Assembly: GCA_937888825.1 (NCBI GenBank)
Contig: CALBFE010000025.1
Coordinates: 1-50,659 of the forward strand
Reading direction: 5' to 3'
Length of the DNA: 50,659 bases
DNA from: an uncultured Actinomycetes bacterium
GTDB taxonomy: Bacteria; Actinomycetota; Actinomycetes; Nanopelagicales; Nanopelagicaceae
Position 1 is the first letter of the stretch. The number at the start of each line of letters is the position of its first letter. Below the pieces are notes generated by a model. The model made no database searches and had not been told where the DNA came from. It saw nothing but the letters and a program-made list of their open reading frames with translations. Both the position numbers and the translations under genes were made by a program. Below are positions 1 to 50,659 of the stretch, one piece after another.

Positions 1-510
1 GCGCCGTGGCAAAAAGCCCAAGGAGATCCTGAGTGGGCAGGTGAAATGGTTTTGCGTGATCGCAGAGAAACAATCACCGATGTTTCTGCAGAAAAGGTGT
101 GGCGCCAGATAGAGCGAATTGGCGGTGATAACGGCTGGTTTGGTTCAGATTTCTTATGGTGGGCACGTGGAGTTTTAGATCGATTCCTCTTTGGCGGAGT
201 GGGATTACGTCGCGGTCGCAGAGATCCTGATTTCTTGCGCGTGGGTGAGAGCTTGGATTTCTGGAGAGTGGATGAGCTAGAACCGGGCGTGCGATTAAAA
301 CTTTATGCTGAAATGGTTTTACCTGGTAAAGCATGGCTAGAGTTCACAGTGTCAACCGTTAATGGAAAGACAAAGATTGTTCAAGAGGCAACTTTTAATC
401 CTCGTGGACTTGGGGGGCAGATGTATTGGTATGCAGTTGCACCGTTCCATCTCTTTGTCTTTCCAACAATGCTGCGCAACATTGTGAAGAAAGCTAGAAG
501 CAGTGCATGA
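1..510 (+). CDS. SDR-family protein with C-terminal DUF2867 domain (5' truncated by window)
   Basis: The reading frame is open from the first base, so the true start lies outside the window. An internal ATG at 46 is not the likely start because coding sequence continues upstream of it. The visible 169 residues match the DUF2867 domain often fused behind an NmrA/SDR-type NAD(P)-binding domain in Actinobacteria, with the family's recognisable GLRRGRRDP, LDFWRV and PRGLGGQMYWY segments and a C-terminal FPTMLRNI. The N-terminal nucleotide-binding part is not visible, so the enzymatic role cannot be judged. Its TGA overlaps the GTG of the next gene by 8 bases, implying cotranscription. Confidence 0.8.
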   Translation, partial: APWQKAQGDPEWAGEMVLRDRRETITDVSAEKVWRQIERIGGDNGWFGSDFLWWARGVLDRFLFGGVGLRRGRRDPDFLRVGESLDFWRVDELEPGVRLKLYAEMVLPGKAWLEFTVSTVNGKTKIVQEATFNPRGLGGQMYWYAVAPFHLFVFPTMLRNIVKKARSSA

Positions 511-1849
511 GTTCACACCAGAGGTTCAAGCACTAGCTGCTGAAGTATTGGCATATAGCCTTGATCGTTTAAAAAATGACCCACCACTTGATGGGCCTCG
601 CAGCGCAGAGGATTTATATAACGAAGTAGGAAACACCATTACAGCTCGTGGCCTGGGTGGACATGAGGCTCTAGAAGTTTTCACATCAGTTTTAGCTAAA
701 GCATGTATTTCAACCGATCATCCGCGCAACTTAGCTTTTATTCCATCTGCACCAAGTGAATATGCAAACCTTTTTGATTTAGTAGTGGGAGCAAGTGCGC
801 TCTATGGCGGTTCTTGGCAAGAAGGAGCAGGGGCTGTATTTGCTGAAAATCAAGCGCTGCGTTGGATATCTGACTTAGCAAAATTTCCAGAGGAATCTGG
901 TGGTGTTTTTGTGCAGGGCGGAACAATTGGAAATCTTTCAGCGCTAGTAGTGGCGCGAGCAGAAGGGCGAAAGAAGCATCCCGGTGCATCTCGTTGGGTG
1001 ATTGCCTGTAGTGAGGAAGCACATTCATCCATTGTTAGCGCAGCAAATGTGATGGATGTTGATGTTTTAAAGGTGCCCATTGCATCTAATGGAAAGCTCA
1101 TGGGGGATGCAGTTGCACACGCAATTGATCATCTGCAAGCAAGAACTACGCACAGAGTTTTTGCTGTAGTTGCAACGGCTGGTACGACAAATCTTGGAAT
1201 CATCGATGACTTAAAAGGAATTGGAAGCGCAGCACATGAGCGCGGAATCTGGTTTCATGTTGATGGTGCTTATGGTTTAGCAGCGCTGTGTGCTCCATCT
1301 GTGCGATCACATTTTGATGGGGTAGAGGCCGCTGATTCGCTAATCGTTGATCCACATAAATGGTTATTTGCTCCTTATGATGCCTGCGCACTTATTTATC
1401 GCGAACCAGAACTTGCCCGCCAAGTTCACTCACAACATGCTTCTTACTTAGACACATTAAAAGACGGGGCATGGTCACCATCTGATTATGCAATTCAATT
1501 AACTCGTCGCACACGCGGATTACCTTTTTGGTTCTCACTTGCTGCATATGGCACTGATGCATATACCGAAGCGATGGAACAGACTTTAACTGTGGCCCAG
1601 CAAGCTGCCGAATTAGTAAAAGCGCATCCTAATTTAGAATTAGTATGCGAACCAGAACTTTCAATCGTTGCATTTACACGCAATGGTTGGAGTTCAAGTG
1701 ATTATCAAAGCTGGTCTGACAAATTACTTTCTGATCAAATTGGTTTTATTCCACCGTCATCTCACAATGGTCAGCCAATACTGCGATTTGCAATCGTTAA
1801 TCCATGGACGAAAATCAGCGATATTGAAATGATTCTTTCTACGCTTTAA
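503..1849 (+). CDS. PLP-dependent group II decarboxylase (aromatic-L-amino-acid/glutamate decarboxylase family)
   Basis: This 448-residue protein belongs to the group II pyridoxal-5'-phosphate decarboxylases. The PLP-binding lysine sits in the motif DPHKWLFAPYD. Upstream lie the conserved histidine of CSEEAHSS, the HVDGAYG aspartate that contacts the pyridine nitrogen, and the GGTIGN loop. Length is within the family range. The start is GTG, overlapping the upstream stop, with AGAAG just before it. Substrate cannot be set from sequence alone: aromatic amino acids, glutamate, 2,4-diaminobutyrate and cysteine sulfinate enzymes share these motifs. Close resemblance to AADC-type enzymes is inferred. 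Confidence 0.85.
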   Translation: MHEFTPEVQALAAEVLAYSLDRLKNDPPLDGPRSAEDLYNEVGNTITARGLGGHEALEVFTSVLAKACISTDHPRNLAFIPSAPSEYANLFDLVVGASALYGGSWQEGAGAVFAENQALRWISDLAKFPEESGGVFVQGGTIGNLSALVVARAEGRKKHPGASRWVIACSEEAHSSIVSAANVMDVDVLKVPIASNGKLMGDAVAHAIDHLQARTTHRVFAVVATAGTTNLGIIDDLKGIGSAAHERGIWFHVDGAYGLAALCAPSVRSHFDGVEAADSLIVDPHKWLFAPYDACALIYREPELARQVHSQHASYLDTLKDGAWSPSDYAIQLTRRTRGLPFWFSLAAYGTDAYTEAMEQTLTVAQQAAELVKAHPNLELVCEPELSIVAFTRNGWSSSDYQSWSDKLLSDQIGFIPPSSHNGQPILRFAIVNPWTKISDIEMILSTL

Positions 1850-1875
1850 ATCCCACAGTTTTCGCGCTCACCCGA

Positions 1876-1881
1876 TACGAT
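1876..1881 (+). promoter_or_regulatory. Leaderless-type -10 element (TACGAT) for the DUF3263 gene
   Basis: TACGAT fits TANNNT and ends 7 bases before the ATG at 1889, with no Shine-Dalgarno between. In Actinobacteria this spacing puts the transcription start on the A of the ATG. Confidence 0.6.
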
Positions 1882-1888
1882 TTGCCTT

Positions 1889-2152
1889 ATGTCCGCGCAA
1901 GAAGACTCCGCCATCCATTCTGGCCTGAGCGACCTTGAAGTCCGTATCCTGGATTTTGAAGCAAGTTGGTGGCGCTATGCAGGGGCAAAAGAGGCAGCGG
2001 TAAAGGAGCTATTCGAGCTCTCAGCTGCCCGCTATTACCAACTCCTCAATGATTTGATCGATCGTGATGATGCTCTAGCCGCCTCTCCCATGCTCGTTAA
2101 GCGCCTTCGCCGCCTGCGCGAGGCCCGCATGAACACCCGCATCGCCCGCTAA
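1889..2152 (+). CDS. DUF3263 family small protein
   Basis: An 87-residue basic protein matching the actinobacterial DUF3263 family: [13 protein letters not shown] followed by [10 protein letters not shown], an [13 protein letters not shown] helix and an arginine-rich tail. The pattern of short amphipathic helices with [13 protein letters not shown] resembles a helix-turn-helix, so DNA binding is possible, but no function is established. The gene stands alone ahead of the groL promoter region and appears to be leaderless. Confidence 0.85.
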
Positions 2153-2200
2153 GCCCCCTCACCGTTTTGCGCCTGGGAAATAACTCCCGTAGATTTGGCC

Positions 2201-2227
2201 TTAGCACTCTCGGGGTGCGAGTGATAA
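2201..2227 (+). promoter_or_regulatory. CIRCE operator (HrcA binding site)
   Basis: TTAGCACTC, nine bases, then GAGTGATAA. The left arm is the perfect CIRCE half-site and the right arm differs from GAGTGCTAA at one position. It lies 44 bases before the groL start, so groL is most likely repressed by HrcA and induced by heat shock. Confidence 0.92.
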
Positions 2228-2256
2228 AGCCCCCGCTAACTTCAACGATTACATGA

Positions 2257-3894
<1,638 letters not shown>

Positions 3895-3918
3895 GCCTAT
3901 TTTTACCTAGTTGCGCCT

Positions 3919-3951
3919 AACGCCGTCCTCGATTAACGCGAGGGCGGCGTT
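3919..3951 (+). terminator. Hairpin terminator after groL
   Basis: A 13-base left arm (AACGCCGTCCTCG) and right arm (CGAGGGCGGCGTT) pair with a single wobble around a 7-base loop, starting 24 bases after the groL stop. The following bases are CTGCTTT, only a weak T tract. It separates groL from the DUF3027 gene. Confidence 0.75.
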
Positions 3952-3957
3952 CTGCTT

Positions 3958-3963
3958 TACCCT
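3958..3963 (+). promoter_or_regulatory. Leaderless-type -10 element (TACCCT) for the DUF3027 gene
   Basis: TACCCT ends 6 bases before the ATG at 3970, with no ribosome binding site between. It lies directly behind the groL terminator hairpin, so the next gene has its own promoter. Confidence 0.6.
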
Positions 3964-3969
3964 ATACAC

Positions 3970-4716
3970 ATGGCAAAGAAATCATTGGCAAAGAAAGCGC
4001 CTAAGGAGACATCAAGCAAGGCTGCGTTAAAGGCACCTGCTCCTTTTGATGCAAAAAATCTTGCCCACAGCGCAATCTTTGATCATGCAGAAAAGCGTGA
4101 TCATGTTGGTTCATTTATTAGCGTTGAGTTTGATGACGAGAACCGTGTTGCAACATATCTTTTTAATGCAAACCTTGCTGGTTATAAAGGATGGCGTTGG
4201 TGCGTCACCGTTGCAAAGGTAGATGCCGATGCAGTTCCTACAGTTTGTGATTTAGTCGTTCTACCTGGCCCAGATGCCTTACTTGCACCAGAGTGGATTC
4301 CATATCGCGATCGCATCCAACCAGGTGATGTTGGTGTTGGTGACATCGTTCCAAGCTCACTCGATGATGCACGTTTAGTTCCTGGACAATCTGCGTTGCC
4401 GCAGGATGAAGATTTAGATACTGCGATGGCAGTTGAATTAGGTTTTGGCCGTGCCCGAGTAATGTCTATTGAAGGTCGCGATCAAGCAGCCAAGCGCTGG
4501 TATGACGGTGACCGTGGACCACAGGCACCATTGGCACAAGCTGCACCGAAGCCATGTCATTCATGCGGATTCTTTCTTCCAATCGCAGGCTCACTACGCG
4601 CAACCTTTGGCGTGTGCGCAAATGCAATTTCCCCCGATGATGCACGCGTGGTCTCTGTTGATCATGGATGCGGCGCTCACTCGGAAGCGACCTTCACTGA
4701 CCTGGTGATAAACTAA
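3970..4716 (+). CDS. DUF3027 family protein
   Basis: A 248-residue protein with the actinobacterial DUF3027 core: the HVGSFISVEFDDENR segment, GYKGWRWCVTVAKV, and the VLPGPDALLAPEWIPY..R motif. A lysine/alanine-rich N-terminal extension of about 25 residues precedes the core. The C-terminal part holds CHSCGFF, a further cysteine (FGVCANAI) and HGCGAHSE, which together could form a zinc site. The biochemical role is unknown. The gene sits upstream of a cold-shock gene, an arrangement I recall from other Actinobacteria. Confidence 0.85.
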   Translation: MAKKSLAKKAPKETSSKAALKAPAPFDAKNLAHSAIFDHAEKRDHVGSFISVEFDDENRVATYLFNANLAGYKGWRWCVTVAKVDADAVPTVCDLVVLPGPDALLAPEWIPYRDRIQPGDVGVGDIVPSSLDDARLVPGQSALPQDEDLDTAMAVELGFGRARVMSIEGRDQAAKRWYDGDRGPQAPLAQAAPKPCHSCGFFLPIAGSLRATFGVCANAISPDDARVVSVDHGCGAHSEATFTDLVIN

Positions 4717-4777
4717 AGCCCTGACCGCAACCCCCGCGGCATAAACGAAGACACGATTTAATCAAGGAGCCCTCCCC

Positions 4778-5161
4778 ATGCCTACCGGACGCGTTAAATG
4801 GTTCTCCCTAGAAAAGGGTTTCGGTTTTATTGCCAATGATGAAGGCGAAGATGTTTATCTTGCCGCTTCATCTCTTCCAGAAGGTGTTGCAACTGTTAAG
4901 CCTGGAACAAAGCTTGAATTCAGCATTGCTGATTCACGTCGTGGGCCACAAGCGCTCTCAGTACACATCATTGATGCGCCTCCATCACTTGCTGAAAACT
5001 CACGCGCTAATACTGATGATTTAGCTGCGATGATTGAAGACACAATTAAAATTTTAGATCGTGTTGGAAATGGTTTGCGCCAAGGCCGCCATCCATCAGC
5101 AGTTGAAGCAGAGCGTTTAGGCCGCGTATTGCGCGGTATTGCATCTGCTCTAGAGGCTTAA
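4778..5161 (+). CDS. Cold-shock domain protein, CspB type with C-terminal extension
   Basis: A 127-residue protein with an N-terminal cold-shock domain (residues 1-67) carrying RNP1 as KGFGFI. RNP2 is degenerate: VYLAASSLP replaces the usual VFVHxSAL, as in the mycobacterial/streptomycete CspB branch (VYVRSSALP there, from memory). A helical tail of about 60 residues (TDDLAAMIEDTIKILDRVG) follows and also belongs to that branch. It probably binds single-stranded nucleic acid as an RNA chaperone. A strong AGGAG lies about 10 bases before the ATG, so this gene uses an ordinary ribosome binding site. Confidence 0.9.
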   Translation: MPTGRVKWFSLEKGFGFIANDEGEDVYLAASSLPEGVATVKPGTKLEFSIADSRRGPQALSVHIIDAPPSLAENSRANTDDLAAMIEDTIKILDRVGNGLRQGRHPSAVEAERLGRVLRGIASALEA

Positions 5162-5162
5162 A

Positions 5163-5351
5163 TTAAATTCCGCTGCCTTTATTGCGGCGAATTGAATACC
5201 GAATACCATTTAGGCCAAGGCCTGCTCCAACTAAGCATGTCCAAATGATTTTTGCATCTGCGCCTACTGCCAATGCAATGACAAAGGCAATCACCCAGCA
5301 AATTACGCCAATTGATACTAAGGTTACAACAGAGCCGATATTTGATGCCAT
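5163..5351 (-). CDS. DUF2530 family small membrane protein
   Basis: A 62-residue protein with two hydrophobic segments (about residues 7-29 and 34-50) and a basic, arginine-rich end (YSIRRNKGSGI). The pattern WVIAFVIALAVGADAKIIWTC then GLGLNGI fits DUF2530, a small actinobacterial membrane family of unknown function. Its stop is one base from the cold-shock gene stop on the opposite strand. Its ATG is only 12 bases from the divergent MFS start. No Shine-Dalgarno is present, and a TACTCT hexamer 6 bases upstream suggests a leaderless message. Confidence 0.75.
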   Translation of the reverse strand: MASNIGSVVTLVSIGVICWVIAFVIALAVGADAKIIWTCLVGAGLGLNGIRYSIRRNKGSGI

Positions 5352-5357
5352 GAGAGA

Positions 5358-5363
5358 AGAGTA
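5358..5363 (-). promoter_or_regulatory. Leaderless-type -10 element (TACTCT on minus strand) for the DUF2530 gene
   Basis: On the minus strand TACTCT ends 6 bases before the DUF2530 ATG. On the plus strand the same bases touch the ATG of the MFS gene at 5364, so the DUF2530 promoter must extend into the MFS coding region. Confidence 0.5.
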
Positions 5364-6620
5364 ATGGGATTTAACGTAAAAGTAGATGGTAATTGGCGTT
5401 CATTTCGCCACCAAAATTACCGGATACTTTTTCCTGCTAACACCATCTCCAACATAGGTAGTTGGGCGCAGCGCGTTGCTCAAGATTGGCTTGTTCTAGA
5501 ACTTACTCAGAGCGGAATATATTTAGGAATTGTCACAGCAATTCAATTCACTCCATTTCTCCTTTTTTCACTCCATGGCGGTGCCTTTGCTGATCGTTTT
5601 GATAAACGTAAACTTTTAATTGGTACCAACGCCCTAGGTGCATTTTCAGCTATCACGCTAGGCACACTTGTCATGACAAATCTCGTAGAGCTGTGGCATG
5701 TATTTGCTTTAGCTGCAGTGCTTGGTATTTCAACTGCAATAGATGCACCAGTTCGCCAAACCTTTGCTGGTGACATCGTGGGCCAAGATGATCTGCCTAA
5801 TGCGGTCAGTCTTAACTCGGCAAACTTTAACGCTGGACGCTTAATAGGACCTGCGCTATCGGGCTTACTTATCGCTGCTTTTGGCACTGGTCCATCCTTT
5901 TTAGTTAATGGAATCTCTTATCTCTTTGCAATTGGTGCGCTCATGGCTATGAATGAGAAAGAGTTTTTCTATCAAGAACGAGCGAAATCCAAGACCAATG
6001 TGCGAGAAGGCCTGCACTATGCATTAGCTAGGCCAGATATTTATGTGGTTATGTTGATAGTTTTCTTCCTTGGGACCTTTGGTCTGAACTTTCAAATCTT
6101 TAACGCTCTTATGGCAACAAAAGAGTTTGGCAAAGGCCCTGCCGCTTATGGATTACTCGGAACCTTTGTGGCTATTGGTTCATTTTCAGGTGCCATTGCA
6201 TCTGCTCGCTTAGAGCGCTTTCGCAAAACTCGCTTTGTTATTTTGGCTGGGGGAGCTTTTGCACTAGCAATTCTGGTGCTTTCAATATTGCCTAACTACA
6301 CCGCCTATGCAACCTTCCTACCCATCTGTGGTGTCACTGCCCTCATAACCATGATCACCGCAAACTCCATTGTTCAAGTAAATAGCGATCCTGCAATTCG
6401 CGGGCGAGTAATGGGAATATATCTTTTGATTTTCATGGGTGGAACTCCGGTTGGATCACCGCTGATTGGTTTGATGGCAGAAGCAATTGGAATTAGATCG
6501 ACAATTGCCGTCTGTGGTGCTATCTGTTTAATTGCAACTACTGTTATTTGGTTTAAATACAAAGATCGGGTGGATGTGCCAGCAGATATTTCAGTTGCTG
6601 GGGTTTTAAAAACATTGTAG
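5364..6620 (+). CDS. MFS transporter, MFS_3/enterobactin-exporter-like
   Basis: A 418-residue integral membrane protein of the major facilitator superfamily. The N-terminal half has the pattern of the MFS_3 group (EntS-like efflux proteins): SFRHQNYRILFPANTISNIGSWAQRVAQDWL, and the loop 2-3 motif GGAFADRFDKRKLL. The second-half motif GRVMGIYLLIFMGGTPVG is also typical. About 12 hydrophobic segments can be followed. It probably exports a small molecule by proton antiport, substrate unknown. AGAGAAG directly before the start could serve as a weak ribosome binding site. It converges with the Ig-repeat protein gene. Confidence 0.88.
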   Translation: MGFNVKVDGNWRSFRHQNYRILFPANTISNIGSWAQRVAQDWLVLELTQSGIYLGIVTAIQFTPFLLFSLHGGAFADRFDKRKLLIGTNALGAFSAITLGTLVMTNLVELWHVFALAAVLGISTAIDAPVRQTFAGDIVGQDDLPNAVSLNSANFNAGRLIGPALSGLLIAAFGTGPSFLVNGISYLFAIGALMAMNEKEFFYQERAKSKTNVREGLHYALARPDIYVVMLIVFFLGTFGLNFQIFNALMATKEFGKGPAAYGLLGTFVAIGSFSGAIASARLERFRKTRFVILAGGAFALAILVLSILPNYTAYATFLPICGVTALITMITANSIVQVNSDPAIRGRVMGIYLLIFMGGTPVGSPLIGLMAEAIGIRSTIAVCGAICLIATTVIWFKYKDRVDVPADISVAGVLKTL

Positions 6621-6637
6621 TAACTTTAGTTTTAAAA

Positions 6638-8704
6638 CTATTTGATCACGTAAGTCTTTAGAAAAATACGCTTTCCGCCAACATTTACCTTCACAATTCG
6701 CTTACCAGCTTTGACCTTATTTTTACCGGCTTTAGCTTTTTTACCGTCGATATATATTCCAACGGCTGAATTACCAACATTTAAGACTTTAATAGTGATC
6801 GTGCGCTTTGAAATGCTCACTTTTGCTGATGGTTTTAGAACCGGAGCAGCTTTAACAATAACTGCGGGGAGGACTTCAACCGTAAAGCTTTTCGTAGCTG
6901 CAGCAAAGTTTGCAGTTGACGCCTGACTGGCGGTAACTGTAACTAGGCCCGGATTTTTCATCTGGAGATAGCCATTGACTACATCGAGAATTGCAGGGTC
7001 ACTGGAAGTAAAACTCCATTTTCCGGATGAATCACTAGTAGGTATTTGTATATCTGAAGCAACTGTTCCAAGAGTTATCTTCAAATTTGAGAAATCTGAG
7101 ACTACGGGAAGTGACTTAACTGTGATCGTTGTCTGTATGACCTTTGATTGCCCAAACATGCCTGAAGGGTTCTGGGTGGCAGATATTAAAGTTTGACCTG
7201 GAGCGATTCCAACTATGCCACCATCGACCACTTGGGCAATCTTCGAATCTAAGGACTCATAGCCCCATGTTCCAACGGAGGATGAAGTTGGATGCTTTAT
7301 TTCTGCTGGTGTTAGACGTTGGCCCACTCCAATTTCTAATGCCCCGAACGTTCCAATAATTGGTGTCTGTCCAATAACTCGAACTTTGAAGGATGAAATA
7401 CCTTCAAGCCAAAAATCTGATGCAGACTGCTTAATAGTTATTACCGCTGTTCCAGCACCAATAAATTTTAGGAGATTGCCCTGAACTAAAACGACGGCGA
7501 TATCACTGCTAGCGATACTCCATGCTCCAGCCGAAGGTGAGGCCGGAAATTGGAATGTGTAGTTGATATCACCCACTAATCTCTCAAAATCGGAGGTTTG
7601 AGCATAGGTAGGGCTTCCAAGAACAGTTAGCTCCATTGTCAGCGGCAGCGAAGGACCATAATTTCCAGCGGCTTTTTGTGTGGCAGTAACAGTGACCTTG
7701 CCAGGTTTAATAGGGGTGAGTGTATTTGCACTTATTGTCGCAATTGCCGTGTCCGAACTTGAAAAAGCCCAAAGACCTGAAGAATTTGAAGTTGGAGATG
7801 CAAGAGTAATTGTATTTGTTGAGTTAGAAACCAAACTAATTGACTTGTTTACAAAATTACCAGGCAGCGTGGTTGGAAGTGCTGCCAATACTGTAACCGT
7901 CATTGTTACCGAAGTTGATCGGTAACTACCCCAAGGGACCTGAGCGGCAGTAACTACTGTTGTGCCAATTGCGCGAGGCGTAAGAATGAGACCAGAAATT
8001 GATGCAACCGTAGGTTGACTAGAAGTTAAAACCCATGGGCCTGATGAGGTTGAGGTTGGCGCAACAAGATTTACGCTGGCCACGCTATCAAGAGTGATTA
8101 CTAAATTAGTAAAAGTACCAACAATTGGGGTTAGCGCGGTGATGGTTAAAAGCATTGATGTTGAAGCGGTTTTCCATTGCGAGTTAGCCGCTTGTGTGGC
8201 TTTAATTATAACTTGGCCAGCGTCATACACAGTCACAGTGCTTCCAATTATTGATGCAATTTTAGGATCAGAAGAGGTGTAACTCCACGTACCCGCTGAA
8301 CCTGATATTGGCGGTGTAATGATGAAGTTTTTTTGGCCCAATGACACACTTGAATTCGAAAAGCCAGTGAGTGTTGGTGTGCCTGGCTGCACATAAAGTT
8401 GAGTAGATCTTGAAACTGAGCCGTACTCACCGCTGGCTGCAATTGTAAAAGTTATACCAGTGGATCCGGTTTTGAGAAGAGTGAGTGTTAGACCACTAGC
8501 AGTTGCAATTGTTGGATCGGTAAGGGTAACTGTCCATGTACCAGGCGAGTTCGTAGTTGGCGGCACTAAATTGACTGTTTTTTGATCTAATTCAACGGTA
8601 ATTGAGGAGAGCACACCGACAATAGTTGTTACAGCCTGTGAAGGTTGAATCGAAAAAAACAAAGTAGCGACAAGTGAGGCAATAAAAACCCGATTTTTCT
8701 TCAT
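6638..8704 (-). CDS. Large secreted protein with seven Ig-like (bacterial Ig/cadherin-type) repeats
   Basis: A 688-residue protein with a Sec signal peptide (basic MKKNR, hydrophobic core, probable cleavage after PSQA near residue 24). Seven tandem domains of about 84 residues follow. Each carries an aligned core: hydrophobic strand, PTS.SSG.W, then SSDP.IA.I, then a glycine and a TVTATQ strand. The core tryptophans fall at residues 57, 140, 224, 312, 395, 480 and 563. The last 75 residues are lysine-rich (IDGKKAKAGKNKVKAGKR), with no LPXTG or transmembrane anchor. The folds suggest an extended extracellular stalk or adhesin, and the cationic tail could bind anionic wall polymers. Function is inferred. 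No clear ribosome binding site precedes the ATG. Confidence 0.85.
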   Translation of the reverse strand: MKKNRVFIASLVATLFFSIQPSQAVTTIVGVLSSITVELDQKTVNLVPPTTNSPGTWTVTLTDPTIATASGLTLTLLKTGSTGITFTIAASGEYGSVSRSTQLYVQPGTPTLTGFSNSSVSLGQKNFIITPPISGSAGTWSYTSSDPKIASIIGSTVTVYDAGQVIIKATQAANSQWKTASTSMLLTITALTPIVGTFTNLVITLDSVASVNLVAPTSTSSGPWVLTSSQPTVASISGLILTPRAIGTTVVTAAQVPWGSYRSTSVTMTVTVLAALPTTLPGNFVNKSISLVSNSTNTITLASPTSNSSGLWAFSSSDTAIATISANTLTPIKPGKVTVTATQKAAGNYGPSLPLTMELTVLGSPTYAQTSDFERLVGDINYTFQFPASPSAGAWSIASSDIAVVLVQGNLLKFIGAGTAVITIKQSASDFWLEGISSFKVRVIGQTPIIGTFGALEIGVGQRLTPAEIKHPTSSSVGTWGYESLDSKIAQVVDGGIVGIAPGQTLISATQNPSGMFGQSKVIQTTITVKSLPVVSDFSNLKITLGTVASDIQIPTSDSSGKWSFTSSDPAILDVVNGYLQMKNPGLVTVTASQASTANFAAATKSFTVEVLPAVIVKAAPVLKPSAKVSISKRTITIKVLNVGNSAVGIYIDGKKAKAGKNKVKAGKRIVKVNVGGKRIFLKTYVIK
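6866..8623 (-). repeat. Seven-fold tandem domain repeat inside the secreted Ig-like protein
   Basis: At protein level the repeat period is 83-88 residues (about 250 bases). It is anchored by a conserved tryptophan followed by a serine-rich SSD(P) turn and closed by an ATQ/ASQ strand. Copies are divergent in sequence, so it is an old duplication rather than a recent slippage array. Confidence 0.8.
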
Positions 8705-8805
8705 ACTTAATGATTACGCGCAAAAAGGAGATCTATTGCGGTTTGGAGTCCATGTTCCCTGTGAATACCTTGTGAAGAGCAATATGTGGCATTAAAAAAA
8801 TAAGA

Positions 8806-8886
8806 TTAAAGACTACTGAGCGCGATTAAAACAATTAATCCAATGAGCACTACTAAAGTGATAATACGACGAGTTTTATAGCTCAT
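8806..8886 (-). CDS. Putative 26-residue single-span membrane peptide
   Basis: A short frame starts 4 bases after the stop of the upstream MFS gene on the same strand. AGAAGG lies 9 bases before its ATG, inside the last MFS codons. The peptide begins MSYKTRR and continues with 19 almost purely hydrophobic residues (ITLVVLIGLIVLIALSSL), a textbook positive-inside single membrane span. Close coupling and the ribosome binding site argue that it is translated together with the transporter. I do not recognise the family. It could be a small transporter partner or an unrelated membrane peptide. Too short for statistical coding tests. Confidence 0.55.
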   Translation of the reverse strand: MSYKTRRIITLVVLIGLIVLIALSSL

Positions 8887-8890
8887 TGAT

Positions 8891-10045
8891 TTACACCTTC
8901 TGGCTATGTGATGGTGTTAGCTTAATGATGATAAATGCGATTGCAATAAGCACTGGGACCATGATGTAGGCGCGTGAAATACCGAAGTTATCGCCTAAAA
9001 AGCCCAGTAGAAACGGCGCCCCAGCAATAGCGATCCCGGCAGCTAGAGATGATTTACCAACAGCCAAATCTGGACGATTATCACTAAAGCCAACTAGGCG
9101 GATGGCTGATAGCGCGAACTGCATTGAAATGCCTAAACCAATAACAAGTAGGCAGATCAAGCTGATAATCATTGAATGGGATAACCAGAAAGCCGTGAAA
9201 CCAATGAACTGCAGCGCTACTAATCCCAAGAGTTGGTTATCGAGTTTGAAGTTTCTTAACACTAAGCCACCGAACCAACGTCCGATTCCCATTCCTGTTC
9301 CAAGTGCAACAATTGCAACGGTCGAGATAGCAGCACTTGAGCCAACGCGATCCTTGAGCAATGCGGCTGACCAGAAAGATGTAGCGAATTCAGATGAAAT
9401 ACAAGCCACAAATCCAAACCATGCCAGCCAAAACTTCCCTGACATCTTTCCACTTTGTGGGCCGTTCTCATCGGGAACATGATCTTCAACATCTTTTTCG
9501 CGTCCCACTAAGACCAAAATCAATGCAACAGGAATTGCAAGCAATAAACCTAAACGCCAGAAATTTGGATAGAGGGATGCAATTGTTCCAATGAGTGCGG
9601 TTCCTGTCACAAAGCCAACGGATGCAATTCCATTTGCTTGTGGGATAGCAACTTCTGCAGCTTTTCCATAATGGTGAGACATAGAAGAGAGCATTGTGTT
9701 GATGACCATGGAGGTACCAAAACCTGCAATTAATGTTGCAGGAATTGTGAGAATTACTGGAGGTGAAATAACAAAGAGAAAAAGCCCCACTAAGAATATT
9801 CCTAGGCCAATCCATTGTGATTTTGCCCGACCAAACTTATGAGCTAAATGCGGGTTGGCATATCCAGCGGCAATGGACGCAACTCCCATTGCTGTTCCAT
9901 GAAGGCCTGCAATAGTTAGTGAGGTTCCTTGATCAGCGCGCAGCAGTGATTGTGCTGGCCCGAAGCCGCCTAAGTAGAAGTTAACAATTGCGGTTTGGGT
10001 AGCGACGACCCAGAAAAAGCGATCTCGCTGAAAGGTTTTAGGCAC
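8891..10045 (-). CDS. MFS transporter
   Basis: A 384-residue major facilitator protein with about 12 hydrophobic segments. A central hydrophilic loop (REKDVEDHVPDENGPQSGK) splits the two six-helix halves. The loop after helix 2 reads NPHLAHKFGRAKSQW, close to the MFS motif A. The start is GTG at 10045, 7 bases after the serC stop. Substrate cannot be assigned. It is the third gene of a pdxH-serC-MFS-small peptide run, so a link to amino acid or vitamin B6 metabolism is possible but not shown. Confidence 0.85.
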   Translation of the reverse strand: MPKTFQRDRFFWVVATQTAIVNFYLGGFGPAQSLLRADQGTSLTIAGLHGTAMGVASIAAGYANPHLAHKFGRAKSQWIGLGIFLVGLFLFVISPPVILTIPATLIAGFGTSMVINTMLSSMSHHYGKAAEVAIPQANGIASVGFVTGTALIGTIASLYPNFWRLGLLLAIPVALILVLVGREKDVEDHVPDENGPQSGKMSGKFWLAWFGFVACISSEFATSFWSAALLKDRVGSSAAISTVAIVALGTGMGIGRWFGGLVLRNFKLDNQLLGLVALQFIGFTAFWLSHSMIISLICLLVIGLGISMQFALSAIRLVGFSDNRPDLAVGKSSLAAGIAIAGAPFLLGFLGDNFGISRAYIMVPVLIAIAFIIIKLTPSHSQKV

Positions 10046-10052
10046 GGGGCTA

Positions 10053-11174
<1,122 letters not shown>

Positions 11175-11177
11175 CTA

Positions 11178-11183
11178 ACCCTA
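11178..11183 (-). promoter_or_regulatory. Leaderless-type -10 element (TAGGGT on minus strand) for serC
   Basis: On the minus strand TAGGGT ends 6 bases before the serC ATG and includes the TAG stop of pdxH. No ribosome binding site is visible. Confidence 0.5.
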
Positions 11184-11846
11184 CGGGTAGTACCTATTTA
11201 ACTCCCAATCGCTTTCACTGTTATCTCGCTCATAGCGCAATCGATCATGCAATCTGGAGTATCTACCTTGCCAGAATTCAATTGAAAGTGGAGTGACACG
11301 ATATCCACCCCAATGTGGTGGACAAGGAACGTTTGTTCCTTCAGGCCATTTCTGTGCAGCACCTTCATATCGTTGTTCTAACTCTTCACGTGTTGCAAGT
11401 GGTGATGATTGATGACTTGCCCAAGCACCAATCTGTGAACCCCAAGGACGTGTTGCAAAGTAATCTTCTGACTCTTGTTGCGAAACCTTTGCAGCTAGCC
11501 CACTGATGGCAACTTGGCGCTCCATTGCATACCAAGGAAAGAGCAAGCTGACTTGGTCATTAGTTTCCATTGCATGTGATTTACGAGATGAATAGTTAGT
11601 AAAAAACGTGAACCCACCTTCAGAGATATCTTTGAGCAAAACAGTTCTAGTAGTAATTGCAGAATCATCGCCCAGAGTTGAAAGCACCATTGCATTTGCT
11701 TCAACAATTATTGGATTTTCATGGGCTTGGCGCAGCCACTCGGAGAATGCGGTAAATGGGTTGGCATCTAAGTGCTCCAGCCCCGCCTCACCATAAGAGC
11801 GGCGCATTGCTCGGATCTCTTCGCGAGTAAACTCATTTTCAGCCAT
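11181..11846 (-). CDS. pdxH: Pyridoxamine/pyridoxine 5'-phosphate oxidase
   Basis: A 221-residue FMN enzyme oxidising PNP/PMP to pyridoxal 5'-phosphate. Conserved segments visible: RTVLLKDISEGGFTFFTNY, SRKSHAM, FPWYAMERQVAISG, GSQIGAWASHQSS, PPHWGGYRVTP, EFWQGRYSRLHDRLRYER and a C-terminal RYYP (family: RLxP). The open frame extends to 11939, but the extra 31 residues are unlike the family. The ATG at 11846, preceded by GTGAGG, gives the usual N-terminus (EIRAMRRSYGEAGLEHLDANPF). It heads the minus-strand run with serC and diverges from citrate synthase. Confidence 0.95.
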   Translation of the reverse strand: MAENEFTREEIRAMRRSYGEAGLEHLDANPFTAFSEWLRQAHENPIIVEANAMVLSTLGDDSAITTRTVLLKDISEGGFTFFTNYSSRKSHAMETNDQVSLLFPWYAMERQVAISGLAAKVSQQESEDYFATRPWGSQIGAWASHQSSPLATREELEQRYEGAAQKWPEGTNVPCPPHWGGYRVTPLSIEFWQGRYSRLHDRLRYERDNSESDWELNRYYP

Positions 11847-11909
11847 GGATGTATCGAACCTCACTTTGGCCCCGAGTGCATCCTCATGGCCAAGTGGTCG
11901 CCAGCACCC

Positions 11910-11940
11910 CTTGCTTGGGGGCAGAATTGCCCCGTGCAAG
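11910..11940. promoter_or_regulatory. Interrupted inverted repeat in the pdxH/citrate synthase intergenic region
   Basis: CTTGC, ttg, GGGGCA, gaat, TGCCCC, gt, GCAAG: a 5-bp and a 6-bp perfect stem separated by a small internal loop, ending 29 bases before the citrate synthase GTG. It could be a leader-RNA hairpin or a regulator palindrome. No T tract follows, so it is not an evident terminator. Confidence 0.5.
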
Positions 11941-11969
11941 AAACTTTACCTCGCTAAAAGGAGCTCACC

Positions 11970-13085
11970 GTGTCAGATGATTTCAAGCCAGGTCTTGAAG
12001 GTGTAATTGCGTTTGAATCTGAAATCGCGGAGCCAGATAAAGAAGGTAGCGCGCTTCGCTACCGCGGAGTCGATATCGAAGATCTAGTTGGACGCGTTTC
12101 ATTTGGAAACGTATGGGGACTTCTCGTTGATGATGAATTTAATCCAGGTCTTCCAAATGCGGAAAAGTTTCCTCTGCCAGTGCACTCAGGTGATGTGCGC
12201 GTAGATGTTCAAGCAGCGATTTCAATGTTGGCACCAGCGTGGGGATTGAAACCACTTCTAGATATTGATGATGCAGAAGCTCGGAGCAATCTTGCACGTG
12301 CATCTGTGATGGTTCTTTCATACCTGGCACAAGCGGCCCGTGGTCAGATTGCACCAGTTATTCCAGAGTCTGAAATTGATAAGGCACACACAGTTGTTGA
12401 GCGCATGATGATTCGTTGGCGCGGAGAACCAGATCCAGCACATGTTCGTGCAATCGATGCTTATTTTGTTTCTGCTGCAGAGCACGGAATGAATGCATCA
12501 ACATTTACAGCACGCGTTATTGCTTCAACTGGTGCTGATGTTGCAGCTGCACTTTCAGGTGCTATCGGTGCGATGTCAGGTCCACTTCACGGTGGTGCAC
12601 CATCGCGTGTGTTACACATGATTGAAGAAGTTGAAAAGACTGGCGATGCAACTGCTTATGTAAAGGGATTACTAGATCGCAAAGAACGTCTGATGGGATT
12701 TGGTCACCGCGTTTATCGCGCAGAAGATCCACGTGCTCGCACATTGCGTCGCACCGCTAAAGAATTAAATGCACCTCGTTACGCAGTAGCAGAAGCACTT
12801 GAACAAGCAGCACTTAAAGAACTTCGTGAGCGTCAACCAGATCGCGTACTAGAAACAAACGTTGAGTTCTGGGCAGCGATAATTTTGGACTTTGCAGAAG
12901 TTCCTTCTCATCTATTTACTTCAATGTTTACTGCTGCGCGCACTGCTGGTTGGTCTGCACACATCTTGGAAGAAAAGCGCACTGGTCGTTTGATCCGCCC
13001 ATCTGCTCGCTATATTGGTAAGGCTCCTCGCAAACCTGAGGCCGTAAAGGGCTGGGATGGCACGGTAGAGCAGCTTCACAAGTAG
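11970..13085 (+). CDS. citA: Citrate synthase (short actinobacterial CitA/citrate synthase 2 type)
   Basis: A 371-residue enzyme condensing acetyl-CoA and oxaloacetate. The active-site histidines sit in AAEHGMNASTF and MGFGHRVYRAEDPRA, and the catalytic aspartate is in the ILDFAEVP segment that replaces the more usual VDFYSG. SGPLHGGAPSRV is also present. Length and the truncated N-terminus fit the second citrate synthase of Actinobacteria; whether it is the main enzyme here cannot be told from the window. It starts at GTG with AAAGGAG 6 bases upstream. An inverted repeat lies in the leader. Confidence 0.92.
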   Translation: MSDDFKPGLEGVIAFESEIAEPDKEGSALRYRGVDIEDLVGRVSFGNVWGLLVDDEFNPGLPNAEKFPLPVHSGDVRVDVQAAISMLAPAWGLKPLLDIDDAEARSNLARASVMVLSYLAQAARGQIAPVIPESEIDKAHTVVERMMIRWRGEPDPAHVRAIDAYFVSAAEHGMNASTFTARVIASTGADVAAALSGAIGAMSGPLHGGAPSRVLHMIEEVEKTGDATAYVKGLLDRKERLMGFGHRVYRAEDPRARTLRRTAKELNAPRYAVAEALEQAALKELRERQPDRVLETNVEFWAAIILDFAEVPSHLFTSMFTAARTAGWSAHILEEKRTGRLIRPSARYIGKAPRKPEAVKGWDGTVEQLHK

Positions 13086-13123
13086 AACAGGCTAGTTCTG
13101 CAGAATAATGCTTAAATCAGGCC

Positions 13124-14488
13124 ATGCCTAAGATAAGCATTTTGTGGTTTCGACGAGACCTTCGCATTAATGATCACCCTGCGCTTTTGGCTGCAATTGA
13201 ATCATCGGAAAAGGTGATTCCTCTTTTTATTCTTGATAAAGCTCAGATTCAAGAGGCTGGCGCGAAGCTATTGGCATATATGGGCCAATCGTTAAGAAAA
13301 TTAGATGAATCACTTGGTAATAACCTGCACATTATTGAAGGTGATCAAGTGGAAGTTCTTTCTGCTCTTATTAAAAAGTATGAGGTTCAAGAGGTTCACA
13401 TTTCGGCAGAGTATGAGCGATATGGCGCAGAGCGCGATGCCAGAGTGGAAGCTGCAGGAATTAAGTTGGTTCGTACGGGAAGTCCATATGCCGTTACACC
13501 GGGGCGAGTTCTAAAACCTAGTGATGGAACTCCATACAAAGTTTACACGCCTTTTTATAGAGGATGGCGAACTCATGGTTGGCGTGCACCAGCTGTGACA
13601 CCAAAGAAAATAAACTGTGTGGAACCAACGGCTGGATACCGAAATTTTCCAGAGTTCCAATTGCCTGAAAGTGTTGAGATTATTGAGGCCGGAGAAGTGG
13701 CAGCGTTAAGTAGGTTTAAAGAGTTCAGCAAAAAAGCTATTGATTCATACGATGAGAGTAGAAATCTTGCTGGTATTGATGGAACTTCAAAGATGAGTAC
13801 ATATTTAAAGTTTGGGGAGATTCATCCACGCACACTTCTTCAAAACTTAGGAGAGAGTAAAGCCCACGATACTTTCCGCAAAGAGATTGCATGGCGTGAG
13901 TTTTATGCCGATGTTCTCTTTAACAATCCCATGACTGATCGTGAGTACTACGCACCGCGCTTTGCTGACATGCGCTATGACAAGCCTGGTGCACAATTTA
14001 AAGCCTGGTGTGAAGGTGCAACTGGATATCCATTTGTAGATGCAGCCATGCGCCAATTAATTAAAGAAGGTTGGATGCACAATCGCACGCGAATGGTTGT
14101 TGCTTCCTTCTTGGTCAAAGATCTACATCTCGAGTGGCAGTTAGGTGAGAGGTTTTTCGCCGAGCATCTAGTTGATTTTGATGTTGCTTCAAATGCCCAT
14201 GGTTGGCAGTGGACTGCAGGCACAGGGACCGATGCATCGCCGTATTACCGAGTCTTTAATCCAATAGAGCAAGGCAAACGCTTTGATGAAAATGGGGATT
14301 ACATCCGAAAGTATGTGCCAGAGCTGGCTCATCTATCTGCTGGCGAAATCCATGAACCATGGCTTTATCTAGATGGTTATAGCAAGGGATATCCAGAGCG
14401 AATAGTTGATCATGCAATAGAGCGTTTGGAATCACTTGCTCGTTTGCAAGAGATTAAAGCCGACAAACCCCTAGACCCTCGCGCTTAG
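13124..14488 (+). CDS. phr: Deoxyribodipyrimidine photolyase (class I CPD photolyase/cryptochrome family)
   Basis: A 454-residue flavoprotein using blue light to split pyrimidine dimers. It opens with ILWFRRDLRINDHPALLAA, the antenna-binding alpha/beta domain. The C-terminal helical domain shows KFGEIHPRTLLQNL, EIAWREFYADVLFNNP, GWMHNRTRMVVASFLVKDL and NAHGWQWTAGTGTDASPYYRVFNP, the FAD and DNA contact regions. Everything expected of a bacterial CPD photolyase is present. The last 35 bases overlap the end of the opposite-strand diguanylate cyclase gene. A sunlit habitat would fit. Confidence 0.95.
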   Translation: MPKISILWFRRDLRINDHPALLAAIESSEKVIPLFILDKAQIQEAGAKLLAYMGQSLRKLDESLGNNLHIIEGDQVEVLSALIKKYEVQEVHISAEYERYGAERDARVEAAGIKLVRTGSPYAVTPGRVLKPSDGTPYKVYTPFYRGWRTHGWRAPAVTPKKINCVEPTAGYRNFPEFQLPESVEIIEAGEVAALSRFKEFSKKAIDSYDESRNLAGIDGTSKMSTYLKFGEIHPRTLLQNLGESKAHDTFRKEIAWREFYADVLFNNPMTDREYYAPRFADMRYDKPGAQFKAWCEGATGYPFVDAAMRQLIKEGWMHNRTRMVVASFLVKDLHLEWQLGERFFAEHLVDFDVASNAHGWQWTAGTGTDASPYYRVFNPIEQGKRFDENGDYIRKYVPELAHLSAGEIHEPWLYLDGYSKGYPERIVDHAIERLESLARLQEIKADKPLDPRA

Positions 14489-15821
14489 CTCGATACATCG
14501 CATCATCTGCCCTGCGCAACAAATCAGGCGAACCAGTATTTTCTGCCACACCAATGCTCACATCTATGTTTATGTGTTGATTATCAATATCAAAGGGATA
14601 ACTCAGCGTGGCACGCAGCGCCAGCGCCACATCCATTGAATGCTCATAAGCACCTTCAATCAACACACCAAATTCATCTCCACCCAAGCGAGCTAATAGC
14701 GCACCGGAAGGTAGAGCTCGTGCAAAGCGCATGGAGACTTGTTGCAACACTTTATCGCCTGTCACATGTCCGTGCAGGTCATTGACTGGTTTGAAGCCAT
14801 CAAGATCTAGCAACAACAGCGAACCATCTTTACCAACAAAGTTTTCAATCTCACTAATAAGGCGTCTTCGGTTGGGCAATCCCGTCAATTCATCTGTGCG
14901 GGCCAAAATTCTTTCATGTCCGATATTTCTTGCTTGCTTAAGTGCAATTGTCATACGTATAAATGCCAGCATTAAAGTACTAACGGCTGGGAACAATATA
15001 AAGGTTGGGAAGTATCCAGGCTTGATGGCGATTAATGCTAAAAGCGTGGCACTTAAGAAAACAGAAAGTGCGATGAAGATTGGGTTTACGGATGCTACAG
15101 ATTCCTCATCTTTGCCTGGGTGCCACGTGCTCTCTGCAAGAAGTACTAAACCCAATAACCAACCATCATCGACTATTGAACCAAAAGAGTAGATTCCATT
15201 GAGATGCTGCCAAAGAAAAAGGAAATCTGTAAAAGTAAAGGCAATAGTGCCAGCACAAACAATCAAAGATCTTTGCGACCAGCCATGAGATGCAATTGTT
15301 GCCATTGTTAAGGAAATTAGGATTAAGTCACAGACTGGAAAAGTCAGAGCAAAGAGCGCATCACTTAACTTTCCACCAAAGTGTGGCAACACAGGTTTGA
15401 GTGCAAAGGTTGTTCCTAAAACTCCAAGGCCAAGACCAACAATGGATGCATCAAAGACCTCAAGGACAGTTGATTTTCTGCTGGAATTGATAAGGCGGGG
15501 TAGTGCAATGACGGCGCAGGGATAGAAAAGTAGATAAGCAGTATTTGAAATAAGCGAGCTCGAAGTAGGTAAGGGATAGAAAGAAGCCGTGCTGGCAAGA
15601 ACAGATCCAAAAAGCCAGAGAGAAATCGCAGTAATGAGTAAAGGCTTTGAGAGTGGATCAGAAATCCTCTGCGCGATGGCTATAACAACGATTGCAAAGC
15701 AAGGAATTGCGTTATACAGATATAGCTCAATTAGTTTTGAACCATTAAATGGGGAAAAGTGACTCAAGAAATGCACGAGCAGCAGCGATGGACCAACTAT
15801 GCGAAGGATCCGTATAGCCAT
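14454..15821 (-). CDS. Membrane-bound GGDEF-domain diguanylate cyclase
   Basis: A 455-residue protein. Residues about 1-290 form a run of some nine or ten hydrophobic segments, an uncharacterised membrane sensor. The C-terminal 160 residues are a GGDEF domain with DELTGLPNRRRL, the signature ARLGGDEFGVL and RRADDAMYRAKREG. An intact GGDEF signature predicts cyclic di-GMP synthesis. The position five residues before GGDEF lacks the RxxD inhibitory site (the segment reads LPSGALLARL), so classical product inhibition is not expected. The gene has no Shine-Dalgarno and a TAGATT 6 bases upstream. Its 3' end overlaps the photolyase gene by 35 bases. Confidence 0.9.
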   Translation of the reverse strand: MAIRILRIVGPSLLLVHFLSHFSPFNGSKLIELYLYNAIPCFAIVVIAIAQRISDPLSKPLLITAISLWLFGSVLASTASFYPLPTSSSLISNTAYLLFYPCAVIALPRLINSSRKSTVLEVFDASIVGLGLGVLGTTFALKPVLPHFGGKLSDALFALTFPVCDLILISLTMATIASHGWSQRSLIVCAGTIAFTFTDFLFLWQHLNGIYSFGSIVDDGWLLGLVLLAESTWHPGKDEESVASVNPIFIALSVFLSATLLALIAIKPGYFPTFILFPAVSTLMLAFIRMTIALKQARNIGHERILARTDELTGLPNRRRLISEIENFVGKDGSLLLLDLDGFKPVNDLHGHVTGDKVLQQVSMRFARALPSGALLARLGGDEFGVLIEGAYEHSMDVALALRATLSYPFDIDNQHINIDVSIGVAENTGSPDLLRRADDAMYRAKREGLGVCRL

Positions 15822-15827
15822 CTTCTT

Positions 15828-15833
15828 AATCTA
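15828..15833 (-). promoter_or_regulatory. Leaderless-type -10 element (TAGATT on minus strand) for the GGDEF gene
   Basis: On the minus strand TAGATT ends 6 bases before the ATG at 15821. The AAGAAG that touches the ATG is too close to act as a ribosome binding site. Confidence 0.5.
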
Positions 15834-15862
15834 GGTCAGACTAAATCTGGGATTAAATAGGG

Positions 15863-15890
15863 AAAGCCCCGTTATTTCTAACGGGGCTTT
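15863..15890 (-). terminator. Strong hairpin terminator
   Basis: AAAGCCCCGTTA and TAACGGGGCTTT form a perfect 12-bp stem around a 4-base loop (GAAA on the minus strand). It lies 20 bases after the stop of the minus-strand secreted protein gene, so it probably ends that transcript and insulates the diguanylate cyclase promoter. The plus-strand copy has the better T run. Confidence 0.85.
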
Positions 15891-15910
15891 TTACCTACAG
15901 TTATTTGGCT

Positions 15911-16519
15911 TTAGAATCCCTTTGTGCAGATGAGCTTTGCATTTCCCCTTGTATTATCAACATCTGCCTTGAGCTGTGCTGGCTGAGTTGTAGCAGCTAA
16001 CTTAGCAGCTTCAAGTTTGCGAATGTTGAGAGTAATTTTGTTGAGCTGAGATGTGTATAGACGCGAAGCTGATGTCCACGCAGAGACTGCAGATGTATAA
16101 GCTTTCTTATCTGCATCAGATACTGCTGCAGCAAGTTTTGCTTTAGCTGCCGCCAGACGCAAATCAGTATCATCAAGCTTCTTCTGTGTTTCAGCCTTAT
16201 TAGCTGTCTCAGTTGTGATTCCAAGATCAATCACTGGAATCTGAGCAGTGAGATTTGTTGTAAGGAGTACTGAATCCTTTTGTGACTTCACATAAGCGGC
16301 TGCTGAATTAATGCAATCAATTGAAAGCCAAGTCAGTTTCTTGCTTTTAGACAATGGGTTCTTTGCGCACTTGTACTTGCTACCACTCACTTTCGTAGTT
16401 TGATTGAGCTTCTTACAGGCAACACCATTTGAAATCTTGGCGGCTGCAGTAGCAGGGGTAGCAATCATGACGCCACCGGCGACAACGAGTGCGAGTGTGA
16501 GAGAAACGAATTTACGCAT
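15911..16519 (-). CDS. Secreted protein with N-terminal cysteine pair and C-terminal coiled coil
   Basis: A 202-residue protein starting at the ATG at 16519, preceded by GGAGG at an 8-base spacing; the open frame runs 24 codons further but those residues are not signal-like. A Sec signal peptide ends near ATAAA (about residue 27). Next comes a small lysine-rich motif, NGVACKKLNQTTKVSGSKYKC (Cys35, Cys51) then LTW, followed by Cys69 and a long alanine/lysine-rich helical region (about 95-185), and a last Cys near the C-terminus. Four cysteines could form two disulfides outside the cell. Function unknown. Confidence 0.75.
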   Translation of the reverse strand: MRKFVSLTLALVVAGGVMIATPATAAAKISNGVACKKLNQTTKVSGSKYKCAKNPLSKSKKLTWLSIDCINSAAAYVKSQKDSVLLTTNLTAQIPVIDLGITTETANKAETQKKLDDTDLRLAAAKAKLAAAVSDADKKAYTSAVSAWTSASRLYTSQLNKITLNIRKLEAAKLAATTQPAQLKADVDNTRGNAKLICTKGF

Positions 16520-16626
16520 CAGAAAAACCTCCATTGGGTATGGGCTCATCGTATCCAGCCAGTACTTAAAAACTCCTGAGAACCCGCCCATGAAGCCAAT
16601 GAATTCACTGTGAAATTAGTTGGGGA

Positions 16627-17397
16627 TTACTTTTTGCGCTGCTTAATGCGCACGCTCATGCCAATCTTTCGCACTATAGGACGCGGGGTGTTGCGCATTA
16701 CAAAAGTAAGGAGTTGATATTGCCAACCTGGAACGCTAACCGCTTTGCCACCAACGGCATCTTTCCAGGCCGTAGCAACGAGCTTGTCAGAGTTAAGCCA
16801 CATAAATGCAGGTAGAGCTTTCATCGACATGCGTCCACGCTGGTGAAACTCAGTGCGCGTAAAGCCAGGGCAAAGCGCGCTAACTTTCACATGAGTTGAT
16901 GAAAGCTCAGTATGAAGTGACTCAGATAGAACAGTCAGATAAGACTTTGAAGCACTATATGTTCCACCTGCTATCCAGCCAGCAACTGATGAGACGTTGA
17001 TGATCACACCCTTATTGCGCTCTTTCATTCCAGGCAGCGCGACGTGCATTAAACGCATGGGGGTTCGTACGAGAACATCAAGTAATTGTTGTTCAGCATC
17101 TAATTGACTCATCGTAAAAGCTTTATTGATTCCAAAACCAGCATTATTGATTAAGACATCTATTTGATTATTTGCAATGAAATCCTCGATTGTTTTACAT
17201 CCTGCATCAGTTGCTAGATCGGCTTGAATTACTGTGGTTACTATCCCGTAGGTGGATTCAAGGCTCTTTGCTCGCTCTTGGAGCCTAGATAAATCACGGG
17301 CAACTAAAACTATGTTGTAACCATTTTGTGCCAGTAACCGTGTGAAACTTTCCCCGATTCCAACCGTTGCACCTGTAACCAAAGCCCATGATTGCAT
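16627..17397 (-). CDS. Short-chain dehydrogenase/reductase
   Basis: A 256-residue classical SDR. The cofactor motif is TGATVGIG (residues 8-15), followed by NNAGFGIN, the catalytic serine in INVSSVAGW, and the YSASK catalytic pair. An acidic residue is absent after strand 2, where VARDLSRL with Arg is seen, which favours NADPH. The C-terminal part (ALPAFMWLNSDKLVATAW) resembles the DltE/oxidoreductase-type SDRs that act on lipid-like substrates. AGGAG stands 6 bases before the ATG. It is last in a three-gene minus-strand operon after a GMC oxidoreductase; the substrate is unknown. Confidence 0.9.
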   Translation of the reverse strand: MQSWALVTGATVGIGESFTRLLAQNGYNIVLVARDLSRLQERAKSLESTYGIVTTVIQADLATDAGCKTIEDFIANNQIDVLINNAGFGINKAFTMSQLDAEQQLLDVLVRTPMRLMHVALPGMKERNKGVIINVSSVAGWIAGGTYSASKSYLTVLSESLHTELSSTHVKVSALCPGFTRTEFHQRGRMSMKALPAFMWLNSDKLVATAWKDAVGGKAVSVPGWQYQLLTFVMRNTPRPIVRKIGMSVRIKQRKK

Positions 17398-17406
17398 GTA
17401 AATCTC

Positions 17407-19083
17407 CTATTTGACCCTTAGTTCGCCAACTGCTCCAGCAGGAACAAGTGGTGTGTGCGGTGCAACTGCATTCAATCTTTTGTATGGCTGATCTTGAGCA
17501 GGTCGTGAATCTGCATCACCCTTGTTAGGCCAAAAAGATAGTGCACGTTCTGCCTGTGCAGTAATTGTTAGCGATGGATTCACACCTAGATTTGCCGTAA
17601 TTGTTGAACCATCAAGAATATGAAGCGTCGGATAGTTCCACACACGGTGATAGGGATCAATAACTCCTTGAGTATGATCACTTCCTATTACGCAGCCTCC
17701 AACAAAGTGAGCTGTAAATGGCGCATCTATAAGATCGCCAATATGTCCACCTGCTATTCCGCCATGCTTTTGTGCGATATGCCTGACCGCTTCATTTGCC
17801 GCTGGAATATATGTGGCATTGGGATGCTCTGGATCATTAGTTGATGTTAAGCGCCATCCAAAGATTGATTTCTTTCCACGAACAGAGACGGATGAGTCAA
17901 CATTTTGCATTGTCAGAGCAATTACTGTGCGCTCACTCCAGCGGCGCACATTCAAAATCTTGAGAAGTAGTTTTGGGTCTGCCACGAATTGCTTCCACCA
18001 TTGTTTGCGACGCTCTTGTGATGAGTGTCCATCGGTCATGATCGTCTGCAGCAAGCCCATTAAATTAGAGCCTTTGCCATATCGAACTGGCTCAATGTGG
18101 GTATTTTCATCAGGGAAAAACGATGAGGTAATAGCACTGCCATCGCTGTAGTCGATATCAGTATTTTGCATCAGGGCGCCAGTTAACGCTTCACTGTTAG
18201 TTCTAGATAAATCTCCCAAGCGATCAGAAAGTTCTGGCAACACCTTGCCATTCTTCATCTTATGAAGCAGTTTTTGTGTGTTAAATGTTCCAGCGGCAAC
18301 AATTACATCTTTGGCGAAAAATACTGAGCCTTTTGCGCCCAACCAGTCATCTGTTTTACGGGTTGAAATCTTCCACTCACCGCTAGGTAGTTTCTCTATT
18401 TTTGTAGCAGTGGTCATTGGGAAAACTTCTGCTCCAGCTTTTTCAGCCAAACCTAAGTAGTTTTTAGGCAAAGTATTTTTAGCATTATGTCGGCACCCAC
18501 TCATGCACGCACCACATTGCATACAACCATTGCGATCAGGTCCAACGCCACCAAAAAATGGATCTTTACTTGCAACACCTTTGCCTCCGCCAAAATAGAT
18601 TCCAAGCGGAGCCATCTTGAATGTGTGGCCAACACCCATTTCTTCTGCCGCCTCTTTCATGGCCTTGTCGCTGTTTGAAAAATAAGGGTTTTCTGTAACA
18701 CCCAACATGCGCCGAGCTTGGTCATACCAAGGTTCTAACTCTTCTTTCCAATTAGTAATTGCGGCCCATTGCTTATCAGTGAAGTATTTGTCTCCTGGTT
18801 GATACAAAGTGTTGGCATAAACCAATGAACCTCCACCAACACCAGCCCCAGCCAGCACCAAAACATCTGGCAACACATGAATGCGCTGAATACCGTAGAG
18901 GCCAACTTTTGGAGCGAAAAGGAATTTACTGATACGCCACGATGTTTTAGGGAAATCTTTATCTCGAAAGCGCTTTCCTGCCTCAAGTACGGCAATGCTA
19001 TAACCCTTTTCACGTAGGCGTAGTGCAGATACGGAGCCACCAAAGCCGGATCCAATTACTACAACATCAAATTTTTTCTTCAC
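17407..19083 (-). CDS. GMC-family FAD oxidoreductase (cholesterol-oxidase-like)
   Basis: A 558-residue flavoprotein. FAD motif VVVIGSGFGGSVSALRL lies at the N-terminus, then GAGVGGGSLVYANTLYQP, a cysteine-rich CMQCGACMSGCRHNAKNT segment, and the C-terminal GMC region LHILDGSTITANLGVNPSLTITAQAERAL. The pattern is that of the actinobacterial cholesterol-oxidase-like branch. The cysteine spacing seen there could hold a metal or iron-sulfur centre. The frame is open to an ATG at 19104, but the GTG at 19083, giving VKKKFDVVVIG and preceded by GGAAG, fits the family better. It overlaps the upstream gene by 17 bases. Oxidation of a sterol, hopanoid or other alcohol is inferred only. Confidence 0.85.
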   Translation of the reverse strand: MKKKFDVVVIGSGFGGSVSALRLREKGYSIAVLEAGKRFRDKDFPKTSWRISKFLFAPKVGLYGIQRIHVLPDVLVLAGAGVGGGSLVYANTLYQPGDKYFTDKQWAAITNWKEELEPWYDQARRMLGVTENPYFSNSDKAMKEAAEEMGVGHTFKMAPLGIYFGGGKGVASKDPFFGGVGPDRNGCMQCGACMSGCRHNAKNTLPKNYLGLAEKAGAEVFPMTTATKIEKLPSGEWKISTRKTDDWLGAKGSVFFAKDVIVAAGTFNTQKLLHKMKNGKVLPELSDRLGDLSRTNSEALTGALMQNTDIDYSDGSAITSSFFPDENTHIEPVRYGKGSNLMGLLQTIMTDGHSSQERRKQWWKQFVADPKLLLKILNVRRWSERTVIALTMQNVDSSVSVRGKKSIFGWRLTSTNDPEHPNATYIPAANEAVRHIAQKHGGIAGGHIGDLIDAPFTAHFVGGCVIGSDHTQGVIDPYHRVWNYPTLHILDGSTITANLGVNPSLTITAQAERALSFWPNKGDADSRPAQDQPYKRLNAVAPHTPLVPAGAVGELRVK

Positions 19084-20278
19084 GAATCTTCCATGTCGTT
19101 CCATAAGATTCGAGTGAATCTAAAAATGGTTTTGCATCAAACCATTCAGGACCAGCTACTCCTTCAGGCTTCCAAATTCCTTTGTGTATTAACTCCATAG
19201 CAATCACTGGATTAAGTGCGGTCTGCCAAACGACTGCTTGGTCGCCATATTCCTTCATTGACCACTCATTATCAATGACGTTATACATATAACAAGCGTA
19301 TGGCTTTCCATCTTTGTTTAGGCCCTTTACTAATGCACCTGCACAAGTTTTGCCTTTCATGCGCGAACCTAACGTTGCTGGATCCGGTAAAGAGGCAGCA
19401 AGCAAATCGCGAGGAGAAACTGAAATTCCCTGAACATCAACATTTTCTTTTCGATCCAAGCCAAGCATATGGATAGTTTTTAAAGTTGTAATGAATTGCG
19501 CACCGAGCCCATATTTAAAGTTAACTTTCTTGGCATCAACTTTTTGGGGAATTAAAACTACTTCTTCGTGTTCAACATTTACACATTCGACCGGACCGAT
19601 ACCTTCAGGAAAATCAAAAGTTTCAATCTCACTAAATGGCGCAGTAGTGAACCAACCACGTCCGTCCTCCCATACTAAAGGGGGATTTAAGCATTCTTCG
19701 ATAGTTGTCCAGATTGAGAATGATGGTGCAAATTCGTAACCTTCAACCGTTAAGTTAGATCCATCCAAAATTGTGATGGAATCAATGACAGAGAAAAGAT
19801 GATCTGAGGCATAACGAGCAAAGACATCACTCATTCCAGGCTCTATACCCATTCCAACCAGAGCATATATATCGCGCTCTTTCCAGTTCCAATCTCGAGC
19901 AAACTGTTCATCTCCTAGTTTTACGCCAGTCTCAGAGTTTGGGTAGTGAGGGTGCGGACGGGACAAAGACATCGCCATGTCAATATAATTAGTACTCTCA
20001 ATTTCGCATGCTAAAAAAATCGGCATAACAAAACGGGGATCAACAGCGTTGACTACAACGTCTGGTTTTACTTTACGGATAAGTGCTCGAATATCTTCAA
20101 GCTCGGCAGCATTAACTTCTGCCGCAGCAAATCTAGAATCCTTGACGCGCACGACAGCCTCTTCAGCACGCGAGAGAGTGCGATCGGCAATAACAAGTGA
20201 AGAGATAAATGACTTACGAGATGCGATGTTGACAATAGCTCTGCCAACGCCACCCGCGCCTATTACTAGCGCCTTCAT
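19067..20278 (-). CDS. Saccharopine-dehydrogenase-like NAD(P)-dependent enzyme
   Basis: A 403-residue protein with an N-terminal Rossmann motif, KALVIGAGGVGRA, and the saccharopine/carboxynorspermidine dehydrogenase layout: VVVNAVDPRF, the YIDMAMS loop, GMGIEPGMSDVFARYA, and a C-terminal domain ending in QTALNPVIAMELI. Members include lysine-pathway saccharopine reductases and carboxynorspermidine synthases; which reaction applies cannot be told here. The frame extends to 20305, but the ATG at 20278 places the nucleotide-binding motif at the N-terminus as in relatives. The ribosome binding site is weak, so the start is uncertain. It heads an operon with the GMC and SDR genes. Confidence 0.85.
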   Translation of the reverse strand: MKALVIGAGGVGRAIVNIASRKSFISSLVIADRTLSRAEEAVVRVKDSRFAAAEVNAAELEDIRALIRKVKPDVVVNAVDPRFVMPIFLACEIESTNYIDMAMSLSRPHPHYPNSETGVKLGDEQFARDWNWKERDIYALVGMGIEPGMSDVFARYASDHLFSVIDSITILDGSNLTVEGYEFAPSFSIWTTIEECLNPPLVWEDGRGWFTTAPFSEIETFDFPEGIGPVECVNVEHEEVVLIPQKVDAKKVNFKYGLGAQFITTLKTIHMLGLDRKENVDVQGISVSPRDLLAASLPDPATLGSRMKGKTCAGALVKGLNKDGKPYACYMYNVIDNEWSMKEYGDQAVVWQTALNPVIAMELIHKGIWKPEGVAGPEWFDAKPFLDSLESYGTTWKIREEKI

Positions 20279-20375
20279 TGCTGGCCCCACATGAGGAAAT
20301 AGCATCCTTTTCGATTGTTTTTATCAGTCTAGCCTTGCCATTAATTCATGACAAGATTGCCCCGGCACAATCTAA

Positions 20376-20448
20376 GTCCCCGTAGCTCAGTGGATAGAGC
20401 AACCGCCTCCTAAGCGGTAGGTCGCAGGTTCAACTCCCGCCGGGGACA
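20376..20448 (+). tRNA. tRNA-Arg (anticodon CCT)
   Basis: A 73-base cloverleaf: acceptor GTCCCCG/CGGGGAC with discriminator A, D-arm GCTC/GAGC, anticodon stem ACCGC/GCGGT around loop CTCCTAA (anticodon CCT, reading AGG), T-loop TTCAACT. The T stem GCAGG/CCCGC has an A-C mismatch at its middle pair (51:63). CCA is not encoded; ACT follows. Confidence 0.95.
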
Positions 20449-20459
20449 CTTACTGTGAA

Positions 20460-22568
20460 TTAATGTTTAAGAGTGAATTTTTGCATCCACTTAGGTGCCC
20501 ACCAGTTACGCTCACCAAATAAACGCATGAGCGCTGGAACAAGAAGTGCGCGCACGATTGTTGCATCCAGAATAACTGCAAGTGAAACACCAAAGCCCAA
20601 CATCTTGATTGATGTAACACCACTTGTTATAAAAGCTGCGAACACAACAGCGAGCAGTAGCGCCGCTGCAGTAATGATTCGAGCAGATCGTTGCAAACCA
20701 ACGGCAACAGATTCAACGTTGCTCTTACCGCTCAAATGCTCTTCGCGGATACGTGAGAGTAAAAATAGTTCGTAGTCCATTGAAAGTCCGAAGACAACCA
20801 CTGCTACCAAAATCACTGAACCGGTATCTAATGTCCCAGTCACAGTGAAATCACCTACTAGCCACTTCAAGTGACCATCGATAAATATCCACGTAATTGC
20901 ACCAAGGGTTGCAACCAATGAAAGCCCATTTAGTATCACTGCTTTAATCGGCAAGATGATTGAACCGGTAAAGATGAAGATAAGAATCAATACAGTAAGT
21001 GCAATCCAGCCCAAAGCCAATGGCAATGTTCGAGCGATTCCGTCCTGCGAGTCAGTGAAATCAGCAGCAGCTCCACCGATGAGCGTGCCAGCAGGTTTGT
21101 CTAGATTTCGAATATCGTGAATAACCTTCATTGAATCAGTACTCCGAGATGGCACAGAGGAAATTACCTGAACTCGAATATCTTGCCCATAAACCTCAAT
21201 TGCGCCAACACGGACGATGCCGCCAATGCCTTTAACCTTTTCCAAGAAAGCAGTAATTTCACTTTCGCGTCCAACACCCTTTGGTACAACAACTTCAATT
21301 GGGCTACCAATTAATCCGTCAAAGCGGGTATCAACTACTTCAGCTGCAAAAGCAGCTGGATTTGATGCAGGTAGAACTCTTGAATCGACTTGGGCAAATG
21401 AAATATTAGTAACAGGTGCAGCCAATATTCCTAATACAACTAAGCAAGCAAGAACAACTGGGACCGGACGCTGCATAACGTTGCGTGCAGTGTGTGCCCA
21501 GCGACCATCTTCCTTAGGAGTAATTGCGCTCTTTCGTACAACACCCTTATCAACCTTTTCACCCAGCACAGCTAGTAGTGCTGGCAGAGCAATTACTGCA
21601 CCAATCACGGCAAAGGTGATTACAGCAACACCTGCGTAACCAAAGGATTTCAAGAACTCAAGTGGGAAGAAGAGCAGTGATGCCATGGTGACAAAAACAG
21701 TGAGGCCTGAGTAGAAAACTGTCTTACCCGCTGTAGCAACTGTTGTGACTACGGATTCTTCAACACTATGGCCGTTATGAAGTTCTTCGCGGAATCGATT
21801 CACCATCAGCAGCGCATAGTCGATGCCCAGTCCCAGCCCAAGGCCAGTAATGAGATTGAGGGCGAAAACGCTGACGTTAGTGAAAAGAGTCAACAGGTAA
21901 ATTATGAAGAAAGATCCAAGGATTGCTGTTACACCGACAAATAGTGGTGTGGCTGATGCGACGAGTGCTCCGAAAACAAAGACCAGTAGCAGGAATGTAA
22001 GGGGAATAGCAATTGACTCAGCAAGAATCAAATCCTTTTCAATTTTGTGATTGATTGCATATGTAATGACGCCAGCACCAGATGCGTAGACATGAACATT
22101 CTTGTACTTGCCATCAAACTCTTCTTGTAATGATGCCCCTAATGAACCAAGAGCATCCCAATCAAAAGCATCAAGATCTGAATACACCAAGATAAAGCCT
22201 GCTTTTCCATCTTTAGACTTCATAGTCGGTGATCCACCAGTTGACCAGTAGGAGTAAGTTTTCGAGACTCCCTTATGGGCTTGAATCTTCTTTTCAATTT
22301 CAGTTGCAGTTGTGGCAACTGCCAGATCATCGATTGTTGAGCTAGCAGAGTCCACAACCATCACTGCAACTGGTTCTTCGGCACCAAATACATCTATGAC
22401 ATATTCAGCAGCTTTTGCAGATTCACTATTAAGGTCTGAGTAACCGCCCGAATCTAAGCGGCCAAAGGATAGTGATCCGACTGCGCCAGCAATGATTGTT
22501 GTGATTACAAAGCTTAAAAGGACCAGCTTGCTGCGCTTAACAATGAACTTTCCAAGCTTCTCAAACAC
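20460..22568 (-). CDS. MMPL-family RND transporter
   Basis: A 702-residue membrane protein of the MMPL (mycobacterial membrane protein large) group. Two repeats are visible, each with one N-terminal span, a large extracytoplasmic loop and a five-to-six-span bundle. The signature segments GLGLGIDYALLMVNRFREE in the first half and VFGLSMDYELFLLSRIREEH in the second carry the acidic/tyrosine residues of the proton relay. MMPL proteins export lipids or hydrophobic compounds. The start is GTG with AAGGAG 8 bases upstream. The divergent 38-residue gene starts 32 bases away. Confidence 0.93.
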   Translation of the reverse strand: MFEKLGKFIVKRSKLVLLSFVITTIIAGAVGSLSFGRLDSGGYSDLNSESAKAAEYVIDVFGAEEPVAVMVVDSASSTIDDLAVATTATEIEKKIQAHKGVSKTYSYWSTGGSPTMKSKDGKAGFILVYSDLDAFDWDALGSLGASLQEEFDGKYKNVHVYASGAGVITYAINHKIEKDLILAESIAIPLTFLLLVFVFGALVASATPLFVGVTAILGSFFIIYLLTLFTNVSVFALNLITGLGLGLGIDYALLMVNRFREELHNGHSVEESVVTTVATAGKTVFYSGLTVFVTMASLLFFPLEFLKSFGYAGVAVITFAVIGAVIALPALLAVLGEKVDKGVVRKSAITPKEDGRWAHTARNVMQRPVPVVLACLVVLGILAAPVTNISFAQVDSRVLPASNPAAFAAEVVDTRFDGLIGSPIEVVVPKGVGRESEITAFLEKVKGIGGIVRVGAIEVYGQDIRVQVISSVPSRSTDSMKVIHDIRNLDKPAGTLIGGAAADFTDSQDGIARTLPLALGWIALTVLILIFIFTGSIILPIKAVILNGLSLVATLGAITWIFIDGHLKWLVGDFTVTGTLDTGSVILVAVVVFGLSMDYELFLLSRIREEHLSGKSNVESVAVGLQRSARIITAAALLLAVVFAAFITSGVTSIKMLGFGVSLAVILDATIVRALLVPALMRLFGERNWWAPKWMQKFTLKH

Positions 22569-22587
22569 GCTTCTTACTCCTTAGATG

Positions 22588-22593
22588 TAGACT
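22588..22593 (+). promoter_or_regulatory. Leaderless-type -10 element (TAGACT) for the 38-residue gene
   Basis: TAGACT ends 7 bases before the ATG at 22601. The plus strand has no ribosome binding site here, in contrast to the AAGGAG of the divergent MMPL gene nearby. Confidence 0.5.
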
Positions 22594-22600
22594 TAAAACT

Positions 22601-22717
22601 ATGAGTGATCTCTTTCCTAACGTGACATCAGATGAGATCGATCCTGAAGCCGCGGCCGAGCAATTACGTCGTGAAGAAGAAATTAAGTCTGATAAGCCGC
22701 CCCATCACCAGGATTAA
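22601..22717 (+). CDS. Putative 38-residue acidic protein
   Basis: A short frame reading MSDLFPNVTSDEIDPEAAAE, then QLRREEEIKSDKPPHHQD. Composition is soluble, charged and helix-prone in the middle (EAAAEQLRREEEI), with a Pro-Pro-His-His end. Support comes from the leaderless-type TAGACT exactly 7 bases before the ATG and from its fit in an otherwise empty 145-base gap between MMPL and FmdB. Its TAA overlaps the FmdB stop on the other strand by 4 bases. I do not recognise the family. Confidence 0.5.
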   Translation: MSDLFPNVTSDEIDPEAAAEQLRREEEIKSDKPPHHQD

Positions 22718-22962
22718 TCTGCCTTAGCTGCTGGAGTTGGCGCAGCCGCAGGAGTTGTTTTAGCGGGCTCACTTGCAGTTGTCTTTTTTACTGAATCAGT
22801 TTTATAAAATCCAGAGCCTTTAAACACAACACCTACGGCGCTATAGACCTTGCGGATTTCACCCTTGCATTGCGGGCACTCTGTCAGTGAAGTATCGCTA
22901 AAGGATTGGAAAGCTTCAAATTCGTGCTCGCAAGCGTTACATGCGTATTGGTATGTAGGCAC
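22714..22962 (-). CDS. FmdB-family zinc ribbon protein
   Basis: An 82-residue protein with the FmdB/CxxC regulatory zinc ribbon: MPTYQYACNACEHEFE, then LTECPQCKGEIRKVYSAVGVVFKGSGFYKTD. The two CxxC pairs bind zinc. The last 25 residues are a low-complexity Ala/Pro/Thr tail, common in the actinobacterial members. It starts at GTG with GGAG 5 bases upstream. In mycobacteria this gene lies beside the 5-formyl-THF cyclo-ligase gene (from memory, Rv0991c-Rv0992c); here about 3.6 kb separate them. Confidence 0.9.
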   Translation of the reverse strand: MPTYQYACNACEHEFEAFQSFSDTSLTECPQCKGEIRKVYSAVGVVFKGSGFYKTDSVKKTTASEPAKTTPAAAPTPAAKAD

Positions 22963-23077
22963 TAGCGCTCCAATCTTTGAATATGGCCGTATTCCAACCC
23001 TTTAGGGGGTAGAAGCTAAGTCTAAAGAAGTGAGACGATTGGCGCGAATTCAAGTCCAAGATGTGAAGGAGATCTAA

Positions 23078-23608
23078 GTGAAAATCACTCGAGCCCGAGA
23101 ATTCTTGGCAGCTATTGCCCTCCTGGGCTTTCTGGGTATCTCAACAGCTGGTGCAAACTCACTTATTAATACATCTCCAATAAGTGGATCCACAGTCACT
23201 ACAGCTCCTATGTCAGTAACTCTCACTACTCAAGTTGCATTGCTTCCTGATGCAAATGAAATAGTAGTTACAGATCCAGCTGGAGTTCGCGTTGATGATG
23301 GGACTCTAACAATGACTGACCTTTCAGCAACTATTGGTTTGAAGCCACTTGTTGATTCTGGAATTTACAGAGTTTCATACACTTTGTATTCAGAAGGTGA
23401 TGCACCGCTGGAAGGTTCATTCACTTTTAATTTCTCTGCACCAACTGTGATTTCACCTAACGAAGCATCACCCACTCCAACAGAATCGCAAACACCTGCA
23501 AGTAGTAGTTGGGGAACAAGTGTATTTATTATTTTTCTTTTGATTATGGCTTTCTTTGTCTTTATCGCACTCGCGCTCTATGCACGAAAACTCTTTAGGG
23601 AACGATGA
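23078..23608 (+). CDS. CopC-domain membrane-anchored protein lacking copper-binding histidines
   Basis: A 176-residue protein: signal peptide ending near STAGA, a CopC/YobA beta-sandwich domain (about 27-120), a Ser/Thr/Pro linker (SPTPTESQTPASSS) and one C-terminal membrane span with a basic tail (ARKLFRER). CopC proteins usually begin the mature chain with histidine and carry a second histidine in a DGHP-like loop. Here these positions read NSLINTSP and EGDAPLEG, so both expected copper ligands are missing. It starts at GTG with GAAGGAG 5-6 bases upstream. It overlaps the CopD-CtaG gene by 4 bases. Confidence 0.85.
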   Translation: MKITRAREFLAAIALLGFLGISTAGANSLINTSPISGSTVTTAPMSVTLTTQVALLPDANEIVVTDPAGVRVDDGTLTMTDLSATIGLKPLVDSGIYRVSYTLYSEGDAPLEGSFTFNFSAPTVISPNEASPTPTESQTPASSSWGTSVFIIFLLIMAFFVFIALALYARKLFRER

Positions 23609-25452
23609 TCGCTTTAAGTACAGTTTTCAAATATCTATCTCTTATAGGAAGTTTTACAGTAGTCGGAACCTTATTGGCAATGGGCTTTTTACTTCTTGAT
23701 TCCCATGGAAAACTATCAACTTCGGCGCAAAAGCTTCGCACGATGTTATGGATTTCAGGGCTCACCTGGTTTATCGGAAGTGTTGGAACAATTCTCTTTA
23801 CGTTGGCAACCATTCTGGATCAACCATTATCAGTTGCCTTAGATCCCACAGTCCTACGCTCTTTTATTATGCAAATAACTTTAGGTCAGTACCTACTGTT
23901 TCAATCCCTTGTCGCTTTATTCATCACCTTCGCATCAATTCGCGTCAATAAGGTTCTGACAGTTATCGTCCTTCTTATCCTTACCCTCATTGGTTTAGCC
24001 GCACCGATATTTCAGAGCCATTCAGCTTCAAGTGGCTCACATGCATTAGCTATTGGTTCTTTAGTCATCCATGTAGTTGCGCTATCTCTCTGGGTGGGTG
24101 GGGTTATAACTCTTGCAATATTGGACCCTGACGATAGACCGATTGCAGTGCCGCGCTTTAGCGAATTGGCGTTATGGGCTGCTATTGCAGTCGTCATGAG
24201 TGGAACTGTAAATGCTTGGGCTCGTTTGGATTTCAAAGAGGCTTGGAACAGTGCATATGCATGGGTGGTAATTGGGAAAGTTGCTCTAACGATTTCTTTA
24301 ATAGCTATTGCGTATTTGCATCGCAAGAATTTAGCCCTTCGTAGCTCAATTGATTGGAAAGGCTTTGCGCGATTAATTTTTGCAGAAAGCTTGATCATGG
24401 TTGTCACAGTTGCAATGGGTGCATGGCTGTCTTCGAATCAAGCTCCATCAAGACCAGAGCTAGCGAAGTTTGATCCTGCATTAGCGATTGCAGGAATTTC
24501 TACGCCACCGGGACCAACGTGGAGCCGAATCCTGTTTAGTTATGAACCAGATGCGCTGATGATTGGAATCTTGGTTACAGCCGTAGCTCTCTATATTAAA
24601 GGCGTTGTTGTTCTTACAAAGCGTGGCGATAAGTGGCCAGTAGGTCGCACAATTTCTTTTGCACTCGGAATTTCAGCAATAGATTTTGCAACTAGTGGCG
24701 GCCTTGGCTTGTATGCGAACTTTGCTTTTTCATATCACATGGTTGCGCACATGGTTCTTGGAATGATTGCACCTATTGGAATTGTGCTTGGTGCACCAAT
24801 CACGTTAGCGCTTCGCACTTTGCCACAAGGTAGAAATAGTGATGAGCGCGGTGTGAGAGGCTCACTACTAGCTGCGCTGCATTCTAAATTAGCTGTTTTT
24901 TTTACCAACCCAATAGTGGCGTTAGCTTTCTTTGACGGCTCACTCTTTGCCCTCTACTTCACAGATCTATTTGGTTCAATGATGCAATCGCATGTGGGCC
25001 ACTTGTTGATGAATATTCACTTCCTACTTGCTGGAATCCTTTTCTTCCATGTTGTTATTGGAATCGATCCAAACCCTCGCAGAGTTCCACATTTAGTGCG
25101 CATCGTTATTATCTTTGCTGCAATGAGTATTCATGCATTCTTCTCAGTAGCACTAATGTCTACTACGACTTTAATTGACGGCGGTTACTTCGGTTCCCTT
25201 AAATCACCATGGCTTGTTGATCTACTTGCCGATCAGCGCATGGGCGGCTCATTAGGTTGGGCGATGGGCGAGATCCCGATACTTCTAGCCCTGGTTGCTA
25301 CCTTCATTAGTTGGGTTAAGGATGACTCACGTGAAGCTACAAGAATTGATAAGAATTCCGCACGATCTGCAGCCATGGGGCAACCAGATGAGTTGGCTAC
25401 CTATAACAAGTATTTGCAAGATTTAGCACAACGCGATAGAAATGAGCCCTAA
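23605..25452 (+). CDS. CopD-CtaG fusion: copper resistance/cytochrome c oxidase assembly membrane protein
   Basis: A 615-residue polytopic protein combining two families, as is common in Actinobacteria. Residues 1-300 form the CopD-like half, with HSASSGSHALAIGSLVIHVVALSLWVGG carrying the conserved histidines and WVGG. Residues 330-560 form the CtaG (caa3-type oxidase assembly) half, with YANFAFSYHMVAHMVLGMIAPIG, SHVGHLLMNIHFLLAG and MSIHAFFSVALM. The role is copper delivery across the membrane to cytochrome oxidase. ATG overlaps the upstream TGA (ATGA). The histidines needed for metal handling are retained here, unlike in the CopC-like partner. Confidence 0.92.
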   Translation: MIALSTVFKYLSLIGSFTVVGTLLAMGFLLLDSHGKLSTSAQKLRTMLWISGLTWFIGSVGTILFTLATILDQPLSVALDPTVLRSFIMQITLGQYLLFQSLVALFITFASIRVNKVLTVIVLLILTLIGLAAPIFQSHSASSGSHALAIGSLVIHVVALSLWVGGVITLAILDPDDRPIAVPRFSELALWAAIAVVMSGTVNAWARLDFKEAWNSAYAWVVIGKVALTISLIAIAYLHRKNLALRSSIDWKGFARLIFAESLIMVVTVAMGAWLSSNQAPSRPELAKFDPALAIAGISTPPGPTWSRILFSYEPDALMIGILVTAVALYIKGVVVLTKRGDKWPVGRTISFALGISAIDFATSGGLGLYANFAFSYHMVAHMVLGMIAPIGIVLGAPITLALRTLPQGRNSDERGVRGSLLAALHSKLAVFFTNPIVALAFFDGSLFALYFTDLFGSMMQSHVGHLLMNIHFLLAGILFFHVVIGIDPNPRRVPHLVRIVIIFAAMSIHAFFSVALMSTTTLIDGGYFGSLKSPWLVDLLADQRMGGSLGWAMGEIPILLALVATFISWVKDDSREATRIDKNSARSAAMGQPDELATYNKYLQDLAQRDRNEP

Positions 25453-26597
25453 TGGAAAACTTATTTGATATTCCCAGCGAGTATAAGGATCTACGTGCCA
25501 GTGTTCGCGCTTTGGCCGAAAAAGAGATCGCACCTTATGCAAAAGCAGTCGATGAGGATCATCGCTTCCCACAAGAAGCAGCTGATGCACTTCAAAAGGC
25601 AGGTCTTGCTGCAGCACATGTTCCAACTGAATTCGGTGGCGATGGCGCAGATGCATTAGCTGTTGTAATTATTATTGAAGAAGTCGCACGAGTTTGTGGT
25701 GCTTCATCACTGATTCCTGCAGTTAATAAACTTGGTTCACTTCCCTTAATACTGGGCGGAAATAAAGATCAAAAGCAGCGCTGGTTGTCTCAATTAGCAC
25801 AAGGAAAAGGTTTTTCTTATTGCCTTTCAGAATCTGAGGCAGGTTCAGATGCTTCTGCACTTCGTACAAAAGTAGAGCAAGATGGTGATGGCTGGATTCT
25901 TAATGGAAGCAAAAAATGGATTTCAAATGCAGGGATCTCAGAGTTTTACACCGTCGTTGCCCAAAGTGACGCATCTCTTGGCTCTAAAGGAATAACGGCA
26001 TTTGTCGTTGAAAAATCTGATCCAGGCGTATCTTTTGGTTCACCAGAAAAGAAGATGGGTTTTAGAGGATCACCTACGCGTGAGGTTTATTTCGACAACG
26101 TAAAGCTTGCTGATGATCGCCGTATTAGTGAAGTTGGTGAAGGATTTGCGCTAGCAATGAACACTCTTGATCACACACGCATTACCATTGCTGCCCAAGC
26201 CTTAGGTATTGCCCAAGGCGCACTTGATGTTGCAACTCAGTATTCACATGAGCGTAAGCAGTTTGGTAAAGAGATTTTTGATTTCCAAGGTATTCAATTC
26301 ATGTTGGCAGATATGGCAATGAATATTGAAGCTGCCCGTCAATTAACTTATGTGGCTGCATCAAAGAGTGAGAGCGGTGAAAAGGATTTACGTTTCTTCT
26401 CAGCGGCAAGTAAGTGCTTTGCTAGTGATGTTGCAATGAAAGTGACAACTGATGCAGTTCAGATCTTGGGCGGATACGGCTATGTTTCAGATTACCCAGT
26501 TGAGCGAATGATGAGAGATGCCAAACTCACTCAAATTTATGAAGGAACTAATCAAATTCAACGAATAGTTATGGCGCGCAATCTACCTAACGCTTAA
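25452..26597 (+). CDS. Acyl-CoA dehydrogenase
   Basis: A 381-residue FAD flavoenzyme of the short/medium-chain acyl-CoA dehydrogenase family. Visible signatures: SYCLSESEAGSDASALRT, NGSKKWISNAG, the fingerprint QILGGYGYVSDYPVERMMRDAK, and the C-terminal IYEGTNQIQRIVMARNL whose glutamate is the catalytic base in short/medium-chain types. It removes hydrogens at C2-C3 of an acyl-CoA; chain length is not evident. The ATG shares one base with the upstream stop (TAATG). Its pairing with the CopC/CopD genes is not functionally obvious. The 3' end overlaps the opposite-strand cyclo-ligase gene by 11 bases. Confidence 0.95.
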   Translation: MENLFDIPSEYKDLRASVRALAEKEIAPYAKAVDEDHRFPQEAADALQKAGLAAAHVPTEFGGDGADALAVVIIIEEVARVCGASSLIPAVNKLGSLPLILGGNKDQKQRWLSQLAQGKGFSYCLSESEAGSDASALRTKVEQDGDGWILNGSKKWISNAGISEFYTVVAQSDASLGSKGITAFVVEKSDPGVSFGSPEKKMGFRGSPTREVYFDNVKLADDRRISEVGEGFALAMNTLDHTRITIAAQALGIAQGALDVATQYSHERKQFGKEIFDFQGIQFMLADMAMNIEAARQLTYVAASKSESGEKDLRFFSAASKCFASDVAMKVTTDAVQILGGYGYVSDYPVERMMRDAKLTQIYEGTNQIQRIVMARNLPNA

Positions 26598-27135
26598 ATC
26601 TGACAATCAGTGAAGGCGTTGCCGCAGCATCTAGGGCAATATCGTGGGATTCTCTAGGCAAAGTTTCACTCGTTAATTCACCTGCATGAACTAAACCAAG
26701 CTTCCATCCAGGCAGCGTTGGTAATGCGCGGTCATAAAAACCGCCGCCTTGTCCCATTCGATAACCCTCTTGGTCAATACGAAGTGCTGGAGTGATGACT
26801 GCGCCAACATCACTTGTGTCTGTTACAGCCGGACCAGTTGGTTCTGTCAGATTCTTAGTTACTTTCAATTTCGTTGGATCGCCATCCCACTGAACCCATT
26901 CAATGACTAAACCGTTAACTCGGGGCAGTAAGAGTTTTTTACCATCTGCCAAAAAAGCTTTGTTGATTTCATCTGTGCTGGGCTCCTGGGCATATGAAAA
27001 GTAAGAGCAGATTGTTGTGGCATTGAGGATCTCTGGGGCTTTCAAAATGATATTGAAATTGGTCGGAATGAATTTTTGAACCCGTTCACGGCGGTAGCGA
27101 TCTCGCAACTGCTTCTTAAGTGTGTTCTGATTCAT
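26587..27135 (-). CDS. 5-formyltetrahydrofolate cyclo-ligase
   Basis: A 182-residue enzyme converting 5-formyl-THF to 5,10-methenyl-THF with ATP. The C-terminal signature VITPALRIDQEGYRMGQGGGFYDRALP gives the family's substrate and ATP region. The N-terminal KKQLRDRYRRERVQKF is the usual basic start. The frame opens at 27171, but the ATG at 27135 with GGAGG 10 bases upstream gives the normal N-terminus. It diverges from the MoeA-like gene. In mycobacteria galU lies between this gene and moeA1 (from memory); here galU is absent. Confidence 0.93.
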   Translation of the reverse strand: MNQNTLKKQLRDRYRRERVQKFIPTNFNIILKAPEILNATTICSYFSYAQEPSTDEINKAFLADGKKLLLPRVNGLVIEWVQWDGDPTKLKVTKNLTEPTGPAVTDTSDVGAVITPALRIDQEGYRMGQGGGFYDRALPTLPGWKLGLVHAGELTSETLPRESHDIALDAAATPSLIVRFKR

Positions 27136-27191
27136 TGCTTCTGACCTCCGCTTTCCACGCCTAAATCCCAAAGATTACTGACCACAACAAG

Positions 27192-27197
27192 TATGGT
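27192..27197 (+). promoter_or_regulatory. Leaderless-type -10 element (TATGGT) for the MoeA/Glp-like gene
   Basis: TATGGT ends 6 bases before the ATG at 27204. This fixes the start there rather than at the in-frame GTG at 27198. Confidence 0.55.
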
Positions 27198-27203
27198 GTG
27201 ATT

Positions 27204-28115
27204 ATGGCAGAGCACACGCGGGTTGATGAGTTTTTGACTTCACTTTTAGCGATTTGCAAACCCCTTGATTCTTTTGAAATGCCTTTACTAGATGCCCATG
27301 GTGCAACGTTGTCGCAAGATGTCTTTGCTGGAGAGCGCTTGGTAATGAAAGCCGGATCTAGGATCCGCTCCACTCAAATTGGATTAGCAGCATCCATTGG
27401 ACTCGATCACTTACCCACCAGACCGCATCCACGTGTAGTGGTGATGTCAGCTGGCCCAGATCTAGTTGAACCTGGTAAAACGCTTAAAGATGATGAAGAG
27501 TTTGAGACTAACTCCTGGATGCTCACAACAGCTGTGCGCGAAGTAGGAGCGGTTGCTTATCGCGTGCACTCAATTCCAGAAGATGAAGCGCAGCTGCAGA
27601 ATTTGATTGAAGATCAATTAGTACGGGCTGATCTCATAATTATTAGCGGTGAGCGCCATGATGATTCATTTGATTTGATTACCCGCACTATTTCTAACAT
27701 GGGTGAAATTACGACCGTTGATATGGCAATAGAGATGAGCGGTCGACATAACTTCGGCCTTATTGGTCCAGATAAGACCCCAATCGTCACTCTTCCGGGT
27801 GATCCAATTGCGGCATATATCTCTTTTGAACTCTTCGTTCGTCCAATGATTCGCACAATGTTGGGCGCTGCAACCATTCACCGCCCTAGCGTTAAAGCTA
27901 AGTTGGAAAAGGCAATTGAATCCAGTGATGGAGTGCGCTCATACATTCGCGCAGCCCTTTCTGAAGATGGCAAGTCGGTAACACCGCTGGCCCATCAAGA
28001 AGAGATATCAACACTCTCAGATGCTTCAGCTTTTATTGCCGTTGGTGAAAAAGATATTAATTTAAAAGCTGGCGATGAAGTAACTGTTGTGATTTTAGAG
28101 CGTAGATACATTTAA
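27204..28115 (+). CDS. Reduced MoeA/gephyrin-like protein (Glp-like), catalytic domain missing
   Basis: A 303-residue relative of molybdopterin molybdotransferase MoeA (normally about 400). Residues 1-40 match the MoeA N-terminal helix region (FEMPLLDAHGATLSQDV). The sequence then jumps to what is MoeA residue ~165 onward: LVMKAGSRIRSTQIGLAASIG, PRVVVMSAGPDLVEPG, TLPGDPIAAYISFELFVRPMI and the C-terminal domain IV. The whole insert domain is absent, including the catalytic DNSAMDGYA motif. The nucleotide loop SSGGVSVG is replaced by ISGERHDDS, and PGKP is lost too. Molybdate insertion is therefore very unlikely. Together with rimJ and a SepX/GlpR-like gene it matches the corynebacterial Glp division protein locus. 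Confidence 0.8.
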   Translation: MAEHTRVDEFLTSLLAICKPLDSFEMPLLDAHGATLSQDVFAGERLVMKAGSRIRSTQIGLAASIGLDHLPTRPHPRVVVMSAGPDLVEPGKTLKDDEEFETNSWMLTTAVREVGAVAYRVHSIPEDEAQLQNLIEDQLVRADLIIISGERHDDSFDLITRTISNMGEITTVDMAIEMSGRHNFGLIGPDKTPIVTLPGDPIAAYISFELFVRPMIRTMLGAATIHRPSVKAKLEKAIESSDGVRSYIRAALSEDGKSVTPLAHQEEISTLSDASAFIAVGEKDINLKAGDEVTVVILERRYI

Positions 28116-28123
28116 GTAGTCTT

Positions 28124-28702
28124 ATGACGCATTCATGGCCGGTGGTACTTAAGAGTCAAGATCTATCGATGCAGGCATTGAGATTTAGAGATCGTGGACG
28201 TTGGAATAATGTCCGAGCCGAAAATCGTGACTGGTTATCTCCCTGGGAAGCCACAATTCCAATCATTGCTGGGGATGCTGCGCAGAACCCCGACCAGCTT
28301 CCTTCCTACTTTGAAATGGTTCGCACCCTTAACTCTGAGGCTCGAAATGGCCGCTCATTTTCATTTGCAATCTGGCATCAGCGCAATTTAATTGGACAGA
28401 TTTCACTGGGCGGCGTGATCCTTGGCGCAATGCGGGGCGGGCATATTGGTTATTGGATTGATAAAAACTATGCCAATAAGGGTTTTACAACGCAAGCGGT
28501 GATGGCCTTAACAGATTATTCATTTTCTGCGCTGAATCTTCATCGCGTTGAAATCAATATTAGGCCCGAGAACGCTGCATCAAGGCGAGTAGCTGAGAAA
28601 GCTGGCTATATTTTTGAAGGCGAACGTCCGCGCTATTTACATATCGCTGGTAGTTGGCAAGACCATGTCGTATTTGTTAAAGAAAATCCTGCCGTTAAGT
28701 AG
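28124..28702 (+). CDS. RimJ/RimL-type GNAT N-acetyltransferase
   Basis: A 192-residue GNAT protein. The acetyl-CoA region reads GHIGYWIDKNYANKGFTTQAVMALTDY, followed by NLHRVEINIRPENAASRRVAEKAGYIFEGERPRYLHIAG, which closely matches the RimJ branch. RimJ-like enzymes acetylate protein N-termini, in E. coli ribosomal protein S5, though actinobacterial members may have other targets. It starts 8 bases after the upstream stop. It is the middle gene of the MoeA/Glp-RimJ-SepX run, a conserved actinobacterial order. The symbol rimJ is withheld because the substrate is not proven. Confidence 0.88.
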   Translation: MTHSWPVVLKSQDLSMQALRFRDRGRWNNVRAENRDWLSPWEATIPIIAGDAAQNPDQLPSYFEMVRTLNSEARNGRSFSFAIWHQRNLIGQISLGGVILGAMRGGHIGYWIDKNYANKGFTTQAVMALTDYSFSALNLHRVEINIRPENAASRRVAEKAGYIFEGERPRYLHIAGSWQDHVVFVKENPAVK

Positions 28703-28750
28703 GCTCTAAATCCCAAGTTCTATAGGTCTCATCCTTTATCTTTATGCATC

Positions 28751-29527
28751 ATGGCTTCCGGACTTATCTATATTGCGATCATTGGTATGTGGGTCGCATA
28801 TTTTGCACCCCGTTGGATCCATGACCGCAATGAATTTTCTGGAAAATCTGTTGAGCGATTCAAGAGTGCACTGATTGTTGTTGCAAGTTCATCGCCACAA
28901 GGAATTTCTGGAAGCGGATCGATTCATATCGATTTAGATCGCGAAGCAAAAATTGCGCAACTTCTTATGCGCAGACGAATTATGTTTTTTGTTTTAACTG
29001 GTTCTCTAACTACAACACTTGTGGGTGGTTTCATGAATACGATGCCTTTTATTTACTCATTAGTTCCTGCAACTGGAATTTTGATTTATGTTGCAAGTGT
29101 TCGTCGCCAAACAATCGCTGACAAGATTCAATACCGACGTATTCAACAACTTCATCGTCGCACAGCTGGTGTATCAGCAACGAACTTAGCGGAAGTTGTC
29201 ACACCAAAGCCTTCACAAGAACATTGGATTCCACTTTCTGAGCGCGAACTCAAAGGCGTTGTTTTATTGCCTAAGGGAACAGCAGCTATTCGCCAAACGT
29301 GGGAACCATCAGAAGTGCCATCTCCAACATATGTCAGTGCACCGAAGGCAATTATTCCTAAGCGCGTTATTGATTTAACTATTCCTGGAGCATGGAGTGA
29401 AGAGCAAGAGCGTCTAGAACGTGAAGCATTAGCTGCTGCTTCACCTTCGCGTGATGAAATCTTTGATCAACAACTAGCTGATGAAGCAGTTGAACGCCTT
29501 AAGCAAGCACGCGCCTCTAACGAATAG
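28751..29527 (+). CDS. SepX/GlpR-like membrane protein (cell-division associated)
   Basis: A 258-residue protein with one N-terminal span (SGLIYIAIIGMWVAYFAPRWI) and two adjacent central spans (about residues 78-117), then a cytoplasmic basic helix and a long soluble tail. The features RWIHDRNEF, VERFKSAL, RRRIMFFVL, the TWEPSEVPSPTYVSAP segment and IDLTIPGAWS are those I associate with actinobacterial SepX (Streptomyces) and GlpR (Corynebacterium), which tether the division machinery and, for GlpR, bind the MoeA-like Glp. The operon partner MoeA-like protein supports this. Its TAG abuts the stop of the opposite-strand PMT gene with no gap. Confidence 0.75.
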   Translation: MASGLIYIAIIGMWVAYFAPRWIHDRNEFSGKSVERFKSALIVVASSSPQGISGSGSIHIDLDREAKIAQLLMRRRIMFFVLTGSLTTTLVGGFMNTMPFIYSLVPATGILIYVASVRRQTIADKIQYRRIQQLHRRTAGVSATNLAEVVTPKPSQEHWIPLSERELKGVVLLPKGTAAIRQTWEPSEVPSPTYVSAPKAIIPKRVIDLTIPGAWSEEQERLEREALAAASPSRDEIFDQQLADEAVERLKQARASNE

Positions 29528-30802
29528 TTAGATCCACGAACTCATCCACATACGTTGTAACCAAGCATCGTATGTGATTACTTCGCCTGTGAAAATTGGT
29601 AAGAAATAAACAAAATTCAAAAAGATAACTGTTACAAAGGCTGCAACTAAGGCTTGTGAGGTTCCTGATTTTAAAGAACTATCCAGCAATAGTTTTGCGC
29701 AATACACAAGGGCCAGAATCATGAAAGGCTCGAAAATAACTGCATAGAAAGTAAATACTGTGCGGGCTTGGAAGAAGAACCAAGGTAAGTATCCGGCAGC
29801 CATTCCAAGCACAATTAAATTCAACGCAGGCTCAGAGGTGCGCTTAACTAAGGTGCGTAACCAAAAACCAATAGCTACAGCGACAGCAATAGTTCCTGCC
29901 CACCAAAGTAGTGGCGTGCCAATAGCTAATACTTCCTGTGCGCAGTTATCGCTACCGCAACCCTTTGGTGATTCATAGAAGAAAGAAGTTGGTCTACCCA
30001 TCACCATCCAACTCCAAGGATTGGCTTGATAGGAATGTTTTTCAGTTAATCCTGTATGAAAGCCCAACATCTCTGAGTGATAGTGAATCCAGGAAGTAAA
30101 TGGATTCGATGACCATTGGCGATCCCAACCGCGGCTACTGAGAAACCAACCAGTCCAAGAGGTGATGTAAACAATTACTGGAAGGAATCCATATTGAATG
30201 AATTTCATAATTGTTGGTCGAACTAAGTGTTTAGAAGGATGCTGCGAGAAGATTCTATAAAGAGAAACAAAGATCATTGCAACCAAGAAATAAACTGCAC
30301 TCCACTTACAACCCATTGCTAAACCTATGGCAATAGCTGCAAACCAATGTCTTTGCTGGTGCCATAAGTAAACTGCCAAGAGAACAAAGAAAGTTAAAAA
30401 GAGATCAAGAAGAGCTGTTCGTGAGTGAACAAGCACCAAACCATCACAAGCCATTAGGAAGGCACCTATGCCCGTTAACAATGGTGAATAGAACAGAACA
30501 TGGACTAAGCGGGCAAAGAGCAAAATAAGTAATGTGCCGATAAGGGCTGTTGCAAATCGCCAACCAAATTCATTGTCACCAAAGAGCTTGATACCACTTG
30601 CTATGAGCCATTTTCCGACAGGTGGATGAACAATGAACTCTGGCTTGCTGCCGCTAACTTCCACGCCATACTTCAAAAAATCTCTAGCGCCATCGACGTA
30701 ATAGACCTCATCAAAAACAAAGCCCTTAGGTGTTGCAAGGTTTATTAATCGAATCGCAAGGGAGACAATCGCTATAAGGATGGGGGTGATGGCGGCGATC
30801 AT
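29528..30802 (-). CDS. Dolichyl-phosphate-mannose-protein mannosyltransferase (PMT family)
   Basis: A 424-residue membrane glycosyltransferase transferring mannose from a polyprenyl phosphate to Ser/Thr of secreted proteins. It has the PMT_2-like N-terminal loop with the catalytic acid pair, GFVFDEVYYVDGARDF, then PEFIVHPPVGKWLIASG and a string of hydrophobic helices. WYSF-like motifs of the large loop appear as WSWMVMGRPTSFFYES. Length is about 80-100 residues shorter than mycobacterial Pmt. The divergent pmt-rsmI pair is conserved in Actinobacteria. A TACGAT 7 bases before the ATG suggests a leaderless message. Confidence 0.92.
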   Translation of the reverse strand: MIAAITPILIAIVSLAIRLINLATPKGFVFDEVYYVDGARDFLKYGVEVSGSKPEFIVHPPVGKWLIASGIKLFGDNEFGWRFATALIGTLLILLFARLVHVLFYSPLLTGIGAFLMACDGLVLVHSRTALLDLFLTFFVLLAVYLWHQQRHWFAAIAIGLAMGCKWSAVYFLVAMIFVSLYRIFSQHPSKHLVRPTIMKFIQYGFLPVIVYITSWTGWFLSSRGWDRQWSSNPFTSWIHYHSEMLGFHTGLTEKHSYQANPWSWMVMGRPTSFFYESPKGCGSDNCAQEVLAIGTPLLWWAGTIAVAVAIGFWLRTLVKRTSEPALNLIVLGMAAGYLPWFFFQARTVFTFYAVIFEPFMILALVYCAKLLLDSSLKSGTSQALVAAFVTVIFLNFVYFLPIFTGEVITYDAWLQRMWMSSWI

Positions 30803-30809
30803 GTGTGTA

Positions 30810-30815
30810 ATCGTA
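30810..30815 (-). promoter_or_regulatory. Leaderless-type -10 element (TACGAT on minus strand) for the PMT gene
   Basis: On the minus strand TACGAT ends 7 bases before the ATG at 30802, in the 51-base region shared with divergent rsmI. Confidence 0.55.
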
Positions 30816-30853
30816 TGCGCAAATTGGTGTGAAATTACTGAGATGATGGACCC

Positions 30854-31696
30854 ATGGCATTGATATTGGCAGCAACCCCGTTGGGCAACCCAGCCGATGC
30901 AAGCGCGCGGTTAAAAACTGCCATTGAAGATGCCACGATTATTGCCGCTGAAGATTCCAGACGCTTTCACCGTTTGTGTTCAGATCTTGGAGTTACTTTC
31001 ACAGCCCGCATACTCTCCTTCTTTGAAGGCAATGAAGATGAACGAACTGCTGAACTATTAAACGAATTAGCAACTGGCGCGCATGTTCTAGTTGTTTCAG
31101 ATGCAGGCATGCCAACAATTAGCGACCCAGGTTTTAGGTTGATGCGTGAAGCAATTGCTCGCGGTCTTGAAGTCTCTGTTATCCCAGGACCGAGCGCTGT
31201 AACTATGGCAGTTGCGTTATCAGGCCTGCCAACAGATCGATTTACATTTGAAGGATTTCCACCTCGCAGTGCTGGTGCACGATTAGCGACATTTGAAAAA
31301 CTACGTCATGAAGAGCGAACTATGGTGTTCTTTGAAGCACCACATCGATTGGCAGACTCACTCTCAGATGCGCAATCAGTCTTTGGAAGTGAGCGCAAAG
31401 GTGCTATTTGCCGTGAGATGACTAAGCGTTATGAAGAAACTATTCGTGGAACACTTTCGCAGCTTTCAACGTGGGCTGATGCCAATGAAGTACTCGGTGA
31501 AATCACTCTAGTAATCCAAGGCGCTGTCCTGGATTCAGCAACAATGACTGCTGATGAAATGGTGGCTCGTGTTCGAGAGCTTGAAGCTGCAGGCATGGAT
31601 CGCAAAGGGGCAATAGCCTCAGTTGCTGCTGAATTCTCAATTGCAAAGCGGTTGGTTTATGCCGCAGTGGTCGATGCGAATAAGATGAGCAAGTGA
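30854..31696 (+). CDS. rsmI: 16S rRNA (cytidine1402-2'-O)-methyltransferase
   Basis: A 280-residue SAM-dependent tetrapyrrole-methylase-fold enzyme that 2'-O-methylates C1402 in the ribosomal P site. Visible signatures are LILAATPLGNPADAS, IIAAEDSRRF, VVSDAGMPTISDPGFRLM, VIPGPSAVTMAVALSGLPTDRFTFEGF and FFEAPHRLADSL. A short C-terminal helical domain follows (MTADEMVARVRELEAAGMDRKGA). It runs into metG with a 4-base overlap (GTGA). Confidence 0.95.
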   Translation: MALILAATPLGNPADASARLKTAIEDATIIAAEDSRRFHRLCSDLGVTFTARILSFFEGNEDERTAELLNELATGAHVLVVSDAGMPTISDPGFRLMREAIARGLEVSVIPGPSAVTMAVALSGLPTDRFTFEGFPPRSAGARLATFEKLRHEERTMVFFEAPHRLADSLSDAQSVFGSERKGAICREMTKRYEETIRGTLSQLSTWADANEVLGEITLVIQGAVLDSATMTADEMVARVRELEAAGMDRKGAIASVAAEFSIAKRLVYAAVVDANKMSK

Positions 31697-33258
31697 CTAA
31701 GTCCTTTTATCTAACGACGCCGATTTATTACGTCAACGATGCACCTCATATTGGCCATGCCTATACGACGGTTGCCGGTGATGTGTTAACTCGTTGGCAT
31801 CGTCAAAAAGGTGAATCAGTCTGGTTTTTAACTGGCACAGATGAGCATGGCCAAAAGGTTATGCGCACGGCAGAGGAAAATAACACTGCTCCACAAGCTT
31901 GGGTTGATCGCTTAGTGCAAGATGCGTGGAAACCTAATTGGGAAGCCCTCAATATCGCTAACGATGATTTCATTCGCACCACTGAAAAACGTCACACTGA
32001 GCGCGTTCAAAAATTCTTACAATCCCTTAAAGACTCTGGACATATTTATGCTGGTAAGTATGAAGGTCCATACTGTGTTGGTTGCGAAGAGTTCAAGCTT
32101 CCTGGCGACCTCATTGAAATTGATGGCAAGAAATGCTGCCCTATTCATAGCAAGCCAATTGAACTTGTCAATGAAAACAACTGGTTCTTTAAGCTGTCAG
32201 CTTTTGTTACACCATTGCTCGAGCACTACCGCAAGAATCCAGATGCTTGCCAACCTGAGAGTGCGCGCAATGAAGTTGTTTCATTTTTAGAAGGTGGCGT
32301 GACAGATCTTTCTATTTCACGGTCAACTTTTGATTGGGGAATTCCTGTTCCTTGGGATACTGATCAAGTTGTTTATGTTTGGTTTGACGCGCTCCTTAAC
32401 TATGCAACTGCAGTTGGATTAACTGATGCACCAGATAGTGAAGGTGGCAAGAAGTTTGCTCAGACGTGGCCAGCAGATGTTCACTTGGTCGGTAAAGACA
32501 TCTTGCGCTTCCACGCAGTTATTTGGCCAGCAATGCTCATGGCTGCAGGTTTAGATGTTCCTAAAAAGGTATTTGCTCATGGTTGGCTACTCGTTGGTGG
32601 CGAAAAGATGAGTAAGAGTAAGTTGACTGGTATTGCACCTAAAGACATTACAGATCACTTTGGTGTTGATGCTTTCCGCTATTACTTCTTACGTGCAATT
32701 CCATTTGGTACTGATGGCTCTTTTTCATGGGAAGACATGGCCGCTAGATATACCTCGGAGTTAGCAAATGACTTTGGAAACCTAGCTTCTCGCTCAGCAG
32801 CAATGGTGGAGAAGTACTGCAGCGGAGTATTACCAGCTAAAAGCAATGATGCTGGGCTTGAGAGCGCACTGAAAGAGGCCGCTACAAAGGCCGATGCTGC
32901 AATCTGTGAATTGGATTTTCAAGGTGGAATCCTTGCGATTATGGATTTTTGTAAAAAAGTAAATGGCTATGTGACTGAAAAAGAGCCATGGATTCTTGCT
33001 AAAGATCCTGCTAACCAGCAGGTACTGGAAGATGTCCTATATAACACCGCAGAATCTCTGCGTGCATTGGCCGTGTTACTCAATGCAGTAATGCCGCAGA
33101 CATGTGAAATTTTGTGGAGCAGCTTAGGTGCCCAAGCATCATTAGGTGATCTTGGTGCACAAAAGATTTCCGATGTTGCAACCTGGGGCCAGTTACCACC
33201 AGGTGTCACCGTTACTAAAACCCCAGTTCTTTTCCCCCGCTTAGAAACGAACGCTTAA
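31693..33258 (+). CDS. metG: Methionyl-tRNA synthetase
   Basis: A 521-residue class I aminoacyl-tRNA synthetase. HIGH motif is APHIGHAYT, the signature KMSKS appears in GGEKMSKSKLTG. The connective peptide has a zinc knuckle: CVGC, then CCPIH. The anticodon-binding helical domain follows and there is no C-terminal EMAP/tRBD extension, so this is the short form as in mycobacteria. It starts at GTG overlapping the rsmI stop. tatD follows after 5 bases. Confidence 0.97.
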   Translation: MTKSFYLTTPIYYVNDAPHIGHAYTTVAGDVLTRWHRQKGESVWFLTGTDEHGQKVMRTAEENNTAPQAWVDRLVQDAWKPNWEALNIANDDFIRTTEKRHTERVQKFLQSLKDSGHIYAGKYEGPYCVGCEEFKLPGDLIEIDGKKCCPIHSKPIELVNENNWFFKLSAFVTPLLEHYRKNPDACQPESARNEVVSFLEGGVTDLSISRSTFDWGIPVPWDTDQVVYVWFDALLNYATAVGLTDAPDSEGGKKFAQTWPADVHLVGKDILRFHAVIWPAMLMAAGLDVPKKVFAHGWLLVGGEKMSKSKLTGIAPKDITDHFGVDAFRYYFLRAIPFGTDGSFSWEDMAARYTSELANDFGNLASRSAAMVEKYCSGVLPAKSNDAGLESALKEAATKADAAICELDFQGGILAIMDFCKKVNGYVTEKEPWILAKDPANQQVLEDVLYNTAESLRALAVLLNAVMPQTCEILWSSLGAQASLGDLGAQKISDVATWGQLPPGVTVTKTPVLFPRLETNA

Positions 33259-33263
33259 TACAT

Positions 33264-34124
33264 ATGGCTGATCGCCACAACCGCGATATAGATCGTCAGC
33301 GGGCACCTCTACCAGAACCACTTCCTGCTCCAACAGTTGATTCACATGCACATATGGAGATCATCACTGATACTGTGCCGGATTCACCAGAGGTTGCGCA
33401 AGTAATTGCTGAAGCTAAAAGCGTCAATGTGGATCGAATCATGCAGGTTGGATACTCAGCAGAGCAATCAGCATGGTGTGTGTCGGCGGCAGAAAAGTGG
33501 AACACCTCAGTTTTAGCAGCCGTTGCACTACATCCAAATGAGGCACCAGTTGTTGAGAATATAGAAGCTGATTGGGCAGTAATTGCTAAATTAGCCGAGC
33601 ATCCACGAGTTCGAGCAATTGGTGAAACAGGTTTAGATTATTACCGCACACCACCAGAGCTTCGCGGGCGCCAACAAGAATCCTTTAAATGGCATATTGA
33701 GTTAGCTAAAAAGACTAGCAAGGCCCTCATCATTCATGATCGCGATTCACATGATGATGTTCTATCTGTATTACTTGAAGTCGGAGCCCCAGAAAAGGTT
33801 ATCTTTCACTGTTTTTCAGGAGATGTTGAGATGGCTAAGACCTGCATAGAGCGTGGATATGTTCTCTCATTTGCGGGCACGTTAACCTTTAAAAACGCCC
33901 CTGCCCTGCGAGATGCAGTAAAGCTAGTTCCAATAGATCAACTTCTTGTTGAAACAGATTCACCATTCTTAGCCCCTATGCCTCATCGCGGCGCCCTTAA
34001 TACTCCAGCTCAAATTGCAAACATCGTGCGTGCAATGGCCACTGAGCGAAATGCAGATCTTGGTGAATTAGCAAGCGCCCTTGGCGATAATGCCGAACGT
34101 TTATTTGGCTCATTTGCCTCATGA
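33264..34124 (+). CDS. TatD-family metal-dependent deoxyribonuclease
   Basis: A 286-residue TIM-barrel hydrolase. Metal ligands are visible in DSHAHME, GETGLDYYR, the HDRDSHDDV region, IFHCFSGD and VETDSPFLAPMPHRG. TatD proteins are 3'-5' DNA/RNA exonucleases linked to repair and quality control. The N-terminus is extended by about 25 hydrophilic residues (RHNRDIDRQRAPLPEPLPAP) before the barrel, as in other actinobacterial members. It overlaps rsmA by 4 bases (ATGA). Confidence 0.93.
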   Translation: MADRHNRDIDRQRAPLPEPLPAPTVDSHAHMEIITDTVPDSPEVAQVIAEAKSVNVDRIMQVGYSAEQSAWCVSAAEKWNTSVLAAVALHPNEAPVVENIEADWAVIAKLAEHPRVRAIGETGLDYYRTPPELRGRQQESFKWHIELAKKTSKALIIHDRDSHDDVLSVLLEVGAPEKVIFHCFSGDVEMAKTCIERGYVLSFAGTLTFKNAPALRDAVKLVPIDQLLVETDSPFLAPMPHRGALNTPAQIANIVRAMATERNADLGELASALGDNAERLFGSFAS

Positions 34125-34963
34125 CATTATTAGGAGCAGCACAAATCCGCGAACTTGCCGCGGCGTTAGAACTAAAGCCTTCCAAGTCTCTTGGACAAAA
34201 CTTTGTTATTGATTCAAATGTCTGCACAAAGATCGTGCGCATAGCAGCCGTTGGTCCAACTGATATCGCACTTGAAATTGGTCCTGGTCTTGGTTCTTTG
34301 ACGCTAGCTTTGCTTGAAAGCGCGGCATCGGTTGTGGCTGTTGAAATTGATTCGCGTTTAGCTGACCAACTTCCGATAACAGTTGCTAATCACTTTGAAC
34401 ATCCAGAAAATCTCACAGTTCTAAACCAAGACGCACTCACTATTCAAAGCTTGCCCGTTGATCCAACGGTGTTAGTAGCAAATTTGCCATATAACGTTTC
34501 AGTGCCTGTGTTGCTGCATTTACTTGAGAAATTTACTTCTCTTCGCACAGGAGTTGTTATGGTTCAAGCCGAAGTAGCTGATCGCTTAGCGGCAAAGCCT
34601 GGAACTAAGGATTATGGAATTCCTTCAGTTAAAGCTGCGTGGTGGGCAGAAGTTAAAGGTGCGGGATCTGTCTCGCGTTCAGTATTTTGGCCAGCACCTA
34701 ACGTTGATTCAAAATTAGTTTCATTTACTCGTAGGCAAACTCCGGGGGATGAAGAACTACGTCGTAAAGTTTTCACCATTATTGATGCAGCCTTTGCTCA
34801 GCGTAGAAAGATGCTGCGCTCAGCTCTCTCTACCCTCTATGGCTCTTCTTCTGCTGCAGAGCAGATTCTTAAGCGCGCAGATATTGACCCCACTCTTCGC
34901 GGTGAAGCTTTAGAGATCTCTTCTTTTTGTGCCATCGCAGCCGTTGCACCTGACATTTTCTAG
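34121..34963 (+). CDS. rsmA: 16S rRNA (adenine1518/1519-N6)-dimethyltransferase
   Basis: A 280-residue KsgA/RsmA methyltransferase dimethylating two adenines in helix 45. Key motifs: KSLGQNFVIDSNV, the SAM-binding ALEIGPGLGSLT, and the catalytic NLPYNVSVPVLLHLL. The C-terminal helical domain includes FAQRRKMLRSAL. In mycobacteria rpfB lies between tatD and this gene; here the two overlap directly, so no rpfB is present at this locus. Confidence 0.96.
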   Translation: MTLLGAAQIRELAAALELKPSKSLGQNFVIDSNVCTKIVRIAAVGPTDIALEIGPGLGSLTLALLESAASVVAVEIDSRLADQLPITVANHFEHPENLTVLNQDALTIQSLPVDPTVLVANLPYNVSVPVLLHLLEKFTSLRTGVVMVQAEVADRLAAKPGTKDYGIPSVKAAWWAEVKGAGSVSRSVFWPAPNVDSKLVSFTRRQTPGDEELRRKVFTIIDAAFAQRRKMLRSALSTLYGSSSAAEQILKRADIDPTLRGEALEISSFCAIAAVAPDIF

Positions 34964-34984
34964 CCAACACATTAAGGTCAATTC

Positions 34985-35899
34985 ATGCCAATAAAAAACG
35001 TGACGGTTCGGGTGCCAGCAAAGGTCAACCTGCAACTATCAGTTGGCCCACGTGAAGACGATGGTTTTCATGACCTTGTCTCAGTTTTTCAAGCAATATC
35101 TATTTTTGATGAAGTAACACTCTCCTTAGGGCAACCAAAGTCTGGAGTGAGCGTTTCCATTACTGGCGAACAAACCCATGGCGTGCCAGCAGGTGCTAAT
35201 AACTTAGCTGCCCAAGCTGTGGCACTGATGGCAGAAGAGTATGACATTGAAATTGATGTACATATTGAAATTAAGAAATCCATTCCAGTTGCTGGGGGAA
35301 TGGCTGGTGGTAGCGCAGATGCTGCAGCCACAATCGTTGCAATCGATTACTTGTACTCACTAGGCATGAGCCGTGAAGAGATGGCAGATATTGCAGCCAA
35401 ACTCGGTAGTGATGTTCCCTTTATGTTAAATGGTGGAACAGCAATAGGCACTGGTCATGGGGATCAGTTAACTTCTGCGCTATCACGCGGTACTTATCAC
35501 TGGGTTCTTGCACTTTCTACGCATGGTTTATCAACACCTGCTGTGTATGCAGAGTGTGATCGCTTGCGAACTGGACTTGAAATTGTGGAACCACAAACTA
35601 ATGAAGCACTCATGCAGGCATTACTTGCAGCTGATGCAGAATCAGTGGGTGCGCACTTGATAAATGATTTACAACCAGCGGCATGTTCTTTGCGTCCAGC
35701 ACTTCGTCTTGTTCTAGATGTTGGCCAGGAGTATGGAGCGTTAGGGGCGTTAGTCTCAGGATCAGGGCCAACCGTTGCTTTTCTCGTTGCTGATGAGGAA
35801 GCTGGACTTGATTTAACGGTGGCATTGACCTCAAGCGGAGTAGTGGGCAGCGTCGTTCGCGCATATGGCCCAGTGGCTGGGGCAAAAGTAATCTCATAA
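34985..35899 (+). CDS. ispE: 4-diphosphocytidyl-2-C-methyl-D-erythritol kinase
   Basis: A 304-residue GHMP kinase of the MEP isoprenoid pathway. N-terminal VRVPAKVNLQLSVGPREDDGFHDLVSVFQAI is the substrate region, the ATP loop is PVAGGMAGGSADAAAT, the catalytic aspartate is in LGSDVPFMLNGGTA, and the third motif is GALVSGSGPTVAFL. The ATG has AAGGT about 8 bases upstream. It follows rsmA by 21 bases and precedes the tRNA-Gln gene. Confidence 0.95.
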   Translation: MPIKNVTVRVPAKVNLQLSVGPREDDGFHDLVSVFQAISIFDEVTLSLGQPKSGVSVSITGEQTHGVPAGANNLAAQAVALMAEEYDIEIDVHIEIKKSIPVAGGMAGGSADAAATIVAIDYLYSLGMSREEMADIAAKLGSDVPFMLNGGTAIGTGHGDQLTSALSRGTYHWVLALSTHGLSTPAVYAECDRLRTGLEIVEPQTNEALMQALLAADAESVGAHLINDLQPAACSLRPALRLVLDVGQEYGALGALVSGSGPTVAFLVADEEAGLDLTVALTSSGVVGSVVRAYGPVAGAKVIS

Positions 35900-35951
35900 A
35901 GAAGGTGCAATGTGGTCACAACCATGCCCATTTATGAGGGAGAATACGTGT

Positions 35952-36026
35952 TCCGCCATTGTGTAGTGGCTAGCACATGGGCCTTTGAAGCCCAGGGTCC
36001 AGGATCGATACCTGGTGGCGGAGCCA
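35952..36026 (+). tRNA. tRNA-Gln (anticodon TTG), CCA encoded
   Basis: Acceptor TCCGCCA pairs with TGGCGGA, discriminator G, CCA at 36024-36026. The D-arm is GTG/CAC, the anticodon stem TGGGC/GCCCA surrounds loop CTTTGAA (anticodon TTG), the T stem is CCAGG/CCTGG with loop ATCGATA, so position 54 is A instead of T. Its 3' end is 16 bases before the glmU start, so both probably share a transcript. Confidence 0.95.
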
Positions 36027-36042
36027 CCGATAGGATTCACTC

Positions 36043-37461
36043 GTGACCGTAGAAACCGTGATCGTTCTCGCAGCTGGCGAAGGCACACGGATGAAATCGG
36101 CAAAAGCCAAAGTTCTCCATAGCGTTGCAGGGCGTTCGTTACTTGGACATGTCTTACATGCAGTTAATCACCTTGAAGCTAAGCAGGTTCGAATTATCGT
36201 GGGCTCTGGCCGTGAATTAGTTGAAGAACACATCTCATTGATTGCACCAAAAGCCTCAACTGTTTTTCAAGAACACCGTGGTGGAACAGGACATGCTGCG
36301 CAGTTGGCGCTCGCAGGTTTATCACCTAAAGGCACAGTTTTAGTTCTAGCTGGTGACACACCCATGCTCACCGGAGAATCACTGGCAGCCTTTATCGATG
36401 CTCATAATGCTGGAAAGTTTGCAGCATCAGTTCTCACCGCTGAGCACCCAGACCCAACAGGTTATGGCCGAATTATTCGAGATGATGCTGGTGAGCTTTT
36501 AAAGATTGTTGAAGAAAAAGATGCCACAGAAGATCAACGAATTATCTTTGAAATCAACTCTGGCGTGTATGCATTTGATGGAGCGGCGCTGGCAGCATCT
36601 ATCGGCAAGATTAATAACTCCAACGCCCAAGGCGAGCTGTATTTAACTGATGTCATCGGTATTTTGAAAAGTGAAGGTGCATCAGTTGCAGCGATCATGA
36701 TTGATGATTTCACTGAAATTCTCGGTGTCAATGACCGAGTGCAATTAGCTGAGTCTGCAGCGCTACTGCGCGATCGCATCAATGATGAGTGGATGCGCGC
36801 CGGTGTAACAATTATCGATCCGACAACAACCTGGATTGATGCAACTGCCACAATCTCATCAGATGTGACTATTCATCCGGGTAGTGGGATTTATGGAACT
36901 ACGACCATTGCACAAGGTGCATCTATTGGTCCTCGCACAACCCTTACCAACTGCCAAGTAAAAGAAGGCGCATCAGTTCTTGAATCAATCGCAATAGATA
37001 CTGTGATTGGCCAAGGATCAACCGTTGGACCATTTACATACTTGCGCGCTGGAACTGTCCTTGGTGATGCAACTAAGGCTGGAGCATTCGTTGAAATGAA
37101 GAATGCCACAGTGGGAACTGGCTCAAAAGTTCCCCACCTTTCCTATGTTGGCGATGCCACTATTGGGCAAGGCAGCAATATCGGGGCTGCAACAATCTTT
37201 GTTAACTATGACGGGGTAGAAAAGCACCACACCACTATCGGAGATCATGTCCGAATCGGTAGCGACACAATGTTGGTTGCACCAGTAACCGTGGGAGATG
37301 GGGCATACACCGCCGCTGGATCTGTAATAACTGAAGATGTTCCTGCAGGAGCGATTGGCGTTGGCAGAGCCAAGCAAAGAAATGTATTAGGTTGGGTCAT
37401 GCGCAAGCGCGCTGGATCCAAGTCAGCACAAGCCGCCGAAGCTAAAGAGAAGAAGGGCTAA
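36043..37461 (+). CDS. glmU: Bifunctional N-acetylglucosamine-1-phosphate uridyltransferase/glucosamine-1-phosphate acetyltransferase
   Basis: A 472-residue enzyme making UDP-GlcNAc for peptidoglycan. The N-terminal pyrophosphorylase domain has LAAGEGTRMKSAKAKVLH, EHRGGTGHAAQLA and LAGDTPMLT. The C-terminal left-handed beta-helix shows hexapeptide repeats and FVEMKNATVG, HLSYVGDATIG and NYDGVEKHHTTIGD, which carry the acetyltransferase catalytic and CoA residues. A short lysine-rich tail ends the protein. It starts at GTG, 16 bases after tRNA-Gln. Confidence 0.97.
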   Translation: MTVETVIVLAAGEGTRMKSAKAKVLHSVAGRSLLGHVLHAVNHLEAKQVRIIVGSGRELVEEHISLIAPKASTVFQEHRGGTGHAAQLALAGLSPKGTVLVLAGDTPMLTGESLAAFIDAHNAGKFAASVLTAEHPDPTGYGRIIRDDAGELLKIVEEKDATEDQRIIFEINSGVYAFDGAALAASIGKINNSNAQGELYLTDVIGILKSEGASVAAIMIDDFTEILGVNDRVQLAESAALLRDRINDEWMRAGVTIIDPTTTWIDATATISSDVTIHPGSGIYGTTTIAQGASIGPRTTLTNCQVKEGASVLESIAIDTVIGQGSTVGPFTYLRAGTVLGDATKAGAFVEMKNATVGTGSKVPHLSYVGDATIGQGSNIGAATIFVNYDGVEKHHTTIGDHVRIGSDTMLVAPVTVGDGAYTAAGSVITEDVPAGAIGVGRAKQRNVLGWVMRKRAGSKSAQAAEAKEKKG

Positions 37462-37464
37462 TAA

Positions 37465-38445
37465 ATGAGCGAGATCCGTTTATCTTCTGAAAAGAGATTA
37501 CGTCTTTTTGCAGGCCGCGGATTTCCTGAATTAGCAGATGAAGTTGCAGCAGAGCTTGGTATTCCGCTCACTCCAACATCTGCATATGACTTTGCAAATG
37601 GCGAAATCTTCGTTCGCTTCGAAGAATCAGTTCGTGGTTGCGATGCTTTCGTTATTCAAAGCCACACAACTCCAGTTAATAAGCAGATCATGGAACAACT
37701 CATCATGGTCGATGCATTAAAGCGCGCATCTGCAAAGCGCATCACAGTTGTTGCACCTTTTTATGGTTATGCACGTCAAGATAAAAAGAGCCGAGGACGC
37801 GAACCAATCACAGCTCGCTTAATGGCAGATCTTTTCAAAACAGCCGGTGCTGATCGATTAATGTGCGTTGATTTACACACATCACAAATTCAAGGTTTCT
37901 TTGATGGTCCTGTGGATCATCTCTTCGCACTTCCAATGTTGGCTAACTATGTTGGCAGCAAAGTAGATCGCACACGCTTAACAATCGTCTCTCCAGACTC
38001 AGGGCGAGTACGTGTTGCAGAGCGTTGGTCAGACTTACTCGGTGGTTGCCCAATTGCGTTTATTCACAAAACCCGTGATCCACGTGTGCCAAATGAATCA
38101 ACAACAGGACGCGTAGTGGGTGATGTGCAGGGTCAAACCTGTGTAGTTATCGATGACATGATCGACACAGCAGGCACAATCACTAAGGCCGTTGACTCTC
38201 TCTTTGAGGCAGGTGCTGAAGATGTCATTATCGCTGCAACACACGCTGTGCTTTCAGGTCCAGCAGTTGAGCGCTTGAAGTCTTCCAGAGCCTCAGAAGT
38301 TGTTGTTACAAATACTCTGCCAATCTCTGAAGATCAAAAATTTGATGGACTCACAGTCCTATCGATTGCTCCACTTCTCGGCCGCGCCATCCGCGAGGTA
38401 TTTGAAGATGGATCGGTCACCTCCCTCTTTGACGGTCATTCCTAA
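37465..38445 (+). CDS. prs: Ribose-phosphate pyrophosphokinase
   Basis: A 326-residue PRPP synthetase forming phosphoribosyl pyrophosphate from ribose 5-phosphate and ATP. Visible motifs: FANGEIFVRFEESVRG, YGYARQDKKSRGREPITARL (flexible loop), the metal site DLHTSQIQGFFDGPVDHL, and the PRPP loop VVIDDMIDTAGTI. It follows glmU by 3 bases, an order conserved in Actinobacteria. The 162-base gap after it holds the rplY leader. Confidence 0.97.
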   Translation: MSEIRLSSEKRLRLFAGRGFPELADEVAAELGIPLTPTSAYDFANGEIFVRFEESVRGCDAFVIQSHTTPVNKQIMEQLIMVDALKRASAKRITVVAPFYGYARQDKKSRGREPITARLMADLFKTAGADRLMCVDLHTSQIQGFFDGPVDHLFALPMLANYVGSKVDRTRLTIVSPDSGRVRVAERWSDLLGGCPIAFIHKTRDPRVPNESTTGRVVGDVQGQTCVVIDDMIDTAGTITKAVDSLFEAGAEDVIIAATHAVLSGPAVERLKSSRASEVVVTNTLPISEDQKFDGLTVLSIAPLLGRAIREVFEDGSVTSLFDGHS

Positions 38446-38607
38446 GCGGGGATTTGCTTCAAAGCGCCCCTCGAAGATATTGTTGGCATTGTTCCGGCGA
38501 GGGTAAGAATTTACTTCCGTAATCGACGGCTTAAGGACTTAACTCCTCATCGGAACTTTGTGCAGAGACCGAAGTTACGAAATCTAAATATTTAGAGGAG
38601 ATTTAAA

Positions 38608-39228
38608 ATGGCAGAAATTAGCATCAACGGCGTTCTTCGTACCGAATTTGGTAAGGGCGCATCACGTCGTGCACGTCGCGATGGTTTGGTTCCTGCCGTC
38701 ATCTACGGTCACGGTGAAAAGCCACAACACATCACACTTCCAGCACGCGAACTTGGCGTTGCTCTGAAGCAGTCAAACGTATTGCTAGACATCTCTATTG
38801 ATGGCAAGACAGAGCTCACACTTCCAAAGGCAATTGTTCGCCACCCACTCAAGCAGATCCTTGAGCACATCGATTTAGTTCTAGTTCGTCGCGGTGAGAA
38901 GGTTGTTGTTGCAGTTCCTGTTCACGCAATTGGTGAGCACAGCCGCGATGGAATCCTTGAGCACGTTCACAACTCAATTGAAGTTCGCGTTGAGGCAACT
39001 GCAATTCCTAGCTTCCTAGAAGTTGATATTGATGGAATGACCTCTGGTGAGTCACGTTATGCATCAGATGTGAAGCTTCCAGCTGGCGTTGAACTTGAAT
39101 CAGATCCAAAGACAATCGTTGTTCACTTGTCTGAGAAGTCCACAGCAGTTGAAGAGGTAGTTGCTCCAGTAGCAGCAGCAACTGATGCGGCAGCACCTGC
39201 AGAAGATGCAGAAAAGAAGGACGCTTAA
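38608..39228 (+). CDS. rplY: 50S ribosomal protein L25/general stress protein Ctc
   Basis: A 206-residue two-domain L25 (Ctc type) binding 5S rRNA. The N-terminal L25 domain has RTEFGKGASRRARRDGLVPAVIYG, followed by the TL5-like C-terminal domain (HLDIEV-type fold, here EVRVEATAIPSFLEVDIDG) and an acidic alanine-rich tail. A strong AGAGGAG precedes the ATG. The 162-base leader from prs contains no recognisable gene. A weak promoter-like TTGGCA / TAAGAA pair lies at about 38483-38509. Confidence 0.94.
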   Translation: MAEISINGVLRTEFGKGASRRARRDGLVPAVIYGHGEKPQHITLPARELGVALKQSNVLLDISIDGKTELTLPKAIVRHPLKQILEHIDLVLVRRGEKVVVAVPVHAIGEHSRDGILEHVHNSIEVRVEATAIPSFLEVDIDGMTSGESRYASDVKLPAGVELESDPKTIVVHLSEKSTAVEEVVAPVAAATDAAAPAEDAEKKDA

Positions 39229-39232
39229 CCCT

Positions 39233-39238
39233 TACGCT
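39233..39238 (+). promoter_or_regulatory. Leaderless-type -10 element (TACGCT) for pth
   Basis: TACGCT ends 7 bases before the pth ATG, in the 17-base gap after rplY. No ribosome binding site is visible. Confidence 0.5.
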
Positions 39239-39245
39239 TAGCGTT

Positions 39246-39821
39246 ATGACGTGGTTGGTAGTGGGCCTGGGCAATCCAGGCGATAAATACGCTGCCACCC
39301 GTCACAACGTGGGCCAGATGGTGATCGATGAATTAGTTCGACGCCACAACATTAAATTATCTTCACACAAATCCCGCACACACATTGCAGCCTTTAAGTT
39401 AGGTGTTGGTGTTGATGCCCACCCAGTTATTGTTGCTAAATCACATTCATTTATGAATGAGACTGGTGGGCCAATTAAAGCCCTTGCAAATTTTTACTCT
39501 ATTGAGCCACAAAAGATTATTGCCCTACATGATGAACTCGATATCCCCTTTGCAGCTATTCGCACAAAATTAGCTGGGGGAGATAACGGCCATAACGGAC
39601 TTAAATCTATGACTTCTGCTTTTGGCACCGCAGAGTATTACCGCGTGCGTTTAGGTATTGGTCGGCCTATGGGAGAACAAGATCCAGCTGACTTTGTTTT
39701 GAAAGCTTTTTCCAAGGTGGAACAAAAAGATTTGGGTGAATTTATTGTGCGGGGAGCAGATGTGGTTGAGTCTTTGATTAATGAAGGTTTAGAGCGAACA
39801 CAAACTCGTTATAACTCTTAA
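39246..39821 (+). CDS. pth: Peptidyl-tRNA hydrolase
   Basis: A 191-residue enzyme recycling stalled peptidyl-tRNA. GLGNPGDKYAATRHNVGQMV includes the catalytic histidine, and SFMNETGGPI, LHDELDIPFA and GGDNGHNGLKSM carry the other active-site residues. The rplY-pth order is conserved in Actinobacteria. The TAA stop is directly adjacent to the ppc stop on the opposite strand with no intergenic base. Confidence 0.96.
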   Translation: MTWLVVGLGNPGDKYAATRHNVGQMVIDELVRRHNIKLSSHKSRTHIAAFKLGVGVDAHPVIVAKSHSFMNETGGPIKALANFYSIEPQKIIALHDELDIPFAAIRTKLAGGDNGHNGLKSMTSAFGTAEYYRVRLGIGRPMGEQDPADFVLKAFSKVEQKDLGEFIVRGADVVESLINEGLERTQTRYNS

Positions 39822-42539
39822 TCAACCCGTATTTCTAAGTCCTGCAGCAACTCCGTTAATGGTGAGCAATAGAGCTCTGCGCAATAGCGGATCTGCCAAA
39901 TCTCCAGCATCACGCACGCGCTTGAGCAAGTTAATTTGCAGCAAGTGGATTGGTGAAAGATAAGCATCACGGACGTGCAATGTGCGAGCCAAGATCTCTT
40001 GATCTCCTAGTAGTGATTTCTTATTAGTTAGCTTCAGGATTTCAGCCACAGTTAGATCAAACTCAGCCTGGATCTGATCGAGGAAGTGGTGGAGTTCTTT
40101 CGGAACCAGAGTTTGAACGTAGCGACGAGCAAGAGCTAAATCAGTCTTTGCCAAGGTCATTTCAACGTTGCTAATGAAAGTGTGGAAGAAGTGCCATTCA
40201 CTGAGCATCTTTTGTAACACATCAGTTTTGCCAGCCTCGCGTGCCGCCTTTAAACCAGAGCCCACACCAAACCAGCCAGGAACAATCTGTCGTGATTGCG
40301 TCCAGCCAAATACCCATGGAATAGCGCGCAATGAACCAAGGCCACTGCTTGCATCAGGACGACGCGACGGACGTGAACCTAAGAAGAGATTTCCTAACTG
40401 TTCTACAGGAGTGGATGCATAGAAATAAGCAGGTAGATCTGGGTGATCAACAAGTGCGCGGTAAGCGGTAAATGAGCGATCGCTAATTAACTGCATGCAT
40501 TCACTCCAGCTATTTAAATCTGCAACTGATTGACGTGGGCCGCGATTGAGCACCGTTGCCTCTAGAGATGCGGCCAGAGTTAACTCAATGTTTTCACGGG
40601 CAAGGGAAGCTAGTGCGTACTTATCGCTGATTACTTCGCCCTGTTCAGTCATTTTAATCTGACCATCAACAGAGCCCCATGGAAGTGCAACTAAGGCTTC
40701 ATATGTTGGCCCGCCACCGCGACCAACAGAACCACCGCGACCATGGAATAAACGTAGCTTCACGCCATGCTTCATTGCGATGTCGCGCAAAGAACGTTGT
40801 GCTCGATGGATTTCCCACTGGCTTGTTGCAATTCCCGCATCCTTATTTGAATCTGAATAACCCAGCATTACTTCTTGAACATCACCGCGAAGTGCTACAA
40901 GTGCACGGTAGGCAGGATTGCTCAAAAGCTTTTCAAGAATTTCACCTGAAGCACGAAGTTCTGCGACGGTTTCTAGCAATGGTGCAAAACCAATGCGTGC
41001 TTTCTTATTCTTCAAATTCACTAATCCTGCTTGCTGAGCAAGGACAACAGCTGCAATTAAGTCATCGGCACCTTTTGTCATTGAAACGATATAAGTTTCA
41101 ATTGCCTGTGAGCCAAAGCGATCAATGAGATCTGCGATAGCAAAGAATGTATCTAGCGTCTTTTGTGCTCTGGCATCCAAGCCTTTTACATCTAAGTTCG
41201 TATCTGCAGCCAAAAGAGCGGTGAGAATCTCGAACTTTTCTTCATGCGTTTTTTCACTATAGCCAACCCCAGTTACTTGGGCCAAAAGGTGATGATGAGC
41301 ATCGGAGTGCTCACGAACATCCATAGTTGCGTGGGTAATTCCAAAGGCTGCAACTGTGCGGATTGTGCGCTCAAGTAGGCCTGTAGCAATTAACTCACCT
41401 TTATGTGCAAAGAGAGAATCACGCATCAACATTAAATCTTTAAGTAGTTCATCAGTATCTGCATAGTCGCGATGCGGAACATGAGCAGTGCCCTTTGCAT
41501 GGCGATCTCGAGTTAGTGCAAGACGGTGCACAATTGCTGTGGCTTTTAAGCGATAAGGCTCTTGGGCATTAAGGCGCAAGAAACGCGGTTCAAACTCAGT
41601 GATGTGCGCTAAATCTTGTTCCACTGATGCAGTGAGCTCTGGGGTGGCACCAATAATGCGAGTTGAGATAGAAAGCACTTGGCGCAGTGAATTCATGGCA
41701 TCGATTGTTACGCGAATTGCGTGAGCAACTTGTAGGACCATCGCATCAGTAGTTACTTGCGCAGTCACATTTGGATTACCGTCACGGTCTCCACCAATCC
41801 AGCTACCAAAAGATAATGGACGGGCTGTAACTGGAACCACAACATCAATACGATTCATTTCGCGCGCAAAGTCGTTGAGAACCTCAGGAACAGTTTGGCG
41901 GAATAAATCATCCAGGTAGTAAAGAGCGTTCATTGCTTCATCAAGTGGCTCAGGTTGGCCAACACGAAGTTCATCTGTCTGCCAGAGTAAATCAATAGTT
42001 TCAGCTAAGCGATCTGCTTGAGAAGGATTACGTGAATCCTCTAATAAGTCTGCAACCTGTCCCAACTTACTGAGCACTGAACGACGAGCTGCTTCAGTTG
42101 GGTGGGCAGTAAATACTGGGCGTACTGACATCTCTTTAATCCATGTAGAAATCTCTTCAACACTTAATTCATGTCCAGGTGTTTGAGCTTTTAGCGCCGT
42201 TTCAATTTTATCTACGGCACGTGCCAACCATGATCTGCCATCGGCGCGAGCATCGGCTAATACCCGAGCACGGTGGACTTGTTCTGCCACGTTTGCCAAA
42301 TTGAAGTAGGTGCTAAAAGCACGCACCAACTGCACTGAATCTTCAACAGATAAAGATGCGAGTAATTCAACACTTTCATCTTCACCAACAGATTTACGAA
42401 CCTTTTCAACAAGAGCTAAAAGTTCTGGCCCTTCTTGTCGCACCAGTGTCTGACCCAGTAAATCTCCGAGTTTGCGGACATCACTGCGCAAATCAGCATC
42501 ATCTGCTGCTATTGCACCGCCAAATCCCCTGGTTTCCAT
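39822..42539 (-). CDS. ppc: Phosphoenolpyruvate carboxylase
   Basis: A 905-residue bacterial-type PEPC carboxylating PEP to oxaloacetate, the anaplerotic step supplying the TCA cycle and citrate synthase. Catalytic segments: FTAHPTEAARRSVL, GYSDSNKDAG, LRLFHGRGGSVGRGGGPTYEAL and the C-terminal GVAAGLRNTG. Full length for the family. It diverges from mfd across 110 bases; its ATG has weak upstream signals. It shares a zero-gap stop with pth. Confidence 0.97.
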   Translation of the reverse strand: METRGFGGAIAADDADLRSDVRKLGDLLGQTLVRQEGPELLALVEKVRKSVGEDESVELLASLSVEDSVQLVRAFSTYFNLANVAEQVHRARVLADARADGRSWLARAVDKIETALKAQTPGHELSVEEISTWIKEMSVRPVFTAHPTEAARRSVLSKLGQVADLLEDSRNPSQADRLAETIDLLWQTDELRVGQPEPLDEAMNALYYLDDLFRQTVPEVLNDFAREMNRIDVVVPVTARPLSFGSWIGGDRDGNPNVTAQVTTDAMVLQVAHAIRVTIDAMNSLRQVLSISTRIIGATPELTASVEQDLAHITEFEPRFLRLNAQEPYRLKATAIVHRLALTRDRHAKGTAHVPHRDYADTDELLKDLMLMRDSLFAHKGELIATGLLERTIRTVAAFGITHATMDVREHSDAHHHLLAQVTGVGYSEKTHEEKFEILTALLAADTNLDVKGLDARAQKTLDTFFAIADLIDRFGSQAIETYIVSMTKGADDLIAAVVLAQQAGLVNLKNKKARIGFAPLLETVAELRASGEILEKLLSNPAYRALVALRGDVQEVMLGYSDSNKDAGIATSQWEIHRAQRSLRDIAMKHGVKLRLFHGRGGSVGRGGGPTYEALVALPWGSVDGQIKMTEQGEVISDKYALASLARENIELTLAASLEATVLNRGPRQSVADLNSWSECMQLISDRSFTAYRALVDHPDLPAYFYASTPVEQLGNLFLGSRPSRRPDASSGLGSLRAIPWVFGWTQSRQIVPGWFGVGSGLKAAREAGKTDVLQKMLSEWHFFHTFISNVEMTLAKTDLALARRYVQTLVPKELHHFLDQIQAEFDLTVAEILKLTNKKSLLGDQEILARTLHVRDAYLSPIHLLQINLLKRVRDAGDLADPLLRRALLLTINGVAAGLRNTG

Positions 42540-42580
42540 TGGGTAATCCTCTCAGGTCGCCGTAGGTGGTGCGAACAAAT

Positions 42581-42621
42581 TACAATGAATCCATTAGCCC
42601 CCTCCCTTTTGGGAACGGGGC
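42581..42621 (+). promoter_or_regulatory. Probable mfd promoter -10 (TACAAT) and leader hairpin
   Basis: TACAAT at 42581-42586 is a near-consensus -10, with no convincing -35. A hairpin follows at 42597-42621: GCCCC pairs with GGGGC, and the inner CCC pairs with GGG around a TTTT loop. It lies inside the expected 5' leader of mfd and lacks a T tract. Confidence 0.45.
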
Positions 42622-42649
42622 CTAAGGGCGTTTATAGGAAGGTGTACTT

Positions 42650-45600
42650 GTGCGTGGCTTAATTTCATCACTGCCTACGCAGCTAGATGCATCTCATATT
42701 GTGGCGCCTTTGCCGCTCTATCCATTTCTATTGGCAGCTCGCGCCGCTGATCACCCATTACTTGTTGTCACAAGTTCTAGCCGCAGCAGTGAAGATCTTG
42801 TTAATGAACTCAGTGAACTTCATTCCAATGTTGTCGAGTTTCCTGCTTGGGAAACTCTGCCGCATGAGCGATTAAGTCCGCGAAGTGACACTGTTGCTAA
42901 GAGAATTCAAACTCTTTATGAGTTAGAAAAGAATCAAACAGTATTTCCAATAGTTGTTACACCTGTGCGCGGTGCTATTCACCGCATCATTGCAACTCTA
43001 GGCAAAAACGAACTCCTGCAGTTAGAAATTGGTAAAGATCAATCTCTGGATGAACTAGTTCGCCACCTTGCAACCCTTGCCTATACCCGCACAGATTTAG
43101 TAGAACGCAGAGGCGAATTTGCAGTGCGCGGTGGAATCGTTGACTTATTCCTACCCTTAAATGATTATCCAATCCGTATCGATTTCTTTGGCGATGAGAT
43201 TGAAGATATGAGCTACTTTGAAGTGGCCGATCAGCGCACCTTGAAGCCAGTTGTGGGTGCTATTGAGATTTACCCTTGTCGAGAACTTCTTATAACTAAA
43301 GAGATTCGACATCGTGCAATTGAACTCAAAGATTCATTACCGGCAGCTGGCGAACTACTTGAAAAGATAAGCGAAGGCATGAGTTTTGAAGGTATGGAAT
43401 CCCTTATTCCATTGCTCATAGATGAGACCGAAACAATTATTTCTCGCATGCCAGCCAACACCCAAATAGTTTTTATTGATGAAGAGAGAATTAGATCAAG
43501 GGCTGCAGACTTACTGGCAACAAATGAAGAGTTCCTTAATGCCTCATGGAGTAACGCGGCACATGGTGCTATTGCACCTATTCATGATGGTTCTGGGACA
43601 TATATGTCGTGGGAAGAATTAAGCGCAGAAATCGGTGAGCAGAAAGTTGCCACAGGTTCCCTTTCACCATTTGGTAGCGATCTAGCCGATGACACAGAGT
43701 TCTTGGACTACAACGCAATAGATCCTATGCGCGGGGATATTGAGCGCACGATTGAACAGTTACGAAGTGCTGTGGAATCACATTTCACCGTTGTATTTGC
43801 AACCCATGGTCACGGAATGCTGGAGCGATATGCCGGAATATTTAGAGCCGCCGATTTGCCCGTGCAAGTAAATGAGAATGTATTAGCCACCCCTACCAAG
43901 GGCACAGTGCACTTAACCACTTCAATTATTGCCCATGGCTTTGAAAGTGCCGCGCACCAAATCCTTTTTATAACTGAGCGGGACTTAACTGGCAGTAAGG
44001 GAAGTGTTAAAGATTCAGAGCGCATGCCAACAAAGCGCAAGCAGGCAATTGATCCGCTAGAGCTGCGCGCTGGAGACTTTGTCGTGCACGAACAACATGG
44101 AATTGGCCGTTATGTTGAACTACTTGAGCGCACAGTTGCCGGTGTGACCCGTGAATATCTCATCATTGAATACGCACCTGCCAAGCGTGGTCACCCAGGT
44201 GATCGCATATTTGTTCCAACTGATGCACTTGAACAAGTGAGTAAGTATGTGGGTGGGGAAACACCTACCGTGCACCGTATTGGCAGTGGAGAATGGCAAA
44301 AAGCTAAGGGCCGTGCGCGTAAAGCTGTGCGCCAAATCGCAGGCGAACTTATTCGCTTATATGCAGCCCGTACTAGTTCACCTGGCTTCGCCTTTTCATC
44401 TGACACACCATGGCAGAGGGAGTTAGAAGACTCTTTTTCCTATATTGAAACACCAGATCAGCTATCAACAATTAACGATGTGAAAGCAGATATGGAGCGT
44501 CCATATCCCATGGATCGCATCATCTGCGGTGATGTGGGCTATGGAAAAACTGAGATTGCAATCCGCGCTGCCTTTAAAGCGGTGCAAGATGGAAAGCAGG
44601 TTGCAGTCCTTGTTCCAACAACGCTACTAGTGCAACAACACATAAAGACATTTGCTGAGCGATATGCAGGTTTTCCATTAAAGGTGGCGGGGATGTCACG
44701 TTTTAATTCCGCAAAAGAAAGTAAAGAAGTTATTGAGGGCCTTGCTGCTGGAGTTATTGATGTTGTCATCGGTACTCACCGAATTCTTTCAAATGATGTT
44801 GCCTTTAAAGATCTAGGTCTTGTCGTGGTGGATGAAGAACAGCGCTTTGGCGTTGAGCAGAAAGAGTCACTCAAGAAGCTGCGCACCACAGTGGATGTAT
44901 TAGCCATGTCTGCAACGCCTATTCCTCGAACCCTTGAGATGGCAGTGACTGGCATTCGTGAAATGTCCACGATTACAACGCCTCCTGAAGAGCGCCATCC
45001 CATCCTTACCTATGTGGGCCCAGCAGAAGAGGCTCAAATAACTGCTGCTATTCACCGTGAACTTCTGCGCGATGGTCAGATCTTCTATTTACATAATCGC
45101 GTTGAGAGCATTGATAGAGCCGCATCTAGGTTGCAAGAGCTAGTACCAGAGGCACGCATTCGTGTGGCACATGGGCAGATGAGTGAAGGCGCACTCGAAG
45201 ATGTGATTCTGGCTTTTTGGAATCGTGATTTTGATGTTTTGGTCTGCACAACCATTGTTGAAAGTGGCTTAGATATTCAAAACGCAAACACACTCATTGT
45301 TGAAAGAGCTGACATGTTTGGCTTATCTCAGCTTCATCAATTGCGAGGACGTGTGGGCCGTGGTCGTGAACGTGCTTATGCTTACTTTTTATATCCAGCT
45401 GATCAACCACTATCAGAGTTAGCTCATGATCGATTAACAACAATTGCGGCTAATACTGAACTGGGTTCTGGAATGCGAGTAGCACTTAAAGATTTAGAGA
45501 TTCGCGGTGCTGGAAATCTTTTGGGTGGGGAACAATCTGGCCATATTGCAGATGTGGGCTTTGATTTATATATGCGCATGGTGGGTGAAGCGGTACAAGA

Positions 45601-46120
45601 TTACAAACAGGGGATTATTGAGACTGAAGAAAGAGTTGCAGAGTGCAAAGTGGAACTACCGATTAATGCCCACCTTTCAAGTGAGTATGTTCCGGGGGAG
45701 AGATTGCGACTTGATCTCTATCGTCGCTTAGCTGATGTGAAAAACCCGCTAGATGTTGAATCAATTCGAGCTGAGCTACTTGATCGTTTCGGAGAATTAC
45801 CTGAGGAAGCAGTAGCGCTGTTGGGAGTTGCCCAACTTCGAGCACAAGCAAAGATTGCAAAGTTAACTGAAGTAGTAATTCAGGGAAAATACCTGCGTTT
45901 AGCTCCCTTAACTCTGCCTGAGTCACGACAGTTGCGTTTGTCACGTTTATATCCTGGCTCTCTCTATAAACCGGCTACTCGCACCGTTTTAGTTGCATTA
46001 GCCAAAGGCCCCGCGTGGAATCCGTCCCAGAATGAGCCTGAGATAGTGGATACTTCTCTTCTGGCCTGGGTCGTTGAGGCTGTTAACCAACTTAGCGAAG
46101 CACCGAAAGTGAGTTCATAG
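42650..46120 (+). CDS. mfd: Transcription-repair coupling factor
   Basis: A 1156-residue superfamily 2 translocase that removes stalled RNA polymerase and recruits UvrA. The N-terminal UvrB-like region (about 1-330) is followed by the RNA-polymerase interaction domain ([17 protein letters not shown]) and RecG-like motor with Walker [14 protein letters not shown] box [20 protein letters not shown] and [16 protein letters not shown] plus [17 protein letters not shown]. The C-terminal TRCF domain is complete. It starts at GTG with AGGAAGGTG upstream. Its TAG shares one base with the next gene's GTG. Confidence 0.98.
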
Positions 46121-46722
46121 TGAAGAAGATTCTGACCCTTGTTGCCGTTGCAACCACGCTCCTACTAACTGGATGTTCCCAAGTTGGTTCTGCAGCAACT
46201 CTAGGTGGCACAAAGATTTCACAAGCCACAGTGCAAGGCAGCATTGATGCAATTCTTGCTGCGCGCCAAGGTGTTGACACTTCACAGATGCAACTTGAAA
46301 CCGGTGAAACTCTCAATCGTGGTCAACTTCGTTTTCACTTATTAACTGCCCTTCTTCGTGAAGTTGGAAAAGAGATTGAGCTTTCAGTCTCTAAGGCAGA
46401 AATTGATACACGCCGCCAAAGCATCATTGACCAAGTAGGCGGCGAAGAGGGACTTCCAAACGCGCTCGTCGGTGCAGGAATTGCTCCTAATGATTTTGAT
46501 CAATACATCGAAGCAATTTCAATCTCAGACAAAATTACCCAAGCACTCACTGCTGCAGGCGTTACCGATGCTGACATGGGCACACAAATTCAAAAGCTTG
46601 TTGTTGCTAAAGCTAAAGAGTTAGGCGTGACTGTAAACCCACGTTATGGCAAATGGGATGCCACAATGGCAGATGTTGTTGCCTCAGATGCAGCAGGCAC
46701 TGCTGTTACTCCAACAGAGTAA
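46120..46722 (+). CDS. Lipoprotein with SurA N-terminal-like domain
   Basis: A 200-residue exported protein with a lipoprotein signal: MKKILTL, hydrophobic core and lipobox LLTGC (Cys19). The mature part starts GSAATLGGTKISQATVQGSIDAIL, resembling SurA_N domains of periplasmic chaperones. No parvulin PPIase domain follows, so chaperone rather than isomerase activity would be expected. The mfd-lipoprotein-mazG-eno neighbourhood matches mycobacterial lpqU in content, although there the lipoprotein follows mazG (from memory). GTG start overlaps the mfd stop by one base. Confidence 0.85.
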   Translation: MKKILTLVAVATTLLLTGCSQVGSAATLGGTKISQATVQGSIDAILAARQGVDTSQMQLETGETLNRGQLRFHLLTALLREVGKEIELSVSKAEIDTRRQSIIDQVGGEEGLPNALVGAGIAPNDFDQYIEAISISDKITQALTAAGVTDADMGTQIQKLVVAKAKELGVTVNPRYGKWDATMADVVASDAAGTAVTPTE

Positions 46723-46733
46723 AGCTTTAAAAG

Positions 46734-47384
46734 ATGACGCAGGGTTCACAGCTTCAACGCCTAGTTGAAGTTATGGACCAACTGCGCTCTCCTGGTGGTT
46801 GTCCGTGGGATGCAGAACAAACGCATGAGTCACTTCTTAAGTATTTACTGGAAGAGTCCTATGAGTTTGTGGACGCAGTTGCTGCTGGTAATCGCGTTGA
46901 TATGCGAGAAGAACTCGGTGATGTTTTATTGCAGGTCTACTTCCATGCACGTATGGCCGAGGACCACCCCACAGATCCATTTTCAATAGAAGAAGTTGCT
47001 CAAGGTATCGCTAATAAGTTAATTAGGCGCCACCCACATGTCTTTGCTGGAGTAGAAGTAAAAAGTTCAGAAGATGTTTTGCAAAACTGGGAAGATATAA
47101 AAAGGCAAGAAAAGGGCCGCACCTCAGCACTTGATGGAATTGCAATGGCGCAGCCAGCATTGCCTTTGATTGAAAAGCTTTTGTATCGCGCTGAAAAATA
47201 CAACGTTGATCTACACACCCCAGCTAACGCTGATCTGAGTGGAGATGCTGATGAGGGTGCTGTGGGACAGGCGCTACTGGCCGTTATTGCATGGGCTCAT
47301 GCCAATGGAATAGATGCTGAGGCGGCGCTGCGCAAAGAGGCTTTGAAATTAAGCCAACAAATAAGCACTATCGAGGCGCGGTAG
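46734..47384 (+). CDS. mazG: Nucleoside triphosphate pyrophosphohydrolase
   Basis: A 216-residue MazG cleaving NTPs/dNTPs to NMP and pyrophosphate, a house-cleaning enzyme. Conserved RSPGGCPWDAEQTHESL, LLEESYEFVDAV with the metal-binding acidic residues, and MREELGDVLLQVYFHA. A RRHPHVF motif and NWEDIKRQEK also fit. The length is shorter than E. coli MazG (263), since the second half is reduced, similar to many actinobacterial forms. It follows the lipoprotein by 11 bases. Confidence 0.94.
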   Translation: MTQGSQLQRLVEVMDQLRSPGGCPWDAEQTHESLLKYLLEESYEFVDAVAAGNRVDMREELGDVLLQVYFHARMAEDHPTDPFSIEEVAQGIANKLIRRHPHVFAGVEVKSSEDVLQNWEDIKRQEKGRTSALDGIAMAQPALPLIEKLLYRAEKYNVDLHTPANADLSGDADEGAVGQALLAVIAWAHANGIDAEAALRKEALKLSQQISTIEAR

Positions 47385-47448
47385 GATTAGGTCTGTAAAG
47401 ATTGTGCGATTTCAGCGTTGAGGTCTACGGCACAAGATGTGTAAGTGA

Positions 47449-48741
<1,293 letters not shown>

Positions 48742-48749
48742 GTGATTTT

Positions 48750-49148
48750 GTGGCGCGTCGACAGTTAAGTTTTAGAAGTCGACGTAGTTCGGGACGTGCA
48801 TTGGCGCTATGGGCAATATTTTTTATTTTAGCTCTAGCCATTGCACCTCCGGTAAAGCACTATTTCACTCAGCGGGCACAAATCAGTGCGCTTAATTCCC
48901 AATTAGCCTCTGATAACAAAGCGCTAGAAGCTGCGCGCCAAGAACTACTTTTGTGGCAAGACCCTGAATACATCAAGTCACAAGCACGTGAGCGTTTACA
49001 CTTTGTATTACCAGGTGAGCGTCAATATATTGTTACAGAAGATGGAACAAATACAGACACCAATGAGGGCACAAAGGTTGCCAACTCACTAACCGATGGC
49101 CAACCGTGGTATTCAAGGCTCATCGCATCTATCACAGAAGCGGGTTAA
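48750..49148 (+). CDS. Septum formation initiator, FtsB/DivIC family
   Basis: A 132-residue bitopic membrane protein: basic cytoplasmic N-terminus (RRQLSFRSRRSSGR), one membrane span (about residues 19-36), then a coiled coil (ISALNSQLASDNKALEAARQELLLW) and the family motif DPEYIKSQARERLHFVLPGE. FtsB/DivIC links FtsL and FtsQ in the divisome. It starts at GTG 8 bases after the eno stop, without a strong ribosome binding site. The eno-ftsB order is widely conserved, which supports the FtsB identity. Confidence 0.9.
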   Translation: MARRQLSFRSRRSSGRALALWAIFFILALAIAPPVKHYFTQRAQISALNSQLASDNKALEAARQELLLWQDPEYIKSQARERLHFVLPGERQYIVTEDGTNTDTNEGTKVANSLTDGQPWYSRLIASITEAG

Positions 49149-49152
49149 TTCT

Positions 49153-49641
49153 TTGCGCGAAGTAACACAAGCAGATTTAGATTGCATTGAAATTCAATTA
49201 GGTCGCACACCTCGTGACGTTCATGCAATTGCTTATCGCTGCCCATGTGGTAAACCTGCAGTAGTTGAAACACCACCACGTTTAGCTGATGGCACACCTT
49301 TCCCAACTTTCTATTACGCAACCTGCCCACGTTTAACTGCAGCGATTTCAACCCTTGAAACAACAGGGTTAATGGGTGAGATGAATGATCGGTTAGAAAC
49401 CGATGTCGAACTTGCTGGGGCTTATCACGCAGCCCATGATGATTACATTGCTGCACGCAGCGCACTTGGCATTGATGTTCCTGAAGTAGAAAACGTATCT
49501 GCTGGTGGAATGCCTAACCGCGTTAAATGCCTGCATTCACTTATTGCGCACTCACTTTCAGCGGGCCCAGATGTGAACCCTTTGGGTGATGAAGCTTTAG
49601 CAAAGCTACCTCAGTGGTGGGAAGGCAATCCATGCGAGTAG
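49153..49641 (+). CDS. DUF501 family protein
   Basis: A 162-residue protein of the actinobacterial DUF501 family, recognised by DLDCIEIQLGRTPRDVHAIAYRCPCGKPAVVETPPRL, PFPTFYYATCPRLTAAIS and GGMPNRVKCLHSLIAHSLS. Function is unknown; conserved cysteines and a histidine may bind metal. The frame is open from an ATG at 49096 inside ftsB, but those residues do not resemble the family. The TTG at 49153, 4 bases after the ftsB stop, gives the usual length, so TTG is the preferred start. Confidence 0.88.
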   Translation: MREVTQADLDCIEIQLGRTPRDVHAIAYRCPCGKPAVVETPPRLADGTPFPTFYYATCPRLTAAISTLETTGLMGEMNDRLETDVELAGAYHAAHDDYIAARSALGIDVPEVENVSAGGMPNRVKCLHSLIAHSLSAGPDVNPLGDEALAKLPQWWEGNPCE

Positions 49642-50552
49642 CAGCCATTGATTGCGGCACTAACTCAATTCGCTTACTAATTGCAGATATTGAGGGCGAG
49701 AGCTTTCGTGAAGTTCTGCGCACGATGGAGATCGTTCGCTTAGGCCAAGGTGTTGATGAGACCGGGCAGTTCCACCCAGATGCAATCACTCGCACATTGG
49801 CAGCGGTAGATAAGTTCGCTGGAGAGATTGCAAAGCGTGGAGTAGAAAAGATCCGATTCTGTGCAACAAGTGCCACACGCGATGCAACTAATCGTCACCT
49901 TTTTGTTGATGGAGTACGTGAGCGACTAGGAATTGAACCTGAAGTCATTAGCGGGGAAGAGGAAGCAGCACTTTCTTTTGCTGGTGCAATTCAAGATCTG
50001 CACCCAAGTGATGGTCCTTTTCTTGTCGTTGATATCGGCGGTGGATCAACTGAGTTCGTCTTTGGCACAGCAAGCGTTGAATCTGCAAAGTCAGTCAACA
50101 TTGGTTGTGTGAGAATGACTGAACGCCACTTTGCAAATGATCCAGCAACTCCTGCCCAAGTAGATGCAGCTTCTGCTGATATAAAAGAAGCGATTGCAAC
50201 GGCGGCCAGTATTGTTCCTATTACAAAAGCCAAGACATTAATTGCAGTTGCTGGCACAGCAACAACTGTTGCAGCTGCTGCTTTGAATTTATCTGAATAT
50301 GATCGCTACGCAATTCATCTATCAAGAATCAGTGCACAGCAGGTTCATGAAATATCACAAATGTTTTTAACTAAAAGCAGAGAAGAGCGTTTAACTCTTG
50401 GTTATATGCATCCTGGTCGAGTCGATGTAATTCCTGCAGGTGCACTTGTTCTTTCAGAGATCATGAGCGCAACTGGGGCAAGTGAATTTGTGGCATCTGA
50501 ATCAGATATCTTGGATGGAATTGCCCGTTCATTAGCTGGAAAGAGTGATTAG
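49632..50552 (+). CDS. ppx: Exopolyphosphatase/guanosine pentaphosphate phosphohydrolase family
   Basis: A 306-residue Ppx/GppA enzyme. Visible: AAIDCGTNSIRLLIAD (phosphate 1), FCATSATRDATN, EVISGEEEAALSFAGA and VVDIGGGSTEFVFG (phosphate 2), with AGTATTVAAAAL after. Members degrade polyphosphate or hydrolyse pppGpp; the short form without a C-terminal HD domain fits the actinobacterial Ppx. The ATG at 49632 gives the normal N-terminus; the frame opens 18 bases upstream at 49614. It overlaps the DUF501 stop by 10 bases. Confidence 0.93.
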   Translation: MRVAAIDCGTNSIRLLIADIEGESFREVLRTMEIVRLGQGVDETGQFHPDAITRTLAAVDKFAGEIAKRGVEKIRFCATSATRDATNRHLFVDGVRERLGIEPEVISGEEEAALSFAGAIQDLHPSDGPFLVVDIGGGSTEFVFGTASVESAKSVNIGCVRMTERHFANDPATPAQVDAASADIKEAIATAASIVPITKAKTLIAVAGTATTVAAAALNLSEYDRYAIHLSRISAQQVHEISQMFLTKSREERLTLGYMHPGRVDVIPAGALVLSEIMSATGASEFVASESDILDGIARSLAGKSD

Positions 50553-50583
50553 AAAAGCAGGGTAGATTTACCCCTTGCACGTG

Positions 50584-50659
50584 GCCCCGATAGCCCAATG
50601 GCAGAGGCAGAGGACTTAAAATCCTCCCAGTGTGGGTTCGACCCCCACTCGGGGCACCA
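50584..50659 (+). tRNA. tRNA-Leu-like (anticodon TAA) with short variable loop, CCA encoded
   Basis: Acceptor GCCCCGA/TCGGGGC with discriminator A and encoded CCA at the window end. The anticodon stem GAGGA/TCCTC surrounds loop CTTAAAA, so the anticodon is TAA (codon UUA, leucine). The T-arm GTGGG/CCCAC with TTCGACC is perfect. The variable region is only 5 bases (CCAGT), whereas bacterial tRNA-Leu normally has a long variable arm. The D stem has one C-A mismatch (13:22). The gene lies 31 bases after ppx. Confidence 0.85.

Follow-up and report, generated by a model that had tools for sequence, protein, structure and literature searches.

A domain-II-less Glp orthologue retained across Nanopelagicaceae, probably as a division-type scaffold

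Almost all of Nanopelagicaceae, a family of very small freshwater bacteria, carry a Glp orthologue of which domains I, III, and IV are left and which was probably retained as a division-type scaffold. Gephyrin is a brain protein, and Glp is its division-linked relative. The copy that we describe lies in a stretch of 50,659 nucleotides (the window) from a genome of Candidatus Planktophila (Nanopelagicaceae). Its gene, which we call glp-deltaII (27204..28115, + strand), encodes a 303-residue MoeA/Glp protein without domain II, as judged from the open reading frame and from Pfam, NCBIfam, fold, and alignment matches.

The frame starts with an ATG at 27204 and contains no internal stop, as the earlier note had said of this 303-residue MoeA homologue; starting instead from a GTG that lies two codons upstream, the protein would have 305 residues. 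Pfam matches to MoCF_biosynth (residues 97-217) and MoeA_C (residues 231-298) bore out the same note's view that the C-terminal gephyrin-like domain is kept, in that both domain III and domain IV were found, though domain IV is altered. The best NCBIfam match was Glp_gephyrin (NF045515) at 259.5 bits, which covers model positions 139-403 only and lies below the curated cut-off of 475 bits; MoeA_actino scored lower, at 188.8 bits. The closest solved structure was Corynebacterium glutamicum Glp (8bve), matched over its residues 148-415 plus an N-terminal segment.

We aligned the protein with C. glutamicum Glp, full-length relatives, the MoeA of its own genome, and 29 truncated copies from 15 genera. 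C. glutamicum residues S40-Q150 were absent in all 29 truncated copies, so that the loss described earlier as about 120 residues stands, although its size is 111. Since domain II of C. glutamicum Glp comprises residues 46-145, inserted between the domain I halves 20-45 and 146-181 (PMC10522489), the inserted domain was cut out near its exit from domain I, with the frame and the remaining fold kept. In the window, the junction joins A42 (C. glutamicum 39) to G43 (C. glutamicum 151) at 27327..27332 (+), leaving C. glutamicum 40-150 without counterpart. By alignment to 8bve numbering, with borders taken from PMC10522489, the protein consists, in its own residue numbers, of an N-terminal segment of domain III (residues 1-22, 27204..27269, +), domain I with its two halves now contiguous (residues 23-73, 27270..27422, +), the main part of domain III with its MoCF fold (PF00994; residues 74-223, 27423..27872, +), and domain IV (MoeA_C, PF03454; residues 224-303, 27873..28112, +). 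The proline-rich hinge 2 reads PHPR at residues 74-77 (27423..27434, +), and its PxPR pattern is invariant in 29/29 truncated copies; hinge 1 has PL in 28/29, followed two residues on by P, A, or S. By these alignments, proline-rich hinges of the Glp type are present between domains I and III; the proline hinge sets Glp apart from MoeA.

The AlphaFold2 (AF2) model of the 303-residue protein had a mean pLDDT of 91.7 and a pTM of 0.90. Its top Foldseek matches by E-value were the C. glutamicum Glp structures with and without the FtsZ peptide (8bvf and 8bve, E about 2e-28). The monomer nevertheless scored a TMq of 0.87 to closed E. coli MoeA vs 0.84 to open Glp, and since the fit to the closed form is slightly better, the monomer model leaves an open Glp hinge or open dimer unproven.

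Neither of the insertase hallmarks of MoeA, the SAMDGYA-type motif and the GGVSxG loop, is found in the short protein. The DNSAMDGYA motif, whose disappearance had been reported earlier, falls inside the lost stretch; even Corynebacterium Glp has a degenerate counterpart (FAQAAIDGYA), and the full-length Nanopelagicaceae relatives have an intact one (DNSAMDGFA or DNSAMDGYG). The GGVSVG-type loop of the molybdopterin (MPT) site has indeed become GERHDD (residues 149-154, 27648..27665, +), at a position that reads GGVSxG in full-length relatives, and most truncated copies carry GE followed by polar or acidic residues where full-length members have GGVS[QK]G. The PGMPQG loop is lost as well, and LPGNP has changed to LPGDP in 26/29 truncated copies. 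In domains I, III, and IV, the short protein has the same fold as MoeA, both that of E. coli and the one encoded on contig C31 of its own genome; it differs from them in lacking domain II and the catalytic loops, and is about 23% identical to the MoeA of its own genome.

We counted molybdenum cofactor (Moco) genes by hand in 28 genomes that are at least 95% complete and encode the short protein. In 19 of these, MoaC, any other MoeA, and Mog were missing, and 18 of the 19 also gave no MoaA match; single-contig genomes among the 19 are G091, G118, G056, G101, G041, G058, G070, and G049. The other nine encode MoaA, MoaC, and a separate full-length MoeA (open frames of 384-401 aa). The window genome belongs to these nine; its contig C31 carries mobA-like, moeA, moaC, and mogA genes. 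The earlier note had counted an intact second MoeA with a complete cofactor pathway and molybdoenzymes against its reading: the second MoeA and cofactor genes were found in the window genome, while a search for two types of molybdoenzyme, the xanthine-dehydrogenase and sulfite-oxidase types, returned none there. Since many relatives with the short gene have neither MoeA nor MoaC, the second MoeA fits specialisation rather than refutation. As a separate observation, contigs C31 and C17 of this genome hold the cofactor genes plus a fragment of MoaA where a contig ends, alongside no molybdoenzyme of the two types searched.

Because the short gene is kept in genomes without Moco genes, it is retained for something other than Moco. 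The retained MoCF fold could suggest that the short protein still binds molybdopterin or a nucleotide, for instance as a Moco carrier or regulator, but its glycine-rich loop is now acidic, the PGMP loop is gone, LPGNP has become LPGDP, and the gene persists where MoaC, other MoeA, and nearly always MoaA are missing, so that we regard this as highly improbable. The sequence data thus strongly support the earlier statement that all enzymatic function has been shed: with domain II missing, the MPT loops changed, and neither MoaC nor another MoeA in 19/28 genomes, enzymatic function has almost certainly been lost.

The short form had been presented as a feature of one genome. Instead, queries with the short protein matched 97/101 genomes in a family sample and 194/201 in an order sample, in which all sampled genomes came from Nanopelagicaceae. 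Since copies of this form turn up throughout the family at no less than 42% identity, it is no chance find. The complete genome of a congener, P. versatilis MMS-IA-79 (NZ_CP016774), also carries the short glp. Outside the family, no short form was among the matches listed for 297 near-complete genomes of the class. Full-length proteins, in frames of 404-409 aa, were found in two genera only, g22 and g31. Maximum-likelihood analysis of the shared domains placed the truncated proteins in one clade with support of 100/100, and g22 and g31 outside this clade yet inside the family. The stem of the truncated clade measured 0.98 changes per site vs 0.33-0.38 for the full-length genera. Together, tree and alignment point to one ancient deletion and a burst of change, common to nearly the whole family. 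The most divergent short Glp proteins, with long branches and altered loops, are in G053 (g30; L068), G051 (g28; L077), and g25 (L072/L073), and would be useful for testing what is dispensable. We also noted that several Nanopelagicaceae-like drafts (L135, L142, L148, L158, L170, L181, L204, and L207) are publicly titled Bifidobacterium breve or Streptomyces griseus, names that look wrong.

The deletion might be taken for an assembly artefact, given that the window comes from a draft genome in 108 contigs. The identical junction is, however, shared by 15 genera and occurs in single-contig genomes too, which rules this reading out and leaves it a negligible probability. That the short gene is a decaying remnant could likewise be argued from its broken frame in three genomes; these are all drafts, though, and the breaks are single-base shifts, each different and unshared, which are most simply read as sequence errors. 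Decay in close relatives had been named earlier as a finding that would speak against a function, and none was seen: the gene is intact in complete genomes, and its dN/dS of about 0.03 rules out a pseudogene, making decay very improbable. By the Nei-Gojobori method, the median pairwise dN/dS of glp was 0.029, a rough value given 21 usable pairs, vs 0.060 for rimJ, 0.079 for glpR, and 0.076 for the 5-formyltetrahydrofolate cyclo-ligase (5-FCL) gene; rsmI gave 0.048 and acyl-CoA dehydrogenase 0.025. The short glp is kept by strong purifying selection. Within it, domain I (0.015) is the most constrained part apart from 12 N-terminal residues, and domain IV (0.044) the least.

In the window, glp-deltaII is flanked by a divergent 5-FCL gene (26587..27171, - strand), identified by Pfam and NCBIfam matches and by synteny as a conserved flank of the locus, and is followed by genes for a RimJ-like GNAT acetyltransferase (28124..28702, +; Pfam and NCBIfam matches) and a SepX/GlpR-like membrane protein (28751..29527, +). 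The adjacency glp-rimJ-glpR, a Glp trait, was seen in every truncated genus examined. NCBIfam SepX_GlpR_2 (NF050099) matched the membrane protein at 86 bits, under the 150-bit cut-off, and hydropathy, alignment, and AF2 predict helices at residues 3-29, 58-94, and 100-140, followed by a disordered tail (141-258) in which a W-P..VP.PTY motif is conserved. The AF2 model, with its three membrane-type helices, thus agrees with the earlier description of a three-span SepX/GlpR-type protein two genes on. GlpR and SepX likewise combine three membrane helices with a disordered tail (PMC10522489, PMC8748795). The window protein resembles Streptomyces SepX and Corynebacterium GlpR in its three predicted membrane helices, its predicted disordered cytoplasmic parts, and its position adjoining rimJ and glp; it differs in its score and in a first cytoplasmic region of only about 30-50 residues.

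The full-length genera indicate what the locus may have looked like before the deletion. Their Glp proteins have orthologous loci and sister sequences to the short form, from which they differ in keeping domain II and intact catalytic motifs, and they pass the Glp cut-off (507 bits in g22, 543 bits in g31). In g22, the operon order is galU-glp-moaC-mog-rimJ-glpR, and the full-length Glp is the sole MoeA; besides Mog, the only other MoCF-domain protein is CinA. A candidate second MoeA in g22, a large PF00994 protein on contig C34, proved to be this CinA and was rejected. The g22 genomes also contain MoaA and MoaC together with xanthine-dehydrogenase-type and sulfite-oxidase-type molybdoenzymes. 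Because its motifs are intact and it is the only MoeA in genomes with MoaA, MoaC, and molybdoenzymes, the g22 Glp is very probably a working molybdenum insertase as well as a Glp orthologue, and the short form is the one that really lost insertase function. Families f6 and f7 are similar, with glp followed by moaC and mog, the further MoCF protein in f7 being CinA. Full-length Glp with MoeA motifs followed by moaC and mog was seen at L064 (4009-8435, g22), L067 (g31, with moaC at a contig edge), and G029/G030; in these MoaA/MoaC genomes it is apparently the only MoeA, which makes it a candidate moonlighting Glp. Such single-MoeA genomes run counter to the published generalisation of two copies.

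In truncated genera, moaC and mog are missing from the glp locus. galU lies between the 5-FCL gene and glp in g22, g31, g26, and g29, and is absent from the window between 27171 and 27204. Among truncated genera, g26 and g29 keep it there (L074 4080-4973, L078 4062-4973), and it is gone in the others checked; since g26 and g29 are truncated, domain II was deleted before galU disappeared from the locus.

In C. glutamicum, a hairpin in domain IV of Glp binds FtsZ and GlpR (PMC10522489). Its counterpart in the window protein (residues 250-261, 27951..27986, +) is shortened, and the site as defined in that study is altered throughout the truncated copies: Tyr369 is absent and Met361 replaced, mostly by polar residues, while the hydrophobic Leu360 is kept. 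Other full-length Glp proteins do not conserve Met361 either. The short Glp thus lacks the Met361 and Tyr369 signature of the FtsZ-binding loop. The FtsZ tail, on the other hand, is conserved: it reads DEIDVPDFMK in the window genome and is of the DELDVPDFLK type in g22 and g31, compared with DDLDVPSFLQ in C. glutamicum (PMC10522489). FtsZ ends in PDFLK in g22, g31, g26, g29, and two of three outgroups. The remaining truncated genera have PDFMK, or in one case PDFMR, a change that is possibly compensatory in a partner-binding tail.

Since the hairpin is shorter, Tyr369 lost, and Met361 mostly polar, direct contact of the short Glp with FtsZ is uncertain, and we consider its persistence and its loss evenly balanced. 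A scaffold role with GlpR is probable, because the conserved linkage and strong purifying selection support retention for a function shared with GlpR. The earlier interpretation accordingly holds for the enzymatic loss and for retention in a function shared with GlpR, and goes too far where it made the protein only an FtsZ-membrane adaptor, given that the FtsZ-contact tyrosine is lost. Compared with C. glutamicum Glp (Cgl0883; 8bve, 8bvf; NF045515), the short form has domains I, III, and IV, the proline hinge between domains I and III, the rimJ and glpR locus, and a conserved FtsZ tail encoded in the same genome; it differs by the missing domain II, where Glp has four domains, by its shorter hairpin without Tyr369, and by its score below the family cut-off. 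Because it fails on these three family traits, the protein should be called a domain-II-less Glp variant, a Glp orthologue by tree and locus rather than a standard Glp.

Further findings count against a division-site scaffold: constraint is lowest in domain IV, through which Corynebacterium Glp binds, and the conservation of new residues in the former pocket could indicate a different partner. The short Glp might thus have left division, with the old substrate pocket of domain III binding a new ligand or partner and the glpR linkage merely inherited. This would fit the stem branch of 0.98 vs 0.33-0.38 changes per site, the lost FtsZ-contact tyrosine, and the residues fixed at catalytic sites, namely E at C. 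glutamicum 258 (21/29), D at 261 (22/29), S at 263 (27/29), H at 290 (25/29), and D at 308 (26/29). We nevertheless consider it unlikely, since glpR is adjacent in every truncated genus examined, the hinge and domain I, which are Glp hallmarks, are the most conserved parts, and the FtsZ tail is conserved. Somewhat less doubtful, though still tentative, is an intermediate possibility in which the old MPT pocket (E150, D153, S155, H182, D200) became an acidic/histidine surface for a new ligand or divisome partner with GlpR tethering kept.

For the favoured history of a reduced Glp kept as a division-type scaffold, we propose that the family ancestor had a full-length Glp, as g22 and g31 still do, and that it was apparently the cell's only MoeA and lay in a galU-glp-moaC-mog-rimJ-glpR operon like that of g22. 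After these genera split off, one deletion removed domain II and the MPT loops were rewritten, as alignment and tree show; moaC and mog are missing from the locus in the truncated genera, the order of losses being a reconstruction. What is left of the protein, with domain I and the Glp hinge as its best conserved parts, is kept by purifying selection beside glpR even without a Moco pathway. It probably acts at the division site as a dimeric scaffold without enzymatic activity, where dimerisation, septal location, and binding are all putative, with the GlpR-like protein tethering it to the membrane and the conserved FtsZ tail probably touched. Such a protein can no longer insert molybdenum, and gephyrin-like filaments built through domain II (SDII) are likewise beyond it.

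MoeA, Glp, and gephyrin share four highly similar domains (PMC11733289). Gephyrin filaments assemble through SDII; when it is deleted, filaments, phase separation, and synaptic and receptor clustering are abolished while receptor binding remains (PMC12441120). The short Glp lacks the same domain as the engineered gephyrin E domain deltaSDII (PMC12441120); unlike that construct, it is natural, bacterial, and without a G domain, and whereas gephyrin-deltaSDII makes no clusters, the short Glp is retained by selection. In the open-access literature searched, we found no published description of a domain-II-less Glp and no paper joining MoeA, SepX, and Glp; searches for Nanopelagicales with FtsZ or molybdenum returned only papers that seem unrelated, judging by title and abstract.

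The short Glp is thus a natural counterpart of gephyrin-deltaSDII, in which the lost domain is the one needed for molybdenum insertion by MoeA and for gephyrin filaments. If the g22 and g31 Glp doubles as an insertase, it would be a bacterial moonlighting enzyme, and with the short form would make a before-and-after pair for testing the separation of functions; strains in culture, with their genomes completed, are available. The short Glp must do its work, whatever that is, without domain-II filaments, and almost a whole family has kept the scaffold without domain II for a long evolutionary time. If it still works at the septum, domain-II filaments would be unneeded for the bacterial Glp role, and nature would have set its minimal core.
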